This document shows, piece by piece, positions 1-64,000 of a stretch of 64,000 bases of DNA. The notes below the pieces were generated by a model. The model saw nothing but the letters and a program-made list of their open reading frames with translations. It was not told where the DNA came from and searched no databases. Source of the stretch: Desulfoferula mesophila (lineage in GTDB: Bacteria > Desulfobacterota > Desulfarculia > Desulfarculales > Desulfarculaceae); the NCBI RefSeq assembly GCF_037076455.1, contig NZ_AP028679.1, positions 2,495,501 to 2,559,500 on the forward strand. The letters are read 5' to 3'. How positions within the stretch are numbered: the first letter of the stretch is position 1; each line of letters starts with the position of its first letter. The translations under genes and the position numbers were made by a program.

Positions 1-325
1 GGGCCGCCTTGCCGATGCGGAAGTTGAAGTCCGGAAAATCCACCAAGATGACCAGGTCCGGCCGGGTGCGCTTAAGGTGGCGCTTCATGCCCCGGATGGC
101 CCCCAGGATGACCTTCAGCTTGGGCAGCACCTCGGCCACCCCCACCAGGGCCAGATCTTCGGAGCGCGACAGCAGCTCCACCCCGGCGGCCTCCATCTTG
201 GGCCCGCCTATGCCGCTGATGCTAAGACCGGGCTCCAGGGCCAGCAGTTCGCGGGCCAGACGGGCCGCGTGTTGATCGCCGCTGGCCTCTCCGGCCACCA
301 GCACCACCGAGTGGCCCCCGGCCAA
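1..325 (-). CDS. lpxB: Lipid-A-disaccharide synthase LpxB, N-terminal part (cut by window edge)
   Basis: This is the first ~108 codons of LpxB, the inner-membrane-associated GT19 glycosyltransferase that joins UDP-2,3-diacylglucosamine and lipid X to form the lipid A disaccharide. The reading frame shows the family N-terminus: a VAGEASGD motif, then GIGGPKM, then the D-F-P-D-F-N segment near residue 95. The likely start is TTG at 325, one base after the stop of the upstream oxidoreductase, with GAGG about 10 bases upstream. The gene is the last visible member of the lysS-lol-bam-lpx operon. The C-terminal two thirds lie outside the window. The rare start codon is an inference; no in-frame ATG lies nearby. 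Confidence 0.9.
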   Translation of the reverse strand, partial: MAGGHSVVLVAGEASGDQHAARLARELLALEPGLSISGIGGPKMEAAGVELLSRSEDLALVGVAEVLPKLKVILGAIRGMKRHLKRTRPDLVILVDFPDFNFRIGKAA

Positions 326-326
326 C

Positions 327-1337
327 TTACTCTTCCTCTGCGCTCAGGGCTTCCACCCATCGCGGCGAGTCCTGCAAGACGTCCTGGTAGGCGCACAGGC
401 CCTCTTGCACGCAGGCCTTCACCCGCATGGCGCAGGCCAGGGCCTGGCGTCCCGCCCGGCCGTCCACCCGAGGGGCCTGGCGGCTGCGCACCGAGTCCAA
501 AAAGGAGCTGAGTTCCTTTTCCAGGGGGTCGCTCTTGGGAAAGCGGGGCCGCTCGGCGGTGACCTTGGGCAGTTTGCCGGGGCGATATTCCACTCCGCTG
601 ACCACCAGCAGTTTGCGCTTGCGGAAATCCAGGGAAAGATAGGCGTCGGGCTGGAACAGGCGCAGCTTGCGCTCGTCCTTGAGGGCCAGGCGGCTGGCGG
701 TGACGTTGGCCACGCAGCCGCCGGCGAACTCCAACCGGGCGTTGACCAGGTCGGCGTGGGGGCCCAACACCGGCACCCCCTTGGCCCGGATCTCCACCGG
801 CTCCTCGCCGTGCATGAGGGCCAGGATGATATCCAGGTCGTGGATCATCAAATCCAGGGTCACGTCCACATCGGTGGCCCGGGCCTTGAAGGGGGCGATG
901 CGGTTGACCTCCATGAACATGGGCTGGCCTGCCCGCTCGAACATGCCCTCCACTGCGGGATTGAAGCGCTCCAGATGGCCCACCTGCAAAATGCGGCCGC
1001 CCTCAGCGGCCAGGGCGATGAGCTCGTCGGCCTCCTCCAGGGTGGCGGTCATGGGCTTTTCGCACATCACGTCGGACCCGGCGGACAAAAAGTCCTTGGC
1101 CACCGCGTGGTGGGCCACCGTGGGGGTGACCACGCTCACCGCCTCCACCCGGCCCAGCAGCTCGCGGTGGTCGCTGAAGGCGGGACAGCCCACCGCCTTG
1201 CCCACCGTTTCGGCCTGGGCGGGGCTGGCGTCCACCACCCCCACCAGCTCGGCGCTTTTGAGGCGAGCCAATTTTTCGGCATGGAAACGGCCCAAGTAGC
1301 CCACTCCCACCACCGCTATTTTCACCGGCGCGCTCAC
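327..1337 (-). CDS. Gfo/Idh/MocA-family oxidoreductase in the lpx operon (possible GnnA-like UDP-sugar dehydrogenase)
   Basis: A 336-aa NAD(P)-dependent oxidoreductase. The N-terminus has the Rossmann motif GVGYLG, the conserved C-E-K-P-M segment lies near residue 95, and the substrate domain carries the M-I-H-D-L-D motif. The GTG start at 1337 is chosen because a strong AAGGAGG lies just upstream; the same frame stays open far beyond it, but that is only overlap with lpxI. It lies between lpxI and lpxB. In Acidithiobacillus, gnnA (Gfo/Idh family) and the aminotransferase gene gnnB lie between lpxA and lpxB and make UDP-GlcNAc3N, which gives amide-linked lipid A acyl chains. A GnnA role is therefore an inference. 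No aminotransferase partner is visible in this part of the operon. Confidence 0.85.
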   Translation of the reverse strand: MSAPVKIAVVGVGYLGRFHAEKLARLKSAELVGVVDASPAQAETVGKAVGCPAFSDHRELLGRVEAVSVVTPTVAHHAVAKDFLSAGSDVMCEKPMTATLEEADELIALAAEGGRILQVGHLERFNPAVEGMFERAGQPMFMEVNRIAPFKARATDVDVTLDLMIHDLDIILALMHGEEPVEIRAKGVPVLGPHADLVNARLEFAGGCVANVTASRLALKDERKLRLFQPDAYLSLDFRKRKLLVVSGVEYRPGKLPKVTAERPRFPKSDPLEKELSSFLDSVRSRQAPRVDGRAGRQALACAMRVKACVQEGLCAYQDVLQDSPRWVEALSAEEE

Positions 1338-1366
1338 GCGGCCTCCTTTTTCTGACGTCCGATTTT

Positions 1367-2176
1367 TCAGCCGCGGCCCAGGATGCAGATGCCCGAAGCG
1401 TCGGCCAGCTTGACGGCCTGTTCCAGGTCGAAAAACAGGGTGCGCCCCGCCTCCACCACCAGGCAGGAGGCTCCGGCCGCGGCCATCACCGCCACGGTGT
1501 CGCCGCCCACCGAGGGCAGGTCGAAGCGGCGGTCCTGGTTCGGCTTGCAGCGTTTGATCACCACCGCGCCCTGGCCCCCGGCCAGCTCGCCGCCCCGGCG
1601 GATGCACTGGTCGGTGCCTTCCATGGCCTCCACGGCCAGCACCGCCCTGCCCCGCACCACCACGCATTGGCCTATGTCCAGCTTGCCCAACTCGGCGGCC
1701 ACCTGCCAGCCCACCTCGATGTCCTCGCGCTCCTCGTCGCCGGGCCCCCGCGCGGTGTACACGCCGGGCCGGGCCAGCAGCTCGGGCATCAGCTCGTGGC
1801 TGGGCAGAATCTCTATGCCCTGCTCGCCCAGGTAGTCGGCAAAGGTGCGCAGAATGCCGTCGTCGGCCATGTGGCGAATCTTTTTGATCAGCCCCAGGGC
1901 CTTGAGGTCCGGCTTGAGGTCGAACATGCGCGGCTTGGTCACCCCGCCGCACATGGCCGCCTGGGTCACGCCCTGGCTCTTGAAGGCCTTCATCAGCTTG
2001 CCCAACTGGCCCAGCTGCACCCAGGTGAGGCTGTCCACCTCCTGCTCCAAGGCGGGCAGGGTCTCGCCCTTGAAGGCCACGGCCACCACGCGGTGACCCT
2101 GGGCCCTGGCGGAGCGGGCGAACAGCAGGGGGAACTGGCTTTTGCCGGCAATGAGGCCTATGGTGCGCCGTGCCAT
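1367..2176 (-). CDS. lpxI: UDP-2,3-diacylglucosamine pyrophosphatase LpxI
   Basis: A 269-aa LpxI (DUF1009 family), the alternative to LpxH. It hydrolyses UDP-2,3-diacylglucosamine to lipid X plus UMP in lipid A synthesis. The N-terminus GLIAGKSQFP, the central GGVTKPRMF and the C-terminal FDLPSVGGDTV are characteristic, and the length is normal for the family. It lies 12 bases downstream of lpxA, and the Gfo/Idh gene and lpxB follow, so it is co-transcribed with the rest of the pathway. No lpxH is seen in the window. Confidence 0.93.
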   Translation of the reverse strand: MARRTIGLIAGKSQFPLLFARSARAQGHRVVAVAFKGETLPALEQEVDSLTWVQLGQLGKLMKAFKSQGVTQAAMCGGVTKPRMFDLKPDLKALGLIKKIRHMADDGILRTFADYLGEQGIEILPSHELMPELLARPGVYTARGPGDEEREDIEVGWQVAAELGKLDIGQCVVVRGRAVLAVEAMEGTDQCIRRGGELAGGQGAVVIKRCKPNQDRRFDLPSVGGDTVAVMAAAGASCLVVEAGRTLFFDLEQAVKLADASGICILGRG

Positions 2177-2188
2177 CTCAATGCTTCG

Positions 2189-2962
2189 CTAACGAGCGAC
2201 TCCCCGCTCGCTGGAGGCTATGAAGTCCAACAGGTGGATGACCTCCGGCACGCCGGGAACCTCGGCGCGGACTTGCTCCATGGCCTTTTGGATGGGGGTG
2301 TGGGTGCGGAAGATGATGCGGTAGGCGGCTTTGAGCGCCTCCAGGGTCTCTTCGGAAAAGCCGGCCCGCTTCAGGCCGATGACATTCAGGCCGTGGGGCT
2401 TGCAACGGTTGCCTTCGCACAGGCAATACGGCGGCTGGTCCTGGGCCACGCCGCTCATGCCCCCGATATAGGCTCGGGTGCCGATGCGGGTGAACTGGTG
2501 GATGGCCACCATGCCGCCCAGGCCCACGTAATCTTCTATGTGCACGTGGCCGCCCAGGGTGGCCCCGTTGGCCATGATGACCCGCTGGCCCAACTGACAA
2601 TCGTGGGCCACGTGGGAATAGGCCATCAAAAGGCATTCGTCGCCCAGGCGGGTCACGCCGCCGCCTTCTCCGGTGCCCCGGTTGACGGTGACGAACTCGC
2701 GGATCAGCACCCGGTCGCCGATCTGCAGGAAGGTGCGTTCGTCGCCGAACTTCAGATCCTGGGGATCGGTGCCCACCGAGGCGTAGGGCCAGATGTGGCA
2801 GTCGGCCCCGATGGTGGTCAAGCGTTCGATGTTGGCGTGGTGGTCCACCCGGGTGCCCGGTCCTATGGACACCTCGGGCCCGATGTGGGCAAAAGCGCCC
2901 ACCTTGACCCCGAGGGCCAGCTGGGCGCTGTCGTGAACCACCGCGGTGGGATGAATCTCCAT
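2189..2962 (-). CDS. lpxA: Acyl-ACP:UDP-GlcNAc O-acyltransferase LpxA
   Basis: A 257-aa cytoplasmic left-handed beta-helix acyltransferase that catalyses the first step of lipid A synthesis. Hexapeptide repeats run from about residue 5 to 190 (for example E-I-H-P-T-A-V-V-H at the start). The catalytic histidine region reads H-V-A-H-D-C near residue 120, and the helical C-terminal domain is complete. The ATG at 2962 is preceded by AAGG. It sits between fabZ and lpxI, the order common in Gram-negative lpx clusters. Whether it prefers UDP-GlcNAc or UDP-GlcNAc3N matters because of the Gfo/Idh gene nearby, and cannot be decided by eye. Confidence 0.96.
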   Translation of the reverse strand: MEIHPTAVVHDSAQLALGVKVGAFAHIGPEVSIGPGTRVDHHANIERLTTIGADCHIWPYASVGTDPQDLKFGDERTFLQIGDRVLIREFVTVNRGTGEGGGVTRLGDECLLMAYSHVAHDCQLGQRVIMANGATLGGHVHIEDYVGLGGMVAIHQFTRIGTRAYIGGMSGVAQDQPPYCLCEGNRCKPHGLNVIGLKRAGFSEETLEALKAAYRIIFRTHTPIQKAMEQVRAEVPGVPEVIHLLDFIASSERGVAR

Positions 2963-3031
2963 GAAAAACCTTTTCCCGCTCTCAGAGAAAAACTAGGGGG
3001 CCGGCCTCGGCCGGGAATCCTCGATTAAGGT

Positions 3032-3472
3032 TTATTGCACCAGGGCCGCCGTAAGCTCGGCCTGCACGGCCAACTGGTCGTCCACAAAGGCCTTGCCGAT
3101 CATTTTCCAGGCCCTGGTGGAGCGGTGCACCGCGGTGAGCTCCATGATCAATTGATCACCGGGGATCACCGGCCTGCGGAACTTGACCTTATCCATACCC
3201 ATGAAATAGAACAACCGGTCCTTGGCTTCGGGGTGGGACTGGTAGGCCAGGATGCCGCCGGTCTGGGCCATGGCTTCGATGATCAGCACACCGGGCATCA
3301 CCGGCTGACCGGGAAAGTGCCCCTGAAAAAAAGCCTCGTTATAGGTCACGTTTTTCATGGCCTTCACGTATTCGGGAAGCCTCACTTCCAAAACGCGATC
3401 CACCAGCAGCACAGGATAGCGGTGGGGCAGGATTTTCAATATGTCGGTGAGGTTCAGCTCTCCATCAGGCAT
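3032..3472 (-). CDS. fabZ: 3-hydroxyacyl-ACP dehydratase FabZ
   Basis: A 146-aa hot-dog fold dehydratase of type II fatty acid synthesis that removes water from 3-hydroxyacyl-ACP. The catalytic His lies in G-H-F-P-G-Q-P-V-M-P-G-V and the catalytic Glu in L-I-I-E-A-M-A-Q. The start context is AAAGGAGCGGTCAT before ATG. Placement between lpxD and lpxA is the classical arrangement, because FabZ competes with LpxA and LpxD for hydroxyacyl-ACP. Confidence 0.96.
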   Translation of the reverse strand: MPDGELNLTDILKILPHRYPVLLVDRVLEVRLPEYVKAMKNVTYNEAFFQGHFPGQPVMPGVLIIEAMAQTGGILAYQSHPEAKDRLFYFMGMDKVKFRRPVIPGDQLIMELTAVHRSTRAWKMIGKAFVDDQLAVQAELTAALVQ

Positions 3473-3487
3473 ATGACCGCTCCTTTA

Positions 3488-4513
3488 CTACTTTTCCTCG
3501 TCACGCCCCAGCCGGTCTTCCAGGGCCTTGACCCGGCTGAATATCTCCGGCAGGCGCTTTACCAGCCCCCTGGTGCGCAGCCATAGGCGGTGGGGCATTA
3601 CCGGGTATCCGCTGACCACCTCGCCGGCCTCGACCGACTGGGCCACTCCGGAGCCGCCGCCCACCATGGCCCCGTCGCCAATGGTGATATGCCCGGCCAC
3701 GCCTACCTTGCCCCCCAGAACCACGCCCTTGCCCAGGGTGCTGGAGCCGCTGATGCCCACCTGGGCCACCAACAGGCTGTTTTCGCCGATGACGCAGCCA
3801 TGGGCGATGTGCACCTGGTCGTCGGTCTTGACCCCGCGCTGTATCCAGGTGCGGCCGTTGGCCGCGCGGTCGATAGTGGTGCCCGCCCCCAGCTCCACGT
3901 CGTCATCGATCTGCACGATGCCGATCTGGGGGATCTTGAAGTGGCGCTCACCGTCGAACACGAAGCCGTAGCCGTCGGCTCCGATGACCACTCCACCGTG
4001 GATGACGCAACGGCTGCCTATGCTGCAATCGTGGTACACCGCCGCGTTGGCGTGGATGACCGTATCCGAGCCCACCCTCACTCCGGGGCCCAGGTAGGCG
4101 CCCGGATGCACCACCACCCTATCGCCCAGCTTGGCCCCGGCTCCCACATAGGCCAACGCGTGAATTGAGCAGTCCGCCCCCAACACCGCGTCCGGCTCCA
4201 CCACCGCCTTGGGATGAACCCCCAGCGGCTCATAGGGCTTGGCCGTGGCCTTGGTCAATACCTGGGCATAGGCCAGGTAGGGGTTGTCCACCCGGATGAC
4301 CGCCAGCCCCTCGGGGACCTTCTGGCCGCGCGACACCAAGACCACGCCCGCCCGGCAACTTTCCAGCAGCGGGGCGTACTTGGGGTTGGCCAGGAAAGAC
4401 AAATCCTCGGAGCCGGCTTGCTCCAGGCCCTTTATGCCCGAGACCTCTCGCTCGGCCGGGCCTTCCAGGGCGCCTCCCAACAAAAGGGCCAACTGGCCCA
4501 GGCTAATCTTCAC
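3488..4513 (-). CDS. lpxD: UDP-3-O-(3-hydroxyacyl)glucosamine N-acyltransferase LpxD
   Basis: A 341-aa protein that adds the N-linked 3-hydroxyacyl chain in lipid A synthesis. It has the N-terminal LpxD domain (about residues 1-100, with S-F-L-A-N-P-K-Y near 40), then left-handed beta-helix hexapeptide repeats (100-300) with the catalytic His region H-I-A-H-G-C, then a C-terminal helix. It lies 10 bases downstream of the skp-like gene and 15 bases upstream of fabZ. Length and motifs are normal. Confidence 0.96.
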   Translation of the reverse strand: MKISLGQLALLLGGALEGPAEREVSGIKGLEQAGSEDLSFLANPKYAPLLESCRAGVVLVSRGQKVPEGLAVIRVDNPYLAYAQVLTKATAKPYEPLGVHPKAVVEPDAVLGADCSIHALAYVGAGAKLGDRVVVHPGAYLGPGVRVGSDTVIHANAAVYHDCSIGSRCVIHGGVVIGADGYGFVFDGERHFKIPQIGIVQIDDDVELGAGTTIDRAANGRTWIQRGVKTDDQVHIAHGCVIGENSLLVAQVGISGSSTLGKGVVLGGKVGVAGHITIGDGAMVGGGSGVAQSVEAGEVVSGYPVMPHRLWLRTRGLVKRLPEIFSRVKALEDRLGRDEEK

Positions 4514-4523
4514 CGGCTTAGCC

Positions 4524-5054
4524 CTACGGGTACTTCTTGTCGTAGGCCGCGATCACTTCACTGGTGATGTCGGAGCTCTGGGGGAAGTAGAGCGCAGTGC
4601 GGGCCTCGGTGATCAAGGCAAAGCCGCCCTTGGCGCCCAAGGCCTTTATGATCCCCTGCATGCGCCTGAGAATGGGCGCAAAGGCGTCGCGTTGGGCCTC
4701 GCGCACCTCTTGCTGGGCGTCGCGGCGCCGGTCGTTGAGGCGCCTGGCCTTGCGCTCGAACTCACGCTCCTTGGCCAGTTTGGCCTCGGGCTTAAGCAGC
4801 ATGGCGGTGTTTTCCAGATCCTTGCGGAGCTTGGCCACCTCCTCGTTGAGCTGCTTCAACTCCTCCTCCAGCTTGGCCGCCTTGCGCCGCAGCTCGGCTT
4901 GGGATCTTTTGCCTTGCTTGCAGTCGTTTACCGCCTGCTCCATGTTGATCACGCCGATTTTGGACTGGGCATGAGCGGCGACGGGCGCCAGCCAAAACGC
5001 GGTCAATAAGAGTCCCAGCAAGATGGTAAGTTTGCCGTGTTTGGACTGTAACAT
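4524..5054 (-). CDS. skp: Periplasmic outer-membrane-protein chaperone Skp/OmpH
   Basis: A 176-aa periplasmic chaperone that holds unfolded outer-membrane proteins for BamA. It has an N-terminal signal peptide ending near A-H-A-Q (about residue 30), the OmpH opening I-G-V-I-N-M, a long charged coiled-coil arm (about residues 45-130) and the returning segment to the C-terminus. The frame is open upstream to 5360, but that part is the shadow of bamA. ATG 5054 is chosen because the signal peptide starts there and GGGGAG precedes it. It sits between bamA and lpxD, the usual order in Gram-negative genomes. Confidence 0.9.
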   Translation of the reverse strand: MLQSKHGKLTILLGLLLTAFWLAPVAAHAQSKIGVINMEQAVNDCKQGKRSQAELRRKAAKLEEELKQLNEEVAKLRKDLENTAMLLKPEAKLAKEREFERKARRLNDRRRDAQQEVREAQRDAFAPILRRMQGIIKALGAKGGFALITEARTALYFPQSSDITSEVIAAYDKKYP

Positions 5055-5091
5055 CAATAATCTCCCCTTTGTAGCCTTTGGTTGGGGGTTG

Positions 5092-7746
5092 CTAGAACAA
5101 GCCGCCGACGGTGAACTCGAAGGCAGACAGGTCGTCATAGGGCTGCTGGTCAAGCACGTAACCGTACTCCAGGCGCAACGGGCCCATGGGCGACATCCAG
5201 CGAATGCCGACACCCACGCTTTGACGCAGGTCGCCGAAATCGTATCCCTGCGCCGAGGTCCAGGAGTTACCGGTGTCGTAGAAGACCACGCCCGTGAGGC
5301 CCGCCTTCCTGAACAACGGGAAACGCAACTCGACGTTGGCCACGAACATGCGCTCGCCACCGATGAGGTCGCCGTTGGCGTCCATGGGGCTCACCGATTG
5401 ATAGGCAAAGCCCCGGAGAGTGTTGATGCCGCCCAGGAAGAACTTCTCGTAAATGGGCAGCTCACCGTCCGAGTGCTGATCCAGCCAGCCCAACTGTCCG
5501 TGCAACACGAATACCGTATCCCACCACATGGGGAAATACCAGCCGCTGTTGGCGATAATTTTGGTAAACGCGTTGGTGCCGCCCAACGGGGGACCGGCCC
5601 ACTGCACGCTTATGTTGTTGTCCGAGCCCTTGGTGGTGTTAAAGGTGGCATCGCGGGTATCGCGGCGCAAAATGCCCTTGAAAGCGCTGGTGGTGTAGGT
5701 GCCCTCCTGGCTCTTGATGTAGTAATCCGCGTTGCTGTCAACATCGGACACCGTGGCCTGTTCATAGGTGTACCAGAGATAGAAGCGGGTGTAGGCCAGC
5801 GGCGTGGGGAAGCCCCAGCGCAAGTTGCCGCCCGTGGCGTTCTTGGTGTACTGGATGTACTCGCGGTCCCAGTTGTAGAGATCAACTCCGAAGCTGATGG
5901 GGCGATCAAAAAGCCACGGCTCGGTGAAGCTCAGGGTGAAGCGGTTGGTCAGGCCGCCCAGGGTGGCCCTAAACTGCACCTGCTGGCCCCGGCCGAAGAG
6001 GTTGGACTCGCTGAGCTGGCCCATGATCATGAAGGAGTCCTGGGTGGAGTAGCCCGCGCCGAAGGATACCTGGCCGGTGCGCTTCTCCTTCACCTTGATG
6101 TTCACGTCCATGGTATCGGGATCGGCGCCCTTGGTGGGCGTGATGGTGATGTCCTCGAAGAAGTTGAGCCGGTGCAGGCGCATGTTGGCCGAGCGGATGG
6201 CGGTGGCCGAGAACAGGTCGCCTTCGGCCATGCCCAACTCGCGGCGGATCACCTTGTCGCGGGTGCGGGTGTTGCCGCTGATGACAATGCGGTCAAAGTA
6301 GATCTTGGCGCCCTTGGTCACCTGGAAATCCAGGGCCACGGTGTGCTCTTTCATGTTCTGGCGCACCTGAGGGCGCACCTCCACGTAGGCAAAGCCGCGG
6401 TTGGCGTAAAGCTCGTGCAGGGTGGCCAGGTCCAGGCGCAACTGCTCGCGGTTGTACCAGTCACCCGGCTTGGTCTTGATCATCGCCTCCAGGTCCTTCT
6501 GGGGGATGATCAGCTGGCCGGAGATGCCCACGGTGGAGACCTTGAAGCGGGGGCCCTCCTCGATGTTGATGGTCAGGATCAGGCCGTCCTTGCCGCGGGT
6601 GATCTCGGGCTTGCCCACCCGGGCGCTCATATAGCCGTGGTTGTAATAAAAGTCGTTGAGCTTCTGGACGTCCTGCTCCAGCTTGGCCCACTCCATGACG
6701 TGGTCGTCCTTGAACCAGGAGAGCCAGCCTTTTTCTCCGGTGCTCATGACCTCCTTGAGCTCGCTCTCGCTGAAGGCCTTGTTGCCCCGCAACTCGATCT
6801 TGGAGACGTAGACCTTTTCACCCTCGACGATGGTGAACTTGATGCCCAGATCGCCCTTGGGCAGGTTGATGACCTGGCTGGTCACCTTGACGTCGTAGTA
6901 GCCCTTGTCGCGATACATCTGGACGATCTTTTGCTCGGCTTCCTTTACGGCGGCCGGCTTGTACACCGCGAAACGCTTGAGACCTATCTGGTCTTGCAGA
7001 TCCTTGGTGTCGATCTCCTCGTTACCCTCGAATTTGACCTCGCGCACCGCCGGCTTTTCCTTGACGGCGATGGTGACCACCTTGCCCTTGGGACTGTCGG
7101 CGGTGGCGATCTTCACGTCGTCGAAGTAACCCAGCTTCCAGATGGCCTTGAGGTCGTCGTCGATGAGGATGGGCGAAAAGACGCCACCCTCCTTGGTCTT
7201 GAGCACCGCCTTGATGGCATCGGACTCTATGCGGCGGTTGCCGGATATTTCGATAGTGGAGACCTTCTCGCGGCCGCTTACCTGCACCGCCAGCTCGCGG
7301 GCGATGCGGTCGGTGAGCGTGGCGATGGAATCCAGGCCCGATCCCTCCACAAAGGCGGATTGGGGACGCTGCATACCCAACACGTCCAAGGTCTTGGCGT
7401 CCAGGGACACCCGGCTGCCGATCTTGGTGATGGAGCCGGTGATGGCGAAATCCGCGCCCAAACGGCCGGCCACCTTGCGGGCCAGGGTGAGGTCCAGGGG
7501 CTTGCCTTCCGCCGCCAAGGCCTGGTTGACTTCGTCCAGGGGAATAACCGTCACCCCCATGGTGTTCAGCTTGTCCCTGAGCATCTTCTGCACGTCGTCG
7601 CGCAGATCGGTCAGAGGCTCCCGGCTAAAGACGTGGAAAGGAAAGATCGCCACCTTCATGGCATCGGCCGCCTGGGCCACGGCAGGGGCAAAGAGCACCA
7701 AGGCCAAGGTCAATGCCAGCAGAGTTCTCCTCATCACCGTTTTCAT
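5092..7746 (-). CDS. bamA: Outer membrane assembly factor BamA with an extra N-terminal domain
   Basis: An 884-aa outer-membrane protein, the core of the beta-barrel assembly machine. After a signal peptide (1-27) there is an extra domain of about 130 residues that opens M-K-V-A-I-F-P-F and resembles the TolB-N/CsgG-type fold. Five POTRA repeats follow (roughly 162-232, 233-312, 313-400, 401-482, 483-557), each with an I-x-G-N type core, and then a 16-strand barrel to the C-terminus, which ends in Phe. E. coli BamA is about 810 aa, so the extra length is explained by the N-terminal domain. It overlaps lolD by four bases (ATGA), so translation is probably coupled. Confidence 0.96.
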   Translation of the reverse strand: MKTVMRRTLLALTLALVLFAPAVAQAADAMKVAIFPFHVFSREPLTDLRDDVQKMLRDKLNTMGVTVIPLDEVNQALAAEGKPLDLTLARKVAGRLGADFAITGSITKIGSRVSLDAKTLDVLGMQRPQSAFVEGSGLDSIATLTDRIARELAVQVSGREKVSTIEISGNRRIESDAIKAVLKTKEGGVFSPILIDDDLKAIWKLGYFDDVKIATADSPKGKVVTIAVKEKPAVREVKFEGNEEIDTKDLQDQIGLKRFAVYKPAAVKEAEQKIVQMYRDKGYYDVKVTSQVINLPKGDLGIKFTIVEGEKVYVSKIELRGNKAFSESELKEVMSTGEKGWLSWFKDDHVMEWAKLEQDVQKLNDFYYNHGYMSARVGKPEITRGKDGLILTINIEEGPRFKVSTVGISGQLIIPQKDLEAMIKTKPGDWYNREQLRLDLATLHELYANRGFAYVEVRPQVRQNMKEHTVALDFQVTKGAKIYFDRIVISGNTRTRDKVIRRELGMAEGDLFSATAIRSANMRLHRLNFFEDITITPTKGADPDTMDVNIKVKEKRTGQVSFGAGYSTQDSFMIMGQLSESNLFGRGQQVQFRATLGGLTNRFTLSFTEPWLFDRPISFGVDLYNWDREYIQYTKNATGGNLRWGFPTPLAYTRFYLWYTYEQATVSDVDSNADYYIKSQEGTYTTSAFKGILRRDTRDATFNTTKGSDNNISVQWAGPPLGGTNAFTKIIANSGWYFPMWWDTVFVLHGQLGWLDQHSDGELPIYEKFFLGGINTLRGFAYQSVSPMDANGDLIGGERMFVANVELRFPLFRKAGLTGVVFYDTGNSWTSAQGYDFGDLRQSVGVGIRWMSPMGPLRLEYGYVLDQQPYDDLSAFEFTVGGLF

Positions 7747-8453
7747 TCCTCGCTGGGCCCTGCCTGATCCAGGCTGAAGGCCTTGCCGTCGGCCAACCGC
7801 ACCCGGCGCCCCAGCGCCTCGGCCAGCCGTTGGTTGTGGGTGGCCACCAGGGTGGTGAGCCCGTGACTTTTATTGAGCTTCACCAACAATTGGTGGACCA
7901 ATTCTCCAGTACGTTCGTCCAGGTTGCCCGTGGGCTCATCGGCCAAGAGCAGGCTGGGACCCAACACCAGGGCCCGGGCCACCGCCACCCGCTGGGCCTC
8001 GCCGCCGGAAAGCTGCGCCACCCGGTGCGAACTGCGGTGGGCCACTCCCACCTCGTCCAAAAGCTCCATGGCCTGCTTTTGGGCCTGCGCCCTGTCCTGG
8101 CGGGCTATGAGCGCGGGCATCATCACGTTCTCCAAGGCGCTGAACTCGGGTAGCAGGTGATGAAACTGGAACACGAAACCTACCTGACGGTTGCGAAACG
8201 AAGCCAAGGACGCTTCGTCCATCTGGAAAATTTCGCGTCCCCCCACCATAACCCGACCAGAGGTGGGTCGGTCAAGAGCTCCCACAATATGTAGCAGCGT
8301 GGACTTGCCCACGCCCGAGGCTCCCACTATGGCCACCGTCTCGCCTTGGGCGACCTCGAGGTCCAGATCCTTGAGGACCTCCACCTGGTCCTGTGGCCCA
8401 AAGTACGTCTTTTTAAGCTGCTTTATATGAATGTATCTGGGCTCGTCTGTCAA
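7743..8453 (-). CDS. lolD: Lipoprotein-releasing ABC transporter ATPase LolD
   Basis: A 236-aa ABC ATPase that powers release of outer-membrane lipoproteins from the inner membrane to LolA. It has Walker A G-A-S-G-V-G-K-S near residue 42, the MacB/LolD-family Q-loop F-Q-F-H-H-L-L-P, the signature L-S-G-G-E and Walker B L-L-L-A-D-E-P-T-G-N-L-D. The apparent start is TTG at 8453; no in-frame ATG precedes the conserved start of the domain. The permease gene is immediately upstream and bamA overlaps its end. Confidence 0.94.
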   Translation of the reverse strand: MTDEPRYIHIKQLKKTYFGPQDQVEVLKDLDLEVAQGETVAIVGASGVGKSTLLHIVGALDRPTSGRVMVGGREIFQMDEASLASFRNRQVGFVFQFHHLLPEFSALENVMMPALIARQDRAQAQKQAMELLDEVGVAHRSSHRVAQLSGGEAQRVAVARALVLGPSLLLADEPTGNLDERTGELVHQLLVKLNKSHGLTTLVATHNQRLAEALGRRVRLADGKAFSLDQAGPSEE

Positions 8454-8486
8454 GTCTCGACCCCCTGGCTCCGCACGATTACAGCC

Positions 8487-9713
8487 TTATTCATATCGCA
8501 GCGCGCGTACCGGGTCCAGGCCTCCCGCGACCCTGGCCGGATAAATCGTGGCCAACAGGCTGATTAGCACCGCGCAAGCGGCCACCACCGCCACCATCAG
8601 GGGGTCCACCTGCACCGGCAAGGTGTTGATGGGATACACCGCCTTGGGCAGCTGGATGAAGTGGTAGCGCGACAAAAGCCAGCACAGGAAGAGCCCTCCG
8701 CCGACCCCCACCACCGTGCCCACCAGGCCGATGAACAGCCCCTGGAGCATGAAAACCCGCCGCAAGCTGGCCCTGGTGGCGCCCAGGGCTTTCAAGATAC
8801 CGATATCGCGGGTCTTTACCATGACCATCATGATCAGACTGCTCACGATGCCAAAAGAAGCCACGAACACGATCAGGATGAGGATCACGAACATGGCGAT
8901 TTTTTCCAGCTTCAGGGCGGCGAAAAGGTTGCTGTTGGTGCTGATCCAGTCGCGGGCGTAATACAGAGGGCCCAGACGCCGTCCTATGGTCTTGGCCACG
9001 GCGGGGGCCTGGTACAGGTCCTTGAGCATGACTTCCATGCCGGTGACCCCCTGGCCCAGGTCCAAAAAGCGCTGTCCCGCGGCCAGGCCCATGAACACGA
9101 TGGAAGAGTCGAACTGATAGAGCCCCGACTCGAAGATGCCCACCACCTGGAAAGGCTCGGTCTTGGGCGCGCGCCCCACCGGCGTGTCCTCGCCCAGGGG
9201 GTTGATGACGTTGACCACCGCGCCCATCCCTAGGCCCAGGCGCCGGGCCAGGGCCGAACCCAGCACCACTCCCCACAGGCCGTCGCCCAAGGGCCGGGAC
9301 AGGCGCTTAAGGTCGCCGGCCACCAGGTGCTGAGCCAACTCCTTGGCCTTGGGCGAGTCCGGGGCCTGTAGGCCATAGACGATGGCGCCGCTGGCCGCGG
9401 CCGGTGCCACCAGCATCACCTGGCCATAGACGATGGGCGAGACTCCGGTCACTTGGGGCATCTGATCCAGCTTTTTCACCACCGCCTGGGGCGATTCGAT
9501 AATGCCCCCGGCCTTGTAGATGGTGACATGGGAGTTCATGCCCACGATTTTCTTGGTGAACTCGTCCTGGAACCCGTTCATGACGCTGAGGACCACGATA
9601 AGCGCGCACACCCCCAGCGCCACCCCGGCCATGGAAAGGATGGTTATCAAATTGATAAAAGCATGCTGACGGGCGCGCAGAAAGCGGAAGGCCAGGAAGA
9701 CCTCGAAACGCAT
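8487..9713 (-). CDS. Lipoprotein-releasing ABC permease LolC/LolE family
   Basis: A 408-aa inner-membrane permease with one N-terminal membrane helix (about 20-50), a large periplasmic MacB-type domain (about 50-255) and three C-terminal helices (about 265-400). It opens F-E-V-F-L-A-F-R-F-L-R, typical of LolC/E. The ATG at 9713 overlaps the lysS stop (TGATG), so translation is coupled. Only one permease gene accompanies lolD, so the exporter may use two copies of this protein (LolF-like homodimer). That is an inference. Confidence 0.92.
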   Translation of the reverse strand: MRFEVFLAFRFLRARQHAFINLITILSMAGVALGVCALIVVLSVMNGFQDEFTKKIVGMNSHVTIYKAGGIIESPQAVVKKLDQMPQVTGVSPIVYGQVMLVAPAAASGAIVYGLQAPDSPKAKELAQHLVAGDLKRLSRPLGDGLWGVVLGSALARRLGLGMGAVVNVINPLGEDTPVGRAPKTEPFQVVGIFESGLYQFDSSIVFMGLAAGQRFLDLGQGVTGMEVMLKDLYQAPAVAKTIGRRLGPLYYARDWISTNSNLFAALKLEKIAMFVILILIVFVASFGIVSSLIMMVMVKTRDIGILKALGATRASLRRVFMLQGLFIGLVGTVVGVGGGLFLCWLLSRYHFIQLPKAVYPINTLPVQVDPLMVAVVAACAVLISLLATIYPARVAGGLDPVRALRYE

Positions 9714-11305
9714 CAACCCTGCTCAGGCCTAAGCAATGGGAAAAGGATGACCTCCCGGATGCTGGGCTGGTCGGTCATGAGCATCACCAGCCGGTCGATG
9801 CCCATGCCCTCCCCCGCGGTGGGGGGCATGCCGAACTCCAGGGCCTTGACGTAATCCTGATCCATGAACTGGGCCTCGTCGTCGCCGGCCTCCCGCTGGG
9901 CCACCTGCTCGTTGAAGCGGCTGCGCTGGTCGTCGGGGTCGTTGAGCTCGCTGAAGCCGTTGCCCATCTCGCGGCCGGTGATGAAAAACTCGAAGCGGTC
10001 CACGATGTCCGGGTCCAGGTCGTTGGTGCGGCTGAGCGGGCTGATGTCCCGGGGGAAGCCGGTCACGAACGTGGGCTGCCAGAGGTTGGGCTCCACGGTC
10101 ACGTCGAATATCTTGGCCAGGGCCTTGCCCAGGCTGTCGCCGCGATCATGCTGCCCGCCCATGGCGGTGGACATGTTCAGGGCCTTTTCCCGGTCAAAGA
10201 GCACCTCGGGCGGCACCTGACCCATCTCCAACAGCGAGCTGCGGAAGTCTATGCTCTGCCAGGGCGGGGTAAGGTCCACGTTGCGGCCCTGGTAATCGAA
10301 GCTGAGGGAGCCCTTGACCGCCATGGCCACCTTGCCGAACATCTCCTCGGTCATGGTGATGAGGTCTTCGTATGTGGCGTAGGCCTGATAGAACTCCAGC
10401 ATGGTGAACTCGGGGTTGTGGCGAACGCTCACCCCCTCGTTGCGGAAGTTACGGTTGAGCTCGAACACCCGCTCCAGGCCGCCCACCACCAGGCGCTTCA
10501 AATATAGCTCCGGGGCCACCCTGAGGTACAGCTTCATGTTCAGGGCGTTGTGATGGGTCTCAAAGGGACGCGCGGTGGCACCGCCGGGGATGGCCTGCAT
10601 CATGGGGGTCTCCACCTCCAGGAAGTCGCGCTCGGTGAGGAAACCCCGCAGGGTGGAGACGATGGTGGAGCGGGCCCGGAAAATATCGCGCACCTCCTGA
10701 TTCATGATCAGGTCCAGGTAACGCTGGCGGTAGCGCTGCTCCACGTCGGTGAGGCCGTGGAACTTCTCGGGCAGGGGCCGCATGGCCTTGGTCACCAGGT
10801 AGAGCTGCTCCGCCTTCAAGGTGAGCTCGCGGGTGCGGGTGCGGAACAGATGGCCCACCACCCCGATGATGTCGCCCACGTCCAGCTTCTTGAACAGCTT
10901 GAACTGCTCGGGGGCGATCACGTCCTTTTGCACGTGCAGCTGCAGGCTGCCGGTGCGGTCGGTGATCTTGATAAAAGCGGCCTTGCCAAAGGAGCGGATG
11001 GCCATGATCCGCCCGGCCAGGGAAAATTTCAGATATTCCTGGTATTCCAGGCGGGCGGCGTCCAGTTGACCGTGGTTTTTCACCACTTCCCCGATGGTGT
11101 CGCGGGGCCGGAAGGTGTTGGGATAGAGCTGGAGCCCCAACTCTTGGATCTGAGCCGCCTTTTGGCGTCGCTGCTTGATCAGGAGGTTCTCATCGGTGGC
11201 CGCGGCCTGCGCGTTCTCCTGATTGCTCTTTTGCTGGTCTTTTGCCACTGCCGCCTCTGTGATTCCGGCCTTCGCCCCCGTCTGGGTTGCGCCGGGTTTA
11301 TTCAT
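9713..11305 (-). CDS. lysS: Lysyl-tRNA synthetase, class II
   Basis: A 530-aa enzyme that charges tRNA-Lys. It has the OB-fold anticodon-binding domain (about 75-180) and the class II core with motif 1, motif 2 (F-R-N-E-G-V-S-V-R-H-N-P-E-F-T) and motif 3 (G-M-G-I-D-R-L-V-M-L). About 40 N-terminal residues rich in Ala, Gln and Lys precede the conserved part, so the true start may be somewhat downstream of 11305. It is the first gene of the lol-bam-lpx operon. Confidence 0.96.
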   Translation of the reverse strand: MNKPGATQTGAKAGITEAAVAKDQQKSNQENAQAAATDENLLIKQRRQKAAQIQELGLQLYPNTFRPRDTIGEVVKNHGQLDAARLEYQEYLKFSLAGRIMAIRSFGKAAFIKITDRTGSLQLHVQKDVIAPEQFKLFKKLDVGDIIGVVGHLFRTRTRELTLKAEQLYLVTKAMRPLPEKFHGLTDVEQRYRQRYLDLIMNQEVRDIFRARSTIVSTLRGFLTERDFLEVETPMMQAIPGGATARPFETHHNALNMKLYLRVAPELYLKRLVVGGLERVFELNRNFRNEGVSVRHNPEFTMLEFYQAYATYEDLITMTEEMFGKVAMAVKGSLSFDYQGRNVDLTPPWQSIDFRSSLLEMGQVPPEVLFDREKALNMSTAMGGQHDRGDSLGKALAKIFDVTVEPNLWQPTFVTGFPRDISPLSRTNDLDPDIVDRFEFFITGREMGNGFSELNDPDDQRSRFNEQVAQREAGDDEAQFMDQDYVKALEFGMPPTAGEGMGIDRLVMLMTDQPSIREVILFPLLRPEQG

Positions 11306-11319
11306 GAACTAGGCTACTT

Positions 11320-11348
11320 TATCTACGCCGCCCCCCCCGTTTTGTCAA
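11320..11348 (-). promoter_or_regulatory. Candidate sigma-70 promoter for lysS operon
   Basis: On the minus strand TTGACA (11348-11343) is followed after 17 bases by TAGATA (11325-11320), 15 bases upstream of the annotated lysS start. The -35 box is perfect and the -10 box is weak. The spacer contains a run of eight G. If it is used, the mRNA has a very short leader or translation starts further downstream. Confidence 0.45.
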
Positions 11349-11382
11349 GTCGGGCCGGGTCCCGATTTTTTTAAAAATACCC

Positions 11383-11411
11383 TTGACAGGCCAGGTTTTG
11401 ATAACCATACT
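11383..11411 (+). promoter_or_regulatory. Candidate sigma-70 promoter for the PxxKW gene
   Basis: TTGACA (11383-11388), a 17-base spacer and CATACT (11406-11411) face the small Cys-rich gene at 11530. It is arranged back to back with the lysS promoter. Predicted transcription start is near 11418, leaving a leader of about 110 bases. Confidence 0.5.
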
Positions 11412-11529
11412 TCCCAACGTGCGGGCTCGGCCTGGGCCGAGCCCGCTGCTTATGTGCCCAAGGGCCGCCCCGCCGAGCAATGCTGGGCGACCTTTTTAGA
11501 GTTATCGTTTCCCTTAAGGAGTTGAGAAG

Positions 11530-11811
11530 ATGCTGTGCACCACCACCCGCCCCGGCCAGGAATGCGCTTTAATGGGCAAAGACGGTTGTGGTTTCAACGG
11601 CGGCACCTGCCATCCGGCGGTGGAGCCTTGCCTGGGCTGCGATCACAGCGTGACCGTGGGCGACATGGTCTACTGCAAGAGCTACCCCGATCCGGCGGTC
11701 AAGTGGCGTTACGGCAACTGCAACTTCGCCACCCACGTGAAGGGCGAAGCCAAGGAAGCCCCCAAGAACCTCAACCCCATCAAGGCCTCCAAGCGCGCCC
11801 ACGCCCGCTAG
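11530..11811 (+). CDS. PxxKW-family small cysteine-rich protein
   Basis: A 93-aa protein with eight Cys, including C-x9-C, C-L-G-C and later single Cys residues, and the name-giving P-A-V-K-W motif near residue 57. This family is known from Desulfobacterota, but I know of no assigned function. The Cys pattern suggests metal binding. The ATG is preceded by AAGGAG with good spacing. The gene stands alone between a sigma-70-like promoter and a strong terminator, which suggests an abundant monocistronic mRNA. Confidence 0.85.
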   Translation: MLCTTTRPGQECALMGKDGCGFNGGTCHPAVEPCLGCDHSVTVGDMVYCKSYPDPAVKWRYGNCNFATHVKGEAKEAPKNLNPIKASKRAHAR

Positions 11812-11834
11812 GCAAGCCGCCTTTGATAGTCTCG

Positions 11835-11866
11835 GCCCGGCCCCCTTTTGGGGGCTGGGCTTTTTT
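11835..11866 (+). terminator. Rho-independent terminator after the PxxKW gene
   Basis: An 11-bp GC-rich stem (11835-11845 with 11850-11860, one G-T wobble) with loop TTTT is followed by six T. Confidence 0.85.
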
Positions 11867-11941
11867 GGGCGAGTATTCCCATGGGATCATCGCCCTGTCC
11901 GCTACTTTCGCGGCCCCGCCCGGCCAGCCAGCCCCAGCCAT

Positions 11942-11972
11942 AAAAAAACCGGACCGGGCGAACCCGGTCCGG
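11942..11972 (-). terminator. Rho-independent terminator of the aminotransferase gene
   Basis: A perfect 10-bp stem (11949-11958 with 11963-11972) around CGAA is followed on the minus strand by seven T. It lies 21 bases past the aminotransferase stop. Confidence 0.9.
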
Positions 11973-11993
11973 CACTGAACGCAAGAGGCGCTT

Positions 11994-13187
11994 TTAGGTC
12001 AGCTTGGCCAGGGCGGCCTTGACCGAAGCCATGCCCTGCTTGATCTGCTCGTCGCTGATGGCAAAGGAGAAGCGGATGCAGTCGTCCTCGCCGAAGGCGA
12101 TGCCCGGCACCGCGGCCACGGAAGCGTTATCCAACAGGTAGTCCGCCAGATCCTGGGAGCCGGTTATCTGCTTGCCCTCGAACTTCTTGCCATAATAGGC
12201 CTTGAAACTGGGGAAGGCGTAAAAGCTGCCCTCGGGGCGGTAGCAGGTGACCCCCGGCAGTTCGGAGATGAGGTCCATGATCAGGTCGCGCCGCCGCTCG
12301 AAGCTCTGGTTGCGCTCGGCCACGAACTCCTGGGGCCCGTTAAGGGCCTCCTCGGCCGCCTTTTGGGCGATGGAGGTGGGGTTGGAGGTGGACTGGCTCT
12401 GAATCTTGGAGCAGGCCTTGATCAATTCCGCGGGCCCGCCCATGTAGCCGATGCGCCATCCGGTCATGGCATAGGCCTTGGACACCCCGTTGAGGGTCAC
12501 GGTGTTGGCGTAGACCTCGGGGCTCAGCGAAGCGGTGGCCGTGAAGGTCCTGCCGTCAAAGAGAATGGGCTCGTACATCTCGTCGCTAATGATCAAGACT
12601 CCCTTGGAGGCGCAGAACTCGGCCAGGGGCCGCAACTCGGCCTCGCTGTACACGCCGCCCGTGGGGTTGGAGGGCGAGTTGATGAAGATGGCCTTGGTCT
12701 TGTCGCTGACCGCTTTTTGAAGGTCGGCCAGTTGCAGCTTGAAGCCGTTCTCCAGCTTGGTGGGCACGATCACCGGCTTGCCGCCGGCCAGGATGACCAT
12801 GGGCGGATAGCTGACCCAGTAGGGCGCGGGCACGATGACCTCGTCGCCCTCGTCCAGCAGGGCCTGCATGATCAGGTAGCTGGAGTGCTTGCCGCCCACG
12901 TTGATCATCACCTGGTCCATGGCGTAGTCCAGGCCGTTGTCGCGCTTGAACTTGTCGATCACCGCCTGTTTGAGCTCCGGAGTGCCCGGTACGGGGGTGT
13001 AGCGGGTGAAGCCATCGTCGATGGCCTTTTTGGCTGCCTCGCAAATGTGTTTCGGGGTGGGGAAATCCGGTTGACCGGCCCCGAAGTTGACGATGTCCAC
13101 CCCCTGGGCGCGCAGGGCGTCGGCCTTGGCGTTCAAGGCCAGGGTGGGCGAGGGCTGAATGCTCATCACGCGGCGGGAAAGCTGCAT
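11994..13187 (-). CDS. Class I PLP aminotransferase, aspartate aminotransferase type
   Basis: A 397-aa PLP enzyme of the AspC-Ib group (aspartate/prephenate-type aminotransferase). It shows F-G-A-G-Q-P-D-F-P-T-P near the N-terminus, the S-P-S-N-P-T-G-G motif, and the PLP-lysine region N-G-V-S-K-A-Y-A-M-T-G-W-R-I-G-Y near residue 235. ATG 13187 is preferred; the frame also opens from a TTG six codons upstream that lacks a ribosome site. It transfers the amino group between aspartate and 2-oxoglutarate and possibly acts on prephenate; the exact substrate is not resolved from sequence. It is monocistronic with its own promoter and terminator. Confidence 0.92.
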   Translation of the reverse strand: MQLSRRVMSIQPSPTLALNAKADALRAQGVDIVNFGAGQPDFPTPKHICEAAKKAIDDGFTRYTPVPGTPELKQAVIDKFKRDNGLDYAMDQVMINVGGKHSSYLIMQALLDEGDEVIVPAPYWVSYPPMVILAGGKPVIVPTKLENGFKLQLADLQKAVSDKTKAIFINSPSNPTGGVYSEAELRPLAEFCASKGVLIISDEMYEPILFDGRTFTATASLSPEVYANTVTLNGVSKAYAMTGWRIGYMGGPAELIKACSKIQSQSTSNPTSIAQKAAEEALNGPQEFVAERNQSFERRRDLIMDLISELPGVTCYRPEGSFYAFPSFKAYYGKKFEGKQITGSQDLADYLLDNASVAAVPGIAFGEDDCIRFSFAISDEQIKQGMASVKAALAKLT

Positions 13188-13236
13188 GGCTGGCTCGTCT
13201 CCCAATTGGTTAAAGGTTTATCGCTCGTAACCATAA

Positions 13237-13265
13237 ATAATATCATTACGCTTCCCTCCCCTCAA
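13237..13265 (-). promoter_or_regulatory. Candidate sigma-70 promoter of the aminotransferase gene
   Basis: On the minus strand TTGAGG (13265-13260), a 17-base spacer and TATTAT (13242-13237) lie about 50 bases upstream of ATG 13187. Confidence 0.5.
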
Positions 13266-13349
13266 TAAGGCCTGCGTTTTTGAATTTGACAAGCAGGGCC
13301 TGGCGGGAGTAGGGATTATATGCGCCCGCCAAGAAGCGGGCCATAACCA

Positions 13350-13441
13350 GATGCTGGGGGAGCCCCGTATGGGCTGAGAGTACGTCGAGAGGCGGCGTAG
13401 ACCCCTTGAACCTGTTGGGTAATGCCAGCGTAGGGAAGCAC
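13350..13441 (+). ncRNA. TPP riboswitch (THI element)
   Basis: The conserved parts appear in order: a GGGGGAGCC arm, GGGCTGAGAG, ACCCCTTGAACCTG and GGGTAATGCCAGCGTAGGGAA. The outer P1 helix pairs TGCT (13352-13355) with AGCA (13437-13440). Thiamin pyrophosphate binding should close it. It lies just upstream of thi4, whose product makes the thiazole half of thiamin. Confidence 0.95.
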
Positions 13442-13461
13442 GCCGCGCCACGGAAATGTAT

Positions 13462-13500
13462 CGGGCCGGTTTCCTTACGGGAGCCGGCCCGTCGCTTTTA
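13462..13500 (+). terminator. Expression-platform terminator of the TPP riboswitch
   Basis: An 8-bp stem CGGGCCGG (13462-13469) with CCGGCCCG (13484-13491) is followed by a T-rich tail (TCGCTTTTA). It sits between the aptamer and thi4, so TPP-dependent transcription termination is the likely mechanism. No anti-terminator pairing was worked out. Confidence 0.65.
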
Positions 13501-13529
13501 TGGCGGGGCCGGCGGAAAGGACGTGATTC

Positions 13530-14312
13530 ATGCTAGAGGAAGTGACCATCACCAAAGCCATCATCCACCGCTACATGGAAAAGCTCGATAACCACCTGGA
13601 GCTGGACGTGGCCATCGTGGGCGGCGGCCCGGCAGGCCTGGTGGCCGGCAAGAAGCTGGCCGAGGCGGGGCACAAGGTGGCCATGTTCGAGCGCAAGCTT
13701 TCCATCGGCGGAGGTATGTGGGGCGGCGGCATGATGTTCAACGAGATCGTGGTGCAGGAGGAAGCCAAGCGCATCCTGGACGAGTTCCAGGTGCCCTGCC
13801 GCGAGTTCGAGCCAGGCTACTACACCGCCGACAGCGTGCTGTGCGCCAGCACCCTTTGCTCGGTGGCCACCAAGACCGGGCTGACCATCTTCAACCTGGT
13901 GAGCATGGAAGACGTGATGATCCGCCACAACCGGGTCATGGGCCTGGTGCTCAACTGGAGCTCGGTGGAGATGGCCGGCTTGCACGTGGACCCCTTGACC
14001 ATCAAGGCCAAGTGGGTCATCGACGCCACCGGCCACGCCGCCGAAGTGCTCAACGTCATCGCCCGCAAGGTCGACGCCGAGCTCAACACCGCCAGCGGCA
14101 AGGTGATGGGCGAGCGCTCCCTGTGGGCCGAGCAGGCGGAAAACCACACCCTGGACAACACCAAGGAGGCCTTCCCCGGGGTCTACACCGCGGGCATGTG
14201 CGCCAACGCGGTGTTCGGCTCTTATCGCATGGGTCCGGTGTTCGGGGGCATGCTGCTAAGCGGCGAGAAGGCCGCCGCCGAGGTGGGCGAGCGGCTCAAG
14301 CAAGACAAGTAA
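13530..14312 (+). CDS. thi4: Thiazole synthase Thi4, sulfide-using (non-suicide) type
   Basis: A 260-aa FAD/NAD-fold enzyme that builds the thiamin thiazole from NAD, glycine and a sulfur source. It has the dinucleotide motif G-G-G-P-A-G near residue 31, G-G-G-M-W-G-G-G-M near 60-68, and the C-terminal [11 protein letters not shown]. At the place where yeast Thi4 has the sacrificial Cys205, this protein has His152 (L-H-V-D-P-L-T). That is the pattern of archaeal-type Thi4 proteins that use free sulfide catalytically. The gene is controlled by the TPP riboswitch upstream and ends at a strong terminator, so it is transcribed alone. A thi4 using sulfide fits a sulfidogenic anaerobe. Confidence 0.93.
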
Positions 14313-14336
14313 GCACCTGGCTTCGCGCCAATAGAC

Positions 14337-14369
14337 AAGGGCAGGCGGCCGCGAGGCCCCTGCCCTTTC
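14337..14369 (+). terminator. Terminator after thi4
   Basis: A 9-bp outer stem (14337-14345 with 14359-14367) encloses a second GGCC/GGCC stem and ends in a short T/C run. It may also shield thi4 from the opposing pseudogene. Confidence 0.7.
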
Positions 14370-14399
14370 CTTATCGAATCGAGTCTGCCGCCCTTGGGA

Positions 14400-16525
14400 T
14401 CAGCGGCTGCGCACCCCGCCGGCCACCGCGCCTTCGATCCAGTAGGCGCGCTGCCGGGCTAAAAATCCCTCTGCCTGGCGGTTGTCCAGCCAATGATTTA
14501 CCAGCTGGCGCATGCGGCCTGAGTCCTTGTGCATCAGGTAGGCAAAGGTGATCATCGCCCCCATATGCTTGGGGCGCACCGCGGTGTAACCCGGATGCCC
14601 CGAGGCCCAAACCCCGGCCTGCTCCAGGGTCCACAGGGCGGCGTCCCAGCCCTTGGCCGTGGGTAGATGGCCGTAATCGGGAACCACCACCTGCTTGGCC
14701 TGGGGGAACAGATTCCTGGCCAAGGCCTTGGTGACCGGATTGTCGAAAACCGCAATGGCCAGGTTGGGGCGGCTGAGGATTTCATCCATGTCCATGAACT
14801 CGGGCACCCGGCTGGATGGCACCATCAAGGCCATGGGGCTGTGGTAGTAAGCCTGGGAAAAGGCTCCCCAGAGCATGCGCGACTCCACCACGTAGACCCC
14901 ACCGGCCCACAAATCCATGATTCCCTGCTTCACGTCCTCTTCCAGCTTGTGGTAGGCCACCGGCACGAACACCAGCTTCACGTTGAGGGAGCGGGCCATG
15001 TCATAGGCGCAGGCCACGTCGTAGCCCACCAGGTCGCCTTCTTCGTTGCGATAGGCAAAGGGTACGATGTCCCGGCCAAAGCCCACCCGCAGGGTGTGGG
15101 TCCTCTGAATTCGCCCAGCACCGTCTCCCCAGGCTGCAGCGCCGCGTCGGGGTTCTCGCGCAGGAAAGCCTCCCGGCTTTCATAAACCTTGGCCTTTACG
15201 CCCTTGCTTAGCTCCTCTGGCAGGGTGAAGCCGAGATAGGTTTTCTGGGGGCGCTGGAGCACCTCGGAGAGCAGCACATGCCCGCCCCAGGCCAGGCCGG
15301 CGGTGCACACCGCCAAAAAGCCCACGCAGACCAGCAGCCTGCCCAGGCGCAGCTTGATCTTGCCGTAGTAGTTGAAGGTCATCAAAAGGGTGAGAAAGGC
15401 GAAGCCCATCACCGACAGGGCCACCTGCCCGTAACGGGAGATCATCATGGTTTCCACGTAGAGGCTGGTGGGGTGGCCGGGCAGCTGCAGCCACTCGCCT
15501 AGGAAGTCCACCGCGTTGACCGTGGAGGTGGGCGAGCCAAAGCAGGAGATCAGGGACATGAAAGGCAGGGCCGTAAGCTCGCCGCCGGTCAGGGAGGTGC
15601 GGGTGTAAAAGGCCACGAAGAGAATGAAGAAGTAGACGAAAAAGTTACCCAGCTGGCCCAGGGGATAGTTGATGGCCAGGGAGGTCTCGATGATCTCGCT
15701 TTTTTCCTCGCCCTCGATGCCGTTGGCCTCGGTCAGCTTCTCGGCCGCCTGCTAAATGAAAGGCAGGGCCACCACCGACATGGTGGTGACCAGGGCCAGG
15801 GTCAGGCCGTTGCGCAGGTCGTACATCACCTGGCGGTAGCCCACCGGCAACAGCGAGGATATGGCCACCGGCACCACCACCAGAACCAGGATGGCGCATA
15901 TGATCAAAAGCAGGCTCAGGTAGACCACCAGGCCCCCGGCCTCAGCCACCCGCAGGGTGCCTATGGTGGAGGCGAACATGGCGAACACCGCCACTGGAGC
16001 CAGGGTCACCACCCAGCGCCAGATTTTCACGCAGGCGGTGCGGATCAGGGCTAGGATGTCCAGCACCCGGTCCTTGCTCTCTATGCCCTGAATGGCCACC
16101 CCGAACAGCACCGACAGCAGCACCACGGCGGGCACGTAGTTGTTGGCCAAATCCTGAAAGATGTTGCCCGGCAGAATAAGCTGCAAAAAGTCGGGGCCGT
16201 TGCGGGCCTGGACGGCCGCGTCCACGATTATGGGTGGAGGCGAGGAGGGAAAGGCCCGGCCCAGCAGATAGATCACCCCCAGGGTGCCGCCCCAGGCGAC
16301 CGCGTAAAAGGACCAGCTTTTCTTGAACAGCTTGAGGGCCACCTTGGGACTCAAACGCCCCAGGCCGTGCAGCAACGAGGAGATCAGGTAGGGATAGACC
16401 ACTGATTGCAAAAGCATGACGTAGGCGCTGCCTATGGGCTGCAGCACCTTGCAGGCATCACCCAGCAAAACGCCGGTGAGCACCCCACCGGCGGCTCCCA
16501 GGCCTATCCAGGCCGCCAGACTCAC
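14400..16525 (-). pseudogene. Broken dicarboxylate/amino-acid:cation symporter fused to a solute-binding domain
   Basis: Three open segments on the minus strand read as one protein. Segment 1 (16525-15752) is the N-terminal part of a DAACS (SDF/gltP) symporter that ends at an in-frame TAG after A-L-P-F-I. Reading through the TAG continues the symporter (Q-A-A-E-K-L-T-E-A-N) into segment 2 (to about 15105), with more membrane helices and the start of a linker. A one-base frameshift near 15100-15112 then leads into segment 3 (15086-14400), a family-3 type periplasmic solute-binding domain (T-L-R-V-G-F-G-R-D near its start). The intact protein would be about 708 aa. Two independent lesions argue for a pseudogene; sequencing error is the alternative. 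Confidence 0.85.
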
Positions 16526-16540
16526 TAAAACTTACTTGGC

Positions 16541-16559
16541 ATGGGATGCGCCATCCCAT
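16541..16559. repeat. Short perfect hairpin between HIT gene and symporter pseudogene
   Basis: ATGGGATG (16541-16548) pairs with CATCCCAT (16552-16559) around a 3-base loop. No T-run follows on either strand, so it is not a clear terminator. Confidence 0.4.
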
Positions 16560-16599
16560 CGTGTCTTGGAACAAAAAAGGCGAGAAGCCGGACCGCCGA

Positions 16600-17022
16600 C
16601 TACATCCCCCCGATGATCTTTTCCATCTTGGACTTGATGCTGCGGACGTTGCCCTTTTTGGGCTCCCATTCCAGGATCTTGAGCTTGTCCTTGGGACGGT
16701 TGCGGGGGATCAGATGCACGTGATAGTGCATGACCACCTGGTTGGCCCCCTTGCCGTTTAGCTGCAGGATGGCGATGCCCCCGGGGTTCAGGCCCTTCAT
16801 GATGGCCGCGGCGATCTTTTGGGTGGTCTGGTGCACCGCGGCCAGATCGCCGGGCACCATCTCCAACAGGTTTTCCACGTGGTTTTTGGGCACCACCAGC
16901 ACGTGGCCCGGGGTTACGGGGTTGACGTCCATGAAGGCCAGGGTCCGCTCGTCCTCGTAAACCTTGTAGCAGGGGACTTTGCCGGCCACTATATCGCAGA
17001 AAATGCAGCCTTCCTCACTCAT
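16600..17022 (-). CDS. HIT-family nucleotide hydrolase (HINT type)
   Basis: A 140-aa histidine-triad protein, a cytoplasmic nucleoside phosphoramidase or AMP-lysine hydrolase. The N-terminus has the zinc-type C-I-F-C motif, and the active-site triad reads H-Y-H-V-H-L near residue 105. The gene starts 3 bases after the stop of the GAF/HisKA gene, so the two are probably co-transcribed. Substrate cannot be given. Confidence 0.92.
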   Translation of the reverse strand: MSEEGCIFCDIVAGKVPCYKVYEDERTLAFMDVNPVTPGHVLVVPKNHVENLLEMVPGDLAAVHQTTQKIAAAIMKGLNPGGIAILQLNGKGANQVVMHYHVHLIPRNRPKDKLKILEWEPKKGNVRSIKSKMEKIIGGM

Positions 17023-17025
17023 TTC

Positions 17026-17922
17026 TCAACCCCTTCCGCCGGCGTCCGGCTCGGTCGCGCCGCCGGCCGCATTTAAGTCCACTATGCGCAGGCCCTGGGC
17101 GTAGGGCCGGGTTACGTAATCATTAACTTGGCCGATTTGTTGAATCATGCCCCCCAGGCGCTCCACCTGGGCCATGAGCTCTCCTATATCTTTTTGCAGA
17201 GGCTCTTCCTCGCCCAAGGAGCGCCGCAGCTTTTCCAAGCCCAACACCAGCGCGGTCAGGGGCTGGGCCAATTCGTGGCAGGCCGCCCCCACGGTCTCCA
17301 CCACGGCCTGGCGCTGCTCCATGCGCCGGGCCTGCTCCCTAAGCAGGGCCACGTTGAGGCCAAAGGCGGTCTTGCGCCCCAGGCGCTCCAAAAAGTGGGT
17401 GTCCAGGCCCTTTTGGTAACGGCGGCTGGACAAGGAGCCCAGGTTTAGGCTGCCCAGCATCTCTCCGCTGACCCACAGGGGCAAAACAGCCATGGAGGCC
17501 GGCCTGGTGCCCTGGGGAAAAAAGAATTCGCTCAATTCCCGGGTAGGCTTGTCCTCCAGGAAAGGCTGCTCCAGATCGCCCAGGATCAGGCGCATTTCCT
17601 TGCGCCGCCGCCGAAAACAGCCCGCCGGGCCCTGGCCCTCGTGGTCGAACACCACGTCCAGGCGGCGGTTGTCGGCCAACAGGGCCACGCTGACCTCTTC
17701 CAGGCGATAAATACCGGCCACGGTGGTCGGCAATTGGGTCAGCAGCTCGCCGGGCTCCTGCGCGGCCAGCAAAAACTCCTCCACCTGGTCCAAGCGGCTC
17801 TGAATTTCCTCGTTGCGCCTGGCTTGGGTGAGCAGATCGTCCAAATCCACCCGGGTGAGCATGGCCCGCCTTTCCCTGGAAGACGCGGCCCCGGCCACGC
17901 CGTCTAAAAGTACTTGCGCCAT
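17026..17922 (-). CDS. GAF/DUF484-like sensor protein with an isolated HisKA helix pair
   Basis: A 298-aa cytoplasmic protein. Residues ~35-200 resemble a DUF484/GAF sensor domain, and ~215-270 a histidine-kinase dimerisation region with an H-box-like C-H-E-L-A-Q-P-L-T-A. No HATPase domain follows; the protein ends about 40 residues later. The His-Glu dyad is present, so it could be a phosphotransfer or adaptor protein fed by another kinase. That is an inference. There is no frameshift sign at the end, because the HIT gene begins immediately. Divergent to the nitrilase gene. Confidence 0.75.
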   Translation of the reverse strand: MAQVLLDGVAGAASSRERRAMLTRVDLDDLLTQARRNEEIQSRLDQVEEFLLAAQEPGELLTQLPTTVAGIYRLEEVSVALLADNRRLDVVFDHEGQGPAGCFRRRRKEMRLILGDLEQPFLEDKPTRELSEFFFPQGTRPASMAVLPLWVSGEMLGSLNLGSLSSRRYQKGLDTHFLERLGRKTAFGLNVALLREQARRMEQRQAVVETVGAACHELAQPLTALVLGLEKLRRSLGEEEPLQKDIGELMAQVERLGGMIQQIGQVNDYVTRPYAQGLRIVDLNAAGGATEPDAGGRG

Positions 17923-18011
17923 GCTAGCACAACGTCACTTTCCCGGCAACTAACCGGTAAGTTGGGCTCTTTTGGCTTGGTCCCGCGAGGCCGGAGACCT
18001 ATAATGGGCCC

Positions 18012-18836
18012 ATGCGAGTAGCGGTGATTCAAATTAATAGTTCCCAACAACGCCGGGAAAACCTGGAGCAAGCCTCGGATCTTCTGGCCCAGGCCAAGGA
18101 CCAGGGGGCCAAACTGGCGGTATTGCCGGAGCATTTTTCCTATCTGGCGGCCATGGCCGACATGCCCCGGGCGGCCGAACCCCTGCGCGGCCCCACAATG
18201 GCCTTTCTGGCCGAGCGGGCCCAAAAGCTGGGTCTGTGGATCATCGGCGGCTCTTTTTCACGCAAAAGTAACGATCCCACCCATAGTTACAACACCTGCC
18301 CCGTTTTGAACCCCCAGGGCGAACTGGTGGCCCACTACGACAAAATTCACCGCTTCGACCTTGACCTCCCCGGCCAGGCCAAGTGGGAGGAATCGCGCTA
18401 CGTAAGGGCGGGCCGCCGCTTGGTCACCGTTGATACCCCTGCGGGGATGGTTGGCCTAACCATCTGTTATGACCTACGCTTTCCTGAACTTTACCGTCGC
18501 CTGCGCCTCAAGGGGGCCCAGGTGCTGTCCGCCCCGGCCGCCTTTACCCAGGCCACGGGCCAGGACCATTGGGAGCTTTTGGTGCGCACCCGAGCCCTGG
18601 AAAACGCCTGCTATCTTTTGGCGGCGGCCCAGGTCGGCGATCACGGCGGCGGGCGACGCTCCTGGGGCCAGGCCATGATCGTGGGGCCCTGGGGCGAGGT
18701 GCTGGCCCAGTGCGGCCCGGGGCCGGGAGTGGCCCTGGCCGAGGTAAACCCCAAGGGCGTTGCCGCCTCCCGGCGCAAGCTGGACTCCACCAGCCATGCC
18801 CGCCTGCTGCCCCGCGCCTGGAACCGGGAACGCTGA
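18012..18836 (+). CDS. Carbon-nitrogen hydrolase (nitrilase superfamily, Nit1/omega-amidase-like)
   Basis: A 274-aa amidase. The catalytic triad is visible: Glu in L-P-E-H-F near residue 43, Lys in Y-D-K-I-H-R near 112, Cys in T-I-C-Y-D-L-R-F-P-E-L near 153. The Y-D-L-R-F-P-E-L-Y-R context is that of deaminated-glutathione amidase/omega-amidase rather than aliphatic nitrilase. Its stop is separated by one base from the start of the downstream permease gene (TGAGATG), so they are likely translated together. Confidence 0.9.
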   Translation: MRVAVIQINSSQQRRENLEQASDLLAQAKDQGAKLAVLPEHFSYLAAMADMPRAAEPLRGPTMAFLAERAQKLGLWIIGGSFSRKSNDPTHSYNTCPVLNPQGELVAHYDKIHRFDLDLPGQAKWEESRYVRAGRRLVTVDTPAGMVGLTICYDLRFPELYRRLRLKGAQVLSAPAAFTQATGQDHWELLVRTRALENACYLLAAAQVGDHGGGRRSWGQAMIVGPWGEVLAQCGPGPGVALAEVNPKGVAASRRKLDSTSHARLLPRAWNRER

Positions 18837-18837
18837 G

Positions 18838-20016
18838 ATGGCGCAAGACCCGGAAAAGAAGTTTTTCGCCACCGCCATCAGCCGGTGGTTCTTCGGCATC
18901 AGCACCCTGTTGATGCTCTATTTGGGCTATCTGCTCATCCAGCCTTTCCTCATGCCCATTTTCCTGGCCGTGGTGCTGGTGGTGGTGGGCTGGCCCCTGC
19001 ACATGGGGGTGCTGCGCCTGGTGGGCCCCAAGCGGCAACACCTGGCCGCGGCCGTCACCGTGTTCGTGTTCACGGTGATCATCGTAATGCCGCTTTATTT
19101 CATCGTGGGCATCATCAGCGAACAGGCCCTGGGCCTGTACAACACCGTTAGCAACATGGTGCAGGGGGGCGGGCTGCAAGAGTCCCTCAAGCACGGCATG
19201 GACCTGCTCAACCCCTTCTTCGACAAGCTCAACGAAACCATGGGCATCAGCAAGGCCGAGGTGTTCACCCAGGTGGGCGAGCTGGTGCGCCGGGTGAGCA
19301 ACCTGCTCTACTCCAACCTGACCGGCCTGCTCCGGGGCATCACCAACCTGGTGATCGACTTTTTCCTCATGCTCCTGGTGGCCTTTTATCTGTTCATCGA
19401 CGGGCGCCGCGCGGCCGACCGCCTGCTGTCTTTGAGCCCCATGCCCTCCAGCCTCAACCACAAGATCAGGGACGAGGTGCTGGGCACCATGCGGGCCACC
19501 CTCACCGGCACGGTGGTGATGTCCCTGCTCCAGGGAATTTTGGGCGGCGTGGGTTTTTGGATTTTCGGCGTGCCCAACAGCCCCTTTTGGGGCACGGTCA
19601 TGGTCTTCGCCTCGGTGGTGCCCATTTTTGGTACCGCGGTGGTCTGGGTGCCCGGCGGCTTGTTCCTGCTGCTCAGCGGCATGACCCAGGCCGGGGTGGG
19701 AGTCATGATCTGGTGCCTGGTCGCGGCCCTGGTTTGCGACAACCTGATCAAGCCCAAACTGTTGGGCAACGTGACTCACCTGCATCCCCTGATGATCTTT
19801 TTCGCGGTGCTGGGCGGCCTCTTGCTCTTCGGGGTGGTGGGGCTGGTGCTGGGGCCCATGGTCCTGGCCCTGATGCTCTCCCTGCTGGAAGTCTACCGCC
19901 TGCATTTCGTGCCCGAGGACAGCGATCTGGCCCATTGTTCAGACCCGCCAGAGGAGCCGGCCGCCCCGCCGGCGGAGCCGCAAACCCCTACGGCGAAACC
20001 CCAACAGGAGAGTTGA
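18838..20016 (+). CDS. AI-2E (YdiK/PerM) family membrane protein
   Basis: A 392-aa inner-membrane protein with about seven or eight hydrophobic helices. Two come at the N-terminus (residues 15-60), one near 68-95, and the rest between 165 and 350. The N-L-I-K-P-K-L-L-G-N segment near 300 is typical of the AI-2E/PerM family. The C-terminal 40 residues are soluble and Pro/Glu-rich. ATG 18838 is chosen because it follows the nitrilase stop directly. The exported or imported substrate is unknown. Confidence 0.9.
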   Translation: MAQDPEKKFFATAISRWFFGISTLLMLYLGYLLIQPFLMPIFLAVVLVVVGWPLHMGVLRLVGPKRQHLAAAVTVFVFTVIIVMPLYFIVGIISEQALGLYNTVSNMVQGGGLQESLKHGMDLLNPFFDKLNETMGISKAEVFTQVGELVRRVSNLLYSNLTGLLRGITNLVIDFFLMLLVAFYLFIDGRRAADRLLSLSPMPSSLNHKIRDEVLGTMRATLTGTVVMSLLQGILGGVGFWIFGVPNSPFWGTVMVFASVVPIFGTAVVWVPGGLFLLLSGMTQAGVGVMIWCLVAALVCDNLIKPKLLGNVTHLHPLMIFFAVLGGLLLFGVVGLVLGPMVLALMLSLLEVYRLHFVPEDSDLAHCSDPPEEPAAPPAEPQTPTAKPQQES

Positions 20017-20019
20017 GCC

Positions 20020-21297
20020 ATGAACAACACCCTGGCCATCATCATGGCGGGCGGCAAGGGAGAGCGGCTGTTCCCCCTCACCCGCGACCGCTCCAAGCCC
20101 GCGGTGCCCTTTGGCGGAGCCTACCGCCTTATCGACATTACCCTGAGCAACGTGGTCAACAGCGGCATCTACAAAATAATGGTGCTGCCTCAATACAAGA
20201 GCCAATCCCTGGTGGACCACCTGGAAGCGGGCTGGAACATCTTTTCCTTTGACCTGGGCCACTACCTGCGCATCGTCAGCCCCCAGATGCGCACCGGCGA
20301 GCGCTGGTACGAGGGCACCGCGGACAGCGTGCGGCAAAACGCCTATCTGCTGGAGCGCGACCGCGGCCTGGGCCACGTGCTGATCCTCTCGGGTGATCAC
20401 GTGTACAAGATGGACTATTCCCAGTTCCAGGCCGCCCACGACCAAAGCGGAGCCGACGTTTCCATCGCGGTGATCGAGGTGGACCGCGAGACCGCCTGCG
20501 CCTACGGGGTGGTGGAGGTGGACGGCGACTACGCCATCCAGGGCTTCCACGAAAAACCCGACGACCCGGTGTGCATCCCCGGCGACGAAGGCCACTCCCT
20601 GGTCTCCATGGGCATCTACCTTTTCAGCCGCAAGGCGATGCTGGAGGTGCTCGAGGAGGTGGAAGGCAAGGACTTCGGCCACGACATCATCCCCTCCCTC
20701 TTGGGCCGCTACAAGGTCATGGCCTACGCCTACAAGGCCAACAACCACATCCACGACTACGTGTGGCTCACCGACGACCGGGGCAACCGCAGCCTGGAGT
20801 ACCAGGAATGCGCCGGGGACAGCGGCTACTGGCGCGACGTGGGCAGCCTGGACGCCTATTGGAATGCCAACATGGACCTGTGCGGGGTGGACCCCTACTT
20901 CAACCTCTACGGCCGCCAATGGCCCCTGCGCACCTTCCGCCACCAGCTCCCCCCGGCCAAGTTCGTCTTCGCCGCCGAGCGCGGGGGCAGCGGCCGAGTG
21001 GGCAAGGCCCTGGACTCTCTGGTGGGCCAGGGCTGCATCATCAGCGGCTCGGTGGTGCGCAACTCGGTGCTCAGCCCCAACGTGGTGGTGCAGTCCTGGA
21101 GCGAGGTGGACGAGAGCGTCATCCTGGACAACGTGATAATCGGCCGGCACTGCAAGGTCAAAAAGGCCATCATCGACAAGAACAACCACTTGCCGGAAGG
21201 CACCGAGATCGGCCTGAACCCCAAGGAGGACGCCGAGCGCTTCACCGTTACCCCCAGGGGAATCTCGGTGGTGCCCCGGGGTTACTTCAAGCCCTGA
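20020..21297 (+). CDS. glgC: Glucose-1-phosphate adenylyltransferase GlgC
   Basis: A 425-aa ADP-glucose pyrophosphorylase, the committed step of bacterial glycogen synthesis. It has the nucleotide motif A-G-G-K-G-E-R-L-F-P-L-T at residue 10, the sugar-phosphate residues around S-M-G-I-Y-L-F, the Y-W-R-D-V-G motif near residue 270 and a C-terminal beta-helix. It is three bases downstream of the AI-2E-type gene and has a GGAGAG ribosome site. No other glycogen genes are in the window. Confidence 0.96.
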   Translation: MNNTLAIIMAGGKGERLFPLTRDRSKPAVPFGGAYRLIDITLSNVVNSGIYKIMVLPQYKSQSLVDHLEAGWNIFSFDLGHYLRIVSPQMRTGERWYEGTADSVRQNAYLLERDRGLGHVLILSGDHVYKMDYSQFQAAHDQSGADVSIAVIEVDRETACAYGVVEVDGDYAIQGFHEKPDDPVCIPGDEGHSLVSMGIYLFSRKAMLEVLEEVEGKDFGHDIIPSLLGRYKVMAYAYKANNHIHDYVWLTDDRGNRSLEYQECAGDSGYWRDVGSLDAYWNANMDLCGVDPYFNLYGRQWPLRTFRHQLPPAKFVFAAERGGSGRVGKALDSLVGQGCIISGSVVRNSVLSPNVVVQSWSEVDESVILDNVIIGRHCKVKKAIIDKNNHLPEGTEIGLNPKEDAERFTVTPRGISVVPRGYFKP

Positions 21298-21316
21298 GCC
21301 GGGAGATTCTTGGGCC

Positions 21317-23665
21317 ATGCTACCCAAAGATCCAGTACTTTTTCCCTTTGAGTGCGTGCTCAGCCTGGAGCCCCTCATTGAATTTCTGCAAGACAAGCTG
21401 GCCAGCGGATGCTGGCCCACCAACCCGGTGGGCAGCGATCTGCTCGACCGCCTGGCCAAAACCCCCGAGCTCAGGGGGCCCATCCAGGACCTGGAGGCCC
21501 TGAAAAAGCACCAGGGCCTACTTTTACGCCTGATGAGCCTGGTGTTCCCCCCGGTGGCCTGGGACACCGAGGCCTTTGCCGCAGTGGTTCCCTTCGCCCT
21601 CACTCCGGTGCTGGCCTCCCCCCAATTCGAGGAGCTGTTCATAAACCCGCCCGCCGGGCAACAGGTGCGCCGCAACGTAGACGATGCCACCTTTTTCTAT
21701 GGCCGCACCATCAAGGCCTACATGTTCATCCTTGAATGCCTCTACGGGCTCAAGCAGCACATGAACTATCCTCTGGCGGTGGTGGTCAAGGAGGAAGCTA
21801 CCGGCTTGGAGCGCCACTTCGCCGTCCAGCTTGACTTTCGTTTCGTGCGGCCGGAGGCGGTGGGCGAACCCATCGTCCTGAGCGAAAAGGACCTGGAGTT
21901 AGCGAAAAAGCACATCTCCCAGCCGGAGACCCTGCGCCGGTTGCTGCCGCCGGAGCGTTTCCGCCTCACCGGTGTCACCATCTTGAAGGCGGTGGAGGTG
22001 ACCACCTTTGAGACCATTTCCGCCCTGAGCCGCGACCTCATCGACCAGGAAACGGTCATGAGCCAAGCGGGTTTTTTGCGTTTGCAGGAGCGCCTGCGCA
22101 CCTATTTCGGACAAGGTGAGCTGGTGGCCGGTGTGGCGGCCGTGCACCAGGACCAGGTGATAATCCTCAACCTGGGCTGCCGTCTCGAAGAAGATTCCCT
22201 CCTCTGCCAGACCAACCAGGTGCCCAAGGAGCATTTAAAAGGGTCGCTATTTGAAAAGCTGGCCCAAGACGGTGAAATGGTGGTAGTGCCCGACGTGCGG
22301 GAAGAGCCGGGCCTGGCCAAGTTCAGCGCTGATTACGGCAAAAGCAACCTGCGCTCCCTTTTGATCGCCCCCCTGCTCTACCAGGGGGAGTTCATCGGTT
22401 CCTTGGAGGTAGGCCTGCCGGGAGTGGACCAGTTCGGCCCCACGGATATGGCCCTGATGACCGAACTGCAGCCCCTGTTCACCGTGGCGGTGAAAAACGC
22501 CCTCGAAGACATCGATAAGCAGATTCAGGCGGTCATAAAAGAGCAGTGCACCGCGGTGCATCCCGCGGTGGAATGGCGCTTCGAGCAGGCGGCTATGCGC
22601 CATTTAGAGAGCCGCCGCCAGGGCCGCGCCCAGCCCATGGAAGACATCGTCTTCCACGAGGTATACCCCCTTTTCGCCAGCAGCGACATCCGGGGCTCTT
22701 CGGCCAAGCGCAACCAGGCCATCGCCCAGGACCTGGCCCGCCACCTGGACCTGGGCCTGAAGGTGGTGCGCCGGGCCGGTGAGAGCAGGCCCCTGCCCAT
22801 TCTGAGCGAGCTGGCCGGGCGCATAGAGCGGCGGCTGGGCCGCTTGCAAGACGGCCTCAAAAGCGGCGATGAAACCGGCCTGACCGAGTTCATGCGCTCC
22901 GAGGTGGAGGTAGTGTTCGAAGACTTGGCCAAGCAGGGCCCCGGCGTGGCCGAAGCGGTGGCCGCCTACCGCGAGGAGGTGGACCCCTACCTGGGCACGG
23001 TGTACCGCCAGCGCCGGCTCTTTGAAAAAAGCGTGTCCATGTTAAACGAGGGCCTGGCCGCCTACCTGGACCTGGAGGAGTCGGCCATGCAGGCGGTCCT
23101 GCCCCATTACTTCGAGCGCCACCGCACCGACGGGGTGGACCACCTCATCTACCTGGGCGCTTCCCTCAGCCGGGAGAGCAGCTTCTCCCGCTTGTACTTG
23201 AGCAACTTCCGGCTGTGGCAGCTCATGGTCACCTGCGGCCTCGCTTGGCTCGGAGAACAACTCAAGGAACAGATGCCGGTGCCACTGGATGCCGCGCACC
23301 TCATCCTGATCCAGGAGACGCCGCTGAACATCCGCTTCCGCTACGATGAAAAGCGCTTCGATGTGGACGGCGCCTATGACGTGCGCCACGAAATCATCCG
23401 CTCCCGCCTGGACAAGGCTGTCATTCAAGGTGGGGAACGCCTGACCCGGCCCGGCCGCATCGCGGTGGTCTACTCCTCGCCGGAGGAGGCGCGCGAGATG
23501 CGCCGCCATATAGAGCACCTGCAGGAGCAGGGCTTTCTGGCGCCCGAGGTGGAACGGCACGAGCTGGAAGACCTGCCCGGGGTGCGCGGCCTCAAGGCTC
23601 TCAGGGTGGGCATAAACTTGGAAAGCGAGGCCCTGGCCCGCCGGGCTCAAAGTTTTTTAGGGTAG
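21317..23665 (+). CDS. Large GAF-domain protein of unknown function
   Basis: A 782-aa cytoplasmic protein. Residues ~240-390 form a GAF-like domain. Downstream are P-A-V-E-W-R-F near residue 415 and V-Y-P-L-F-A-S-S-D-I-R-G-S-S near 450, motifs I associate with a family of ~780-aa GAF proteins best known from Bacteroidetes and Desulfobacterota. There is no kinase, cyclase or HD domain, and no membrane segment. It sits 19 bases after glgC and is probably co-transcribed with it. Function unknown. Confidence 0.8.
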   Translation: MLPKDPVLFPFECVLSLEPLIEFLQDKLASGCWPTNPVGSDLLDRLAKTPELRGPIQDLEALKKHQGLLLRLMSLVFPPVAWDTEAFAAVVPFALTPVLASPQFEELFINPPAGQQVRRNVDDATFFYGRTIKAYMFILECLYGLKQHMNYPLAVVVKEEATGLERHFAVQLDFRFVRPEAVGEPIVLSEKDLELAKKHISQPETLRRLLPPERFRLTGVTILKAVEVTTFETISALSRDLIDQETVMSQAGFLRLQERLRTYFGQGELVAGVAAVHQDQVIILNLGCRLEEDSLLCQTNQVPKEHLKGSLFEKLAQDGEMVVVPDVREEPGLAKFSADYGKSNLRSLLIAPLLYQGEFIGSLEVGLPGVDQFGPTDMALMTELQPLFTVAVKNALEDIDKQIQAVIKEQCTAVHPAVEWRFEQAAMRHLESRRQGRAQPMEDIVFHEVYPLFASSDIRGSSAKRNQAIAQDLARHLDLGLKVVRRAGESRPLPILSELAGRIERRLGRLQDGLKSGDETGLTEFMRSEVEVVFEDLAKQGPGVAEAVAAYREEVDPYLGTVYRQRRLFEKSVSMLNEGLAAYLDLEESAMQAVLPHYFERHRTDGVDHLIYLGASLSRESSFSRLYLSNFRLWQLMVTCGLAWLGEQLKEQMPVPLDAAHLILIQETPLNIRFRYDEKRFDVDGAYDVRHEIIRSRLDKAVIQGGERLTRPGRIAVVYSSPEEAREMRRHIEHLQEQGFLAPEVERHELEDLPGVRGLKALRVGINLESEALARRAQSFLG

Positions 23666-23697
23666 TAGTGCTCCTTCTTGCCGCATTGCCGCAAATA

Positions 23698-23726
23698 TTG
23701 ACATCCACTCAGGCTTTATATAAAGT
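23698..23726 (+). promoter_or_regulatory. Candidate sigma-70 promoter upstream of fabD
   Basis: TTGACA (23698-23703), a 17-base spacer and TAAAGT (23721-23726), in a locally AT-rich stretch between the GAF gene and fabD. Confidence 0.5.
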
Positions 23727-23741
23727 AATCATTCGGTTTTT

Positions 23742-23763
23742 TCCGCCGGTTCCGGCGGATTTT
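23742..23763 (+). terminator. Hairpin with T-run between the fabD promoter and fabD
   Basis: TCCGCCGG (23742-23749) pairs perfectly with CCGGCGGA (23752-23759) and is followed by TTTT. It could end the glgC/GAF transcript, or it could attenuate transcripts from the promoter at 23698, since it lies downstream of that promoter. Confidence 0.55.
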
Positions 23764-23785
23764 CCGTGCCATTGTGGAGGATTCG

Positions 23786-24709
23786 ATGGCTAAAGTCGCC
23801 GTAGTGTTTCCGGGACAGGGATCGCAGTACCTGGGCATGGGCCAGGCCTGGATGGAGACCTCGTCCCAGGCCCGCGAGCTGTTTAGTCTGGCCGAGCAGG
23901 CCAGCGGGCTGCCCCTGATCAAGCTGTGCCAACAAGGGCCCATGGAGGAGCTGACCCTCACGGTCAACCTGCAGCCGGCCATCATCGCCGTGGACTTGTG
24001 CTGCTGGCAGGGCCTGGCCGCCGCGGGAATCAAGCCCCATGCCGTGGCCGGCCACAGCGTGGGCGAATACGCCGCCCTGGCCGCCGCCGAGGCGCTCACC
24101 CCGGCCCAGTGCCTGGAGCTGATCACCCTGCGCGGCCGCCTCATGGACCGCGACGCCCACGCCCACCCCGGAGCCATGACCGCCATCATGGGCGCGGGCC
24201 CAGAGGAAGTGGCCGCCCTGTGCCAGGCGGTGGAGGGCGAGGTGCAGCCGGCCAACTACAACACCCCGTCCCAGACCGTGATCACCGGCGAGACCGAGGC
24301 GGTGGCCGCCGCCGGCGCCCTGGCCAAGGACAAAGGCCTCAAGGCCATACCCTTGAAGGTCTCGGGCGCCTGGCACAGCCCGCTCATCGCCGAGGCGGGC
24401 AAGGACATGGCCGCCGCCCTGGAGCCCCTTAGCTTCGCCGCTCCCACCTGCCTGCATGTGCCCAACACCACCGGGGAGCCCACCAACGACCCCACGGTCA
24501 TCAAAAATCAATTAATGAAACAGCTCACCGCTCCGGTGCGCTGGGTTCAAACCATCCAGGCGCTGCTGGGGCAGGGCGTGGATGTGTTCATAGAAGCCGG
24601 GCCCAAGACAGTCTTGGCCGGGCTGATCAAAAAGACCGCGCCCTCTTCGGTAAACGTGCTCAACGTGCAAGAGCCCGCAGACCTGGAGAAGCTTGACGCG
24701 ATCTTGTAA
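23786..24709 (+). CDS. fabD: Malonyl-CoA-ACP transacylase FabD
   Basis: A 307-aa enzyme that loads malonyl groups onto ACP for fatty acid synthesis. It has F-P-G-Q-G-S-Q at the N-terminus, the nucleophile motif G-H-S-V-G-E-Y near residue 89, the acyl-binding Arg in T-L-R-G-R, and the His motif near S-G-A-W-H-S-P. ATG 23786 is preferred over an in-frame GTG at 23774 because GGAGG lies five bases upstream. It is followed by the oxidoreductase operon; no other fab genes adjoin. Confidence 0.94.
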   Translation: MAKVAVVFPGQGSQYLGMGQAWMETSSQARELFSLAEQASGLPLIKLCQQGPMEELTLTVNLQPAIIAVDLCCWQGLAAAGIKPHAVAGHSVGEYAALAAAEALTPAQCLELITLRGRLMDRDAHAHPGAMTAIMGAGPEEVAALCQAVEGEVQPANYNTPSQTVITGETEAVAAAGALAKDKGLKAIPLKVSGAWHSPLIAEAGKDMAAALEPLSFAAPTCLHVPNTTGEPTNDPTVIKNQLMKQLTAPVRWVQTIQALLGQGVDVFIEAGPKTVLAGLIKKTAPSSVNVLNVQEPADLEKLDAIL

Positions 24710-24737
24710 GCAACATCTTAGGAGGGGATGCAACGAG

Positions 24738-24953
24738 ATGCCTCAGGTAAAGGTACTGAGCGAGCGCTGCAAGGGCTGCGGGCTATGTGTGCTCGCGTGT
24801 CCCAAGCACAATCTGGCCCTGGGCAAGGACTACAACGCCCAGGGCTATGCCTATGTAACCTTCGATCCAGACGGCAAGTGCACCGGCTGCACCTTTTGCG
24901 CCGAGCTCTGTCCGGACATGGCCCTAAGGGTCTACAAAGAGGAGAGAGCGTGA
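24738..24953 (+). CDS. 2-oxoacid:ferredoxin oxidoreductase delta subunit (2x[4Fe-4S] ferredoxin)
   Basis: A 71-aa ferredoxin-like subunit. Two clusters are visible: C-K-G-C-G-L-C-x3-C-P at residues ~10-21 and C-T-G-C-T-F-C-x3-C-P at ~47-58. It carries electrons from the catalytic subunits to external ferredoxin. ATG 24738 follows AGGAGGGG. The next gene begins two bases later, and the order delta-alpha-beta-gamma is typical of KorDABC/Vor operons. Confidence 0.93.
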   Translation: MPQVKVLSERCKGCGLCVLACPKHNLALGKDYNAQGYAYVTFDPDGKCTGCTFCAELCPDMALRVYKEERA

Positions 24954-24954
24954 T

Positions 24955-26016
24955 ATGGCCCGAAGGGTAATGATCAAGGGAAACGAAGCCATTGCCATGG
25001 GGGCCATCGAAGCGGGGTGCCGCTATTACTTCGGCTACCCCATCACCCCCCAGACCGACATCCCCGAATACCTGGCCGCGGTCCTGCCCAAGATGGGCGG
25101 CACCTTCCTGCAGGCCGAGAGCGAGGTGGCGGCCATCAACATGCTCATGGGCGCGGCGGCCACGGGAGCCCGGGCCATGACCTCCAGCTCCAGTCCGGGC
25201 ATCAGCCTTAAGCAGGAGGGCATCAGCTACCTGGCCGGTTCCCAGATACCGGGGGTCATCGTGAACATGAGCCGTTCCGGCCCCGGCCTGGGCGGCATCC
25301 ATCCCTCCCAGGGCGACTACTTCCAGTCCACCCGGGGCGGCGGCCACGGCGACTACCGCACCCTGGTGCTGGCTCCTTCCACGGCCCAGGAAAACTACGA
25401 CCTGACCATGCTGGCCTTTGACCTGGCCGACAAGTACCGCAACCCGGTCATGGTCTTGGGCGATGCTCTCATCGGACAGATCAAGGAGCCGGTGGAGCTC
25501 AAGGCCTACCGCAAGAAACCCAAGGCCAAGCCCTGGGCTCTCACCGGGGCCGAGGGGCGCCACGGCCAGATCCTCAAGTCCCTGTTTTTGGCCGACGGCG
25601 AGCTGACCGACCACAACTGGCTCTTGGACAAAAAATACAAGAGCATGGAAAAAGAGGTGCGCTACGAGACCTACCGCGCCGAGGACGCCAAGATGATGCT
25701 GGTGGCCTTCGGTTCGGTGGGGCGCATCCTCAGGACCAGCGTGGACATCCTGCGCGACAAGGGCAAGGCGGTGGGGCTCATGCGGCCCATCACCCTGTTC
25801 CCCTTCCCCACCAAGGCGGTGCGCCAGACGGCCGAAGCGGCCCAGGTGCTCTTGGCCATGGAGATGAGCACCGGCCAGATGGTGGAGGACGTGCGCCTGG
25901 CGGCCGACTGCGCCTGCCCGGTTGATTTCTACGGACGCCCGCCGGGTTCCATACCCACCCCCGACGAGTTGGCCAAGGAAGCCATGAAAGTATGGCGGAA
26001 GAGAGGCCTGAAATGA
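24955..26016 (+). CDS. 2-oxoacid:ferredoxin oxidoreductase alpha subunit (VorB/KorA type)
   Basis: A 353-aa subunit carrying the pyrimidine-side TPP domain. G-N-E-A-I-A at residue 10, Y-F-G-Y-P-I-T-P-Q-T near 25 and T-S-S-S-S-P-G-I-S near 80 match 3-methyl-2-oxobutanoate dehydrogenase VorB. The enzyme oxidatively decarboxylates a 2-oxoacid to acyl-CoA with ferredoxin reduction; 2-oxoglutarate and branched-chain oxoacids are the main candidates. Stop and start overlap with the beta gene (ATGA). Confidence 0.9.
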   Translation: MARRVMIKGNEAIAMGAIEAGCRYYFGYPITPQTDIPEYLAAVLPKMGGTFLQAESEVAAINMLMGAAATGARAMTSSSSPGISLKQEGISYLAGSQIPGVIVNMSRSGPGLGGIHPSQGDYFQSTRGGGHGDYRTLVLAPSTAQENYDLTMLAFDLADKYRNPVMVLGDALIGQIKEPVELKAYRKKPKAKPWALTGAEGRHGQILKSLFLADGELTDHNWLLDKKYKSMEKEVRYETYRAEDAKMMLVAFGSVGRILRTSVDILRDKGKAVGLMRPITLFPFPTKAVRQTAEAAQVLLAMEMSTGQMVEDVRLAADCACPVDFYGRPPGSIPTPDELAKEAMKVWRKRGLK

Positions 26017-26774
26017 GCGCCAAAGCCAAGATGCAGCAGGTCTTCGACCGCCCCAAATCCTTGAAGGACGTGCCCTACCACTATTGCCCCGGCTGTCACC
26101 ACGGCGTGATCCACCGCCTGGTGGCCGAGCAGATCGACGCCTTCGGCCTGCAGAATAAGACCCTGGCCGCGGCCAGCGTGGGCTGCTCGGTGCTGATGTA
26201 CGACTACTTCGACGTAGACGTGCTGGAGTCTCCCCACGGCCGCGCCCCGGCGGTGGCCACCGGCCTCAAGCGGGCCATGCCCGATAGCTTCGTGTTCACC
26301 TACCAGGGCGACGGCGACCTGGCGGCCATCGGCACCGCCGAGATCGTGCACGCGGCCAACCGCGGCGAGAACATCACCGTGGTGTTCGTGAACAACGCGG
26401 TGTTCGGCATGACCGGCGGCCAGATGGCCCCCACCACCCTGGAGGGCCAGGTGACCACCACCAGCCCCTACGGCCGCAGCGCCGCCACCGACGGCCTGCC
26501 CATCCGCGTCTGCGAGCTGCTCTCCACCCTGGAAGGCACCTCCTACATCGCTCGGGTGGCGGTGGACAACATGAAAAACCTGAAAAAGGCCAAGGCGGCC
26601 CTCAAGCGCGCCTTCACCTACCAGACCAAGGGCTGGGGTTTCTCGCTGGTCGAGTTCCTGTCCTCTTGCCCCACCAACTGGAAGATGACCGCCGAGGAAG
26701 CCAACGCCCGGGTGGGCAAGGAAATGGCCGCTTACTTTCCCCTGGGCGTCTACAAAGACGTCCGGGCCAATTGA
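26013..26774 (+). CDS. 2-oxoacid:ferredoxin oxidoreductase beta subunit (TPP-binding)
   Basis: A 253-aa subunit that binds the diphosphate of TPP. It has Y-C-P-G-C-H-H-G near residue 20, and G-D-G-D-L-A-A-I-G followed by V-F-V-N-N-A-V-F-G-M-T-G-G-Q, the classical TPP motif. ATG 26013 overlaps the alpha stop and has AGAGG upstream; an earlier in-frame ATG at 25992 would add seven residues inside the alpha gene and is less likely. Confidence 0.92.
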   Translation: MSAKAKMQQVFDRPKSLKDVPYHYCPGCHHGVIHRLVAEQIDAFGLQNKTLAAASVGCSVLMYDYFDVDVLESPHGRAPAVATGLKRAMPDSFVFTYQGDGDLAAIGTAEIVHAANRGENITVVFVNNAVFGMTGGQMAPTTLEGQVTTTSPYGRSAATDGLPIRVCELLSTLEGTSYIARVAVDNMKNLKKAKAALKRAFTYQTKGWGFSLVEFLSSCPTNWKMTAEEANARVGKEMAAYFPLGVYKDVRAN

Positions 26775-26791
26775 CCGGGGGTGGGAGCACC

Positions 26792-27346
26792 ATGTACTTT
26801 GACACCATAATCGCCGGATTCGGCGGCCAGGGCGTGCTGCTCATGGGCAACGTCTTGGCCTACGCCGCCATGCAGGCGGGCAAGCAAGTAACCTACATGC
26901 CGGTGTACGGCGTGGAGATGCGCGGCGGCACCGCCAACTGCACCGTGGTGGTCAGCGACCGCCCGGTGGGCTCGCCCATAATCCACGAGCCGGTCAGCGC
27001 CGTGCTGATGAACCGCCCCTCGGCCGAAAAATTCGGCCCGCGGGTAAAGAAAAAGGGCCAAGTGTTCGTCAACGCCAGTTTGGTGAAGCCGGGCCAGTTC
27101 GAGACTCGGGCCAAGCGCTCCAGCTGGGTGCCCACCCTGGAGCTGGCCACCGAGCTGGGCAATCCCCGCCTGGCCAACATGGTCATGCTGGGGGCGGTGG
27201 TGCAGGGCAGCGGAGTGCTCACCGTGGGGCAGGTGGCCGACGCCCTGAGCGGGGCCCTGGACCCGCGCTACCACAAGATGATCCCGGCCAACGTGGAGGC
27301 CCTGGAGGCCGGGGCCCGCTATGTGAGCGAGCAAAAGGCCGCTTAG
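26792..27346 (+). CDS. 2-oxoacid:ferredoxin oxidoreductase gamma subunit
   Basis: A 184-aa CoA-binding-domain subunit (POR gamma family). It shows G-F-G-G-Q-G-V-L-L-M-G near the N-terminus and P-V-Y-G-V-E-M-R-G-G-T-A-N near residue 42, both diagnostic. The ATG follows GGGGGTGGGAG. It completes the delta-alpha-beta-gamma set. The XRE-cupin regulator follows 21 bases later. Confidence 0.92.
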   Translation: MYFDTIIAGFGGQGVLLMGNVLAYAAMQAGKQVTYMPVYGVEMRGGTANCTVVVSDRPVGSPIIHEPVSAVLMNRPSAEKFGPRVKKKGQVFVNASLVKPGQFETRAKRSSWVPTLELATELGNPRLANMVMLGAVVQGSGVLTVGQVADALSGALDPRYHKMIPANVEALEAGARYVSEQKAA

Positions 27347-27367
27347 AGCGACCCAAGGAGGCAAGCC

Positions 27368-28069
27368 ATGGCGCGCGAGGATAAAAACGGACACCACGAG
27401 CTCATGTCCCAGATGCAGGGCATGGACCACAGCAACAGCCGGGAGGACGACTTTCTGGCCGGAGTGGACGCGGTGGCCGCGAGCCAGGAGGCGCCGGCCG
27501 ACCCGGCCCTGCCCGTGGGGCAGCGCATCCGCCAGTCCCGCGAGAGCAAGGGCCTGAGCCTGGAAGACCTGGCCCAGCGCACCGGGCTGCCCGAGGCCAT
27601 GCTGGCCGAGGTGGAAAACGAAAGCGCCTCCCCTCCCCTGGGGGTGCTGGTCAAGCTGGGCAAGGCCCTGGACATGCGCTGGGGGTCGCTGATCTCCGGC
27701 GGGGGCGACCGCTCCTACACCGTGACCCGCTCCACCGAGCGCCAGCGGATGAGCCGCCAGGCCAGCCAAAAGGGCACCTCCTACGGCTACACCTACGAGA
27801 CCCTGGCTCCCCACAAGACCAACCGCTCCATGGAGCCCTTTATCGTGACCCTGCAACCCTCCGGCGGCGAGGCCCCGCCCTCGGCCCACGACGGCCAGGA
27901 GTTTATCTACGTCCTGGACGGCGTGATGGAGGCCCTGGTGGACGACGCGCTGGAGATATTGGGCACCGGCGACAGCATCTACTACGACTCCACCGTGCCC
28001 CACCTGCTGCGCCCCCACGGCGACCAGCCGGTGCAGATCCTGGCGGTGATCTACAGCCAGGAAAAATAA
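27368..28069 (+). CDS. XRE-family regulator with C-terminal cupin, last gene of the oxidoreductase operon
   Basis: A 233-aa protein with a charged N-terminal tail (1-50), a helix-turn-helix (about 55-110: R-I-R-Q-S-R-E then L-E-D-L-A-Q-R-T-G-L) and a cupin domain (about 150-230, with D-G-Q-E-F-I-Y-V-L-D-G). Such proteins sense a small metabolite in the cupin barrel. Its place at the end of the oxidoreductase operon suggests it reports on oxoacid or acyl-CoA supply; this is an inference. AGGAGG precedes the ATG. Confidence 0.88.
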   Translation: MAREDKNGHHELMSQMQGMDHSNSREDDFLAGVDAVAASQEAPADPALPVGQRIRQSRESKGLSLEDLAQRTGLPEAMLAEVENESASPPLGVLVKLGKALDMRWGSLISGGGDRSYTVTRSTERQRMSRQASQKGTSYGYTYETLAPHKTNRSMEPFIVTLQPSGGEAPPSAHDGQEFIYVLDGVMEALVDDALEILGTGDSIYYDSTVPHLLRPHGDQPVQILAVIYSQEK

Positions 28070-28095
28070 GGCGAAAGCCACGAGTGACGACGCAA

Positions 28096-28121
28096 GGGCG
28101 GGGCAAGTCCCCGCCCTTTTT
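28096..28121 (+). terminator. Terminator of the oxidoreductase/XRE-cupin operon
   Basis: GGGCGGGG (28096-28103) pairs with CCCCGCCC (28109-28116), followed by five T. It marks the border between high-GC core DNA and the AT-rich island. Confidence 0.9.
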
Positions 28122-28151
28122 ACTAGGAGAAATTTGGACCGTTTAATTAAA

Positions 28152-28187
28152 TTGACAGTTATCGTTTCGTTGTGGCATCAATATAGT
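28152..28187 (+). promoter_or_regulatory. Candidate promoter of the retron transcript
   Basis: Two overlapping readings exist. TTGACA (28152-28157) with an 18-base spacer to CATCAA would start RNA near 28188, just at the 5' repeat of the retron RNA. TATAGT (28182-28187) is a better -10 box but would start inside that repeat. The first fits the RNA geometry better. Confidence 0.4.
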
Positions 28188-28188
28188 C

Positions 28189-28336
28189 GCTCTTTAGCGT
28201 AAAAAGCAATTTTGCTTGGTCTGGCGTTTCGCCAGACATGTACTTATTGGTTACATTTATCGGCACGGTAGCCCGCCGGGGCTCACCGAACCGATAAGCC
28301 CCGGCGGGCTACCGCGCCTCGCTCCGAGTAAAGAGC
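28189..28336 (+). ncRNA. Retron msr-msd non-coding RNA (type II-A, Ec86/St85-like)
   Basis: A 148-base region with the full retron RNA layout. The a1 repeat GCTCTTTA (28189-28196) pairs with a2 TAAAGAGC (28329-28336). The G at 28197 directly after a1, in T-T-A-G-C-G context as in Ec86, is the expected branching guanosine. The msr has three hairpins: a small one at 28204-28217, GTCTGGCG with CGCCAGAC around a UUU loop (28219-28237), and ATGTA/TACAT (28238-28256). The UUU-loop hairpin matches the RT-recognition hairpin of Ec86. The msd is a perfect 18-bp GC-rich stem (28266-28283 with 28297-28314) with a 13-base loop. It lies directly upstream of the effector, the order found in Ec86-type retrons. 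The RNA was not folded computationally. Confidence 0.88.
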
Positions 28337-29052
28337 ATTTATTGCCTGAGAACACCTTATTAAATCAATTAAGCTGTTCAATCGACTTATCTAAAAGTAA
28401 AGTTGTAGGATACCCATCGTTCATTTTTCTGTGCGGCGGACCAGTACCAATGGACGACGGGACCGCAGAGTTTATGTCGTGCCGCGATATTTTTCTTAAT
28501 CATATATTGTGTAAAAATTATCCATTTAGTAGCCAGATTATATTAGCCGAGGAAATATTCACATATTTTAACCATTCATCCTATAAAGATTTGCTAACCT
28601 TTGAAGAAGATTTGGCAGACCTATCCTCACTGACAGTTATTTTTTCTGAAAGTCCCGGCTCCATAGCTGAGTTTGGCTCATTTTCTGTTCTAGATTCAAT
28701 TCGCGACAAGCTACTTGTCGTCCTTCACGAAAATGACACCGATAAAGAATCATTTATCTGGCGTGGTCCAGCTATGCATCTAATTGAACGGGCAAAAAAA
28801 TATAGCCGTGAAAATCCCATAACTATTTATAATTGGAAAGCAAAAACGCGTACACCAAGTCACATGAATATTGAAGACTTTAGCGATGCAGAAGATTTAG
28901 CAGACATGATCAACGCATTTGTAAAATCTAGGCCCAAAATAGTGTCATTTCAGCCAGATGACCACGGCCATATTGTAACCCTCCCTTAAAATAGGGCCAG
29001 TTTGAGGTAGAGACTTCTGGCAGACTGAGGTCTGCAAGGAGGACTCTTCACG

Positions 29053-29319
29053 ATGCGCAGGACCAGATTCAGCGAAACTCAGATCGTCAAAATTCTGAAA
29101 GAGGTGGAAGGGGGCAGGACCGCCAAGGAGGTCTGCCGGGAATACGGTGTCAGCAGCGCCACCTACTACAAATGGAAGTCCAAGTACGGGGGCATGGAGG
29201 CCTCGGACATCGTCCGGCTCAAGGAGCTTGAAGAAGAAAACAGGCGTCTAAAGCAGATGTACGCCGACTTGAGCCTTGAGAATCGGGCTCTGAAGGACGT
29301 CATCGAAAGAAAAATATAA
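29053..29319 (+). CDS. IS3-family transposase OrfA
   Basis: An 88-aa protein with a helix-turn-helix (about 8-45) and a leucine-zipper-like coiled coil (about 50-88). The opening M-R-R-T-R-F-S-E-T-Q-I-V and the segment K-Y-G-G-M-E-A-S-D are typical of the IS407 group. It binds the IS ends. OrfB lies in the -1 frame; an A-rich stretch just before the OrfA stop is a plausible site for the programmed frameshift that makes the OrfAB transposase. Confidence 0.94.
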   Translation: MRRTRFSETQIVKILKEVEGGRTAKEVCREYGVSSATYYKWKSKYGGMEASDIVRLKELEEENRRLKQMYADLSLENRALKDVIERKI

Positions 29320-29351
29320 GGCCAGCGGGTCGGCGCGATCTGGCTAAGTTC

Positions 29352-30161
29352 ATGTGCAAAGAGCACGGTCTGAGCATTCGCCGGGCCTGCCGCGCCCTGA
29401 GGCTGAGCCGGTCGGTTTATGCCTACCGACCCAAGCCCCGCGACGATGGTCCGATCATCGAGGCGCTGACTTCGCTGGCAGACAAATATCCCAGATACGG
29501 CTTTGCCAAACTGTTTCAAGTAATTCGGCGGGATGGACATGGCTGGAATCACAAGCGGGTGTACCGAGTGTACTGCGCCCTGAAGCTAAACCTTCGCAGG
29601 AAGGGTAAGAAGCGCCTGCCTACTCGTGATCCCCAGCCGCTTGCAGTGCCGGATCTGGCCAATATCTGCTGGTCGGTGGACTTCATGAGCGATGCCCTGT
29701 ATGGCGGCCAGCGATTCAGGACCTTTAATGTGGTGGATGATTTCAATCGAGAGGCCCTGGCCATAGAGGTGGACGTCAATCTCCCCGCCCAAAGGATAAT
29801 CCGAGTGCTGGAGCGTATCGCTGCCTGGCGGGGCTACCCGTCCAGGCTGAGGCTGGACAACGGCCCGGAGCTGGTCAGTGTAGCTATGGCCCAATGGGCC
29901 GAGGAGCATAGTATCGATTTGGGTTTCACTCAGCCCGGCAAGCCCACCCAGAATTCATACATTGAACGCTTCAACCGGACCTATCGGGAAGAGGTGCTGG
30001 ACCTTTACATATTTTCCCGTCTAAGCGAGGTGCGGGAAATCACGGATCGCTGGCTCAAGGAGTACAACGAGGAACGCCCTCATGAGTCCCTCGGCAACCT
30101 GACACCAGCCGAATACCTCGCTATAAATTCACCTGAAGTTTCTACTGTTGACTGGCACTAA
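29352..30161 (+). CDS. IS3-family transposase OrfB (DDE integrase core)
   Basis: A 269-aa rve-type catalytic domain. The DDE residues are visible: Asp in S-V-D-F-M near residue 113, Asp in L-D-N-G-P-E near 173, Glu in Y-I-E-R-F-N-R near 209, with the family K/R-x6-Y spacing behind it. In IS3 elements the active enzyme is an OrfAB fusion made by -1 frameshifting, so this frame is probably read from further upstream (about 29310) rather than from its own ATG. Confidence 0.94.
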   Translation: MCKEHGLSIRRACRALRLSRSVYAYRPKPRDDGPIIEALTSLADKYPRYGFAKLFQVIRRDGHGWNHKRVYRVYCALKLNLRRKGKKRLPTRDPQPLAVPDLANICWSVDFMSDALYGGQRFRTFNVVDDFNREALAIEVDVNLPAQRIIRVLERIAAWRGYPSRLRLDNGPELVSVAMAQWAEEHSIDLGFTQPGKPTQNSYIERFNRTYREEVLDLYIFSRLSEVREITDRWLKEYNEERPHESLGNLTPAEYLAINSPEVSTVDWH

Positions 30162-30531
30162 TCGGGGGAGGTTTACAATATAATGCTACTAATAATTGCC
30201 TTGTTGGACATCATACATTTGGCAACTATCGACGAGGTATTTACATTACTTAAAAACTTATCAATCAGTATTGAAAAAAAAGCCGTTGAAAGGTATTTAA
30301 GCCTTCTTGTATCTCTTGAATTAATTATTAAAAAACCTTACCGGAACTATATTTTCTATTTACCTACTCCTTCAAATCCATGGCTATCATTCTCTTTTAC
30401 TAAAGTTGCCCAAAATAGAGATATTGTGCGTTGGAAATCACTTTTCTCAGAGGAGTACAGACAGAGCAATCTGCAAAAGGAACGTGCGCTGAGGTCTTAT
30501 TTTAAATCTCATGTAATACAGGGTACTTAGC

Positions 30532-31458
30532 GTGATTTTGCAACTTGTTTTAAAATTGTCAGAAGATCTTTTAATACCAATTGACACGTTGCGCTCTTTA
30601 ATTAGAAGTGCCCCTCATAGGTACAAAACATATTATATACGTAAACGGTCTAATTCTGGTTTTAGATTAATTGCTCAACCGGCAAAGGAAGTAAAAATAC
30701 TTCAGTATTGGGTCATTAAAAATATTTTTCCAGCACTTCCAGTACACAATGTCGCCACGGCGTACCTCAAACAAAAAGGCATTAAAAATAATGCTGAGCA
30801 GCATAAGGATAATTCTTTTTTACTAAAACTTGATTTTAAAAATTTTTTTCCTTCTATCAATGATAATGATTTTCGTTTCATAGCTAGAAATCAGCGCAAT
30901 TTGTCGTTGGATGAACACGATATTTTATTATTATCAAAAATTCTTTTTTGGCAACCAAAAGGACATAACTCGCTTCGGCTTTCCATAGGTGCGCCTTCAT
31001 CCCCCATACTTTCAAACGCTGTAATGTTTCAATTTGATGAGCTATTATATGATTATTGTGAGTCCAATAAAATTGTTTATACTAGATATGCAGATGATAT
31101 GACGTTTTCAATGCAAAACGGCAAAGAAAGAAAATTTATTATTTCAGCAATTCAAGATATATTGTCGCGCATATCCCATCCGAAATTAACTCTTAATGAT
31201 TCTAAGACAATATTTTCTTCAAAAGCCAATAGGCGTTTAATTACCGGGCTAATAATTTCAAACGATGGACATGTAACAATTGGCAGGGATAAAAAACGTC
31301 TATTAAGATCTCAAATACACCATTACATCGGTGGTAAATTGTCAAAGAAAGAAATAGACAAATTAAAAGGTACAATTGCTTTTGTAAAAAGCATTGAACC
31401 TAAATTCATAGATGCATTACTGAGCAAATACGACATTAAACACTTTAAAGACCTCTAG
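30532..31458 (+). CDS. Retron reverse transcriptase
   Basis: A 308-aa retron RT that copies the msd RNA into msDNA from the 2'-OH of the branching G. Visible motifs are the retron-specific N-A-E-Q-H (NAxxH) at residues 87-91, L-D-F with catalytic Asp101, G-A-P-S-S-P near 153, Y-A-D-D at 186-189 and I-T-G-L (the VTG motif of region Y) at 237-240. The GTG start lies one base after the effector stop. It looks intact and is AT-rich compared with the genome. Its original operon position behind the effector is now 1.2 kb further from the ncRNA because of the IS. Confidence 0.95.
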   Translation: MILQLVLKLSEDLLIPIDTLRSLIRSAPHRYKTYYIRKRSNSGFRLIAQPAKEVKILQYWVIKNIFPALPVHNVATAYLKQKGIKNNAEQHKDNSFLLKLDFKNFFPSINDNDFRFIARNQRNLSLDEHDILLLSKILFWQPKGHNSLRLSIGAPSSPILSNAVMFQFDELLYDYCESNKIVYTRYADDMTFSMQNGKERKFIISAIQDILSRISHPKLTLNDSKTIFSSKANRRLITGLIISNDGHVTIGRDKKRLLRSQIHHYIGGKLSKKEIDKLKGTIAFVKSIEPKFIDALLSKYDIKHFKDL

Positions 31459-31639
31459 CTGATTCGTTGGTGTCTATTCTTATGCTACTTTTCGGCCCTC
31501 TGGCCGGTCACCCCAATCCATGGTATATAGTCGCATCTTCACATCCTCTCCCTTGGTGCTGGCGCCGGGAGAGGGACCGACCACCCGACCGGCAGCCCAT
31601 AGCCCGGCCGGGCATTGTGGCATTGCCCAAAAAAACCAT

Positions 31640-31667
31640 TTGACAACCTGTGTTTATAGGGTATTCT
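31640..31667 (+). promoter_or_regulatory. Candidate sigma-70 promoter of the RRM gene
   Basis: TTGACA (31640-31645), a 16-base spacer and TATTCT (31662-31667). Use of this site would give the RRM mRNA a leader of roughly 150 bases. Confidence 0.5.
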
Positions 31668-31769
31668 AGGTCTTGAATTGGCCCGATAGCCCGACCCAGC
31701 CGCTTGAACCAGCCTGCTTTCGCATGCCTACCCAAGCCTAAAGTCTGGCCCGTAAGGCTACAGGAGCAT

Positions 31770-31786
31770 CCTCCCCCAGGGGGAGG
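31770..31786 (+). promoter_or_regulatory. Hairpin in the leader of the RRM gene
   Basis: CCTCCCCC (31770-31777) pairs with GGGGGAGG (31779-31786) around a single A, so in practice the loop opens a little. A short T-run follows ten bases later. It lies 40 bases before the ATG and may act as an attenuator or structured leader. Confidence 0.4.
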
Positions 31787-31826
31787 AGCGTATTTTTCCC
31801 ATGACTTAGGAGTGAGAAGAGAAAAG

Positions 31827-32096
31827 ATGGCAAAGAATATCTACGTGGGCAACCTGTCCTACAACTCCAACGAGGACACCCTGCGCTCCGCCTTTGAGCA
31901 GTACGGCAACGTGCTGTCTGCCAGGGTGATCACTGACCGTGAAACCGGCCGCTCCCGCGGCTTCGGCTTCGTGGAGATGGAGGATGATGCCGCGGACCAG
32001 GCCATCGCAGGCATGAACGGCGCCGATCTGGACGGCCGTCAGCTGAAGGTGAACGAAGCCCGCCCCCGCGAGCCCCGTCCGCCCCGCCGCTGGTAG
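31827..32096 (+). CDS. RRM-type RNA-binding protein
   Basis: An 89-aa single RNA recognition motif protein: RNP2 I-Y-V-G-N-L at residues 5-10, RNP1 R-G-F-G-F-V-E-M near 44-51, then a short basic Arg/Pro tail. Bacterial RRM proteins of this size bind single-stranded RNA and are often cold- or stress-induced. ATG 31827 has AGGAG 14 bases and GAAGAG closer upstream. It is monocistronic with a long leader and its own terminator. Confidence 0.94.
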   Translation: MAKNIYVGNLSYNSNEDTLRSAFEQYGNVLSARVITDRETGRSRGFGFVEMEDDAADQAIAGMNGADLDGRQLKVNEARPREPRPPRRW

Positions 32097-32130
32097 TGTC
32101 AAGCGGCATATAGCCGCGGTACAGTTTTCA

Positions 32131-32181
32131 GCCGGAGGTCCAGGTTTCTCCTTTGAGGAGCCGGGCCTCCGGCCTCTTTTT
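32131..32181 (+). terminator. Terminator of the RRM gene
   Basis: GCCGGAGG (32131-32138) pairs with CCTCCGGC (32166-32173) with an inner CTCCTTTGAGGAG hairpin, followed by CTCTTTTT. Confidence 0.85.
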
Positions 32182-32231
32182 GGTGGGCGGGTTTGCCAGC
32201 CTGGCAGTCCGCCCTAAACCCTCGCGCACAT

Positions 32232-32260
32232 AAAAAGGCGCCTCCTTGCGGAGGCGCCTT
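32232..32260 (-). terminator. Terminator of the acyl-CoA dehydrogenase operon
   Basis: A perfect 11-bp stem (32235-32245 with 32250-32260) around TTGC, followed on the minus strand by five T. Confidence 0.88.
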
Positions 32261-32286
32261 CCCTTCCCTCCTACCGCTACGGAGCT

Positions 32287-33438
32287 CTAAATGGCTCCGA
32301 TCAGCCTGGCGATGACCAGGCGCTGAATCTCGCTGGTGCCCTCCCCTATGGTCAACAGCTTGTAGTCCCGGTAAAAGCGCTCCACGTCATACTCCTGCAT
32401 CAGGCCGTAGCCGCCGTGCAACTGCACGGCCTGGTCGGTCACCCGCCCCATCACCTCCGAGGCGTAGAGCTTGGCCATGGCCGCGTGCTTGGAGAAAAAC
32501 TTGTGGTTGTCGCGCAGCCAACAGGCGTTGTAGAGCAACAGGCGGGCCGCCTCGATCTCCATGGCCATGTCGGCCAGTTTGAAGGCGTTGACCTGGAAGC
32601 TGGACACCGGCTTGCCGAACTGCACCCGCTCCCTGGCGTAGCGGAAGGCCAGCTCGTAGGCCCCCTGGGCCCCGCCCACCCCCATGGCCCCGATGGACAG
32701 CCGCCCGCCGTCCAGGGTTTCGAGCATCTGGTGGAAGCCCTTGCCCCTGGTGCCCAGGATGTTGTCCTGGGGCACCCGGCAGTCGTCGAAGTAAAGCTCG
32801 CTGGTGTTGGAGGCGCGCCACATCATCTTGCCGTGCATGGGCCGGGCCTCGAAACCGGGAGTGCCGTTTTCCACCAGGATGCACGAGAGCTCGTCGCGCC
32901 CGTCCTCGCGCTTGCCGGTCTTGCACATCACCGTGACCCCCAGGCTGTTGGGGGCGCTGGCGTTGGTGATGAATATCTTGGAGCCGTTGATCACCCACTC
33001 GTCGCCGTCCAAGACCGCGTTGGTGGCGGAGTTGCCCGCGTCGGAGCCCGCGTTGGGCTCGGTTAGCCCGAAACCCCACAGCCCCTCGCCGGTGCACAGC
33101 TTGGGCAGGTATTTGCGCTTCTGCTCCTCGCTGCCGTAGTAGTACAGCGGCGAGATGCCCAGGGAGTTGCCCGCGGCGATGGTGGCGGCGTGGGAGCCGT
33201 CGATGCGGGCCAGCTCCTCCACGGCGATGATGTAGGACACGTAGTCCATGCCCTGGCCGCCGTACTCCTCGGCCACGATCATGCCGAACAGGCCCAACTC
33301 GCCCATGGCCCGGCAGGTGTCCAGGGAGAACTCCTCCTTCTGGTCCAGCTCCCGGGCCACCGGGCCTATCTCCTTTTCGGCGAAGTCCCGCACCGTCTTG
33401 CGCAGGATTTCCTGCTCCATGGTCAGCTCGAAATCCAT
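32287..33438 (-). CDS. Acyl-CoA dehydrogenase
   Basis: A 383-aa FAD enzyme that introduces the alpha-beta double bond in acyl-CoA. It shows the flavin-binding F-I-T-N-A region near residue 160, the C-terminal Q-L-H-G-G-Y-G near 345 and the catalytic-Glu segment G-E-G-T-S-E-I-Q near 365. ATG 33438 has GGAGGAGG just upstream; the frame remains open 12 codons further without a ribosome site. The exact acyl substrate is not known. It is the last gene of the XRE-cupin/thiolase/DUF35 cluster, 140 bases after DUF35 with a GC hairpin (33538-33565) between. Confidence 0.93.
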   Translation of the reverse strand: MDFELTMEQEILRKTVRDFAEKEIGPVARELDQKEEFSLDTCRAMGELGLFGMIVAEEYGGQGMDYVSYIIAVEELARIDGSHAATIAAGNSLGISPLYYYGSEEQKRKYLPKLCTGEGLWGFGLTEPNAGSDAGNSATNAVLDGDEWVINGSKIFITNASAPNSLGVTVMCKTGKREDGRDELSCILVENGTPGFEARPMHGKMMWRASNTSELYFDDCRVPQDNILGTRGKGFHQMLETLDGGRLSIGAMGVGGAQGAYELAFRYARERVQFGKPVSSFQVNAFKLADMAMEIEAARLLLYNACWLRDNHKFFSKHAAMAKLYASEVMGRVTDQAVQLHGGYGLMQEYDVERFYRDYKLLTIGEGTSEIQRLVIARLIGAI

Positions 33439-33578
33439 CCCCTCCTCCGCGCGTACGGGTGTCGACCCGTTCAATCTAGATAATTCGCCGCCTCTGCGTC
33501 AAGCCGACACTGAGCCCGACCGATAGGCCGTCAAAGCGGCGGGGAGCCCCTGAGAGCCCCCCGCCCTTGGTTCCAGCC

Positions 33579-34082
33579 CTACTTGGGCACCCAGCAGATG
33601 TCCAAGATGGTGTGCGTGGGGTTGGCCGTGTTGAACTCGGCCCGCACCGGCATTCCGGTCACCGGCTTGCCCTCCTTGAGCCACCCCTTGAAAATGGTGT
33701 CCACCCCCTCTATCTGCACGTCGATCTGCCAGTAGGGGGTCTCCATCTCGATGCCTATGCCGGCGTAATCCAGCATGGTGTAGGCGTAGATCGTGCCCTC
33801 GGCGGGCACCTCGACCCACTCGGTGCGCGCGTAGCAATCCGGGCAGTCGGCCCGGGGCGGCAGCCAGGTGGAGTTCTCGGTGCACTCGGGGTTGGTGCAC
33901 TTGGTGGCCAACAGCTTGCCCTGGGTCAGCCCCTTGAAGAAGGGGGTCAGCAGGCCGTAGGTGTGGTGATGGGTTATGCTGCGGGGAAAGTTCACTACCC
34001 AGAAATCGCCGGCGTCATCGTAGATCTCGCTGGGCTCGCCGATGAATTTGGTGGTCAGGGGACCTTCGTAGGCTTTAGTCAT
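33579..34082 (-). CDS. Zn-ribbon/OB-fold (DUF35-type) thiolase partner
   Basis: A 167-aa protein with an N-terminal helical part, a zinc ribbon (C-T-N-P-E-C near residue 62 and C-P-D-C near 80) and a C-terminal OB-fold. Such proteins pair with thiolase- or HMG-CoA-synthase-fold partners: BbsA with BbsB in anaerobic toluene degradation, ChsH2 with Ltp2 in steroid degradation. It starts 15 bases after the thiolase gene, which supports a complex. Confidence 0.9.
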   Translation of the reverse strand: MTKAYEGPLTTKFIGEPSEIYDDAGDFWVVNFPRSITHHHTYGLLTPFFKGLTQGKLLATKCTNPECTENSTWLPPRADCPDCYARTEWVEVPAEGTIYAYTMLDYAGIGIEMETPYWQIDVQIEGVDTIFKGWLKEGKPVTGMPVRAEFNTANPTHTILDICWVPK

Positions 34083-34097
34083 TTGCGATCTCCTTTC

Positions 34098-35465
34098 CTA
34101 CCAGGCCTTGCGCAAAATGCCGCAGGTAACGTGGGAGCCCACGCCGGCGTGGCTGATCCACAGGCCCTGTTTGGGATCCTTTACCTGCAGGCTCTTCCAG
34201 TCGGCCGGCTTTTCCTTCTCGGCCCGGTCCCACCACTTCTTGTCGCCGTGGATATAGTCGTAGCGGTCCTGAATCTGCCAGAACACCTCGCAGGCCTGCC
34301 AGATGCCGGTGGCCCCCACCGCGTGCATGGTGCCCAACAGGCCGCCGGAGAGGTTGGAGGGGCACTTGCCCTCATAGTAGGCGTCGCCGCTCTCGATGTA
34401 GTCCGGCTCCTGGCCGTAGGGCCTGAGTCCGATGTCGCCGTAGGTCTGGATGTCGCTGATGGTGAAGGCGTCGTGCAACTCCACCAGGTCCAACTCCTCC
34501 AGGGGGTCGTGGATGCCGGCCATGCGATAGGCCAAATAAGCCGCGAAGCGCGCGGCCAGGAAGGACTCGAAGCCGGGCCAGCGGCCGGACTCCTTCAACA
34601 GCTCGTCGTACATGCCGGGCTCTTCGTTGGGCAGCAGGGGTATGTCCATGTGCCGGCGGTCGGCCACCCGCAGGGTGTGGGTGCCCCCGGCCATGAACAG
34701 TTCCACCGGATGGTCGGAGAGCTTGTAGGCCATCTCCTCGTTGCACAGCAGGGCCGAGGCGCTGCCGGCGGTCATGGCGCAGCACTCCAGGAAGCGCAGG
34801 GGATAGGCGCTCATGCGCGATTCCAGCACCTCCTCCACGGTATGGTGGCCCGGCTGCTGGGCGTTGGGGTTGCTCATGGCGTAGCCCCGGTTTTTCACCG
34901 CCACCTTGGCCCGGGTCACCTCCGAGAGGTTATAGGCCTCGGCGAAGCGGTTGGCCATGGGCGCGTAATAGGAGCTGTAGATGCGGCCCATGCGGGTCTC
35001 GAAGTCCTTGCAGGCGGCGGTGGAGATGTAGAAGTTTCCGGTGCGGGTGTCCACCTCGTCCATGCGCTCCCAGCCGCTGACCAGCACGCAGTCGGCGTAG
35101 CCGCTGGCCACGGCCATGCAGCCGTTGAGCATGGCCGCCCCGCCGGTGGCCCCGCCGGTCTTGATGCCGGTGTTCCACAGGGGGTCCAGGCCCAAGTAGT
35201 CGTGGATTTTGGCCTCGCACAGGAGCTGGTCCTGGAAGTGGTCGGCGAACTCCCCGTAGGCCGCGTATTGGATGCAGTCCTTAACTTGTTTGGGCGAGAG
35301 CTTGAGGTCGTTGTCCTCCAGCATCATCTTGTAGCCCATCATCACCAGTTCCTCCAGCTTGTACTCCGGGAAGTACTTGCGGAAGGGGGTGCAGCCGCCG
35401 GCCACCATGAATACCCTGCGGGACCATTGCGGCACCCTGAGATTGCCCTTGCCGAATTTGATCAT
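34098..35465 (-). CDS. Thiolase-superfamily protein (SCP2/BbsB-like)
   Basis: A 455-aa thiolase-fold protein. Conserved late motifs are visible: V-E-L-H-D-A-F near residue 340 (replacing N-E-A-F-A) and M-H-A-V-G-A-T-G near 385 (replacing G-H-P-x-G). At the place where degradative thiolases have the nucleophilic Cys (C-x-S-G), I read G-A-T-G-G, so the acyl-accepting Cys seems absent. A C-terminal Cys in H-V-T-C-G-I-L remains. With the DUF35 partner it may be a thiolase or aldolase-type C-C lyase acting on an acyl-CoA. The substrate is unknown. Confidence 0.88.
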   Translation of the reverse strand: MIKFGKGNLRVPQWSRRVFMVAGGCTPFRKYFPEYKLEELVMMGYKMMLEDNDLKLSPKQVKDCIQYAAYGEFADHFQDQLLCEAKIHDYLGLDPLWNTGIKTGGATGGAAMLNGCMAVASGYADCVLVSGWERMDEVDTRTGNFYISTAACKDFETRMGRIYSSYYAPMANRFAEAYNLSEVTRAKVAVKNRGYAMSNPNAQQPGHHTVEEVLESRMSAYPLRFLECCAMTAGSASALLCNEEMAYKLSDHPVELFMAGGTHTLRVADRRHMDIPLLPNEEPGMYDELLKESGRWPGFESFLAARFAAYLAYRMAGIHDPLEELDLVELHDAFTISDIQTYGDIGLRPYGQEPDYIESGDAYYEGKCPSNLSGGLLGTMHAVGATGIWQACEVFWQIQDRYDYIHGDKKWWDRAEKEKPADWKSLQVKDPKQGLWISHAGVGSHVTCGILRKAW

Positions 35466-35513
35466 CTATATCCCTCCTCTAGACTTTAAACCGGCCGGCC
35501 GAGCCTGCCGCGC

Positions 35514-36056
35514 CTACATGGTGCCCACCCACAACACCACGGCAAGCTTCTTGCCGGTGTTGGCGATGGCCTGGGCCTTGGGCTCGGCCCAGAAATGGGC
35601 GGCATCGTGTTTTTTCAAGTGGAACACCTTGTCCCCATGGCGCAACTCGATTCGGCCATCCAAAACGCACAGGACCTCCTGGCCGTTTTTGATGTCCTTG
35701 CGCACCGGCAGCGATTTGCCGGGCTCTATGAACAACACCGCGCTGTCGATGACCGCGCGGTTTTCCGGCGGACTCAGGCGGCGGGTGGCAAACCCGGTGT
35801 GGGGCATGTCCACCTCTCGCCATTCGTCGGTATGGAAGACAAAAACCTTTTCCTGGTTTTGCAAGCGGCTGAGCAGGCCGCCCACGTCCACGGACAGGGC
35901 CTGGCCGATGGACATCAAGGTCTCCACCGAGGGAGACTTCACGTTGTTTTCCACCTGGCTCAAAAAGCCTTCGGAGACCCCGGCTTTTTCGGCCACCGCC
36001 TTGAGCGTAAGATTCTTTTGCTTGCGGCAGCGGCGCAGCTCGTTCCCTAGGTTCAC
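35514..36056 (-). CDS. XRE-family regulator with cupin domain, first gene of the thiolase operon
   Basis: A 180-aa regulator: helix-turn-helix at residues ~5-60 (L-K-A-V-A-E-K-A-G-V-S, then F-L-S-Q-V-E-N) and a cupin at ~100-175 (G-Q-E-V-L-C-V-L-D-G-R-I-E). It is upstream of the thiolase gene on the same strand. An inverted repeat overlaps its predicted transcription start, so autoregulation and control of the acyl-CoA genes is the simplest reading (inference). Confidence 0.9.
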   Translation of the reverse strand: MNLGNELRRCRKQKNLTLKAVAEKAGVSEGFLSQVENNVKSPSVETLMSIGQALSVDVGGLLSRLQNQEKVFVFHTDEWREVDMPHTGFATRRLSPPENRAVIDSAVLFIEPGKSLPVRKDIKNGQEVLCVLDGRIELRHGDKVFHLKKHDAAHFWAEPKAQAIANTGKKLAVVLWVGTM

Positions 36057-36080
36057 TTATTTTTCCAATATATTAATGAG

Positions 36081-36105
36081 TTAACCAAAAGGTGCCATTG
36101 GTTAA
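36081..36105 (-). promoter_or_regulatory. Operator-like inverted repeat at the XRE-cupin promoter
   Basis: TTAACCAA (36081-36088) and TTGGTTAA (36098-36105) form perfect 8-base arms with a 9-base spacer. The repeat begins six bases past the -10 box of the candidate promoter and ends 25 bases before the start codon, a classic repressor site. Confidence 0.65.
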
Positions 36106-36110
36106 TATTT

Positions 36111-36139
36111 ACCATAGGACAATATTTATTTAAGGTCAA
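36111..36139 (-). promoter_or_regulatory. Candidate sigma-70 promoter of the XRE-cupin/thiolase operon
   Basis: On the minus strand TTGACC (36139-36134), a 17-base spacer and TATGGT (36116-36111). Confidence 0.6.
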
Positions 36140-36435
36140 GAGAAATGGCCGGCTCGGCCGGGTTGGGCCGCGCTGCGTGAGGTTACGTTTGCTTCGCCAA
36201 TCCACGCGGCCGGAGGCCAAGCGCGACCGGGCGCTTCCAGGCCTGACCAATAGCCTCGCGCAGCTCCCCCGGCATATTCCAGGCGCGACAGCGCATAATT
36301 TTTTCGCACCGCCTGATTGTCCTGCTACTATTTTTCTCCGCCCCGGCGCCCGGCCCGTTGGGGCGGCAACTTTTATTGCGTCACATCTATTTGATTTAAT
36401 TGCATCTATTTTTTTTAATGCCTCAGGCCAGCCCT
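36140..36435 (+). other. Intergenic stretch between XRE-cupin and ZraP-like promoters
   Basis: No gene seen. The part 36290-36420 is AT-rich (runs of T) and is where activator sites for the sigma-54 promoter at 36436 would be expected. Two similar words, TTGCGTC (36377-36383) and TTGCATC (36400-36406), are the only candidate repeat I found. Confidence 0.4.
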
Positions 36436-36451
36436 TGGCACGCTGTATGCT
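36436..36451 (+). promoter_or_regulatory. Sigma-54 promoter of the ZraP-like gene
   Basis: TGGCAC-GCTGT-ATGCT matches the -24/-12 consensus (TGGCAC-N5-TTGCW) with one mismatch and exact GG to GC spacing. Transcription would begin near 36463, 53 bases before the ATG. A sigma-54 activator gene lies 2 kb downstream in the same cluster. Confidence 0.75.
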
Positions 36452-36515
36452 CATTCAGGGGGCAACCGGATACGCACCTAACCAAAAACCGCGGAATACG
36501 CAAAGGAGACTGAAC

Positions 36516-37028
36516 ATGAAGAAGATGATGGTGATCTTAGGCAGCATGGCCCTGGTGGCCACCATGGCGGTGGGTGCATGGGCCGGCCCTTGGGGTCCCG
36601 GTCGGGGTTATGGCCCGGGCAACTGCCCCGGTTACGCCGCCGGCGGTCCTGGTGGTGGACCTGGGTACGGCCCCGGCCCCAATATGACCAAGGAACAGTA
36701 TGAGCAGTTCCAGGCCAAGCGGGCCGCCTTCCTGCAGGAGACCCTGCCCCTGCGCCAGACCATGGCGGCCAAGGGCATCGAGCTGCGCACCCTCTACGCC
36801 CAGCCCAATGCGGACCAGGCCACGATCCAGAAGCTGCGCGGCGAGTTGATCGACATGCGCAGCCAGTTGGCCAAGAAGGCCAATGACGCCGGCCTGCCCG
36901 GAATGGGCTTCGGTCGCGGTGGCTACGGCCGCGGCGGTTACGGTCACGGCGGCTACGGTATGATGGGCTATGGCGGCGGACCCGGCATGATGGGTTCCGG
37001 TTACGGCCCCGGCACCTGCTGGCGGTAG
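36516..37028 (+). CDS. ZraP/CpxP-like periplasmic metal-stress protein, Gly-rich
   Basis: A 170-aa exported protein. It has a signal peptide (about 1-23, ending A-W-A), a Gly/Pro/Tyr-rich stretch (24-50), a helical core with T-K-E-Q-Y-E-Q-F and L-P-L-R-Q (about 53-120), and a C-terminal Gly-Arg-Tyr/His-Gly-Tyr repeat with Met pairs. The core resembles ZraP-type periplasmic heavy-metal sensors, which bind zinc and restrain the ZraS kinase. The His/Met/Cys-bearing C-terminus could bind metal. ATG 36516 has AAAGGAG upstream. The frame is open back to 36177, but no signal peptide or ribosome site lies there. Confidence 0.82.
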   Translation: MKKMMVILGSMALVATMAVGAWAGPWGPGRGYGPGNCPGYAAGGPGGGPGYGPGPNMTKEQYEQFQAKRAAFLQETLPLRQTMAAKGIELRTLYAQPNADQATIQKLRGELIDMRSQLAKKANDAGLPGMGFGRGGYGRGGYGHGGYGMMGYGGGPGMMGSGYGPGTCWR

Positions 37029-37046
37029 ACCCCAAGCCTCGGTTAC

Positions 37047-37080
37047 AATCAGGGTCCGGGCATCGGCCCGGACCCTGATT
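37047..37080 (+). terminator. Very strong hairpin between the ZraP-like gene and the kinase gene
   Basis: A perfect 15-bp stem (37047-37061 with 37066-37080) with loop ATCG. Only a weak T tail follows (TTTACCTT), so it is more likely a partial terminator or mRNA 3'-end stabiliser that lowers kinase expression than a complete stop. Confidence 0.6.
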
Positions 37081-37102
37081 TACCTTGGAGGAGGCGGTAA
37101 CA

Positions 37103-38563
37103 ATGGCCAGAAAACCCACAAGCCCCCTGGCGGAGCCTACTAACCGGCTCACCGGATTATTGCTTGTGGGGATTTTGCTCATGATCATGGCGGTAATCGC
37201 CATCACCACCGCCCGGCGCATGCAAAGCACCGGCCAGCTGATGCGCCACTCCCTGGCCACCCAGGGCGAATTGGTCATCAAATCCCTGGAAGGGGCCACC
37301 CGTTTCGGCATGCGCCACCACATGTGGGGCTCGCTCAGGATGCAGTCCCTGGTGGAAGAGATGCTGCGTCTTCCTTCCTTGGCCTCCCTGGTGGTCATGG
37401 GGCCGCAGGGAGAAGTGCTGGCCGCCGGGGTGGCCGCCGGCGGAGTGGACGATGTGCCGGGCAAGGCCCTCACCGGGCTTTCCCCGGAGGTGCAACAAGC
37501 CGTGGACAAGCGGCAGCCGGTCATCCTGTTCCTGGGCAAGGAGTTGGTGGTGGGCCGCCCCTTCGAACCCCTGGCCGACTTCCAGCGTCAAGGGCGCTCC
37601 CTGCCCCCCTGGGCCAATTCCATGGACGACCACATGCGCCAAATGATGGGGCAGCCCCGGGGCGCCGGACGGGCAGGAGGACCGGGAGGCCCTCCCCCCA
37701 AGCCGGGTTATGTGCTGGTGCGCCTTTCCACCGAATCCATTCGCGTGGCCCAGGGCCGCGATCTGACCAGTTCCCTGCTTCTGGCCGCCGTGGTGTTTTT
37801 CTCCGCCGCCGCCCTGGCCGCGGCCATGTTCTTCTACACCAGACGGCGCCAGAGCGAACTGGAGCGCCTGCGCGAGGAGGTGGCCGAGAACCAACACCTG
37901 GCGGCGGTGGGCCGTCTGGCCGGTTCGGTGGCCCACGAGGTGCGCAATCCCCTCTCCGCCCTGCGCGGGCTGGTGCAATACCTGGCCAAGGGCCATGAGC
38001 CGGGCACCCGTTCCTATCAATGCGCCGAAACCGCGGTGTCGGAGGTGGACCGCCTGGAGCGGGTCGTCTCCGGTCTGTTGGATTACACCCGTCCCCGCTC
38101 GCCCCGCCTTATCCCCCTGGATCTGCAAGAGAGCATCGCGGGCACCCTGCGTCTGCTGGCCGACGAGCCCCGCTCCCAGGGGGTGGAGGTCATCAGCCGC
38201 CTGGAGCCGAACCTGCCCCTGGTACAGGCCGACCCGGACCAGGTGCGGCAGATTCTGATGAACCTGATCATCAACGCCTTGGAAGCCAACAACGGCAAGG
38301 GCTCGGTGGTCGTCTCCGCGCTAAGCCTGGGAGACCAGGTTAAAGTTGAAGTACAGGACCAGGGCGAGGGTATCCCGCCCGGCAAGTCCGAGGAAATCTT
38401 CGATCCCTTTTTCAGCACCAAGGAAAGGGGCACCGGGTTGGGTCTGGCCATTGCCCGCCGCCTGGCCCGGGGCATGGGCGGGCAGTTGACCGCCGCCTCT
38501 CTTGAGTGGCAAAAAGGTTCCAAGTTCACTCTCACTCTCACGGCAGAAGAGGCCAAGGCATGA
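37103..38563 (+). CDS. Membrane sensor histidine kinase, ZraS-like
   Basis: A 486-aa inner-membrane kinase: TM1 about 17-36, periplasmic sensor domain about 37-223 with a Gly/Pro/Arg-rich segment near 185-202, TM2 about 224-245, H-box with His278 (A-H-E-V-R-N-P), and the HATPase domain (N-L-I-I-N-A-L-E-A-N, D-Q-G-E-G-I-P, G-T-G-L-G-L-A). ATG 37103 has GGAGGAGG upstream. Stop and start overlap with the regulator gene (ATGA). It probably senses envelope metal or protein stress together with the ZraP-like protein. Confidence 0.92.
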   Translation: MARKPTSPLAEPTNRLTGLLLVGILLMIMAVIAITTARRMQSTGQLMRHSLATQGELVIKSLEGATRFGMRHHMWGSLRMQSLVEEMLRLPSLASLVVMGPQGEVLAAGVAAGGVDDVPGKALTGLSPEVQQAVDKRQPVILFLGKELVVGRPFEPLADFQRQGRSLPPWANSMDDHMRQMMGQPRGAGRAGGPGGPPPKPGYVLVRLSTESIRVAQGRDLTSSLLLAAVVFFSAAALAAAMFFYTRRRQSELERLREEVAENQHLAAVGRLAGSVAHEVRNPLSALRGLVQYLAKGHEPGTRSYQCAETAVSEVDRLERVVSGLLDYTRPRSPRLIPLDLQESIAGTLRLLADEPRSQGVEVISRLEPNLPLVQADPDQVRQILMNLIINALEANNGKGSVVVSALSLGDQVKVEVQDQGEGIPPGKSEEIFDPFFSTKERGTGLGLAIARRLARGMGGQLTAASLEWQKGSKFTLTLTAEEAKA

Positions 38564-39918
38564 GCAAACGTTCCAGCATCCTGGTCGTGGACGACGAGGC
38601 GGCCCACCGTCTGATGCTTACCGCCCACCTGGAAGAGGCGGGCTACAACGTTCTGGAAGCTCCGGACGGCGAAGCCGCGGTTGGCCAGGTGGAGAAGGCC
38701 CGCGTGGACCTGGTGATCATGGACCTGGTCATGCCGCGCATCGACGGCATGGAGGCGCTCAAGCGCATCAAGTCCAGCCATCCCGATCTGCCGGTGATGA
38801 TGATGACCGCCTACGGCTCCATAGACAACGCGGTCAAGGCCCTCAAGTTGGGGGCGGCGGACTACATCACCAAGCCCCTGGACGTGGACGAGGTGCTCAT
38901 CAAGATCGAGCGCCAACTCAAGGCCGCCAACCTGGCGCGGCGGGTGGCCTCCCAGGCCGAGCGCCTGGGCGAGCGCTTCGACTTTTCAGCCATGGTGGGC
39001 GAGAGCCCGCCCATGCGCCGCCTCAAGGAGACCATGGCCCTGGTGGCCCCCAGCCAGGCCACGGTGCTCATCACCGGCGAAAGCGGCACCGGCAAGGAAG
39101 TGGCGGCCCAAATACTGCACCAGAACTCCCCCCGCGCCGATGGACCGCTCATCAAGGTGAACTGCGCCGCCCTGCCCGAGAACCTTTTGGAGAGCGAACT
39201 GTTCGGCCACGAAAAGGGCTCCTTCACCGGAGCCACCAGCCGGCGGGAGGGGCGCCTGTCCGCCGCCGACGGAGGCACCTTGTTCCTGGACGAGGTGGGC
39301 GAGATGACCCCGGCCCTGCAAGCCAAGCTGCTCCGGGCCCTGCAAGAAGGCGAGTACTCCCCGGTGGGCAGCGACCGCACCTACCACGCCGACGTGCGGG
39401 TGATCGCGGCCACCAACCGGAACCTGGCCGCCGCCGTGTCCGAGGGGGAATTCCGCGAAGACCTCTACTACCGTCTCAACGTGGTGAACCTGGCCATGCC
39501 CCCTCTGCGCGACCGGGGGGATGACGTGCTTTTGCTGGCCGAAATCTTCCTGCGCCGTTTTGCTCGGGACAACAACCGGGAGCTGAAGGGCTTCAGCCCC
39601 GAGGCCCGTACCCAGTTGATGAGCTACGCCTGGCCGGGCAACGTGCGCGAACTCATCAACGCGGTGGAGCGCTCGGTTATCCTGGCCCAGGACCAGACCA
39701 TCGGGGTGGGCGAGTTGCTCCTGGGCATGGCCAGCCCCCGCTCGCAAGACGATTCGGCCTTGCACGCGGGCATGACCATTCGCGAGGCGGAACGCATTCT
39801 CATCGAAAAGACCCTGGAAGCCACCGAGGGCAACCGCACCCGGGCGGCCGACATGTTGGGTATCACCCGCAAGACCCTGCAAAACAAAATTAAGGAATTT
39901 GGCCTGCCGCCGGCGTAA
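38560..39918 (+). CDS. Sigma-54-dependent response regulator, ZraR-like
   Basis: A 452-aa NtrC-type activator: receiver domain with phospho-Asp55 and Lys105, AAA+ domain with Walker A G-E-S-G-T-G-K-E near residue 170, the sigma-54 contact loop written G-S-F-T-G-A (usual form G-A-F-T-G-A), and a Fis-type helix-turn-helix at the end (A-A-D-M-L-G-I-T-R-K-T-L). Phosphorylation by the adjacent kinase should drive the sigma-54 promoter at 36436. Confidence 0.94.
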   Translation: MSKRSSILVVDDEAAHRLMLTAHLEEAGYNVLEAPDGEAAVGQVEKARVDLVIMDLVMPRIDGMEALKRIKSSHPDLPVMMMTAYGSIDNAVKALKLGAADYITKPLDVDEVLIKIERQLKAANLARRVASQAERLGERFDFSAMVGESPPMRRLKETMALVAPSQATVLITGESGTGKEVAAQILHQNSPRADGPLIKVNCAALPENLLESELFGHEKGSFTGATSRREGRLSAADGGTLFLDEVGEMTPALQAKLLRALQEGEYSPVGSDRTYHADVRVIAATNRNLAAAVSEGEFREDLYYRLNVVNLAMPPLRDRGDDVLLLAEIFLRRFARDNNRELKGFSPEARTQLMSYAWPGNVRELINAVERSVILAQDQTIGVGELLLGMASPRSQDDSALHAGMTIREAERILIEKTLEATEGNRTRAADMLGITRKTLQNKIKEFGLPPA

Positions 39919-40224
39919 AAAAGGCTGTTAAAAAAAGCAAGAGCGGCCGGTGGGCGGTCGAATTTCCGGTGGCAGCCGGCGCACCGTCTAAAAGTGGCTG
40001 TTTTGCAACGAGGTGGCTGGGTTCGCTGCTTGGCACAACCGAGGCTCTCGGCCCTAGCGCAATCTCCGGCGCCTGCGCGTGGAGCGGGTGGCCGCCATGG
40101 CAACCATGCGGCGCACGAGAATGGGGCCGCCTCAGATCGCCATTTTCTTTTCCATGCCTCTTTCCGCTGCGACCGATCCAAGAGCAAGCGCACGTCGTTT
40201 GAACCGCGCCCTGGCCATCCACGC
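39919..40224. other. Intergenic stretch between zraR-like and EndoQ-UvrD genes
   Basis: The two genes converge here. A-rich runs occur at 39918-39940. I saw no convincing gene, terminator with T-run, or RNA gene. Confidence 0.5.
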
Positions 40225-43056
40225 CTAGGCGAACAGGTCAATCTGGCGGGCCCGGCGGCGGCTCACCACCCTCTCGGTGCGCAGGGCCCCGGTGGGGATA
40301 TCCCCCAGCAGGGGCGAAGCCGCCCGCGGCCCGCCCACTCCGAACAAGCTGCGGGCCTTGGCCCGGCTCAGGAACAGGCTCTGCCCGGCCCTGGTCATGG
40401 CCACGTACAGCAAACGGCGCTCCTCGCCCAAGTCGGCGGGCTCCCCGTTTGGCGGCTGGTAAGGCAAAAGCCCCTCTTCCACCCCCACCACGAACACCGC
40501 CGCGAACTCCAGGCCCTTGGCAGCGTGCATGCTCATGAGGCTCACCCGTTGGGCCTTGAAGTCCAGGGGGTCGGTCTCGGCCAGGGGCTCCTGCCCGGCC
40601 ACCTGGAAGGGAATTCCGGCCTGGGCCAGGGCCTGGGCCAGGGGCGCGGCCTGGGCGTGCAAACGGTAGAGCACCGCAATGTCCCGGGGGGCCAGCTCGC
40701 CCGCGTCGCCCCGCTCCACCTGGCGCGAGTCCAGGCCGCCGGTAAGCTCCACGATCTTGGCCGCCACCCAGGCCGCCTCGGCCTTGGGGCTCGTCAGCTC
40801 GGCCCACACCGGCTTAACCCCCGGCCCGGCCTGGGCGCTCAGGCTCAGGCGTCCGGGGTCAGGGTCTGAGGCCAGCAGGCCCTGGGCGGCCTGCAGAATG
40901 GCCTCGCCGTTGCGATAGTTGCGGGTCAGCCCGATACCCATGGCGCCGGGGAAATCCTGGGCAAAGCGCAAGAACCCCTCGCGGCTGGCCCCCCGAAAGC
41001 CGTAGATGGCCTGGTCCGGGTCGCCGATGGCGGCGAGGGAGGCCCCTCCGGCGAGCAGGAACTTGAGCAGCGACACCTGGGCCTGGTTGCTGTCCTGGTA
41101 CTCGTCCACCAGCACGTGGTCGAAACGGGCCCCCCAGGTATGGGCCAGGTCCGCACTTTCTTCCAGGGCCAACGCCGCCCGGCGCACCAGGTCGTCCAGG
41201 TCCAGGGCGCCGCGCTCGGCCAGGGCGCTTTCATAGGCTTGCCACAAAGGTGCGATTTCCGCCTCGGGCTCGGGATGCACCTGCTGCTTGAGGCGGGTGA
41301 GGGTCAACTCGGCCCAAGAGGGGCGCAACTCGAACCGGGCGGCCAACTCCTTGATCAGGGCGGCGCGCTCCGTCTCGCCCAGGATGACCAGCTCTCGCCC
41401 CAGGGCCTGGGCCAAGATCTCGCGGCCCAGGGCATGGAAGGTGCTCACCTTGACCAGGGCGGCGGCGGGGTGCTCTCCGGCCAGGCGGCCGGCCATCTCC
41501 TCGGCGGCCTTGCGGGTGAAGGTGATCATCAGCACCCGGCCGGGCGCCGCGCCCTCCTCCACCAGGCCCGCGGCCCTCGCCACCAAGACCCTGGTCTTGC
41601 CCGCGCCGGGCCCGGCCCGCACGATGAGCGGCGCGCCCCGGTGGGCCACCGCCTGCTGCTGCTCGGGATTCAGGCGATCACCGGTGCTCTCGGCCAGACT
41701 TAAGAGCGGCGGGGCGGGCTCCGGCTTAGTCAGGGCTTTTTTTTTAAGCTGGCGGCGGGTGGACGGGGCCTCGCGCCACAGGCTGCCCTGGCCCTTGAGC
41801 TGCTCACGCTCCTGGGGGGTGAATAGCTTGACCACCCCGAACTCGCCGTCAAAACCGCCCTCCAGGACCACCTCGCCGGCACGCATGCGCCGCACCGCCT
41901 CGCTCAACACCGGTCCCCCCACCCGCTCCAACTCCTCCAGGGGGGCCTGACGCAGGATGAACAGCTCGGGCCCCACCTCGGCCAAGAGCTGCTCCACCGC
42001 CTGGGTCACGCCTTTGGTGGCCGGTCCCCGCTGCATTACCTCGCCCACCACCTCGTTCAGGGGAACGATGGACTCGAAGTTGGGCGCGTTGGGGGGAAGG
42101 TAGCCTTCGGGGCGGTCGGCCAAATCCTCCACCCGGCTGAGCACCCCCACGGTGAGGGGTTTGCCGCACACCGGGCAAAGGCCGCCCAGCTCGCGGGTCT
42201 CACTTGGCTCCAGGCGCACCCCGCACTTGCGGTGGCCGTCCAGGTGATACTTGCCCTCGTGGGGGAAAAACTCCAGGGTTCCGGCCAGGCCCTCGCCGCC
42301 GGGTGAGCTGAGGGCATGGGCCAGGGCGGGATAGGTGGGCTCGCAGGTGAGCAGGTTGGCCTCCCGGGCCAGCTTGGCCGGGCTGTGAGCGTCGGAGTTG
42401 CTCACCAGCTTGTAGCGATCCAGGGCGCTGAGCCGCCAGTTCATGGCCGGATCGGAGGAAAGCCCGGTCTCCAGGGCGTGAATGTGCCCGCTCAGGTCGT
42501 CGAAGCACTCTTCCAGGGCGTCGAAACCGCTCTTGGAGCCGAAAAGGCTGAACCAGGGGGTCCAGATATGGGCCGGGATGAAGATGACCTCCGGCGCCTC
42601 GTCCAGGCACAGCTCCAGCAGATCCCTGGTGTCCAGGCCCAGGATGGGCCGTCCGTCGCTGGTGATGTTGCCCAGGCGGTCCAGGCGGGCGTTGATGCGC
42701 CGGGCCGCGGCAAAATCCGGCGCCAGGATCAGGGAGTGCACCTTGCGGGTCACTCCGTGGCGCTTGTAGATGGTGCTTATCTCGCCGGAGAGCAGAAAAC
42801 GCACCGGGGCGCGGCAGGGGCCGGGCACCTCGGCAGCCAGGGCCCGAGCCGACTCCGGGTTGAGCTCGTAGGCCCCGTCGCCGGTCTCCACCAGCTTTTG
42901 TTCCAGCTCCTGCAGCCAGACCGGGTGGGTGAAATCCCCGGTGCCCAGCAGGCCGATTCCCTTGCGCTGGGCGGCCAGCCACAGGTTCTCGGGGTTCAGG
43001 GTCTTGGCCGTGGCCCGGGAATAGCTGGAATGTATGTGTAGATCGGCGATCAACAT
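40225..43056 (-). CDS. EndoQ-like PHP nuclease fused to a UvrD/Rep-type helicase
   Basis: A 943-aa two-part DNA-repair protein. Residues 1-430 resemble endonuclease Q: PHP motif D-L-H-I-H-S at 5-10, Y-S-R-A-T-A-K, G-T-G-D-F-T-H-P near 38-45, a metal His in S-D-A-H-S near 222, and a zinc site formed by C278, C294 and C297. EndoQ nicks DNA 5' to deaminated bases and AP sites. Residues ~460-943 are a superfamily-1A helicase with Walker A A-G-P-G-A-G-K-T at 481-488, V-D-E-Y-Q-D-S, G-D-P-D-Q-A-I-Y-G-F-R-G, and M-H-A-A-K-G-L-E-F. ATG 43056 starts exactly at the PHP domain. Fusion suggests incision coupled to unwinding. Confidence 0.9.
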   Translation of the reverse strand: MLIADLHIHSSYSRATAKTLNPENLWLAAQRKGIGLLGTGDFTHPVWLQELEQKLVETGDGAYELNPESARALAAEVPGPCRAPVRFLLSGEISTIYKRHGVTRKVHSLILAPDFAAARRINARLDRLGNITSDGRPILGLDTRDLLELCLDEAPEVIFIPAHIWTPWFSLFGSKSGFDALEECFDDLSGHIHALETGLSSDPAMNWRLSALDRYKLVSNSDAHSPAKLAREANLLTCEPTYPALAHALSSPGGEGLAGTLEFFPHEGKYHLDGHRKCGVRLEPSETRELGGLCPVCGKPLTVGVLSRVEDLADRPEGYLPPNAPNFESIVPLNEVVGEVMQRGPATKGVTQAVEQLLAEVGPELFILRQAPLEELERVGGPVLSEAVRRMRAGEVVLEGGFDGEFGVVKLFTPQEREQLKGQGSLWREAPSTRRQLKKKALTKPEPAPPLLSLAESTGDRLNPEQQQAVAHRGAPLIVRAGPGAGKTRVLVARAAGLVEEGAAPGRVLMITFTRKAAEEMAGRLAGEHPAAALVKVSTFHALGREILAQALGRELVILGETERAALIKELAARFELRPSWAELTLTRLKQQVHPEPEAEIAPLWQAYESALAERGALDLDDLVRRAALALEESADLAHTWGARFDHVLVDEYQDSNQAQVSLLKFLLAGGASLAAIGDPDQAIYGFRGASREGFLRFAQDFPGAMGIGLTRNYRNGEAILQAAQGLLASDPDPGRLSLSAQAGPGVKPVWAELTSPKAEAAWVAAKIVELTGGLDSRQVERGDAGELAPRDIAVLYRLHAQAAPLAQALAQAGIPFQVAGQEPLAETDPLDFKAQRVSLMSMHAAKGLEFAAVFVVGVEEGLLPYQPPNGEPADLGEERRLLYVAMTRAGQSLFLSRAKARSLFGVGGPRAASPLLGDIPTGALRTERVVSRRRARQIDLFA

Positions 43057-43149
43057 GGCACCCAAAACTAGCGCGCCGGAGCCCGGGAAGCAAGCGCGCA
43101 ATTGCCCGGCCGGTTTTGCAGCGTTTTCATGACCTGTTTGCAGTTCCCC

Positions 43150-43178
43150 TTGTGTCGAATTCCGGTCAGTGTTAAGAT
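43150..43178 (+). promoter_or_regulatory. Candidate sigma-70 promoter of the orphan activator gene
   Basis: TTGTGT (43150-43155), a 17-base spacer and TAAGAT (43173-43178), about 90 bases before the start codon. Confidence 0.5.
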
Positions 43179-43269
43179 GCGAACGTCAACCCGTAAGAAT
43201 TTGACGAAATAGCGTCTCAAGTCCCACAGCGAGGGGCTCGCTGCCACACTTGCAATCCCAGGAGGTTCC

Positions 43270-44712
43270 TTGTCCGACGCGCCACTGCCCAGGGTTAAAC
43301 CTCACGCCAGAGTCCTGGTGGTGGAGGATGACGCCGACTCCTCCCTGCTTTTTGCCGCCCTCATGGAGTCCGAGGGCCACGAGGCGGTCAAGGCGGACAG
43401 CGGCGAGGAGGCCCTGGAGCTTCTGGCTCAGGACAGCGATTTCGACCTGGTGCTCCTGGACCTGGTGCTGCCCGGCGTGGGCGGCTGGGAGGTGCTGGAG
43501 CGCATCAAGACCGACGGCAAGCTGCGTTACGTGCCGGTGGTGGTGCTCTCGGCCCTGGACGACAAGGCCACCACCATCAAGGCCCTGGAGTTGGGGGCCG
43601 AGGACTTCCTGAGCAAGCCGGTGGACGTGGAGCGCATGCTCTCCCGGGTGCGGGTGATGCTCCGCATCCGCAGCCTGTATGAGGATCTCATCCACGAGCG
43701 CTCCGGCCGCCAGCACGCCCAGCGTAGCCTGGAGATGCGCCGCTATTTCGGCCAGGTCATGGGCGGCTCGTCCCAGGTGCAGCAGCTGGCCGACGTGCTG
43801 GAAAACGTGGTGGACACCGACGCCACGGTGCTCCTGGAGGGCGAGAGCGGCACCGGCAAGGGCCTGCTGGCTGAATCGGTACACCGCTTCTCCCGGCGCA
43901 GCCAAGGCCCCATGGTGGTGGTCAACTGCTCCGCCTACCCCGAGACCCTGCTGTCATCCGAGCTCTTCGGCCACGAAAAAGGCGCCTTTACCGGAGCCAT
44001 CCGCCGCAAGCCGGGGCGCTTCGAGCTGGCCCACGGGGGAACCATCTTTTTGGACGAGATCGCCGAGATCAGCCCCCTGACCCAGCTCACCCTGCTGCGG
44101 GTCATCCAGGACCACCAGTTCGAGCGGGTGGGCGGCGAAAAGACCCTCACCGTGGACGTGCGGGTGTTGGCCGCCACCAACAAGCCCCTGGCGGGCATGG
44201 TGGAAAAGGGCCTTTTCCGCGAAGACCTGTTCTACCGCCTCAACGTGGTGCGCCTGGAAGTGCCCTCCCTGCGCACGCGTCCCGAGGACATCCCCTTTCT
44301 AGCCAACAGCTTCTTGAACTCCCAAGCCGAAAAGCTGGGCAAGGCCATCTACGGCTTCGAACGGGAGGCCCTGACCCGGCTCATGTCCTATGGTTGGCCG
44401 GGCAACGTGCGCGAGCTAAAAAACGTGGTGGAGCACGCCGCCCTCATGTGCCGCGAAGACGTGATCTGCCTGGCCAACCTGCCCGCGCGCCTGGCGGATG
44501 ACCAGGCCACGGGGGCCACGGGCCTAGCGGCGGCCCCGGTGGGGCGGCTGTGGGACAACGAGCGGGAGATCATCGCCCACACCCTGGAGCGGGTGAATTG
44601 GAACAAGTACCGGGCGGCGCAGGTTTTGGGCATCGCCCGCTCCACCCTCTACGGCAAGATTAAAAAGCACGGCCTCACCCCCCCGGCGGGGAGCGAGGCC
44701 TCGCAGGACTAG
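43270..44712 (+). CDS. Orphan sigma-54-dependent response regulator
   Basis: A 480-aa NtrC-family activator: receiver with phospho-Asp64 (V-L-L-D-L-V-L-P-G), AAA+ domain with G-E-S-G-T-G-K-G and a perfect G-A-F-T-G-A loop, and a Fis-type DNA-binding end (A-A-Q-V-L-G-I-A-R-S-T-L). The start is TTG at 43270 with AGGAGG six bases upstream. No kinase gene is adjacent. It might drive the sigma-54 promoter at 48599, but nothing in the sequence proves that pairing. Confidence 0.93.
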   Translation: MSDAPLPRVKPHARVLVVEDDADSSLLFAALMESEGHEAVKADSGEEALELLAQDSDFDLVLLDLVLPGVGGWEVLERIKTDGKLRYVPVVVLSALDDKATTIKALELGAEDFLSKPVDVERMLSRVRVMLRIRSLYEDLIHERSGRQHAQRSLEMRRYFGQVMGGSSQVQQLADVLENVVDTDATVLLEGESGTGKGLLAESVHRFSRRSQGPMVVVNCSAYPETLLSSELFGHEKGAFTGAIRRKPGRFELAHGGTIFLDEIAEISPLTQLTLLRVIQDHQFERVGGEKTLTVDVRVLAATNKPLAGMVEKGLFREDLFYRLNVVRLEVPSLRTRPEDIPFLANSFLNSQAEKLGKAIYGFEREALTRLMSYGWPGNVRELKNVVEHAALMCREDVICLANLPARLADDQATGATGLAAAPVGRLWDNEREIIAHTLERVNWNKYRAAQVLGIARSTLYGKIKKHGLTPPAGSEASQD

Positions 44713-44720
44713 CCGAAAAC

Positions 44721-45281
44721 CTAGGCCATCTTGCCCAGGCTCAACTCCTGCTGGGCCCCCTGGGGCGCGGGCACCTCGAACACGTTTAGACTCAGGGCCA
44801 CCATGCAATAGTAGCCAACGATGCCGGTTAGCTCCACGATGCCCTCTTCCCCCAAGAACTCCAGGCAGCGTTCATAGGTGTCCTGCTCCACCTTGGTCAG
44901 CTCCAGGGCCTGGCGGCAAAAGGCGTAAACCGCAGCCTCGTCCTGGGCCTCGAACTCCGGCTCCATCTTGTAATTGATGCTGGTGATCACCTCCGGGGAC
45001 AGGCCCGCCCGCCGGGCGAAGGGCTCGTGAATGGCCCACTCGGCGGCGCAGTTCCAGTGGCGGGCTCCCACCAAAATGGCCAGCTCTGACAGGCGGGGGT
45101 CCAGGACGGTGTGCAGGCGCAAATGCTCCCCCAGGCGCGAGGCCCAGCGGGCCATGCCCGGCGCGCGCAGCCACACGTTGAAGGGCCCGTTGGTGCTGGG
45201 GCGGCCTTGTACCACCTCTTGCCATATTTCGGCCTGCTGCCGATCCATCTGTTCCGGGGCTAATTCTTCTATCCGGGGCAT
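44721..45281 (-). CDS. Carboxymuconolactone decarboxylase (AhpD-like) family protein
   Basis: A 186-aa all-helical CMD-fold protein. The core reads L-S-E-L-A-I-L-V-G-A-R-H-W-N-C-A-A-E-W near residues 65-83, with one Cys where AhpD proteins have C-x-x-C, so a peroxidase role with a Cys pair is unlikely. It is convergent with the orphan activator gene. Function is uncertain; lactone decarboxylase or oxidoreductase chemistry cannot be told apart here. Confidence 0.85.
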   Translation of the reverse strand: MPRIEELAPEQMDRQQAEIWQEVVQGRPSTNGPFNVWLRAPGMARWASRLGEHLRLHTVLDPRLSELAILVGARHWNCAAEWAIHEPFARRAGLSPEVITSINYKMEPEFEAQDEAAVYAFCRQALELTKVEQDTYERCLEFLGEEGIVELTGIVGYYCMVALSLNVFEVPAPQGAQQELSLGKMA

Positions 45282-45308
45282 GCCGCCAAACTCCCGCGCC
45301 AGGGGCGC

Positions 45309-45343
45309 AAAAAAATGGCCCCCGGATTCGGTCTCCGGGGGCC
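45309..45343 (-). terminator. Terminator of the Lon-family protease gene
   Basis: A perfect 10-bp stem (45317-45326 with 45334-45343) around a 7-base loop, followed on the minus strand by A and seven T. Confidence 0.9.
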
Positions 45344-45349
45344 GCGATT

Positions 45350-47755
45350 TTATTTGTCGTCCTTGTTGGCCATATCCTTGATCGCCTGGCGCATGGCCTC
45401 CAGCTGCCGCTCGGCCAGGTAGTTCACCGAGCCTTCGGGGTAGGCATCGTCCTCGCCGCGCTCCCCGGCGGGCAGGCCGGTGAACAGCTCCAGGGCCTGG
45501 TCCATGGCGTCCACCGCGTAGACCGCGAACTTGCCCTCGGCCACCGCGGCCACCACGTCCGGGTGCAGCATGAGGTTTTTAAGGTTGGCGGTGGGGATCA
45601 CCACCCCCTGCTTGCCGGTGAGGCCCCGCTCTTGGCACAGGCGGAAGAAGCCCTCGATCTTGAGATTCACCCCGCCGATGGCCTGGGCCCGGCCATGCTG
45701 GTCCATGCTGCCGGTGATGGCCAGGTCTTGGCGCAGGGGCACCTGGGCCAGCTCGGAGAGCAGGGTTATCACCTCGGCCAGAGAGGCGGAGTCGCCGTCC
45801 ACCATGCCGTAGCTCTGCTCGAACACCAGGCTGGCCTTGAGGGCCAGCGGCGCCCGGCGCGCGAAGCGCCTTTGCAAGAAGCCGCCGATGATCAGCACCC
45901 CCTTGTTGTGGAAGGGGCCGGAGAGATCGGCCTCGCGGTCGATGTTGGTCAGCCCCTCCTTGCCCAGGCCCACGCTGGCCGAGATGCGGCTGGGCTTGCC
46001 AAAGGCGTAGTCGCCCAGGTCGTAGACCGCCAGGCCGTTGATCTGACCCTGGGCCGCTCCGTCGGTGGCGATGTTGATGAAGCCCCGGGTGGTGGCCTCG
46101 CGCAGGTGCTCCTCCATCATGGCCCCGCGCCGCCGGCGCCCGGCGATGGCCGTGGTCACGTCCTCGGCGGTTATGTTTTCCCGCCCCGCCTGCCCCGCGT
46201 GGAAGTTGCTCTCCTTGACCAGATCCTCCAGGTCGGCCAGGCGCAGGGTCAGGTGCTCGCTGTCGCCGGACATCTCCGCCGCCCGCTCGATGAGCCGGGC
46301 CACGGCGCTCCGGTGCAGGGGCCTCAGCTCCTCCCGGCGGCTGACGCGGCACAGGTGGTTGATGAACTCGCCCACCTCCGCCTCGCCCCAGTCCATGTAT
46401 TCGCTCATCTGGGCCCGCACCTTGAACAGCTTGGGGAACTGCTGGTCGTGCACGTAGAGCAGGTGATAGAGCTCGCTGTCGCCCACCAGCACCACCTTGA
46501 GGTTCAAGGGAATGGGCTCGGGCCGCAGGGTGCGGGTGATCATGTAGCCCAGTTGCTCCATGACGTCTTCCATCTTCACCTTGCGGTCCCTGAGCGCCCG
46601 TTTGAGCCCCTCCCAGGGCAGCCAGTAGCGCAGCAAGTCCATGACCGGCAGCACCAGGTAGCCGCCGTTGGCCCGGTGCAGGGCCCCGGGCTTGAGCAGG
46701 GTGAAGTCGGTGAGCAAGGCGCCGAACTGGGCCTGGCGCTCGATGCGGCCAAAGAGGTTGGGATAGGTGGGGTTGTGCTCCACCACCACCGGCGCGCCCT
46801 GGGCGGCCGAGTTGTCCACGAACACGTTCACCTGGTACTCGCGGAAGTCCGGCTCCTCGGTGGGCACCGGGAAGGGCATCGGCGACTTTTCCTTTTGTTT
46901 GAAGTGCTCGTAGTTGGTCACCAGATCCTGCTGCACCTGGTCCAGGTAATCCAGTACCGGCTGCTGCCCGGCGTACTCCTCGTGCATGTCGGAGAGCATG
47001 TGGCCCACCGCCTGGAGCACCAGATCCTTGTTGAGATTGTTCAGGGCCTCTTGCAGCTCTTTTTCCTGGGCGTTAACCGCGCGCAGGGCCTCGGTCACCT
47101 TGGCCTGGATCACGTCGCTTTTTTGGCGCAGATCCTCGCGCTGCTCTTCGCTCATATCCCGCAGGGCGGCGTCGGGCAGGGGTTCGCCGTCCTCGCCGGC
47201 CGGGGCCACCATGATCCCGGTGGGCTCGAACTTGAGCACGTAGCCCTGCTCCCTGGCCTGGGAATCGAGCTGGGAGAATATGTCGCTGCGCGCGCGCTTG
47301 AACTCGTTGGTGAGGTTGTCCTTGCGCCGGGTGTAGTCCTCCCCCTCGAACAGCTCGGGGATGGCCGCCTTCATGTTGTCCAAGAGCTTGTTCATCTGCT
47401 TGGCCAAGTGGCGGCCCCCGCCCGGAGGCAGGCTCAGGGCCTTGGGCTCGTCGGGTTCTTGGAAGTTATGCACGTAGACCCAGTCCGGCGGCGGGGGCTG
47501 CTCGGCGGCCAGACGGTTTAGGAAAGTCGTTACCAGGTGGGTCCGGCCGGTACGCTGGGTACCGGCCACATAGACGTGGAAATCCATGTCCTGCATGGCC
47601 AGGCCGAAGCTCAAGGCCTCCTTGGCCCGGGCTTGGCCCACCACGGAGTCGAGGCACTCCGGGGCTTGATCGGTGGTTTCAAAGGGAACCAGGGCGGGAT
47701 CGAAAACCCGCCGCAGTTGGGCGACGTCCAGGGGTGGAGGGGAAGATGAAGGCAT
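45350..47755 (-). CDS. Lon-family ATP-dependent protease (AAA_32, LonB-like)
   Basis: An 801-aa Lon-related protein. The N-terminal half has a P-loop-like A-G-T-Q-R-T-G-R-T near residue 64 (looser than a standard G-x4-G-K-T) and a long helical insert (about 130-290). The LonB-type AAA core lies in the middle, and the C-terminal protease domain carries the Ser in G-D-S-A-S near 658 and the Lys in V-N-L-K-I-E-G-F near 701. It degrades misfolded or regulatory proteins in the cytoplasm. GGGAG precedes the ATG. Confidence 0.92.
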   Translation of the reverse strand: MPSSSPPPLDVAQLRRVFDPALVPFETTDQAPECLDSVVGQARAKEALSFGLAMQDMDFHVYVAGTQRTGRTHLVTTFLNRLAAEQPPPPDWVYVHNFQEPDEPKALSLPPGGGRHLAKQMNKLLDNMKAAIPELFEGEDYTRRKDNLTNEFKRARSDIFSQLDSQAREQGYVLKFEPTGIMVAPAGEDGEPLPDAALRDMSEEQREDLRQKSDVIQAKVTEALRAVNAQEKELQEALNNLNKDLVLQAVGHMLSDMHEEYAGQQPVLDYLDQVQQDLVTNYEHFKQKEKSPMPFPVPTEEPDFREYQVNVFVDNSAAQGAPVVVEHNPTYPNLFGRIERQAQFGALLTDFTLLKPGALHRANGGYLVLPVMDLLRYWLPWEGLKRALRDRKVKMEDVMEQLGYMITRTLRPEPIPLNLKVVLVGDSELYHLLYVHDQQFPKLFKVRAQMSEYMDWGEAEVGEFINHLCRVSRREELRPLHRSAVARLIERAAEMSGDSEHLTLRLADLEDLVKESNFHAGQAGRENITAEDVTTAIAGRRRRGAMMEEHLREATTRGFINIATDGAAQGQINGLAVYDLGDYAFGKPSRISASVGLGKEGLTNIDREADLSGPFHNKGVLIIGGFLQRRFARRAPLALKASLVFEQSYGMVDGDSASLAEVITLLSELAQVPLRQDLAITGSMDQHGRAQAIGGVNLKIEGFFRLCQERGLTGKQGVVIPTANLKNLMLHPDVVAAVAEGKFAVYAVDAMDQALELFTGLPAGERGEDDAYPEGSVNYLAERQLEAMRQAIKDMANKDDK

Positions 47756-47854
47756 GGCGCACTCCCGCCCGAGGTTCAGAGGGAAAATGAGTTTTCAGTC
47801 AGATCATAGAATAGCACATGCCGGAAGGAACCGGCGGGGCGGGTAGGCAAAGAG

Positions 47855-48223
47855 TCAGCAGTTGCCGCCGGCGTGTTGCCACCAGGCGTTGTTGGCCATG
47901 TCCCGCAGGCGGCAGACCAGGTCGCTGAGGTCGGAGGACTTGTCCAGTACCGAGAGACCCTCGATGCAGGGAGACATACGGGGCCGCCCCAACAGGACCA
48001 CGCCGCCGTCGTGCACCTGGCGCAGGTGCTCCATCCAGCTTTCCAGGCGGCCCCCCACCAGGTCCAGGTTGGTCACCAAAACATGGGCCGGAGCGCCCTT
48101 GAGGCTGTGCATGGCGCGCCTTAGATCGGAGCGCACCACCACCCTGAAACCGGCTTCCTCCAACTCTTCGCGATACAAACGGGCCAGGCTGGGGTCGCTC
48201 TCGACGACCATGATTTGCAGCAT
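47855..48223 (-). CDS. Degenerate receiver-domain protein
   Basis: A 122-aa stand-alone CheY-like domain. It keeps the acidic start (V-E-S-D-P-S) and a Lys in D-K-S-S-D near the end, but at the phospho-acceptor strand it reads V-T-N-L-D-L, placing Asn where Asp is expected. It may be a pseudo-receiver that works without phosphorylation. ATG 48223 has GAGGAG upstream. No partner kinase is next to it. Confidence 0.75.
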   Translation of the reverse strand: MLQIMVVESDPSLARLYREELEEAGFRVVVRSDLRRAMHSLKGAPAHVLVTNLDLVGGRLESWMEHLRQVHDGGVVLLGRPRMSPCIEGLSVLDKSSDLSDLVCRLRDMANNAWWQHAGGNC

Positions 48224-48352
48224 GGCTTCTCCTCGCAAGGTTCGAAGAAAAATTAGATTGGTTGGGAATTCTAGCCTTGTTTATATGCAAAAAAGAGACC
48301 ATTGAGGCAGGTAAGCTTATCGGGGGGTTAGGTTGGGTGCCGAACCGGCTAG

Positions 48353-48368
48353 TGTCCGATTTTAGACA
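48353..48368 (+). promoter_or_regulatory. Enhancer-like repeat, copy 1 (distal)
   Basis: TGTCCGATTTTAGACA, a TGTC-N8-GACA inverted repeat. It differs by one base from copy 2, and its centre lies 96 bases upstream of copy 2. Confidence 0.7.
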
Positions 48369-48448
48369 GGGTAGTATGGACGCAGTCCCGACGGTCGCGT
48401 TTGGCCTCGAATTGGGGCCAAAAAGCCTACTGTATCAATTGCGACATA

Positions 48449-48464
48449 TGTCCGGTTTTAGACA
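48449..48464 (+). promoter_or_regulatory. Enhancer-like repeat, copy 2 (proximal)
   Basis: TGTCCGGTTTTAGACA, about 155 bases upstream of the -12 element, a normal distance for binding of a sigma-54 activator. The form TGT-N10-ACA is also the spacing of NifA sites, but the N10 here is nearly identical in both copies and specific. Confidence 0.7.
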
Positions 48465-48598
48465 TATTTTTTAGAGCATTTCAATCGGTTTTCCCCTCTT
48501 CTCAAAATCGCCCTCAGCGGCGGTGCAGTCTTATTTATCGCTATTATTCAATTAGTTATCCGCCACAGCCAAGCCCAGGGCCGCCTCCGGTCGACCTG

Positions 48599-48614
48599 TG
48601 GCACATTAATTGCT
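48599..48614 (+). promoter_or_regulatory. Sigma-54 promoter of the small Cys protein gene
   Basis: TGGCAC-ATTAA-TTGCT is a perfect match to the -24/-12 consensus. Expected transcription start is near 48626, with ATG at 48662. Confidence 0.88.
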
Positions 48615-48661
48615 TAATCGAGAGGCAATACTATTACTCTTGACCGGCAAGGGGGATCCTA

Positions 48662-48952
48662 ATGAGGCGTTTTAAGAGGAGTCGCAAGCAGCAGTTTATT
48701 CCCAACATCAACACCGAAGAGTGGCTGGCTAACAACCCCAATGCAATGATTCAGTGCCCCAGCCAACCCGGTGGATTGAAGCTTACCCGCGAATCCTGCG
48801 CCAAACGCTACATGACTGCCAACGAACCCCGCTGGGCCAACATAGGAGCCGAACCCTTCCACATCTTTGTGTTCAAAATGAATCTGGTGGCCTGCCGCAA
48901 GTGCGACGTAGGGGCCGGTTTCGCCAAGGAGTTGAAGGTCCAGGCAGCCTAA
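48662..48952 (+). CDS. Small Cys-containing protein of unknown function, sigma-54 controlled
   Basis: A 96-aa soluble protein with a basic N-terminus (R-R-F-K-R-S-R-K) and four Cys: C-P near residue 32, one near 47, and a C-R-K-C pair near 78-81. The pattern suggests a small zinc or iron site. I do not recognise a named family. It has its own sigma-54 promoter with two enhancer-like repeats and a strong terminator, so it is a separately regulated gene. Confidence 0.75.
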   Translation: MRRFKRSRKQQFIPNINTEEWLANNPNAMIQCPSQPGGLKLTRESCAKRYMTANEPRWANIGAEPFHIFVFKMNLVACRKCDVGAGFAKELKVQAA

Positions 48953-48980
48953 GCATATCAGTTTCCCTCCTCGTGTAGTG

Positions 48981-49005
48981 GTGGCCGGTGCACCCCCCCG
49001 GCCAC
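48981..49005 (+). repeat. Hairpin before the terminator
   Basis: GTGGCCGG (48981-48988) pairs with CCGGCCAC (48998-49005). It lies just ahead of the terminator and may protect the 3' end of the small mRNA. Confidence 0.5.
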
Positions 49006-49008
49006 CGA

Positions 49009-49038
49009 GGCCCGCGCCAAATGCGCGGGCCTTTTTTT
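49009..49038 (+). terminator. Terminator of the small Cys protein gene
   Basis: GGCCCGCGC (49009-49017) pairs with GCGCGGGCC (49023-49031), followed by seven T. Confidence 0.92.
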
Positions 49039-49120
49039 GTGTATTCGCCGGGTTGCCATGTGGCTCCGAGACCCTTAAAATGACTGGATTTGGGTCTGAA
49101 CCACAACCCCGGAGCAATTA

Positions 49121-51040
49121 ATGGCCAAATCGCTAACCCGGAAGATAATCGAAGCCCACCTCAGCGAAGGTTCCTTCGAGCCCGGCAAAGAAATTTCCCT
49201 CATAATCGACCAGACTCTCACCCAGGACGCCACCGGCACCTTGGCCGCTCTGGAATTCGAAGCCCTGGGTCTGGAAAGGGTGCGCACCGAGGTCAGCGTG
49301 TCCTACGTGGACCACAACATCCTGCAAGCCGATTTCAAGAACCCCGACGATCACCGCTTCCTGCGCAGCTTTGCGGCCCGCTACGGCTTGTGGTTCTCCC
49401 CGCCCGGCAACGGCATCTGCCATCAACTTCACGCGCTGTTCTTTGGCCGTCCCGGCGCCACCCTGCTGGGTTCAGACTCCCACACCCCCCATGGCGGGGG
49501 CCTGGGCATGCTGGCCATGGGAGCGGGCGGCCTGGACGTGGCCGCGGCCATGGCCGGGGTTCCCTTCTCCCTGCCCTGCCCCAAGGTATTGGGCGTGCGC
49601 CTGGTTGGCGAGCTCTCTCCCTGGGTGGGGGCCAAGGACGTCATTCTGGAGCTGCTCAGGCGTCTCACCGTAAAGGGCGGCGTGGGCCTGGTGCTGGAGT
49701 ATTTCGGCCCCGGCGTGGAGACCCTCAACCTGTACCAGCGCACCGCCATTACCAACATGGGGGCCGAGCTGGGAGCCACGGGCAGCATCTTCCCCAGCGA
49801 CGAGCAAACCAGGCGCTTTTTGGCCGAGCAGGGCCGTGAGGAGGCCTGGCAACCGCTGGCCGCCGACCCGGACTGCGACGACTACGACCGCGTGGAGGAG
49901 ATCGACCTGAGCGCCTTGGAGCCCCTGGTGGCCTGCCCCTCCAGCCCGGACGCGGTGCGCCCCGCGGCCCAGCTTACCGACGTGCCGGTGGAGCAGGTGA
50001 TCATCGGCTCCTGCGGCGGAGGCAGCTATTGGGACCTGATGATCCTGGCCGCCGCTCTCAAGGACAAGCACCCGGCCCCGGGGGTGAGCCTGGCGGTCAA
50101 CCCCGGCTCGCGCCAGGCCTTAGCCCAGATCGCGGCCAACGGAACCCTGGGCGACCTGTTGGAGGCGGGGGTGCGCCTGCACCAGGCGGGCTGCCTGGGT
50201 TGCATCGGCATGAGCCAGGCCCCGGCCACGGGCACGGCCAGCGTGCGCACCTTCCCCCGCAACTTCCCCGGCCGCTCGGGCACCAAGGGCGACCAGGTGT
50301 ACCTCTGCGGCCCCCAGGTGGCGGCGGCCACCGCCCTGGCCGGGCATATCGCCGACCCCCGGGAGCTGGGCCCGGCCCCGGTGGTGCCCCCCGCCCCGCC
50401 GGTGCGTCCCAACGCCATGGCCGCGCCGCCGGCCGACGGTTCCGGCGTGGAGGTGCTGCGCGGCCCCAACATCGCCCCCTTCCCCCAGTTGGAGGAGTTG
50501 ACCGAGGATCTGAGCTGCACCGTGACCCTCAAGGTGGGCGACAACATCACCACCGATCACATCATGCCGGCGGGCAGCCAGATCCTGCCCCTGCGCTCCA
50601 ACGTGCCGGCCATCAGCCGCTTCGTGTTCGCGGCGGTGGATGAAAGCTTCGCGGACCGCACCCAGGCCGTGGGCTCGGCCGTGGTGGTGGGTGGTGATAA
50701 CTACGGCCAGGGCTCCAGCCGGGAGCACGCCGCGCTGGCCCCGCGCTATTTGGGGGTGCGGGTAAAGATCGTCAAGAGCTTCGCGCGCATCCATCGGGCC
50801 AACCTGATCAACTTCGGAATCGTCCCCCTGGTGCTGGCCGACCCGGCGGACTACGATCGCCTGGACGAAGGTCAACTCATCGAGTTCCCCGGCCTCAAGA
50901 CCGCCCTACTCGAGGAAGTGGAGCGATACGAGGCCATTTTGGAAGGCCAGCCCTTGCCCTTGTTGATAGCGGCCAGCCAACGGGAGCGGGAGATCCTGGC
51001 CGCGGGCGGCAGGCTCAACTACATCAAGAATATGCTGTGA
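49121..51040 (+). CDS. Aconitate hydratase, short Aquifex-type
   Basis: A 639-aa [4Fe-4S] enzyme that interconverts citrate and isocitrate. It has D-S-H-T-P-H-G-G near residue 125 and the cluster Cys in G-S-C-G-G-G near 298 and G-C-L-G-C-I-G-M near 355-362. The swivel domain follows (about 455-639, with D-N-I-T-T-D-H-I-M-P-A-G and the Y-G-Q-G-S-S-R-E-H motif). It is shorter than AcnA/AcnB (~890 aa), matching the putative aconitase type first noted in Aquifex and common in Desulfobacterota. Monocistronic with its own terminator. Confidence 0.92.
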   Translation: MAKSLTRKIIEAHLSEGSFEPGKEISLIIDQTLTQDATGTLAALEFEALGLERVRTEVSVSYVDHNILQADFKNPDDHRFLRSFAARYGLWFSPPGNGICHQLHALFFGRPGATLLGSDSHTPHGGGLGMLAMGAGGLDVAAAMAGVPFSLPCPKVLGVRLVGELSPWVGAKDVILELLRRLTVKGGVGLVLEYFGPGVETLNLYQRTAITNMGAELGATGSIFPSDEQTRRFLAEQGREEAWQPLAADPDCDDYDRVEEIDLSALEPLVACPSSPDAVRPAAQLTDVPVEQVIIGSCGGGSYWDLMILAAALKDKHPAPGVSLAVNPGSRQALAQIAANGTLGDLLEAGVRLHQAGCLGCIGMSQAPATGTASVRTFPRNFPGRSGTKGDQVYLCGPQVAAATALAGHIADPRELGPAPVVPPAPPVRPNAMAAPPADGSGVEVLRGPNIAPFPQLEELTEDLSCTVTLKVGDNITTDHIMPAGSQILPLRSNVPAISRFVFAAVDESFADRTQAVGSAVVVGGDNYGQGSSREHAALAPRYLGVRVKIVKSFARIHRANLINFGIVPLVLADPADYDRLDEGQLIEFPGLKTALLEEVERYEAILEGQPLPLLIAASQREREILAAGGRLNYIKNML

Positions 51041-51098
51041 GACCAGGGCGGCTCCCGGCCCTTGCCAGGAACCGCCTCAAGTAATATGATTAATTGAG

Positions 51099-51119
51099 AT
51101 CCCGGTTCGCCGGGATTTT
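51099..51119 (+). terminator. Terminator of the aconitase gene
   Basis: ATCCCGG (51099-51105), UUCG-type loop, CCGGGAT (51110-51116), then TTT. Confidence 0.8.
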
Positions 51120-51128
51120 CAATACCGC

Positions 51129-51152
51129 CCAAGTGACCACGTGGTCACTTGG
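51129..51152. promoter_or_regulatory. Perfect 24-base palindrome upstream of the menaquinone genes (operator 1)
   Basis: Half-site CCAAGTGACCAC followed directly by its reverse complement. The inner core GTGACCA-N2-TGGTCAC recurs at 51188. It is a strong candidate for binding a dimeric repressor. Confidence 0.75.
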
Positions 51153-51187
51153 TACAACGGCCCGGCCGTTTAATTTTGGCGCCGTAG

Positions 51188-51203
51188 GTGACCAGGTGGT
51201 CAC
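51188..51203. promoter_or_regulatory. Second palindrome of the same type (operator 2)
   Basis: GTGACCA-GG-TGGTCAC. Its centre is 55 bases from that of operator 1, and it ends 28 bases before the mqnE start. An AT-rich -10-like stretch (TTTAATTTT, 51169-51177) lies between the two, so they would flank the promoter. Confidence 0.75.
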
Positions 51204-51231
51204 TCAACCATAACCCTTAGGGACCAGCATC

Positions 51232-52401
51232 ATGCCTCCCAGAATGAGCACCGCCATGGCGGGTCAGGAGCCCGCTCTCGCCCAGGGCCTGCCGCCCTTG
51301 GAGTTGAACCCCGGCCTGGTGAGCGACCCGGGCCTGAAACCGGTGGCCGCCAAGCTTATCGCCGGCGAGCGCCTGGACGCCGCCGACGGCCTGGCCTTGA
51401 TGACCAGCCAGGACCTCTTGGGCCTGGGCGCCCTGGCCCATGCCGCCCGCCTGGCCAAAAACGGCCTGGCCACCCATTACGTGCTCAACCGCCAGATCAA
51501 CTACTCCAACATCTGCGGCAACCGCTGCACCTTCTGCGCCTTTTGGCGGGAGCCGGACGGCGAAGGGGCCTACCTGCTCTCTCCCCAAGAGGCCGCCGCC
51601 CTGGCCGCCGAGCACCCGGAAATGGATCTGGCCGAGCTGCACATCGTGGGCTCCTGTCATCCCGAACTGGGGCTGGATTACTATTGCGAGCTGCTGCGGG
51701 CCCTGGGCGCGGCCCGGCCCAAGGCCACCCTCAAGGCCTTTACCGCGGCCGAGATAGATCATTTCGCGTGCCGGGAAGGCATCTCCGCCCGGGAGGTGCT
51801 TAAGCGCTTCATGGACTGCGGCCTGCGGGCCCTTACCGGGGGCGGGGCCGAGGTGTTCTCTCCCCGGGTGCGGGCCAAGCTGTGCCCCACCAAGACCAGC
51901 GGCCAGCGCTGGCTGGAAGTGAGCGGCCAGGCCCACGCCCTGGGCCTGCCCACCAACGCCACCATGCTCTACGGGCACATCGAAACCCCCCAGGAACGGG
52001 TGGAGCACCTGCTGGCTCTGCGCGACCAACAGGACCTCAGCGGCGGCTTCAGCGCCTTCATCCCCCTGGCCTTCCACCCGGACAACACCGGCCTGGGCGA
52101 TATCAGCCGCACCACCGGCCTGGACGACCTCAGGGTCGTGGCGGCCAGCCGCTTGCTGTTGGACAACATCCCCCACATCAAGGCCTATTGGGTCATGCTG
52201 GGGCCCAAGGTGGCCCAGGTGGCCCTGAACTTCGGGGCCGACGACCTGGACGGCACCATCGTGGAGGAGCGCATCACCCACACCGCCGGGGCCACCACGG
52301 CCAAGGGCATGACCGAGGCTGAGCTCAGGCACCTGATAACCTCGGCGGGCTTCGTGCCGGTCCGGCGCGACAGCTTCTACCGGAGCCTGGAGCAGGATTG
52401 A
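51232..52401 (+). CDS. mqnE: Aminofutalosine synthase MqnE (radical SAM)
   Basis: A 389-aa radical SAM enzyme of the futalosine menaquinone pathway; it joins 3-[(1-carboxyvinyl)oxy]benzoate with a SAM-derived adenosyl unit. The cluster motif C-x3-C-x2-C is at C95, C99 and C102 (C-G-N-R-C-T-F-C). Three in-frame ATGs exist at the start (51232, 51247, 51256); the first has AGGGA upstream. It overlaps mqnC by one base (TGATG). Confidence 0.92.
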   Translation: MPPRMSTAMAGQEPALAQGLPPLELNPGLVSDPGLKPVAAKLIAGERLDAADGLALMTSQDLLGLGALAHAARLAKNGLATHYVLNRQINYSNICGNRCTFCAFWREPDGEGAYLLSPQEAAALAAEHPEMDLAELHIVGSCHPELGLDYYCELLRALGAARPKATLKAFTAAEIDHFACREGISAREVLKRFMDCGLRALTGGGAEVFSPRVRAKLCPTKTSGQRWLEVSGQAHALGLPTNATMLYGHIETPQERVEHLLALRDQQDLSGGFSAFIPLAFHPDNTGLGDISRTTGLDDLRVVAASRLLLDNIPHIKAYWVMLGPKVAQVALNFGADDLDGTIVEERITHTAGATTAKGMTEAELRHLITSAGFVPVRRDSFYRSLEQD

Positions 52402-53498
52402 TGTCCCCGGCCCGTCGCCCAAGCCCCGCCCTGGCCCAGGCCCTGCAAGCGGCCGAGACCGGCGAACGCCTCAGCCCCGAGCAGGCGGTGACCCTGCTCA
52501 CCCAAGCCGAGTTTCTGGAGCTGGGCCGTCTGGCCCATGCCGCCCGGCTGCGCCACAACCCCGAGCCGGTGGTGACCTACGCGGTGGACCGTAACATCAA
52601 CACCACCAACGAGTGCCTCTCGGGCTGCCGCTTCTGCGCCTTTTTCCGGCCTCCGGGACACGCCGAGGGCTACGTGCTCACCCCCGAGGAGCTGGGCCGC
52701 AAGATCGACGAGACCCTGGCCCTGGGCGGCACCCACATCCTCATCCAGGGCGGTCTGCACCCCAAGATCGGCGTAGAGGCCACCTGCGAGAGCTTCCGCT
52801 TCATCAAACAGCACCACCCCATTCACATCCACGGCCTGAGCCCGCCGGAGGTGGTGCACATGGCCCAGGTGGACGGCCTGAGCATCTCCGAGGCCATCGA
52901 ACGGCTGCGGGCCGCCGGGCTGGGCTCCATCCCCGGCGGTGGGGCCGAGATTTTGGTGGACCGGGTGCGCTCGGCCATCGCGCCGGGCAAGTGCGACGCC
53001 GACCAGTGGCTGGGAGTCATGGCCGAGGCCCACCGGCAGGGGCTCATGACCACGGCCACCATGATGTTCGGCAGCCTGGACACGGTTCAAGACCGGGTGG
53101 AGCATATGCGCCGCCTGCGCGAGTTGCAGGAGCAAAGCCTGTCTTTGGGCAAGGGCTCCTTCACCGCCTTCATCCCCTGGACCTTCCAACCGGCCAACAC
53201 CGCCCTGAGCCACCTGCCCCCGGCCACGGCGGTGGACTACCTGCGCACCCTGGCGGTGAGCCGCCTGTTCCTGGACAACTTCCCCCACGTGCAGGCCTCC
53301 TGGGTCACCCAGGGGGCGGGCATCGCCCAGACCGCCCTGGTATTCGGGGCCGACGACCTGGGCTCCACCATGATCGAGGAAAACGTGGTGGCCGCCGCCG
53401 GGGTCAGCTTCCGCCTGCCCCGGGAAGAACTGGTGCGCCTGGCCAACGACATCGGTTTTGCCGCCCGCCAGCGCGACGTGTTCTACAACCCCGTCTAG
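52401..53498 (+). CDS. mqnC: Cyclic dehypoxanthinyl futalosine synthase MqnC (radical SAM)
   Basis: A 365-aa radical SAM enzyme that cyclises dehypoxanthine futalosine. The cluster cysteines are C72, C76 and C79 (C-L-S-G-C-R-F-C-A-F-F), and the fold is that of its paralogue MqnE. ATG 52401 overlaps the mqnE stop. MqnE, MqnC and the following deaminase form one operon for menaquinone synthesis, whose product is the substrate pool of the Qrc complex encoded 3 kb away. Confidence 0.93.
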   Translation: MSPARRPSPALAQALQAAETGERLSPEQAVTLLTQAEFLELGRLAHAARLRHNPEPVVTYAVDRNINTTNECLSGCRFCAFFRPPGHAEGYVLTPEELGRKIDETLALGGTHILIQGGLHPKIGVEATCESFRFIKQHHPIHIHGLSPPEVVHMAQVDGLSISEAIERLRAAGLGSIPGGGAEILVDRVRSAIAPGKCDADQWLGVMAEAHRQGLMTTATMMFGSLDTVQDRVEHMRRLRELQEQSLSLGKGSFTAFIPWTFQPANTALSHLPPATAVDYLRTLAVSRLFLDNFPHVQASWVTQGAGIAQTALVFGADDLGSTMIEENVVAAAGVSFRLPREELVRLANDIGFAARQRDVFYNPV

Positions 53499-53516
53499 AC
53501 GTGCTATAAAAACCGC

Positions 53517-54743
53517 ATGACTTACCCGAGCACGGCATACACCGCCCGTTGGGTCTGGTGCGCTCCCGGCGATCTGCGCCCCGGCGCGGCGGTGACGCTG
53601 CAAGACGGCTGGATCACGGAAGTGGCGGCGCGCCCGCCCCGTGGCGCGCGGGTGGTGGACCTGGGCGAGGGCCTGCTGCTGCCCGGCCTGGTCAACGCCC
53701 ATACCCATTTAGAGCTATCCGGCCTGGCCGGGCTAATGCCACCCCAAGGCGACTTCGTGGTCTGGCTGGAAAGCATGGTCAACCTGCGCCCGGTCCAGCT
53801 CAGGCAAAACGGTCCCGAAGCCACCTTGGCGGCGGTGGAATATCTGGCCCAAAGCGGCACCGCCCTGGTGGGCGACGTGACCAACACCGGCAAGGCGGCC
53901 CAGGCGCTGGGCAGCGCCGGGGTCAGCGCGGTGAGCTTTTACGAGGCCCTGGGCGCGGCCAAGGCCGAGCCGCCCGAGGCCCAGGCCTCCTGGCAGGGCG
54001 CGCTGCTCCTGGCCTCGGCCGTAGCCGCCCATGCCCCCTATTCCATCCCCACCGCCCGTCTGGCCGCGCTCAAGGCCAAGGCCGGGGCCATGCCCTTTGC
54101 CATCCACCTGGCTGAATCACGGGCCGAGGTGGAGTTCCTGGCCGGGCGAGGCAGCGAAGGCCGGCGCCTGGAGGAATTTCTGCGGGATCGGGGCCTGCGC
54201 CGCGAGGATCTGGACCTGGCCGCCGCCACCCCCCTGGGCCAGCTTCAGGCCGCCGACGCCCTGGACCACCGCACTCTGCTGGTGCATGGCGTGCAGCTCA
54301 CCTTGGACGAGATCGAACAGGTGGCCGTGGCCCAGGCCAGCTTGTGCGTGTGCCCCCGCTCCAACCTGGGGCTCACCGGCGGCCTGGCCCCGGTGGAGGC
54401 GTTGCTGGCCGCCGGGGTCAACCTGGCCCTGGGCACCGACTCCCTGGCCTCCGCCCCCAGCCTTAGCCTGTGGGAAGAGATGGCCGCCCTACTGGCCGCC
54501 AAGCCGGGCTTGGACCCGGAGGCGGTGCTGACCATGGCCACCCAAGGCGGAGCCCGGGCCCTGGGTCAGGCGGGACGGTTCGGGGTGCTGGACCCCGGCG
54601 CGGCCGGGCCCCTGGCCTTCGTGCCCTTGGCTGGAGTAAGTCAGAGCGAGGTGATCGAGGCGGTGGTGCGCGGCGAGCACGCCGGTGCGCCGCGCGGCGT
54701 GGGGCGCGATGATGGCGGGAAGAAGAAAGAAGAAGGCAGGTAA
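53517..54743 (+). CDS. Amidohydrolase, likely aminofutalosine deaminase (MqnX type)
   Basis: A 408-aa metal-dependent deaminase of the TrzN/MTA-SAH deaminase type. Metal ligands are visible: H-T-H in V-N-A-H-T-H-L near residue 63, His in A-H-A-P-Y-S near 176, His in L-V-H-G near 259 and Asp in G-T-D-S-L near 309. Its position 18 bases after mqnC points to removal of the 6-amino group of aminofutalosine to give futalosine. That is inference from context, since sequence alone also fits an SAH/MTA deaminase. Confidence 0.82.
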   Translation: MTYPSTAYTARWVWCAPGDLRPGAAVTLQDGWITEVAARPPRGARVVDLGEGLLLPGLVNAHTHLELSGLAGLMPPQGDFVVWLESMVNLRPVQLRQNGPEATLAAVEYLAQSGTALVGDVTNTGKAAQALGSAGVSAVSFYEALGAAKAEPPEAQASWQGALLLASAVAAHAPYSIPTARLAALKAKAGAMPFAIHLAESRAEVEFLAGRGSEGRRLEEFLRDRGLRREDLDLAAATPLGQLQAADALDHRTLLVHGVQLTLDEIEQVAVAQASLCVCPRSNLGLTGGLAPVEALLAAGVNLALGTDSLASAPSLSLWEEMAALLAAKPGLDPEAVLTMATQGGARALGQAGRFGVLDPGAAGPLAFVPLAGVSQSEVIEAVVRGEHAGAPRGVGRDDGGKKKEEGR

Positions 54744-55094
54744 AAAGGGTAAAACCAGTTGTCGCCGGTTGGCTGATGCCGCGCGGCGACGATCCGCCGC
54801 CTTGTCTATGTACCTCCTACCCTGGCATCCAACCGCGCCCTAGCCAGTCCGCCCACCTGCATCCCAGCCACCCGAACCGAACCCAAACTAGCCCCTCCCC
54901 CCTTTGCCAACCAACAAAAACGGGCCCGCCATGTTTGGCGAGCCCGTGATAGCCATATCGTGCCGACTTAATTTTCTTCGGTGCAACGGATAACGCCCCG
55001 CCCAACCTCCGGCACAGCCAGGCGTGTCCAGGCAAGGCGCCGGGCGAGCGAGCCCCACAACGCAGCATGGGCGCGTCTGGCGCAGCCGCCTAGT
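54744..55094. other. Intergenic stretch between menaquinone genes and lepB
   Basis: The two genes converge. Apart from the lepB terminator at 54916 I see no gene or RNA. Confidence 0.5.
54916..54947 (-). terminator. Terminator of lepB
   Basis: A 12-bp stem with one mismatch (54920-54931 with 54936-54947), followed on the minus strand by TTTT(T)G. It lies about 150 bases past the lepB stop. Confidence 0.7.
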
Positions 55095-55742
55095 TTAATG
55101 CAGAATCTTACCTATCCTGTCCCAGCGCACCCCAAAGCCATGGTCGGTCCAGGACCAATAGATGATAAAGGCCTTGCCCAGAATGTCCTTGCGGGGCACG
55201 AACCCGCCGCGCCCGCCGAACCAGAAGCGCGAGTCATAGGACTGATCCCGGTTGTCGCCCATCACGAAGTACTGGTCCGGGGGCACCCTCACCGGGCCGA
55301 AGTTGTCCCTGGTTTGCGCCCCGCTGGGCAGGACCATCGCGTCGGTGTATTTGCCCCAATGATCTTCGAGCTTTTTGCCGTTGATATACACGGTCTTGTC
55401 GCGCACCTCCACGACGTCGCCGGGCAGACCTATGATGCGCTTGATGAAGTCCTTGTCGCGGTCCTCGGGGTAGAGAAACACCACGATGTCGCCCCGCTCG
55501 GGATCGCCGATGGGAATTATCACCGTGTCGCTGAAGGGCAGCTTGATGCCGTAGGAGGATTTGCTTACCAGCAAATGATCGCCGATGAGCAGGGTGGGGA
55601 TCATGGAGCCGGAGGGGATCTTGAAGGCCTGCACCCCCCAGGTGCGGATAATCAAGGCCAGCACCACGGCCCAGATCAGGGCCTCCAGGTACTCGCGGAT
55701 TATCGACTTTTTCTTTTTTTCCGAGCGGCGGCGAATGAACAC
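55095..55742 (-). CDS. lepB: Signal peptidase I LepB
   Basis: A 215-aa inner-membrane protease that removes Sec and Tat signal peptides. A basic N-terminus leads into one membrane helix (about 17-35). The catalytic Ser is in P-S-G-S-M-I-P-T near residue 45 and the catalytic Lys in F-I-K-R-I-I-G-L-P-G-D near 95. The G-D-N-R motif lies near 165. GTG 55742 is chosen as start because GGGAG precedes it; the frame further upstream lacks similarity and runs into the HAD gene. Confidence 0.93.
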   Translation of the reverse strand: MFIRRRSEKKKKSIIREYLEALIWAVVLALIIRTWGVQAFKIPSGSMIPTLLIGDHLLVSKSSYGIKLPFSDTVIIPIGDPERGDIVVFLYPEDRDKDFIKRIIGLPGDVVEVRDKTVYINGKKLEDHWGKYTDAMVLPSGAQTRDNFGPVRVPPDQYFVMGDNRDQSYDSRFWFGGRGGFVPRKDILGKAFIIYWSWTDHGFGVRWDRIGKILH

Positions 55743-55816
55743 TAACTGCTCCCTGCAATACGGCTTGCAAACGCTAGTCGCAAAGCATATCCCCTGGCCC
55801 GGCGGGTGACAAGCCT

Positions 55817-56473
55817 TTAACTTTTCGGCTGCATGCCCAGCAGGCCGGGCAAATCCCGCAGGTCGTCCAAGTGAGCCCAGGCCTCCAGCTCGCGGTTGCC
55901 AAAGGCCACCAGGCGCACCCCGGTGGCCTGGCACAGGCCCTCGTCGGTGGTGCTGTCGCCCACGTAGACCACCTGCTCGGGGTCCAGGCCGAAGTGACCC
56001 AGCACCTGGAGCATCATGGCCGGATGGGGCTTGGCCCGGCCGGCGCTGTCGGGGTTGGCCACCAGGTCAAAAAGCTCCAACAGGTCGAAATGGGCCAGGC
56101 TGGAGCGTGCGGTGGCGGTGCGGTTGGTGGCCACGGCGGTGCGCCAGCGCTGGCGCAGGCGGGCAATGGTCTCGCGCGCGCCGGGATAGAGCCGGAGCAG
56201 CTTCATGAACGGAGTCGAGTCCATGGTGGGCCAGTAGGCCATGGCCCGGTCATAGTCCTCGCCCCGCCCCACCAAGGCCTCCAGCGAGCCGGGCATGGCC
56301 TCGCGGTGGATGATCTCGGCGAATCGCTCGGCCACGGGCTCGCGGCCCAGATGCACGAGGATGTGGTTGTAAAAGGCGATGTTGGCCGGCAGGGAATCGA
56401 ACAGAACCCCGTCCAGATCGAACACCACCGCTTTGAGATCGCCGGGCGGAGTGGGTAGCTTGTGTGTGCTCAT
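55817..56473 (-). CDS. HAD-superfamily phosphatase (phosphoglycolate phosphatase-like)
   Basis: A 218-aa HAD hydrolase. Motif I is F-D-L-D-G-V-L-F-D-S near residue 20, motif II the Thr/Asn region A-T-N-R-T near 115, motif III Lys in R-A-K-P-H-P and motif IV V-G-D-S-T-T-D near 170. The cap is of the alpha-helical type. Substrate is not resolvable; phosphoglycolate or nucleotide monophosphates are candidates. It follows the qrc operon on the same strand. Confidence 0.88.
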   Translation of the reverse strand: MSTHKLPTPPGDLKAVVFDLDGVLFDSLPANIAFYNHILVHLGREPVAERFAEIIHREAMPGSLEALVGRGEDYDRAMAYWPTMDSTPFMKLLRLYPGARETIARLRQRWRTAVATNRTATARSSLAHFDLLELFDLVANPDSAGRAKPHPAMMLQVLGHFGLDPEQVVYVGDSTTDEGLCQATGVRLVAFGNRELEAWAHLDDLRDLPGLLGMQPKS

Positions 56474-56553
56474 GGCTCGCAATACAAGACGGGGCCCGTG
56501 GGGGCCCCGTCGCAGGTTCGGTTAAATCATGCGGGCGCTTGGGCGCCCCGGAG

Positions 56554-56715
56554 CTAGTGATCCGGTCCGCTAATGTGACCGGCCCACAGATCAAGCATAG
56601 TCTTCAGGATGGTCAGGGTCAAGGTGCCGAAAACCACCGTTATGATGCCGTAGAACAGGCCGAAGAAGATGATGTGGCCGATGTCCCAGATCCATTCGTA
56701 AGCAAAGGGGAACAT
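56554..56715 (-). CDS. 53-aa single-span membrane protein at the end of the qrc operon
   Basis: A short gene of 54 codons. The protein opens M-F-P-F-A-Y-E-W-I-W, has one hydrophobic helix (about residues 12-38) and a short hydrophilic tail ending G-P-D-H. The start has GGAGG at ideal spacing, and the gene begins only 12 bases after the qrcD stop, so it is part of the qrc transcript. It may be a small accessory subunit of the Qrc membrane module (inference). Confidence 0.78.
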   Translation of the reverse strand: MFPFAYEWIWDIGHIIFFGLFYGIITVVFGTLTLTILKTMLDLWAGHISGPDH

Positions 56716-56727
56716 ATCCAGGCCTCC

Positions 56728-57990
56728 TTACTCGTTGAGTTCCGGCTCTTGCGGGAAGATGGGCAGATACCGGTAGGCCAGCATGAACACCAACAACCCG
56801 AAGCCCAGCACCAGGCTGGCGATGCCCCACTCCTGCCAGGAAGGCAGGTAGGCGTGGAAGCTCTCAAAGGGCAGCACCGGCAGGGCCAGCGACTGGATGG
56901 TGAACACGAAGCGGTTCAAGGTGACGCCGATGCAGGCCAGCAGCATGGCCAGGAACATGAGGCCGTAGCTTTCGCGGACCTTTTCCTGAACCAGCATCAG
57001 GGCGGGCAGCCAGCCGCACAGGCCCAACTCCACCCACATGAGCCAGTAGCCGTAGGGAGAGTGGTACATGTCGTCCATGGTCAGGCCCGCCGCGGGCAGC
57101 TTGATATAGGCCCACCAGGCGGTGTCTGCGCTCTTGGCCACCATGTAGGTGATCAGCAGCCAGCCGCTGATCTTGCCCATGAGCATCTTGACGCTGTGCT
57201 TGGTCAGCTTGCGGCCGGTGATCTTCTCGGTGAGCATCACGATCATGGTGGTGAAGCTGGGGCCCACCGCTATGGCGCTCCAGATGAACAGGAAGAAGGT
57301 CCAGGGCCAGATGCCCAGACCGCCGCGGGCGGCAAAGGGACGGGCGTAGAGCACGCCGAACATGCCGCCCAGGGAGCCCTGGTGGAAGAAGCTCAGGAAG
57401 GTGCCGGCCGCCGCGAACACGATCATGATGGTGTGCAGGTTGTGGCCCATGGTGCCGAACTCGGGCACCCTGCTTATGCGCCGGTTGTCCAGCACCGAAG
57501 GCAGCAACTCGATGGTGAGCACGATGGCGTAGGTGGTGATGCAGAACATCACCTCGGTGAGCATGGAGTGCACGTTGGCGTGCCAGAAGCCGAACCAACC
57601 GCGGATGGGCTGGCCGATGTCGATGCCCAGCATCAAGATGGCGCCCACGTAGCAGATAAAGCCGATCAAGACCGCCGCGTTGACGATGGGCTTGAGCTCG
57701 GTCTTGCCTACTATGTAGTTGAGGAAGCTGGTGAAGAAGGCGCCCGCCCCCAGGGCGATGACCGCCAGGTCCACCACAATCCACACGCCGAAGGCGAAGT
57801 AGTCGTTCATATTGGTCTGGTTAAGACCCAGGGCCAGACACAACACCGCGCCGACGGTGAAGTAGGCCAGCAGGGTCAGGGGCAGCCCCAACCAGATCAG
57901 GAACACCTCGGGCCGGCACCGCTTGGTGCCTTTGGGCCACCAGCTCGAGTCGTCCGCGTACTTAGGTAGATCGTCTAACCATCTTCTCAT
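56728..57990 (-). CDS. qrcD: Menaquinone reductase membrane subunit QrcD (NrfD/PsrC family)
   Basis: A 420-aa inner-membrane protein with about ten transmembrane helices and the NrfD/PsrC fold. It provides the quinone site of the Qrc complex, which passes electrons from periplasmic cytochrome c3 (fed by hydrogenases and formate dehydrogenases) to menaquinone in sulfate reducers. The first 40 residues are cytoplasmic with W-W-P-K-G. Order qrcA-B-C-D on one strand is preserved. Confidence 0.9.
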   Translation of the reverse strand: MRRWLDDLPKYADDSSWWPKGTKRCRPEVFLIWLGLPLTLLAYFTVGAVLCLALGLNQTNMNDYFAFGVWIVVDLAVIALGAGAFFTSFLNYIVGKTELKPIVNAAVLIGFICYVGAILMLGIDIGQPIRGWFGFWHANVHSMLTEVMFCITTYAIVLTIELLPSVLDNRRISRVPEFGTMGHNLHTIMIVFAAAGTFLSFFHQGSLGGMFGVLYARPFAARGGLGIWPWTFFLFIWSAIAVGPSFTTMIVMLTEKITGRKLTKHSVKMLMGKISGWLLITYMVAKSADTAWWAYIKLPAAGLTMDDMYHSPYGYWLMWVELGLCGWLPALMLVQEKVRESYGLMFLAMLLACIGVTLNRFVFTIQSLALPVLPFESFHAYLPSWQEWGIASLVLGFGLLVFMLAYRYLPIFPQEPELNE

Positions 57991-58008
57991 TGTTGACCTC
58001 GCCTATTG

Positions 58009-58848
58009 CTAGTGACCGCTCTGAGGGGCGGCCTGGGCAAACTTATTGTGGCGGGTTACATAGTTGTCGGCCTTTTTGCGCACCCATTCCCGCTTGGACA
58101 TGTAATACACCTTGGGGTTGGTGTGCAGGCGTTCCAACAAACGGAAGGTGTACTCGCTGGAGATCAGCTGGTGCACCTTGTGCTTGGGGTTCTGCAGCTG
58201 CCCGAAGGTGATGGCCCCGGAGGGGCAGGCCTCGGTGCAGGCGGTCTGGTAATCCATCTCGCCCACTTCGCCGCCGCTTACCAGGGCCTTGTTGCGGGCG
58301 GCCTGGTAACGCTGGTAGCAGAAGGTGCACTTTTCGGCCACGCCGCGCATGCGCGGGCTCACAAAGGGGCTCAGGGCGCGGGGGGTTCCCTTGGGCCAAG
58401 GCACGTCGTACCAGTTGAAGTAACGAGCGTGGTAAGGACAGGCCGCGACGCAGTACCGGCAGCCGATGCACCGAGTGGGAATCTGGCTGACGATGCCGGT
58501 TTCCTCGTCATAGTCGGTGGCCGTGGCCGGGCACACGCTCACGCAGGGGGTGTGGGCCGCCTCCTCCATGGGGTCTTCCTGGAAAAACGCCTGGCCCGGC
58601 GTGCCGGAGGTGCCGCCCTGGCAGTGCATGCAGGGCCGGGGGATGAAGGCCACCTCGGTGTCGGGGAAGGACTTGCCGTTGTCGATCTGATAGACCCGCA
58701 TCCAGGTGATGGAGCGGATCTTGTCGGTCTCGTCGTGCAAGACCCCGATGTTGTTTTCGCTCATGCAGGCCACCGAACAGGCGCCGCAACCGGTGCACTT
58801 GTCCAGGTCTATGACCATGCCGAATCTCATTACGTCTTTTCGCCACAT
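58009..58848 (-). CDS. qrcC: Menaquinone reductase iron-sulfur subunit QrcC
   Basis: A 279-aa periplasm-facing ferredoxin-type subunit (DmsB/PsrB family). Cys groups read C-T-G-C-G-A-C-x3-C near residue 18, C-M-H-C with C-V-S-V-C-P near 75-105, C-I-G-C-R-Y-C-x3-C-P near 128 and C-T-F-C with C-x3-C-P near 175-210, enough for up to four clusters. No signal peptide is present, so it is probably exported with the Tat-signal subunit QrcB. It is 18 bases ahead of qrcD. Confidence 0.9.
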   Translation of the reverse strand: MWRKDVMRFGMVIDLDKCTGCGACSVACMSENNIGVLHDETDKIRSITWMRVYQIDNGKSFPDTEVAFIPRPCMHCQGGTSGTPGQAFFQEDPMEEAAHTPCVSVCPATATDYDEETGIVSQIPTRCIGCRYCVAACPYHARYFNWYDVPWPKGTPRALSPFVSPRMRGVAEKCTFCYQRYQAARNKALVSGGEVGEMDYQTACTEACPSGAITFGQLQNPKHKVHQLISSEYTFRLLERLHTNPKVYYMSKREWVRKKADNYVTRHNKFAQAAPQSGH

Positions 58849-58858
58849 AGCTACTAAC

Positions 58859-61177
58859 CTACACCTTCTCGACGCTAACCGCGGTCAGCTCCCAGACTGG
58901 CAGACCGCTCATCGGATCGGTGGTCACCTTGGCCGCTCGGTTGAAGTTCATGCCCTTGCCCTCCACCTGGAAGCCGAAGGCGCTGTGCCCAAGGCCCACC
59001 GGCGCGTAGACCACGCCGGGAGCGGCGCCCGCGAACAGGCTCAGCTTGGCGGTAAGGCTGCCGGCCACCGAGTCCACCCGAATCAGGTCTCCCTCGTGCA
59101 GGTGCAGCTCATGGGCGGTTTCGGGGTTCATTTCCACCACCAGCTTGTCCATGTCGGCCAGCATGGTGTCGGGCAAGACCTTGACCATGTAGGGGGTGAT
59201 GGCGTCGCCGCCCCAGGTGGTCCTCAGCGAAGCCGCCGCGGTGAGCAGTAGAGGCATGCCGGTGCCCAGATCCTGGGCCGCCGCCGGGGGCTCCCAGTGG
59301 GGCAGGAAAGCCGCCTCCAAACCGCCGCCCACGCCCAGGTTGGCCACCATGCGCTGGAGCATGCCGGCGTTTTCCGCCCGGCTGGATATCAGCTTGAACA
59401 GGCTCATGCTGAAGAACTCGAAGCGGCCGCTGGGGGTGCGGTACTTCACCGGGCCGTAGGCCGGCTTTTCCTGCACCCAGAAGCTTTGCTCGGCCAACTG
59501 CTCGAAGTCGCCCAAGGCCTCGGTGCGGGCCGCCAGGACCTCTTGCATGTTCTTGAAGGGCAGTGCCTGGGCCGCCTTGCCGCCCAGGCGCGAGGCCACC
59601 TGCAACAGGACCTCGCCCGCGTCCTTGGCCTGGGGCACCGCCTTGATCAGGGGGCGGTGCAGGCCGTAGGAAGCCACCGGGCTGCCGTAGGGGGTGGTGC
59701 TGTCGCCCCAGCCCTCCAGCCAATGGGTGGTGGGCAAAACCAGGTCGGCCACCGCGGCGGATTCGTCCATGAAGGGGGTCAGGGCCACCACGAAGGGGGT
59801 CTTGCGGGCCAACTCCTCCATCACCCCGGCCTGGGGGCCGTTGTAGATGAAGTTGCCGCCCACCAGAAGCAGGGCCTTGAGGCTGTAGGGCTTGCCCTCC
59901 AGAGCCGCCTTGGCCAGGGCGTCGGGGTTGTTGGTGTCCAAACCACGGGCCGGGTTGACCAAAGGCTGCACGTTGCCCGTGATGGTGCTGGCGCCGATGG
60001 CCTTGAGCGGCAGTGGCTGCTGCACCAGCACGCCGCCGGGCTTGCCGATGTTGCCCTTGAGGGCGTTCAAGGCCAACACGGCCATGAAGTCGTACATGCG
60101 CCCGGGATCGCCGGAGTTGCCGGGCCCGCAGACCGCCACGGCCCGTTTGGCCTTGGCGAAGCCCGTGGTCAGCTTGACCAGCTTTTCCATGGGCACCCCG
60201 GCCAGTTGGGCCATCTGCTCGGGGCGGTAGGTGTTGAGCACGTGGCTCTTGAAGCCCTTGAAGTCGCCTTCGTCCTTAAAGCCGAAGGAGGCCCTAACCG
60301 CCGCCTGGTCGTAGAGACCCTGCTGGATCATGATGGAGCACATGGCCAGGGCCAAGGCTCCTTCGGTGCCCGGACGGCAGGCCAGCCACAGGTCGGCCTG
60401 GCTGGCGGTGACGCTGGCCCGTGACTCCACCTGGGCCAAGAAGCTCTTGTTCTTGGGGAAGCCACGCCAGGAGGCAAAGGCCTTGCGGGTGGCCACCGGC
60501 GAACCGAAGTTTTCCAACAGCGGGGTGCCGAAGGAAACCACGTAGTCGGAGTTGGCCAGGTCGAAGCCCAGGTCGGTCTGGCCCATCATGGCCAAGCCGG
60601 CCAGGGCCAGGGTTTCGCTGGCGCTGGGGGTGAAGGCCAGGTTGGGCGATCCCAAAGCGGCCATGAGGCTCAGCAACAGCTGGCCGGTGGCGCTCTCGGG
60701 GTCTTGGCCCAGGGCCGCGATTTTTTCCGGGGTGCCCTGCCTGACGATCTCGGCCAGGTTGCCGGCCAGGATGTCCAGGGCCTCGGGCCAGCTCAGCTTG
60801 CTGTAGCGCCCGGTGGCCCGGTTGCGCAAAAGCGGGGCGGTCACCCGGACGTCGTTGTTATACAGCAGTTGCAGGGCCGAGGCGTCCTGGGGAATCACGC
60901 CGCCCTTGCTCAAGGGGTGCTCGGGGTTGCCCTCCACCCGGATGGCCCGGGTGCCGTCCACCCTGCCCTGCACCAGCCGCGCCTTGGCGCCGGTGCCGGT
61001 CTGGGGGTTGACCACGTTGGCGAAGGCCACCGCACCGTCCTCGGGCACCGGAACCCAAGACCAGTTCTGGGTCCAGATGGCGGTGTCGTCCATGAGCTTA
61101 TACACCAGGGGGCTTGCGTGCACGCCCAGTACTCCACCCACGGCCAGCTTGATAAATGCTCGTCTATCCCATTGCAT
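58859..61177 (-). CDS. qrcB: Menaquinone reductase subunit QrcB (molybdopterin-oxidoreductase-like)
   Basis: A 772-aa protein of the molybdopterin oxidoreductase family. A Tat-type signal (W-D-R-R-A-F-I-K) opens the protein. The N-terminal four-Cys [4Fe-4S] motif of true family enzymes is missing, as is known for QrcB, which carries no molybdenum. The C-terminal molydop-binding fold is complete (H-E-L-H-L-H-E-G-D-L-I near residue 690). It is the large structural subunit of Qrc. Confidence 0.9.
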   Translation of the reverse strand: MQWDRRAFIKLAVGGVLGVHASPLVYKLMDDTAIWTQNWSWVPVPEDGAVAFANVVNPQTGTGAKARLVQGRVDGTRAIRVEGNPEHPLSKGGVIPQDASALQLLYNNDVRVTAPLLRNRATGRYSKLSWPEALDILAGNLAEIVRQGTPEKIAALGQDPESATGQLLLSLMAALGSPNLAFTPSASETLALAGLAMMGQTDLGFDLANSDYVVSFGTPLLENFGSPVATRKAFASWRGFPKNKSFLAQVESRASVTASQADLWLACRPGTEGALALAMCSIMIQQGLYDQAAVRASFGFKDEGDFKGFKSHVLNTYRPEQMAQLAGVPMEKLVKLTTGFAKAKRAVAVCGPGNSGDPGRMYDFMAVLALNALKGNIGKPGGVLVQQPLPLKAIGASTITGNVQPLVNPARGLDTNNPDALAKAALEGKPYSLKALLLVGGNFIYNGPQAGVMEELARKTPFVVALTPFMDESAAVADLVLPTTHWLEGWGDSTTPYGSPVASYGLHRPLIKAVPQAKDAGEVLLQVASRLGGKAAQALPFKNMQEVLAARTEALGDFEQLAEQSFWVQEKPAYGPVKYRTPSGRFEFFSMSLFKLISSRAENAGMLQRMVANLGVGGGLEAAFLPHWEPPAAAQDLGTGMPLLLTAAASLRTTWGGDAITPYMVKVLPDTMLADMDKLVVEMNPETAHELHLHEGDLIRVDSVAGSLTAKLSLFAGAAPGVVYAPVGLGHSAFGFQVEGKGMNFNRAAKVTTDPMSGLPVWELTAVSVEKV

Positions 61178-61207
61178 AAGGGTGTCTCCTTAGCATCCAG
61201 CCGACGC

Positions 61208-61822
61208 CTATTTGTGGCAAACGAAGCAGGCGCGGTTAACGCCGTTTTCGCTATGGCACTTGGCGCAGTCGTCCATTTTCATGCGGTGGGGCGGTCCGCC
61301 CAAGCCGATGGGCCCGGTTCCCCAGATGTCCCGGCTGTAACCCGTGAGGCGGTTGTACTCATAAGGCCGCAGCTTGGTGGTCTGGCCGTGGTCGGCGTGG
61401 CACTGGGCGCACTCCAACCCGGCGCTGGCCGTGTGGGCCGCATGGGAGAAGAACACGCAGTCGGGCTGACGGGAGTACACCAGCCAGGGAATGGGCTGGT
61501 TCTTCTTCAGGTACTCGTCAAAAGCCGCCTCATTTTTCCCATCGCCCATGAGCGAACCCGCCTCGTGACACTCCTTGCAGCTCTGGATGCTGGGAATGCC
61601 CGAAAATGAGCCGTCTTCCCGCAGGGTGTGACAGGACTTGCAACTGTCGCTGACCTGCTCCAAGTGCAGCTTGTGATTGAACTGCAACGGCTGCGCCTTC
61701 TCCGCGTAGAGAATGGTGGGGGTGGCCCAGAACCCGAAGGCGGAGCCTATCACCAGTCCCACGAAGAGAAGGATCCAGTCCGCACGCGACCGCTGTTTCT
61801 TTCCTTGCTGGTGCGATGACAT
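61208..61822 (-). CDS. qrcA: Menaquinone reductase multihaem cytochrome c subunit QrcA
   Basis: A 204-aa membrane-anchored cytochrome c. One N-terminal helix (about 17-37) is followed by five canonical C-x2-C-H sites (C-K-S-C-H, C-K-E-C-H, C-A-Q-C-H, C-A-K-C-H, C-F-V-C-H). QrcA of Desulfovibrio is described with six haems; the segment C-V-F-F-S-H-A-A-H here may hold a non-canonical sixth. It accepts electrons from type I cytochrome c3. ATG 61822 has AAGGAT upstream. It is the first gene of the operon. Confidence 0.9.
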   Translation of the reverse strand: MSSHQQGKKQRSRADWILLFVGLVIGSAFGFWATPTILYAEKAQPLQFNHKLHLEQVSDSCKSCHTLREDGSFSGIPSIQSCKECHEAGSLMGDGKNEAAFDEYLKKNQPIPWLVYSRQPDCVFFSHAAHTASAGLECAQCHADHGQTTKLRPYEYNRLTGYSRDIWGTGPIGLGGPPHRMKMDDCAKCHSENGVNRACFVCHK

Positions 61823-62034
61823 AAGATCCTTGCCTCTCGCTACTCTCGATTGCCTCAAACAGACTTGCGACCCATCCGCCGGTCATGGGTCTCCGGCGGC
61901 GGCCGATACTAAAAATGGTCAGGTACAACCAACCCTTGCCTCAGCGGGTGAACTTGTCCTTTCCGGCACAAAGGCCGGCCAAAAAACAAGTCCGACCAGG
62001 ACTGGAGCAAAATAGCAGCTAAACGCGGGCCCTG

Positions 62035-62502
62035 TCAACAAACATCCCCGCCAAAATCGGAGCTTATTCCTTCGCCTTGGGCCAGGCGGGCCGCCTTGAG
62101 AATCACCCTGTGGGTGTCGGGGGTCAGCTTAAAGCCATCCAGCCCCTCCAGACCGGTCCACAAGGCGGCGGCCGCGTCGTCGCCCGCGGTGGGCTCCAGG
62201 GGGAGCGCGTAACACAAAAAGTCAACCAGCACGTAGTGATATTCCACTCGCCCCTGGGAGTCGTGCAGGATGCGCTCGATCACCTCCACCACGGGCCCCA
62301 CCTCCACATCCAGGGAGGTTTCCTCGGCCACCTCCCGGGCGCAGGCCTGGACCAGGCTCTCGCCCAGCTCCACCCCGCCGCCGGGTATGGACCAGATGCC
62401 CTTGGAGGGCTCCCTGCCCCGCTGGACCAGCAGGACCTGGTCGCCGCTCAGGACCACCGCCCCTACGCCCACCACCGGCAGTTCGGGATAATGTCGGCCC
62501 AC
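62035..62502 (-). CDS. Nudix hydrolase
   Basis: A 155-aa Nudix protein. The Nudix box G-G-G-V-E-L-G-E-S-x7-R-E-V-A-E-E-T is complete near residues 41-62. It hydrolyses a nucleoside diphosphate-linked substrate, not determinable here. The apparent start is GTG at 62502, six bases after the stop of the UDP-glucuronate decarboxylase gene. Confidence 0.9.
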   Translation of the reverse strand: MGRHYPELPVVGVGAVVLSGDQVLLVQRGREPSKGIWSIPGGGVELGESLVQACAREVAEETSLDVEVGPVVEVIERILHDSQGRVEYHYVLVDFLCYALPLEPTAGDDAAAALWTGLEGLDGFKLTPDTHRVILKAARLAQGEGISSDFGGDVC

Positions 62503-62507
62503 GAGGG

Positions 62508-63446
<939 letters not shown>

Positions 63447-63606
63447 CTATTTTTCCTCCCGCCCCGCGAGGGATGCGGTTTAAATGTCCGATGCTGGCCG
63501 CATTATCCTAGAGGCGCGGTGACAGGTCAAGGCCGCTGAACTTGCCGAATACCCCCGGCCATGCTAAAAATTTAATGCATAATCATTTTTGCCAGCGAGG
63601 TGAGCA

Positions 63607-63813
63607 ATGGCCGGGGAAACGTGCCGCAACCATCCTGACCGCAAGTCGGTGGCCATGTGCCAAAAATACAGCCACGGCTACTGCTTGGATTGCCTGGAAA
63701 ACGACCCCCATTGCTCGGACCCGGACATTTATTGCAAATTCCGCGAGCAGTGCCTGGTCCACTTCCATTACAAAGAGCGCAAGCGGGAAGCGGCGAGAGC
63801 GGCCAGCGCATGA
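63607..63813 (+). CDS. Small Cys-rich zinc-binding-like protein
   Basis: A 68-aa protein with seven Cys and several His arranged like a B-box or treble-clef zinc finger: C-R-N-H-P, M-C-Q-K, Y-C-L-D-C-L, H-C-S-D, Y-C-K-F-R-E-Q-C. The ribosome site is GAGGTGAG. Its stop overlaps the start of the next gene (ATGA). I know similar unnamed proteins from sulfate reducers but no function. Confidence 0.8.
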   Translation: MAGETCRNHPDRKSVAMCQKYSHGYCLDCLENDPHCSDPDIYCKFREQCLVHFHYKERKREAARAASA

Positions 63814-64000
63814 GCAACCAAGCGCCTTTTTCAGATTTCATCAGATCCCTGCCCGAGGCGGCCCTGGGTCTCAAGGGGGTCACCGCCTACCTTTTGGCCG
63901 CCCCCCAGGGCCAGGCGGTCTTTTTCGACCTGCCCGCCGGGGCCTCGGTGCCCCTGCACAGCCATGGCGCCCAATGGGGCATCGTGGTGTCCGGCGAGTT
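63810..64000 (+). CDS. Cupin-domain protein, N-terminal part (cut by window edge)
   Basis: The first 63 codons are visible. After a short lead the sequence shows a cupin motif 1 (P-L-H-S-H-G-A-Q-W-G-I-V-V-S-G-E), with two His ligands for a metal. The start codon overlaps the stop of the Cys-rich gene, so the two are translationally coupled. Confidence 0.75.
   Translation, partial: MSNQAPFSDFIRSLPEAALGLKGVTAYLLAAPQGQAVFFDLPAGASVPLHSHGAQWGIVVSGE

Follow-up and report, generated by a model that had tools for sequence, protein, structure and literature searches.

The closest described system to the locus analysed here is the orp cluster of Desulfovibrio vulgaris, in which two divergent sigma-54 operons, orp1 and orp2, are encoded together with their activator, DVU2106; the cluster has palindromic activator sites, and IHF helps to bend the DNA (PMC3897727, PMC4641369). 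Activator motifs of D. vulgaris have TGT and ACA half-sites spaced by 9, 11 or 12 bp, and the regulons are small, comprising one to four operons with colocalised activator genes (PMC4641369). The upstream activator sequence (UAS) of NifA is TGT-N10-ACA (PMC7294313).

We have analysed a stretch of 64,000 nucleotides from Desulfoferula mesophila (the window, to which coordinates refer unless another locus is named), in which the intergenic region at 48238-48662 is, in our judgement, quite probably a divergent sigma-54 control region with an activator of its own, encoded at 43270. Like orp1/orp2, the locus would pair two divergently transcribed sigma-54 operons with an activator of their own, here predicted from the sequence. 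The genes are different, however, and whereas the orp activator is a one-component regulator encoded inside the cluster, the gene for the candidate here, an orphan response regulator, is some 5 kb distant, and the three sites that would be shared include a pair spaced by 18 bp. The sites resemble the NifA UAS in their half-sites, 10-bp spacing and placement at sigma-54 promoters, but the motif is stricter, has three copies in the genome, is not found at nifA-type genes and has a different candidate activator. With the D. vulgaris motifs they share the half-sites, the small regulon and the colocalised activator gene, although the spacing here is 10 bp and the target genes lie outside the functions listed for that organism (PMC4641369).

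Results

A sigma-54 promoter precedes the gene for a small four-cysteine protein

The rightward part of the locus consists of the following features.

48599-48614, forward strand: P_cys, sigma-54 promoter, TGGCACATTAATTGCT, at most one mismatch in 18/18 orthologs
48662-48952, forward strand: gene for a 96-aa protein with four invariant cysteines, C32, C46, C78 and C81
49007-49040, forward strand: intrinsic terminator after the 96-aa gene, hairpin plus T-run

The 96-aa open reading frame is real, with orthologs in 18 of 20 family genomes (the window genome counted), the others being 54-92% identical; Desulfocarbo indianensis and Dethiosulfatarculus sandiegensis are named relatives among public contigs. 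The invariant residues include W21, C32, P33, Q35, P36, G37, C46, R49, N74, C78, C81 and G84. More distant relatives are found in several other Desulfobacterota families, some genomes having three or four copies. When the protein was searched against Pfam, NCBIfam, PHROGs and the PDB no family match was returned, and we therefore rejected both a known small cysteine or zinc protein family and, there being no phage match, a phage origin. An AlphaFold2 model was moderately confident (mean pLDDT 81.6), and comparison of its fold with the PDB gave no match at E<=0.001. We conclude that the protein is, on its sequence, a member of an uncatalogued four-cysteine family that extends across Desulfobacterota; because of the four cysteines, our guess would be that it binds metal.

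Distant members of the family lie in varied gene contexts, the exceptions being an aconitase locus (L137) and three loci, all belonging to a single other family, that have sigma-54-type promoters. These three loci come from three genomes, in each of which the promoter lies upstream of the four-cysteine relative, and L137 is one of them. At L137 (6540-7178) the relative adjoins an aconitase gene and a 91-aa open reading frame, again with a sigma-54-type promoter upstream; the 91-aa product was read by eye as receiver-like and had no match in NCBIfam. In a relative with a genome of 3.66 Mb, a second, diverged four-cysteine copy at L039 (7857-8111) has neither a sigma-54 promoter nor sites.

An earlier note on this DNA had described a perfect TGGCAC-N5-TTGCT promoter upstream of the 96-aa gene, and it is indeed present, as TGGCACATTAATTGCT, 63 bp ahead of the start codon (ATG at 48662). 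Across the 18 ortholog upstream regions the element is perfect in 13 and has one mismatch in five, and it lies 50-81 bp before the start codon. The exact pattern TGGCAC-N5-TTGCW has just seven sites in the 4.48-Mb genome. No sigma-70-like site was seen upstream of the gene on the gene's strand. The aconitase gene that follows was considered as part of the same transcription unit and rejected, since a strong hairpin plus T-run lies within about 70 bp downstream of the stop codon in 14 of the 18 regions and a sigma-70-like site (49053-49081) precedes the aconitase gene; the 96-aa gene is thus probably monocistronic. A search of the region against Rfam found no known RNA element.

Predicted enhancer sites are conserved across the family

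Three predicted enhancer sites lie upstream of P_cys.

48353-48368, forward strand: UAS1, predicted enhancer site, TGTCCGATTTTAGACA, in 17/18 orthologs
48431-48446, forward strand: UAS2, predicted enhancer site, TGTATCAATTGCGACA, with a counterpart in 18/18 orthologs
48449-48464, forward strand: UAS3, predicted enhancer site, TGTCCGGTTTTAGACA, 18 bp from UAS2

UAS1 and UAS3 are the two nearly identical 16-base repeats that had been reported at 250 and 155 bases from the promoter; the sites themselves are real, and they lie 246 and 150 bp before the P_cys element. UAS2 had been overlooked. UAS2/3 form a TGT-N10-ACA pair with 18-bp spacing in all 18 ortholog upstream regions, and UAS1 is found 78-81 bp upstream of UAS2 in 17 of them. 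It can be seen in the alignment that the sites keep their fixed spacing while the flanking sequence has largely diverged. The full motif is TGTC-N8-GACA with an AT-rich centre.

The pattern TGTCNNNTTTTNGACA has exactly two matches in the 4.48-Mb genome, at UAS1 and UAS3, and its reversed control has none. With a covariance-type scan the 16-bp model R1 gave weak scores (E about 2), yet UAS1 and UAS3 ranked first genome-wide. For a cross-genus test the motif was trained on the eight members of the genus and applied to ten orthologs from other genera, each with 500 dinucleotide shuffles. The best site pair fell at the expected position in all ten regions, and none of the 500 shuffles reached its score in any of them. 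Absence of the repeats from orthologous upstream regions had been named as what would count against the earlier proposal; they are present instead. Palindromic sites that lie upstream of a promoter and are conserved in orthologs are what is expected of the regulon of an enhancer-binding protein, and the retention of both promoter and sites across the family strongly supports sigma-54 control with dedicated enhancers. Matches in a scan for IHF sites were scattered and not consistently placed, so that IHF sites in the control region are a possibility.

A divergent promoter faces receiver-like and Lon-like genes

On the opposite strand the control region carries a second sigma-54-type promoter, which the earlier note had missed.

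48286-48301, reverse strand: P_div, divergent sigma-54-type promoter, TGGTCTCTTTTTTGCA, with an intact GG-N10-GC core and, in the window genome, two mismatches to the consensus
47855-48226, reverse strand: gene for a receiver-like single-domain protein, Asn at the phospho-acceptor position
45350-47755, reverse strand: gene for a Lon-like protease with AAA_32, LonB_AAA-LID, LonC_helical and Lon_C domains

P_div is found at the matching position in 16 of the 17 relatives with enough sequence, and in ten of these it is perfect; it was not found in G008. Across relatives the minus-strand element lies 346-391 bp from the 96-aa start codon with GG and GC intact; the window genome and its close relatives have TGGTCT/C, with two mismatches. 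Both P_cys and the core of P_div have the -24 GG and -12 GC at the fixed spacing of a sigma-54 promoter (TGGCAC-N5-TTGCW). The UAS2/3 pair is roughly 140 bp away from each of the two promoters, and UAS1 is about 60 bp from P_div. P_div faces the conserved receiver-like gene and then the Lon-like gene, which are probably cotranscribed. That the enhancers serve a single protein, as had been suggested, is therefore not supported; because the conserved P_div faces these genes, the UAS enhancers are probably shared by both directions.

The likely phospho-acceptor of the receiver-like protein is Asn here, Asn or Ser in close relatives and Asp in most others. The AAA_32, LonC helical and Lon_C domains place the protease in the Lon/LonC type, and its DGDSAS and GGVNxK motifs presumably provide the Ser-Lys dyad. 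At the Walker A position the window protein reads GTQRTGRT where ten aligned relatives have GxxxTGKT, and this change from Lys to Arg was seen in the window genome alone.

An activator gene nearby has its own copy of the motif

The proposed regulator and a fourth site lie on the far side of the Lon-like gene.

43270-44712, forward strand: gene for an orphan enhancer-binding protein, the proposed regulator, with receiver, sigma-54 AAA+ domain containing GAFTGA, and Fis-type HTH
43153-43168, reverse strand: UAS4, predicted site, TGACCGGAATTCGACA, upstream of the 43270 activator gene

With its complete receiver, its AAA+ domain with GAFTGA and its Fis-type HTH, the 43270 protein has the make-up of a sigma-54-dependent response regulator. 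A genome-wide search with TGTCYGRWWTTMGACA at no more than one mismatch returned UAS1, UAS3 and UAS4 and no further site; UAS4 had been left out of motif building. UAS4 lies roughly 100 bp upstream of where the activator gene starts and adjoins a possible extended -10 element, TGTTAAGAT (43170-43178), which suggests autorepression. Its target is not certain because it sits between the activator gene and a divergent helicase gene. The site is kept in six congeners, the window genome included (L070-L075), and is restricted to this genus (g1), with no clear counterpart in G002, G003, G008, G009 or G010.

The genome encodes 43 sigma-54 activator domains. Thirty activator loci were scanned for the motif and the remaining ones afterwards; none of the 42 loci other than 43270 carries it, the best scoring 12.1 bits against at least 14.0 bits for the training sites. 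Each of the ten nearest family genomes that were searched contains an ortholog of the 43270 activator, and where contigs are long it shares a contig with the locus, at a distance of no more than 20 kb. G012 has neither the 96-aa gene nor a 43270 ortholog (best paralogs at most 44%). In G011 (86% complete) and G018 (71% complete) the 96-aa gene is present and a 43270 ortholog was not detected. The orphan activator had already been put forward as a candidate, and the proposal is supported by the copy of the rare motif that its gene has upstream and by its linkage to the locus. As the motif is found genome-wide only here and at 43270, the 43270 activator is the best-supported regulator of the locus, with binding predicted from the sites.

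Two further observations concern the surroundings of this gene. Directly before the 43270 ortholog, and nearly overlapping it, an open reading frame of about 60 codons for a multi-cysteine product (WTRCLHLxAGTCPEL...AC..C) is conserved in L072, L074-L078, L080 and L151 and is missing in the window genome. At 37085-39918 (forward strand), 3 kb before 43270, a putative histidine kinase gene precedes the gene for another sigma-54 response regulator.

Discussion

From these features we infer the following scheme. A kinase would switch on the orphan response regulator encoded at 43270, which would bind the predicted TGT-N10-ACA-type sites UAS1-3; DNA looping would then let the bound activator open sigma-54 polymerase at both P_cys and P_div. 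P_cys would give the 96-aa four-cysteine protein alone, ended by the terminator, and P_div the receiver-like protein followed by the Lon-like protease, while UAS4, at the activator's own promoter, would probably allow the activator to repress itself.

A potential alternative is that the enhancers act on the 96-aa gene alone, with P_div no more than a relic, or without activity in this genome, and with another promoter for the receiver-like and Lon-like genes. In keeping with this, P_div has two mismatches in the window genome and its close relatives, the phospho-acceptor Asp is replaced by Asn or Ser in the same clade, and the Walker A substitution occurs in the window genome. However, a promoter that is perfect in ten relatives, near-constant in position in 16 of 17 and still in possession of its invariant GG-N10-GC core in the window genome makes this decidedly unlikely, and we prefer enhancers that serve both directions.

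The regulator might also be a different one of the 43 activators, for example that at 38506-39918 paired with the kinase at 37085, with 43270 merely another target. This activator is 9 kb away and has the putative kinase gene adjacent to it, and a 43270 gene that was only a target would also account for UAS4, but the motif is absent near it and near every activator other than 43270, which moreover co-occurs with the locus and stays linked to it in long contigs, so that we give this explanation a slim chance. Binding of the sites by NifA, or by an activator of its type, which would tie the region to nitrogen status, is very improbable. The core of the sites is identical to the NifA consensus in the literature (PMC7294313) and the genome encodes two NifA-type proteins that score over the curated cut-off; the full motif is nevertheless far more specific than that consensus, and it is confined to this locus and the 43270 activator. 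We rejected NifA as the regulator in spite of the fitting core, because the motif is absent around both nifA-type genes. The 43270 activator accordingly remains our preferred regulator.

As to function, the likeliest role, of which the gene neighbourhood gives a faint hint, would be a response to protein-quality or metal/redox stress, in which the four-cysteine protein might bind metal and assist or tune the protease. A more specific version, which we think rather unlikely, would be an undescribed proteolytic response where the four-cysteine protein is a metal- or redox-sensing adaptor for the Lon-like protease, tuned by the receiver-like partner and placed under one dedicated sigma-54 activator.

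The system would be a further regulon of sigma-54 and an enhancer-binding protein, a kind already known. For a Desulfobacterota family that has been little studied, it provides a complete, testable sigma-54 unit (activator, motif, two promoters and targets), and through it an uncatalogued family of four-cysteine proteins is tied to a Lon-like protease. Owing to the rarity of the motif in this genome, activator and targets can be matched with a clarity that is unusual for orphan response regulators. For the host, a bacterium of the sulfate-reducing type, this would be a conserved switch that is apparently worked by one nearby activator.

Follow-up and report, generated by a model that had tools for sequence, protein, structure and literature searches.

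A small single-span membrane protein that accompanies the Qrc complex as a candidate fifth component

A small single-span membrane protein, encoded directly after qrcD in a stretch of 64,000 nucleotides from Desulfoferula mesophila (contig NZ_AP028679.1, positions 2,495,501 to 2,559,500; hereafter the window), occurs among genomes almost exactly where the Qrc complex occurs, even where the two are not genetically linked, a pattern that makes it very likely that a fifth component of Qrc has so far been missed. We consider this 53-aa protein a likely dedicated partner of the complex, best explained as a fifth single-span accessory subunit, which we call here “QrcE”, packing on QrcD, although its association with the complex, its binding, stoichiometry and necessity are all inferred. 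An earlier note on this DNA, which had seen in the frame a possible fifth gene of the qrc operon, is supported by genome sequences, which go beyond it and point to a dedicated Qrc partner nearly throughout, whereas the status of subunit itself remains undemonstrated. Qrc, whose electrogenic activity has been measured, is a main route by which electrons from periplasmic H2 and formate reach the menaquinone pool in sulfate reducers. If a near-universal fifth component exists, current models of QrcCD and the interpretation of proteoliposome experiments would be incomplete.

The candidate gene lies on the minus strand (56554..56715), a point on which the earlier note was silent, as judged from its open frame, its ribosome site, its homologues and their dN/dS, with an ATG start at 56715-56713, a TAG stop at 56556-56554 and the product MFPFAYEWIWDIGHIIFFGLFYGIITVVFGTLTLTILKTMLDLWAGHISGPDH. 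The TAA stop codon of qrcD occupies 56730-56728, which leaves 12 nt before the start of the small gene, and a full ribosome-binding site, AAGGAGG (56723..56729, minus strand), overlaps this stop codon and stands 7 nt before the ATG, confirming the claim of a frame with an ideal ribosome site 12 bases after qrcD. All four known genes are present upstream on the same strand: qrcD (56728..57990; NF041784, 627.8 bits, cut-off 570) for the NrfD-like, menaquinone-reactive membrane subunit, qrcC (58009..58848; NF041782, 412.2 bits, cut-off 400) for the iron-sulfur subunit, qrcB (58859..61177; NF041783, 435.7 bits, just under the cut-off of 440) for the molybdopterin-binding-like subunit, and qrcA (61208..61858 in its longest reading; NF041781, 236.1 bits, cut-off 180, the model being applied to 61211-61816) for the multihaem cytochrome c. 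NCBIfam models cover QrcA-D, and there is none for the small protein.

Other features of this region deserve a mention in their own right. The QrcA of the window contains five CxxCH motifs, and so do 61 of the 63 QrcA-like ORFs that have four or more such motifs (window and loci L002-L081); the haems of QrcA are given as six in the available part of a review (PMC8076601), and a conserved CV(F/Y)FSHAAH stretch may, to judge from the residues alone, represent an unusual sixth site. On the plus strand, the adjacent genes mqnE and mqnC of the futalosine pathway lie within 51232-53498 (454 bits for a cut-off of 434.6, and 447.3 bits for a cut-off of 428.1) and precede an aminofutalosine deaminase-type amidohydrolase that scores below its cut-off, which places menaquinone synthesis genes some 3 kb from the genes of the menaquinone reductase.

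The earlier note had named its own refutation, namely a lack of conservation of the frame downstream of qrcD in related genomes, and this was not what we found. From a scan of the contig collection for QrcD, which yielded 184 relatives, the best 80 were kept as loci, and an intact homologous ORF adjacent to qrcD occurs in 68 of these 80, encoding 47-76 aa and starting 11-130 nt after qrcD. Eleven loci have no small gene adjacent on the same strand, and the adjacent copy of locus L056 is frameshifted. For 10 of those 11 the small gene was found elsewhere in the genome (E <= 1.3e-18), whereas a search of the genome of L028 (about 1.6 Mb, with a contig that stops 123 nt past qrcD) detected no small gene, and that of L056 gave the broken copy only. 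The frameshift of this copy, which directly follows qrcD in one MAG (L056:6334-6480), comes from a deletion midway through the frame and is either an assembly error or a true loss. Locus L016 carries the small gene (about 7.6-7.9 kb) closely downstream of qrcD but on the other strand, a convergent arrangement that is a possible intermediate between the linked and unlinked states. Among six congeners, dN/dS for 15 pairs ranges from 0.08 to 0.52 with a median of 0.14 and, judged on such comparisons, the family is a conserved protein-coding gene under purifying selection.

The distribution of the protein was followed in a phylum sample of 395 genomes with a profile of 41 small proteins, comprising 36 ORFs directly after qrcD and 5 sequences from a search with the window protein. 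Matches were obtained in 78 genomes at E <= 1.2e-6, with the next ones at E >= 0.0016. QrcD is present in 79 genomes and every one of the 78 carriers of the small protein is QrcD-positive, which means 78 of 79 Qrc-positive versus 0 of 316 Qrc-negative genomes; the one genome out of line is G064, a 66%-complete assembly in which qrcD stops 126 nt short of a contig end. Forty of the 78 copies are found downstream of qrcD on the same strand, and the other 38 are not placed beside it, some of them being on other contigs of fragmented assemblies and others clearly distant. The notion of a fifth operon gene thus holds in some lineages only and fails in others, where the gene is unlinked. In nine unlinked neighbourhoods that were read, the neighbours are mostly unrelated genes; those in G101 and G437 comprise, by our reading of the gene names, ksgA, yqeY, mutS2 and dnaG, near which the orthologue of Nitratidesulfovibrio vulgaris would be expected. 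The linked and unlinked groups are homologous to each other (hhalign 99.4%, E 2.5e-21).

The dsrA gene served as a control for sulfate reduction. It was detected in 189 of the 395 genomes, 119 of which are Qrc-negative, and the profile search found the small protein in none of these 119, so that the protein does not follow sulfate reduction in general and its reading as a mere marker of that metabolism is rejected. The small protein correlates with Qrc at a phi coefficient of 0.99, compared with 0.42 for dsrA.

Samples at the level of order gave a similar picture. In the order of genome G101 (150 genomes), which from its gene content and size we read as the Desulfovibrionales, 105 genomes have Qrc and 104 the small protein, with 103 sharing the two and 44 having neither, that is, the protein occurs in 103 of 105 Qrc-positive and 1 of 45 Qrc-negative genomes, once a match in G458 at E 0.0099 is discarded as noise. 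Three genomes break the pattern: G478 (85% complete) and G506 (63%), with Qrc and without the small protein, and G459 (85% complete), with the small protein and without QrcD. In the 27 genomes of this order that were compared and carry the two genes on a single contig, at least 48 kb separate them. Of the 85 genomes in the order of G190, 71 contain Qrc and 70 the small protein (70 of 71 Qrc-positive, 0 of 14 Qrc-negative), the mismatch being G648 (74% complete), with Qrc only, and here the small gene sits beside qrcD, as read from positions in two listings. The Qrc-positive genomes without the small protein, namely G064, G478, G506, G648 and the genome of L028, are all incomplete or small. The three samples partly overlap and genomes are not independent, as they share phylogeny, so that the Fisher value obtained for the phylum sample cannot be taken as a real probability, and joint absences in several lineages are the stronger point: Qrc and the small protein are both missing from genus g86, in all 10 of the genomes checked for dsrA, each of which gave a dsrA match, and from genus g271 (5 of 5) and genome G442, which also carry dsrA.

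The earlier description of a single-span hydrophobic protein agrees with the hydropathy of the homologues, which indicates one span. The membrane helix is predicted at about residues 14-37 (56605..56676, minus strand), with estimated boundaries, from this hydropathy and from a low-confidence modelled helix at residues 12-44. It is preceded by a conserved N-terminal motif at residues 2-14, FPFAYEWIWDIGH (56674..56712, minus strand), predicted as periplasmic from charge, with conserved P3, W8, W10, D11 and H14 and the general form LP[FW]..W.WD.[GS]H..F, and it is followed by a C-terminal tail (residues 38-53; 56557..56604, minus strand) that ends in His and is predicted as cytoplasmic from K/R counts. 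The alignment of 51 members shows no variation at P3 and F17 and only Tyr or Trp at position 22, and the weighted frequencies reach 98% for H14, 92% for W8, 87% for D11 and 85% for G31. K/R residues are commoner after the span than before it in all 94 distinct sequences which, following the positive-inside rule, puts the C-terminus in the cytoplasm, and an N-out/C-in topology is inferred from this charge distribution. A His occurs within the last three residues in 88 of the 94 (63 of 68 linked, 25 of 26 unlinked). For a structural prediction with AlphaFold2, QrcD was joined to the small protein, whose ATG is in the qrcD frame, by reading through the stop as Gly. The small protein forms a helix there (fusion residues 437-469, equivalent to its residues 12-44) with 10-residue block means of about 42-66, the mean pLDDT being 69.4, and this helix was not confidently placed on QrcD.

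Co-occurrence data like these would fit any obligate partner, and among the alternatives the one that survives best is a dedicated assembly or maturation factor of Qrc, acting for example in QrcD insertion or in QrcB/QrcC docking, and absent from the mature enzyme. That half of the positive genomes keep the gene outside the operon would be tolerable for such a factor if no fixed ratio is needed, but a protein of one span with short tails can hardly accommodate catalysis or a chaperone function, and the gene sits just after that of the membrane subunit in many lineages; we hold this explanation to be unlikely. We give very little credit to another process that would travel with Qrc without contacting it, such as the handling of periplasmic cytochrome c3 or menaquinone: the closeness of mqnE and mqnC in the window and the placement of unlinked copies outside redox genes in most of the nine neighbourhoods would be in keeping with it, but the protein is absent from all 119 dsrA-positive, Qrc-negative genomes (whose c3 and menaquinone gene content was not compared), and the ribosome site of its gene overlaps the qrcD stop. 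Finally, a chance open frame downstream of qrcD, which its shortness and the lack of a family in the libraries might suggest, is already refuted by dN/dS, conserved residues and near-perfect co-occurrence.

Database searches did not assign the protein to any known family. Pfam and NCBIfam gave no family match for the window protein and, with the 51 members, only isolated matches at E 0.011 or worse that involve at most three members each. The PDB sequences contained no notable match to the window protein, and the small-protein profile obtained seven matches among them, the best at E 0.78 and none to an ACIII chain, in a comparison that included no ActG sequence.

Among known systems, HmcD (5.8 kDa, DVU_0533) resembles the small protein in having about 51 aa and one hydrophobic stretch, and its gene starts 13 nt after the NrfD-like hmcC (L206), a likeness of position that applies to adjacent copies of the small gene only. 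This hydrophobic peptide is counted as a component of Hmc in the accessible parts of PMC10924467 and of PMC10920352 (table). Homology with HmcD is nevertheless unsupported, as hhalign returned a probability of 0.3% and no detectable similarity; this is a weak test, with a HmcD profile of two rows only, but the same method gave 99.4% for the linked and unlinked groups, and the tool can therefore detect relatives of such size. A true Hmc by cut-off was present in only 2 of 24 genomes tested with the small protein, which consequently does not track Hmc.

A second comparison is offered by alternative complex III (ACIII), which has been described as a homologue of Qrc (PMC8076601, as far as the available text goes). 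According to the available part of PMC5928083, its ActH subunit was annotated as a hypothetical protein and first recognised from the map together with mass spectrometry, and ActG had no density in the R. marinus structure, a case which shows that complexes of this kind may contain subunits that escape notice until cryo-EM and mass spectrometry reveal them. Unlike the single-span protein, ActH is part of a periplasmic module (same source). As regards the mode of working alone, the small protein is also comparable with subunits of other complexes with no Pfam or NCBIfam family match to it. Examples are CydX and CcoQ, small single-span subunits whose short span stabilises a respiratory membrane complex.

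If the protein is indeed a fifth accessory subunit, the conserved helix positions H14, F17, Y22, L25 and G31 would contact QrcD, which is our own reading and has no structural result behind it, and the W.WD..H motif would sit at the periplasmic membrane interface, on the same side as QrcABC and the menaquinone site. The small protein could then stabilise the membrane module, like small single-span subunits of other respiratory complexes. A speculative extension, which we find doubtful, is that the His tail, on its inferred side, gathers protons where the half-channel of QrcD opens to the cytoplasm while W.WD..H seals the periplasmic side close to the menaquinone site, which would make the electrogenic activity dependent on an uncounted protein. 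Against the subunit reading stand the absence of biochemical evidence, the low-confidence AlphaFold2 fusion, the few Qrc-positive genomes without the gene, and G459.

Qrc, the complex with which the protein co-occurs, is described with the four subunits QrcABCD only, as the earlier note had stated, in what is available of three papers (PMC13059093, PMC6303296, PMC8076601). Purified Qrc is described with four subunits and mass spectrometry was done on pure QrcABCD, according to the accessible main text, without supplementary data, of PMC6303296. In N. vulgaris, qrcABCD was deleted and complemented in trans, and qrcABCD alone restored growth (PMC13059093, in part), a result that fits only if the small gene lies elsewhere in that genome. 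The qrc phenotype reported in the same paper is a failure to grow on H2/sulfate and formate/sulfate, while growth on lactate/sulfate is normal. An unlinked gene is what we expect there from the Desulfovibrionales-type genomes and, if N. vulgaris resembles them, this copy would have stayed intact during deletion and complementation and its role would have been invisible. The best reading is that the gene escaped attention through its very small size and, in Desulfovibrionales, its lack of linkage.

No report of a fifth Qrc subunit was found in the literature searched, which did not include the founding 2010 Qrc paper and supplementary files; the consulted portions of PMC10920352, PMC11887813, PMC10924467 and PMC5928083 report none, and those of PMC4215793 and PMC10102598 name no such gene. 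For “QrcE” as a term, the titles among the matches listed concern electrodes, microscopy or electrochemistry. Within the limits of these partly available sources, the small protein is undescribed, with HmcD and ActG/ActH as precedents. The small gene also offers a compact genomic marker for Qrc.

Some variation at the ends of both proteins can be added. The unlinked copies L178-L189 (families f76, f95 and f42) are extended at the N-terminus by about 17 residues that include a KR/R pair ahead of the LPWDIPW motif, their start codon having been chosen by ribosome-site score only. In many Desulfobacteria-type loci (L026, L036, L039-L041, L046, L049, L050 and others), qrcD continues at its C-terminal end for about 23-36 codons beyond the matched region, an extension that the lineage of the window lacks, and some of these ends, for example in L027, have a high content of Ala, Pro and Glu.
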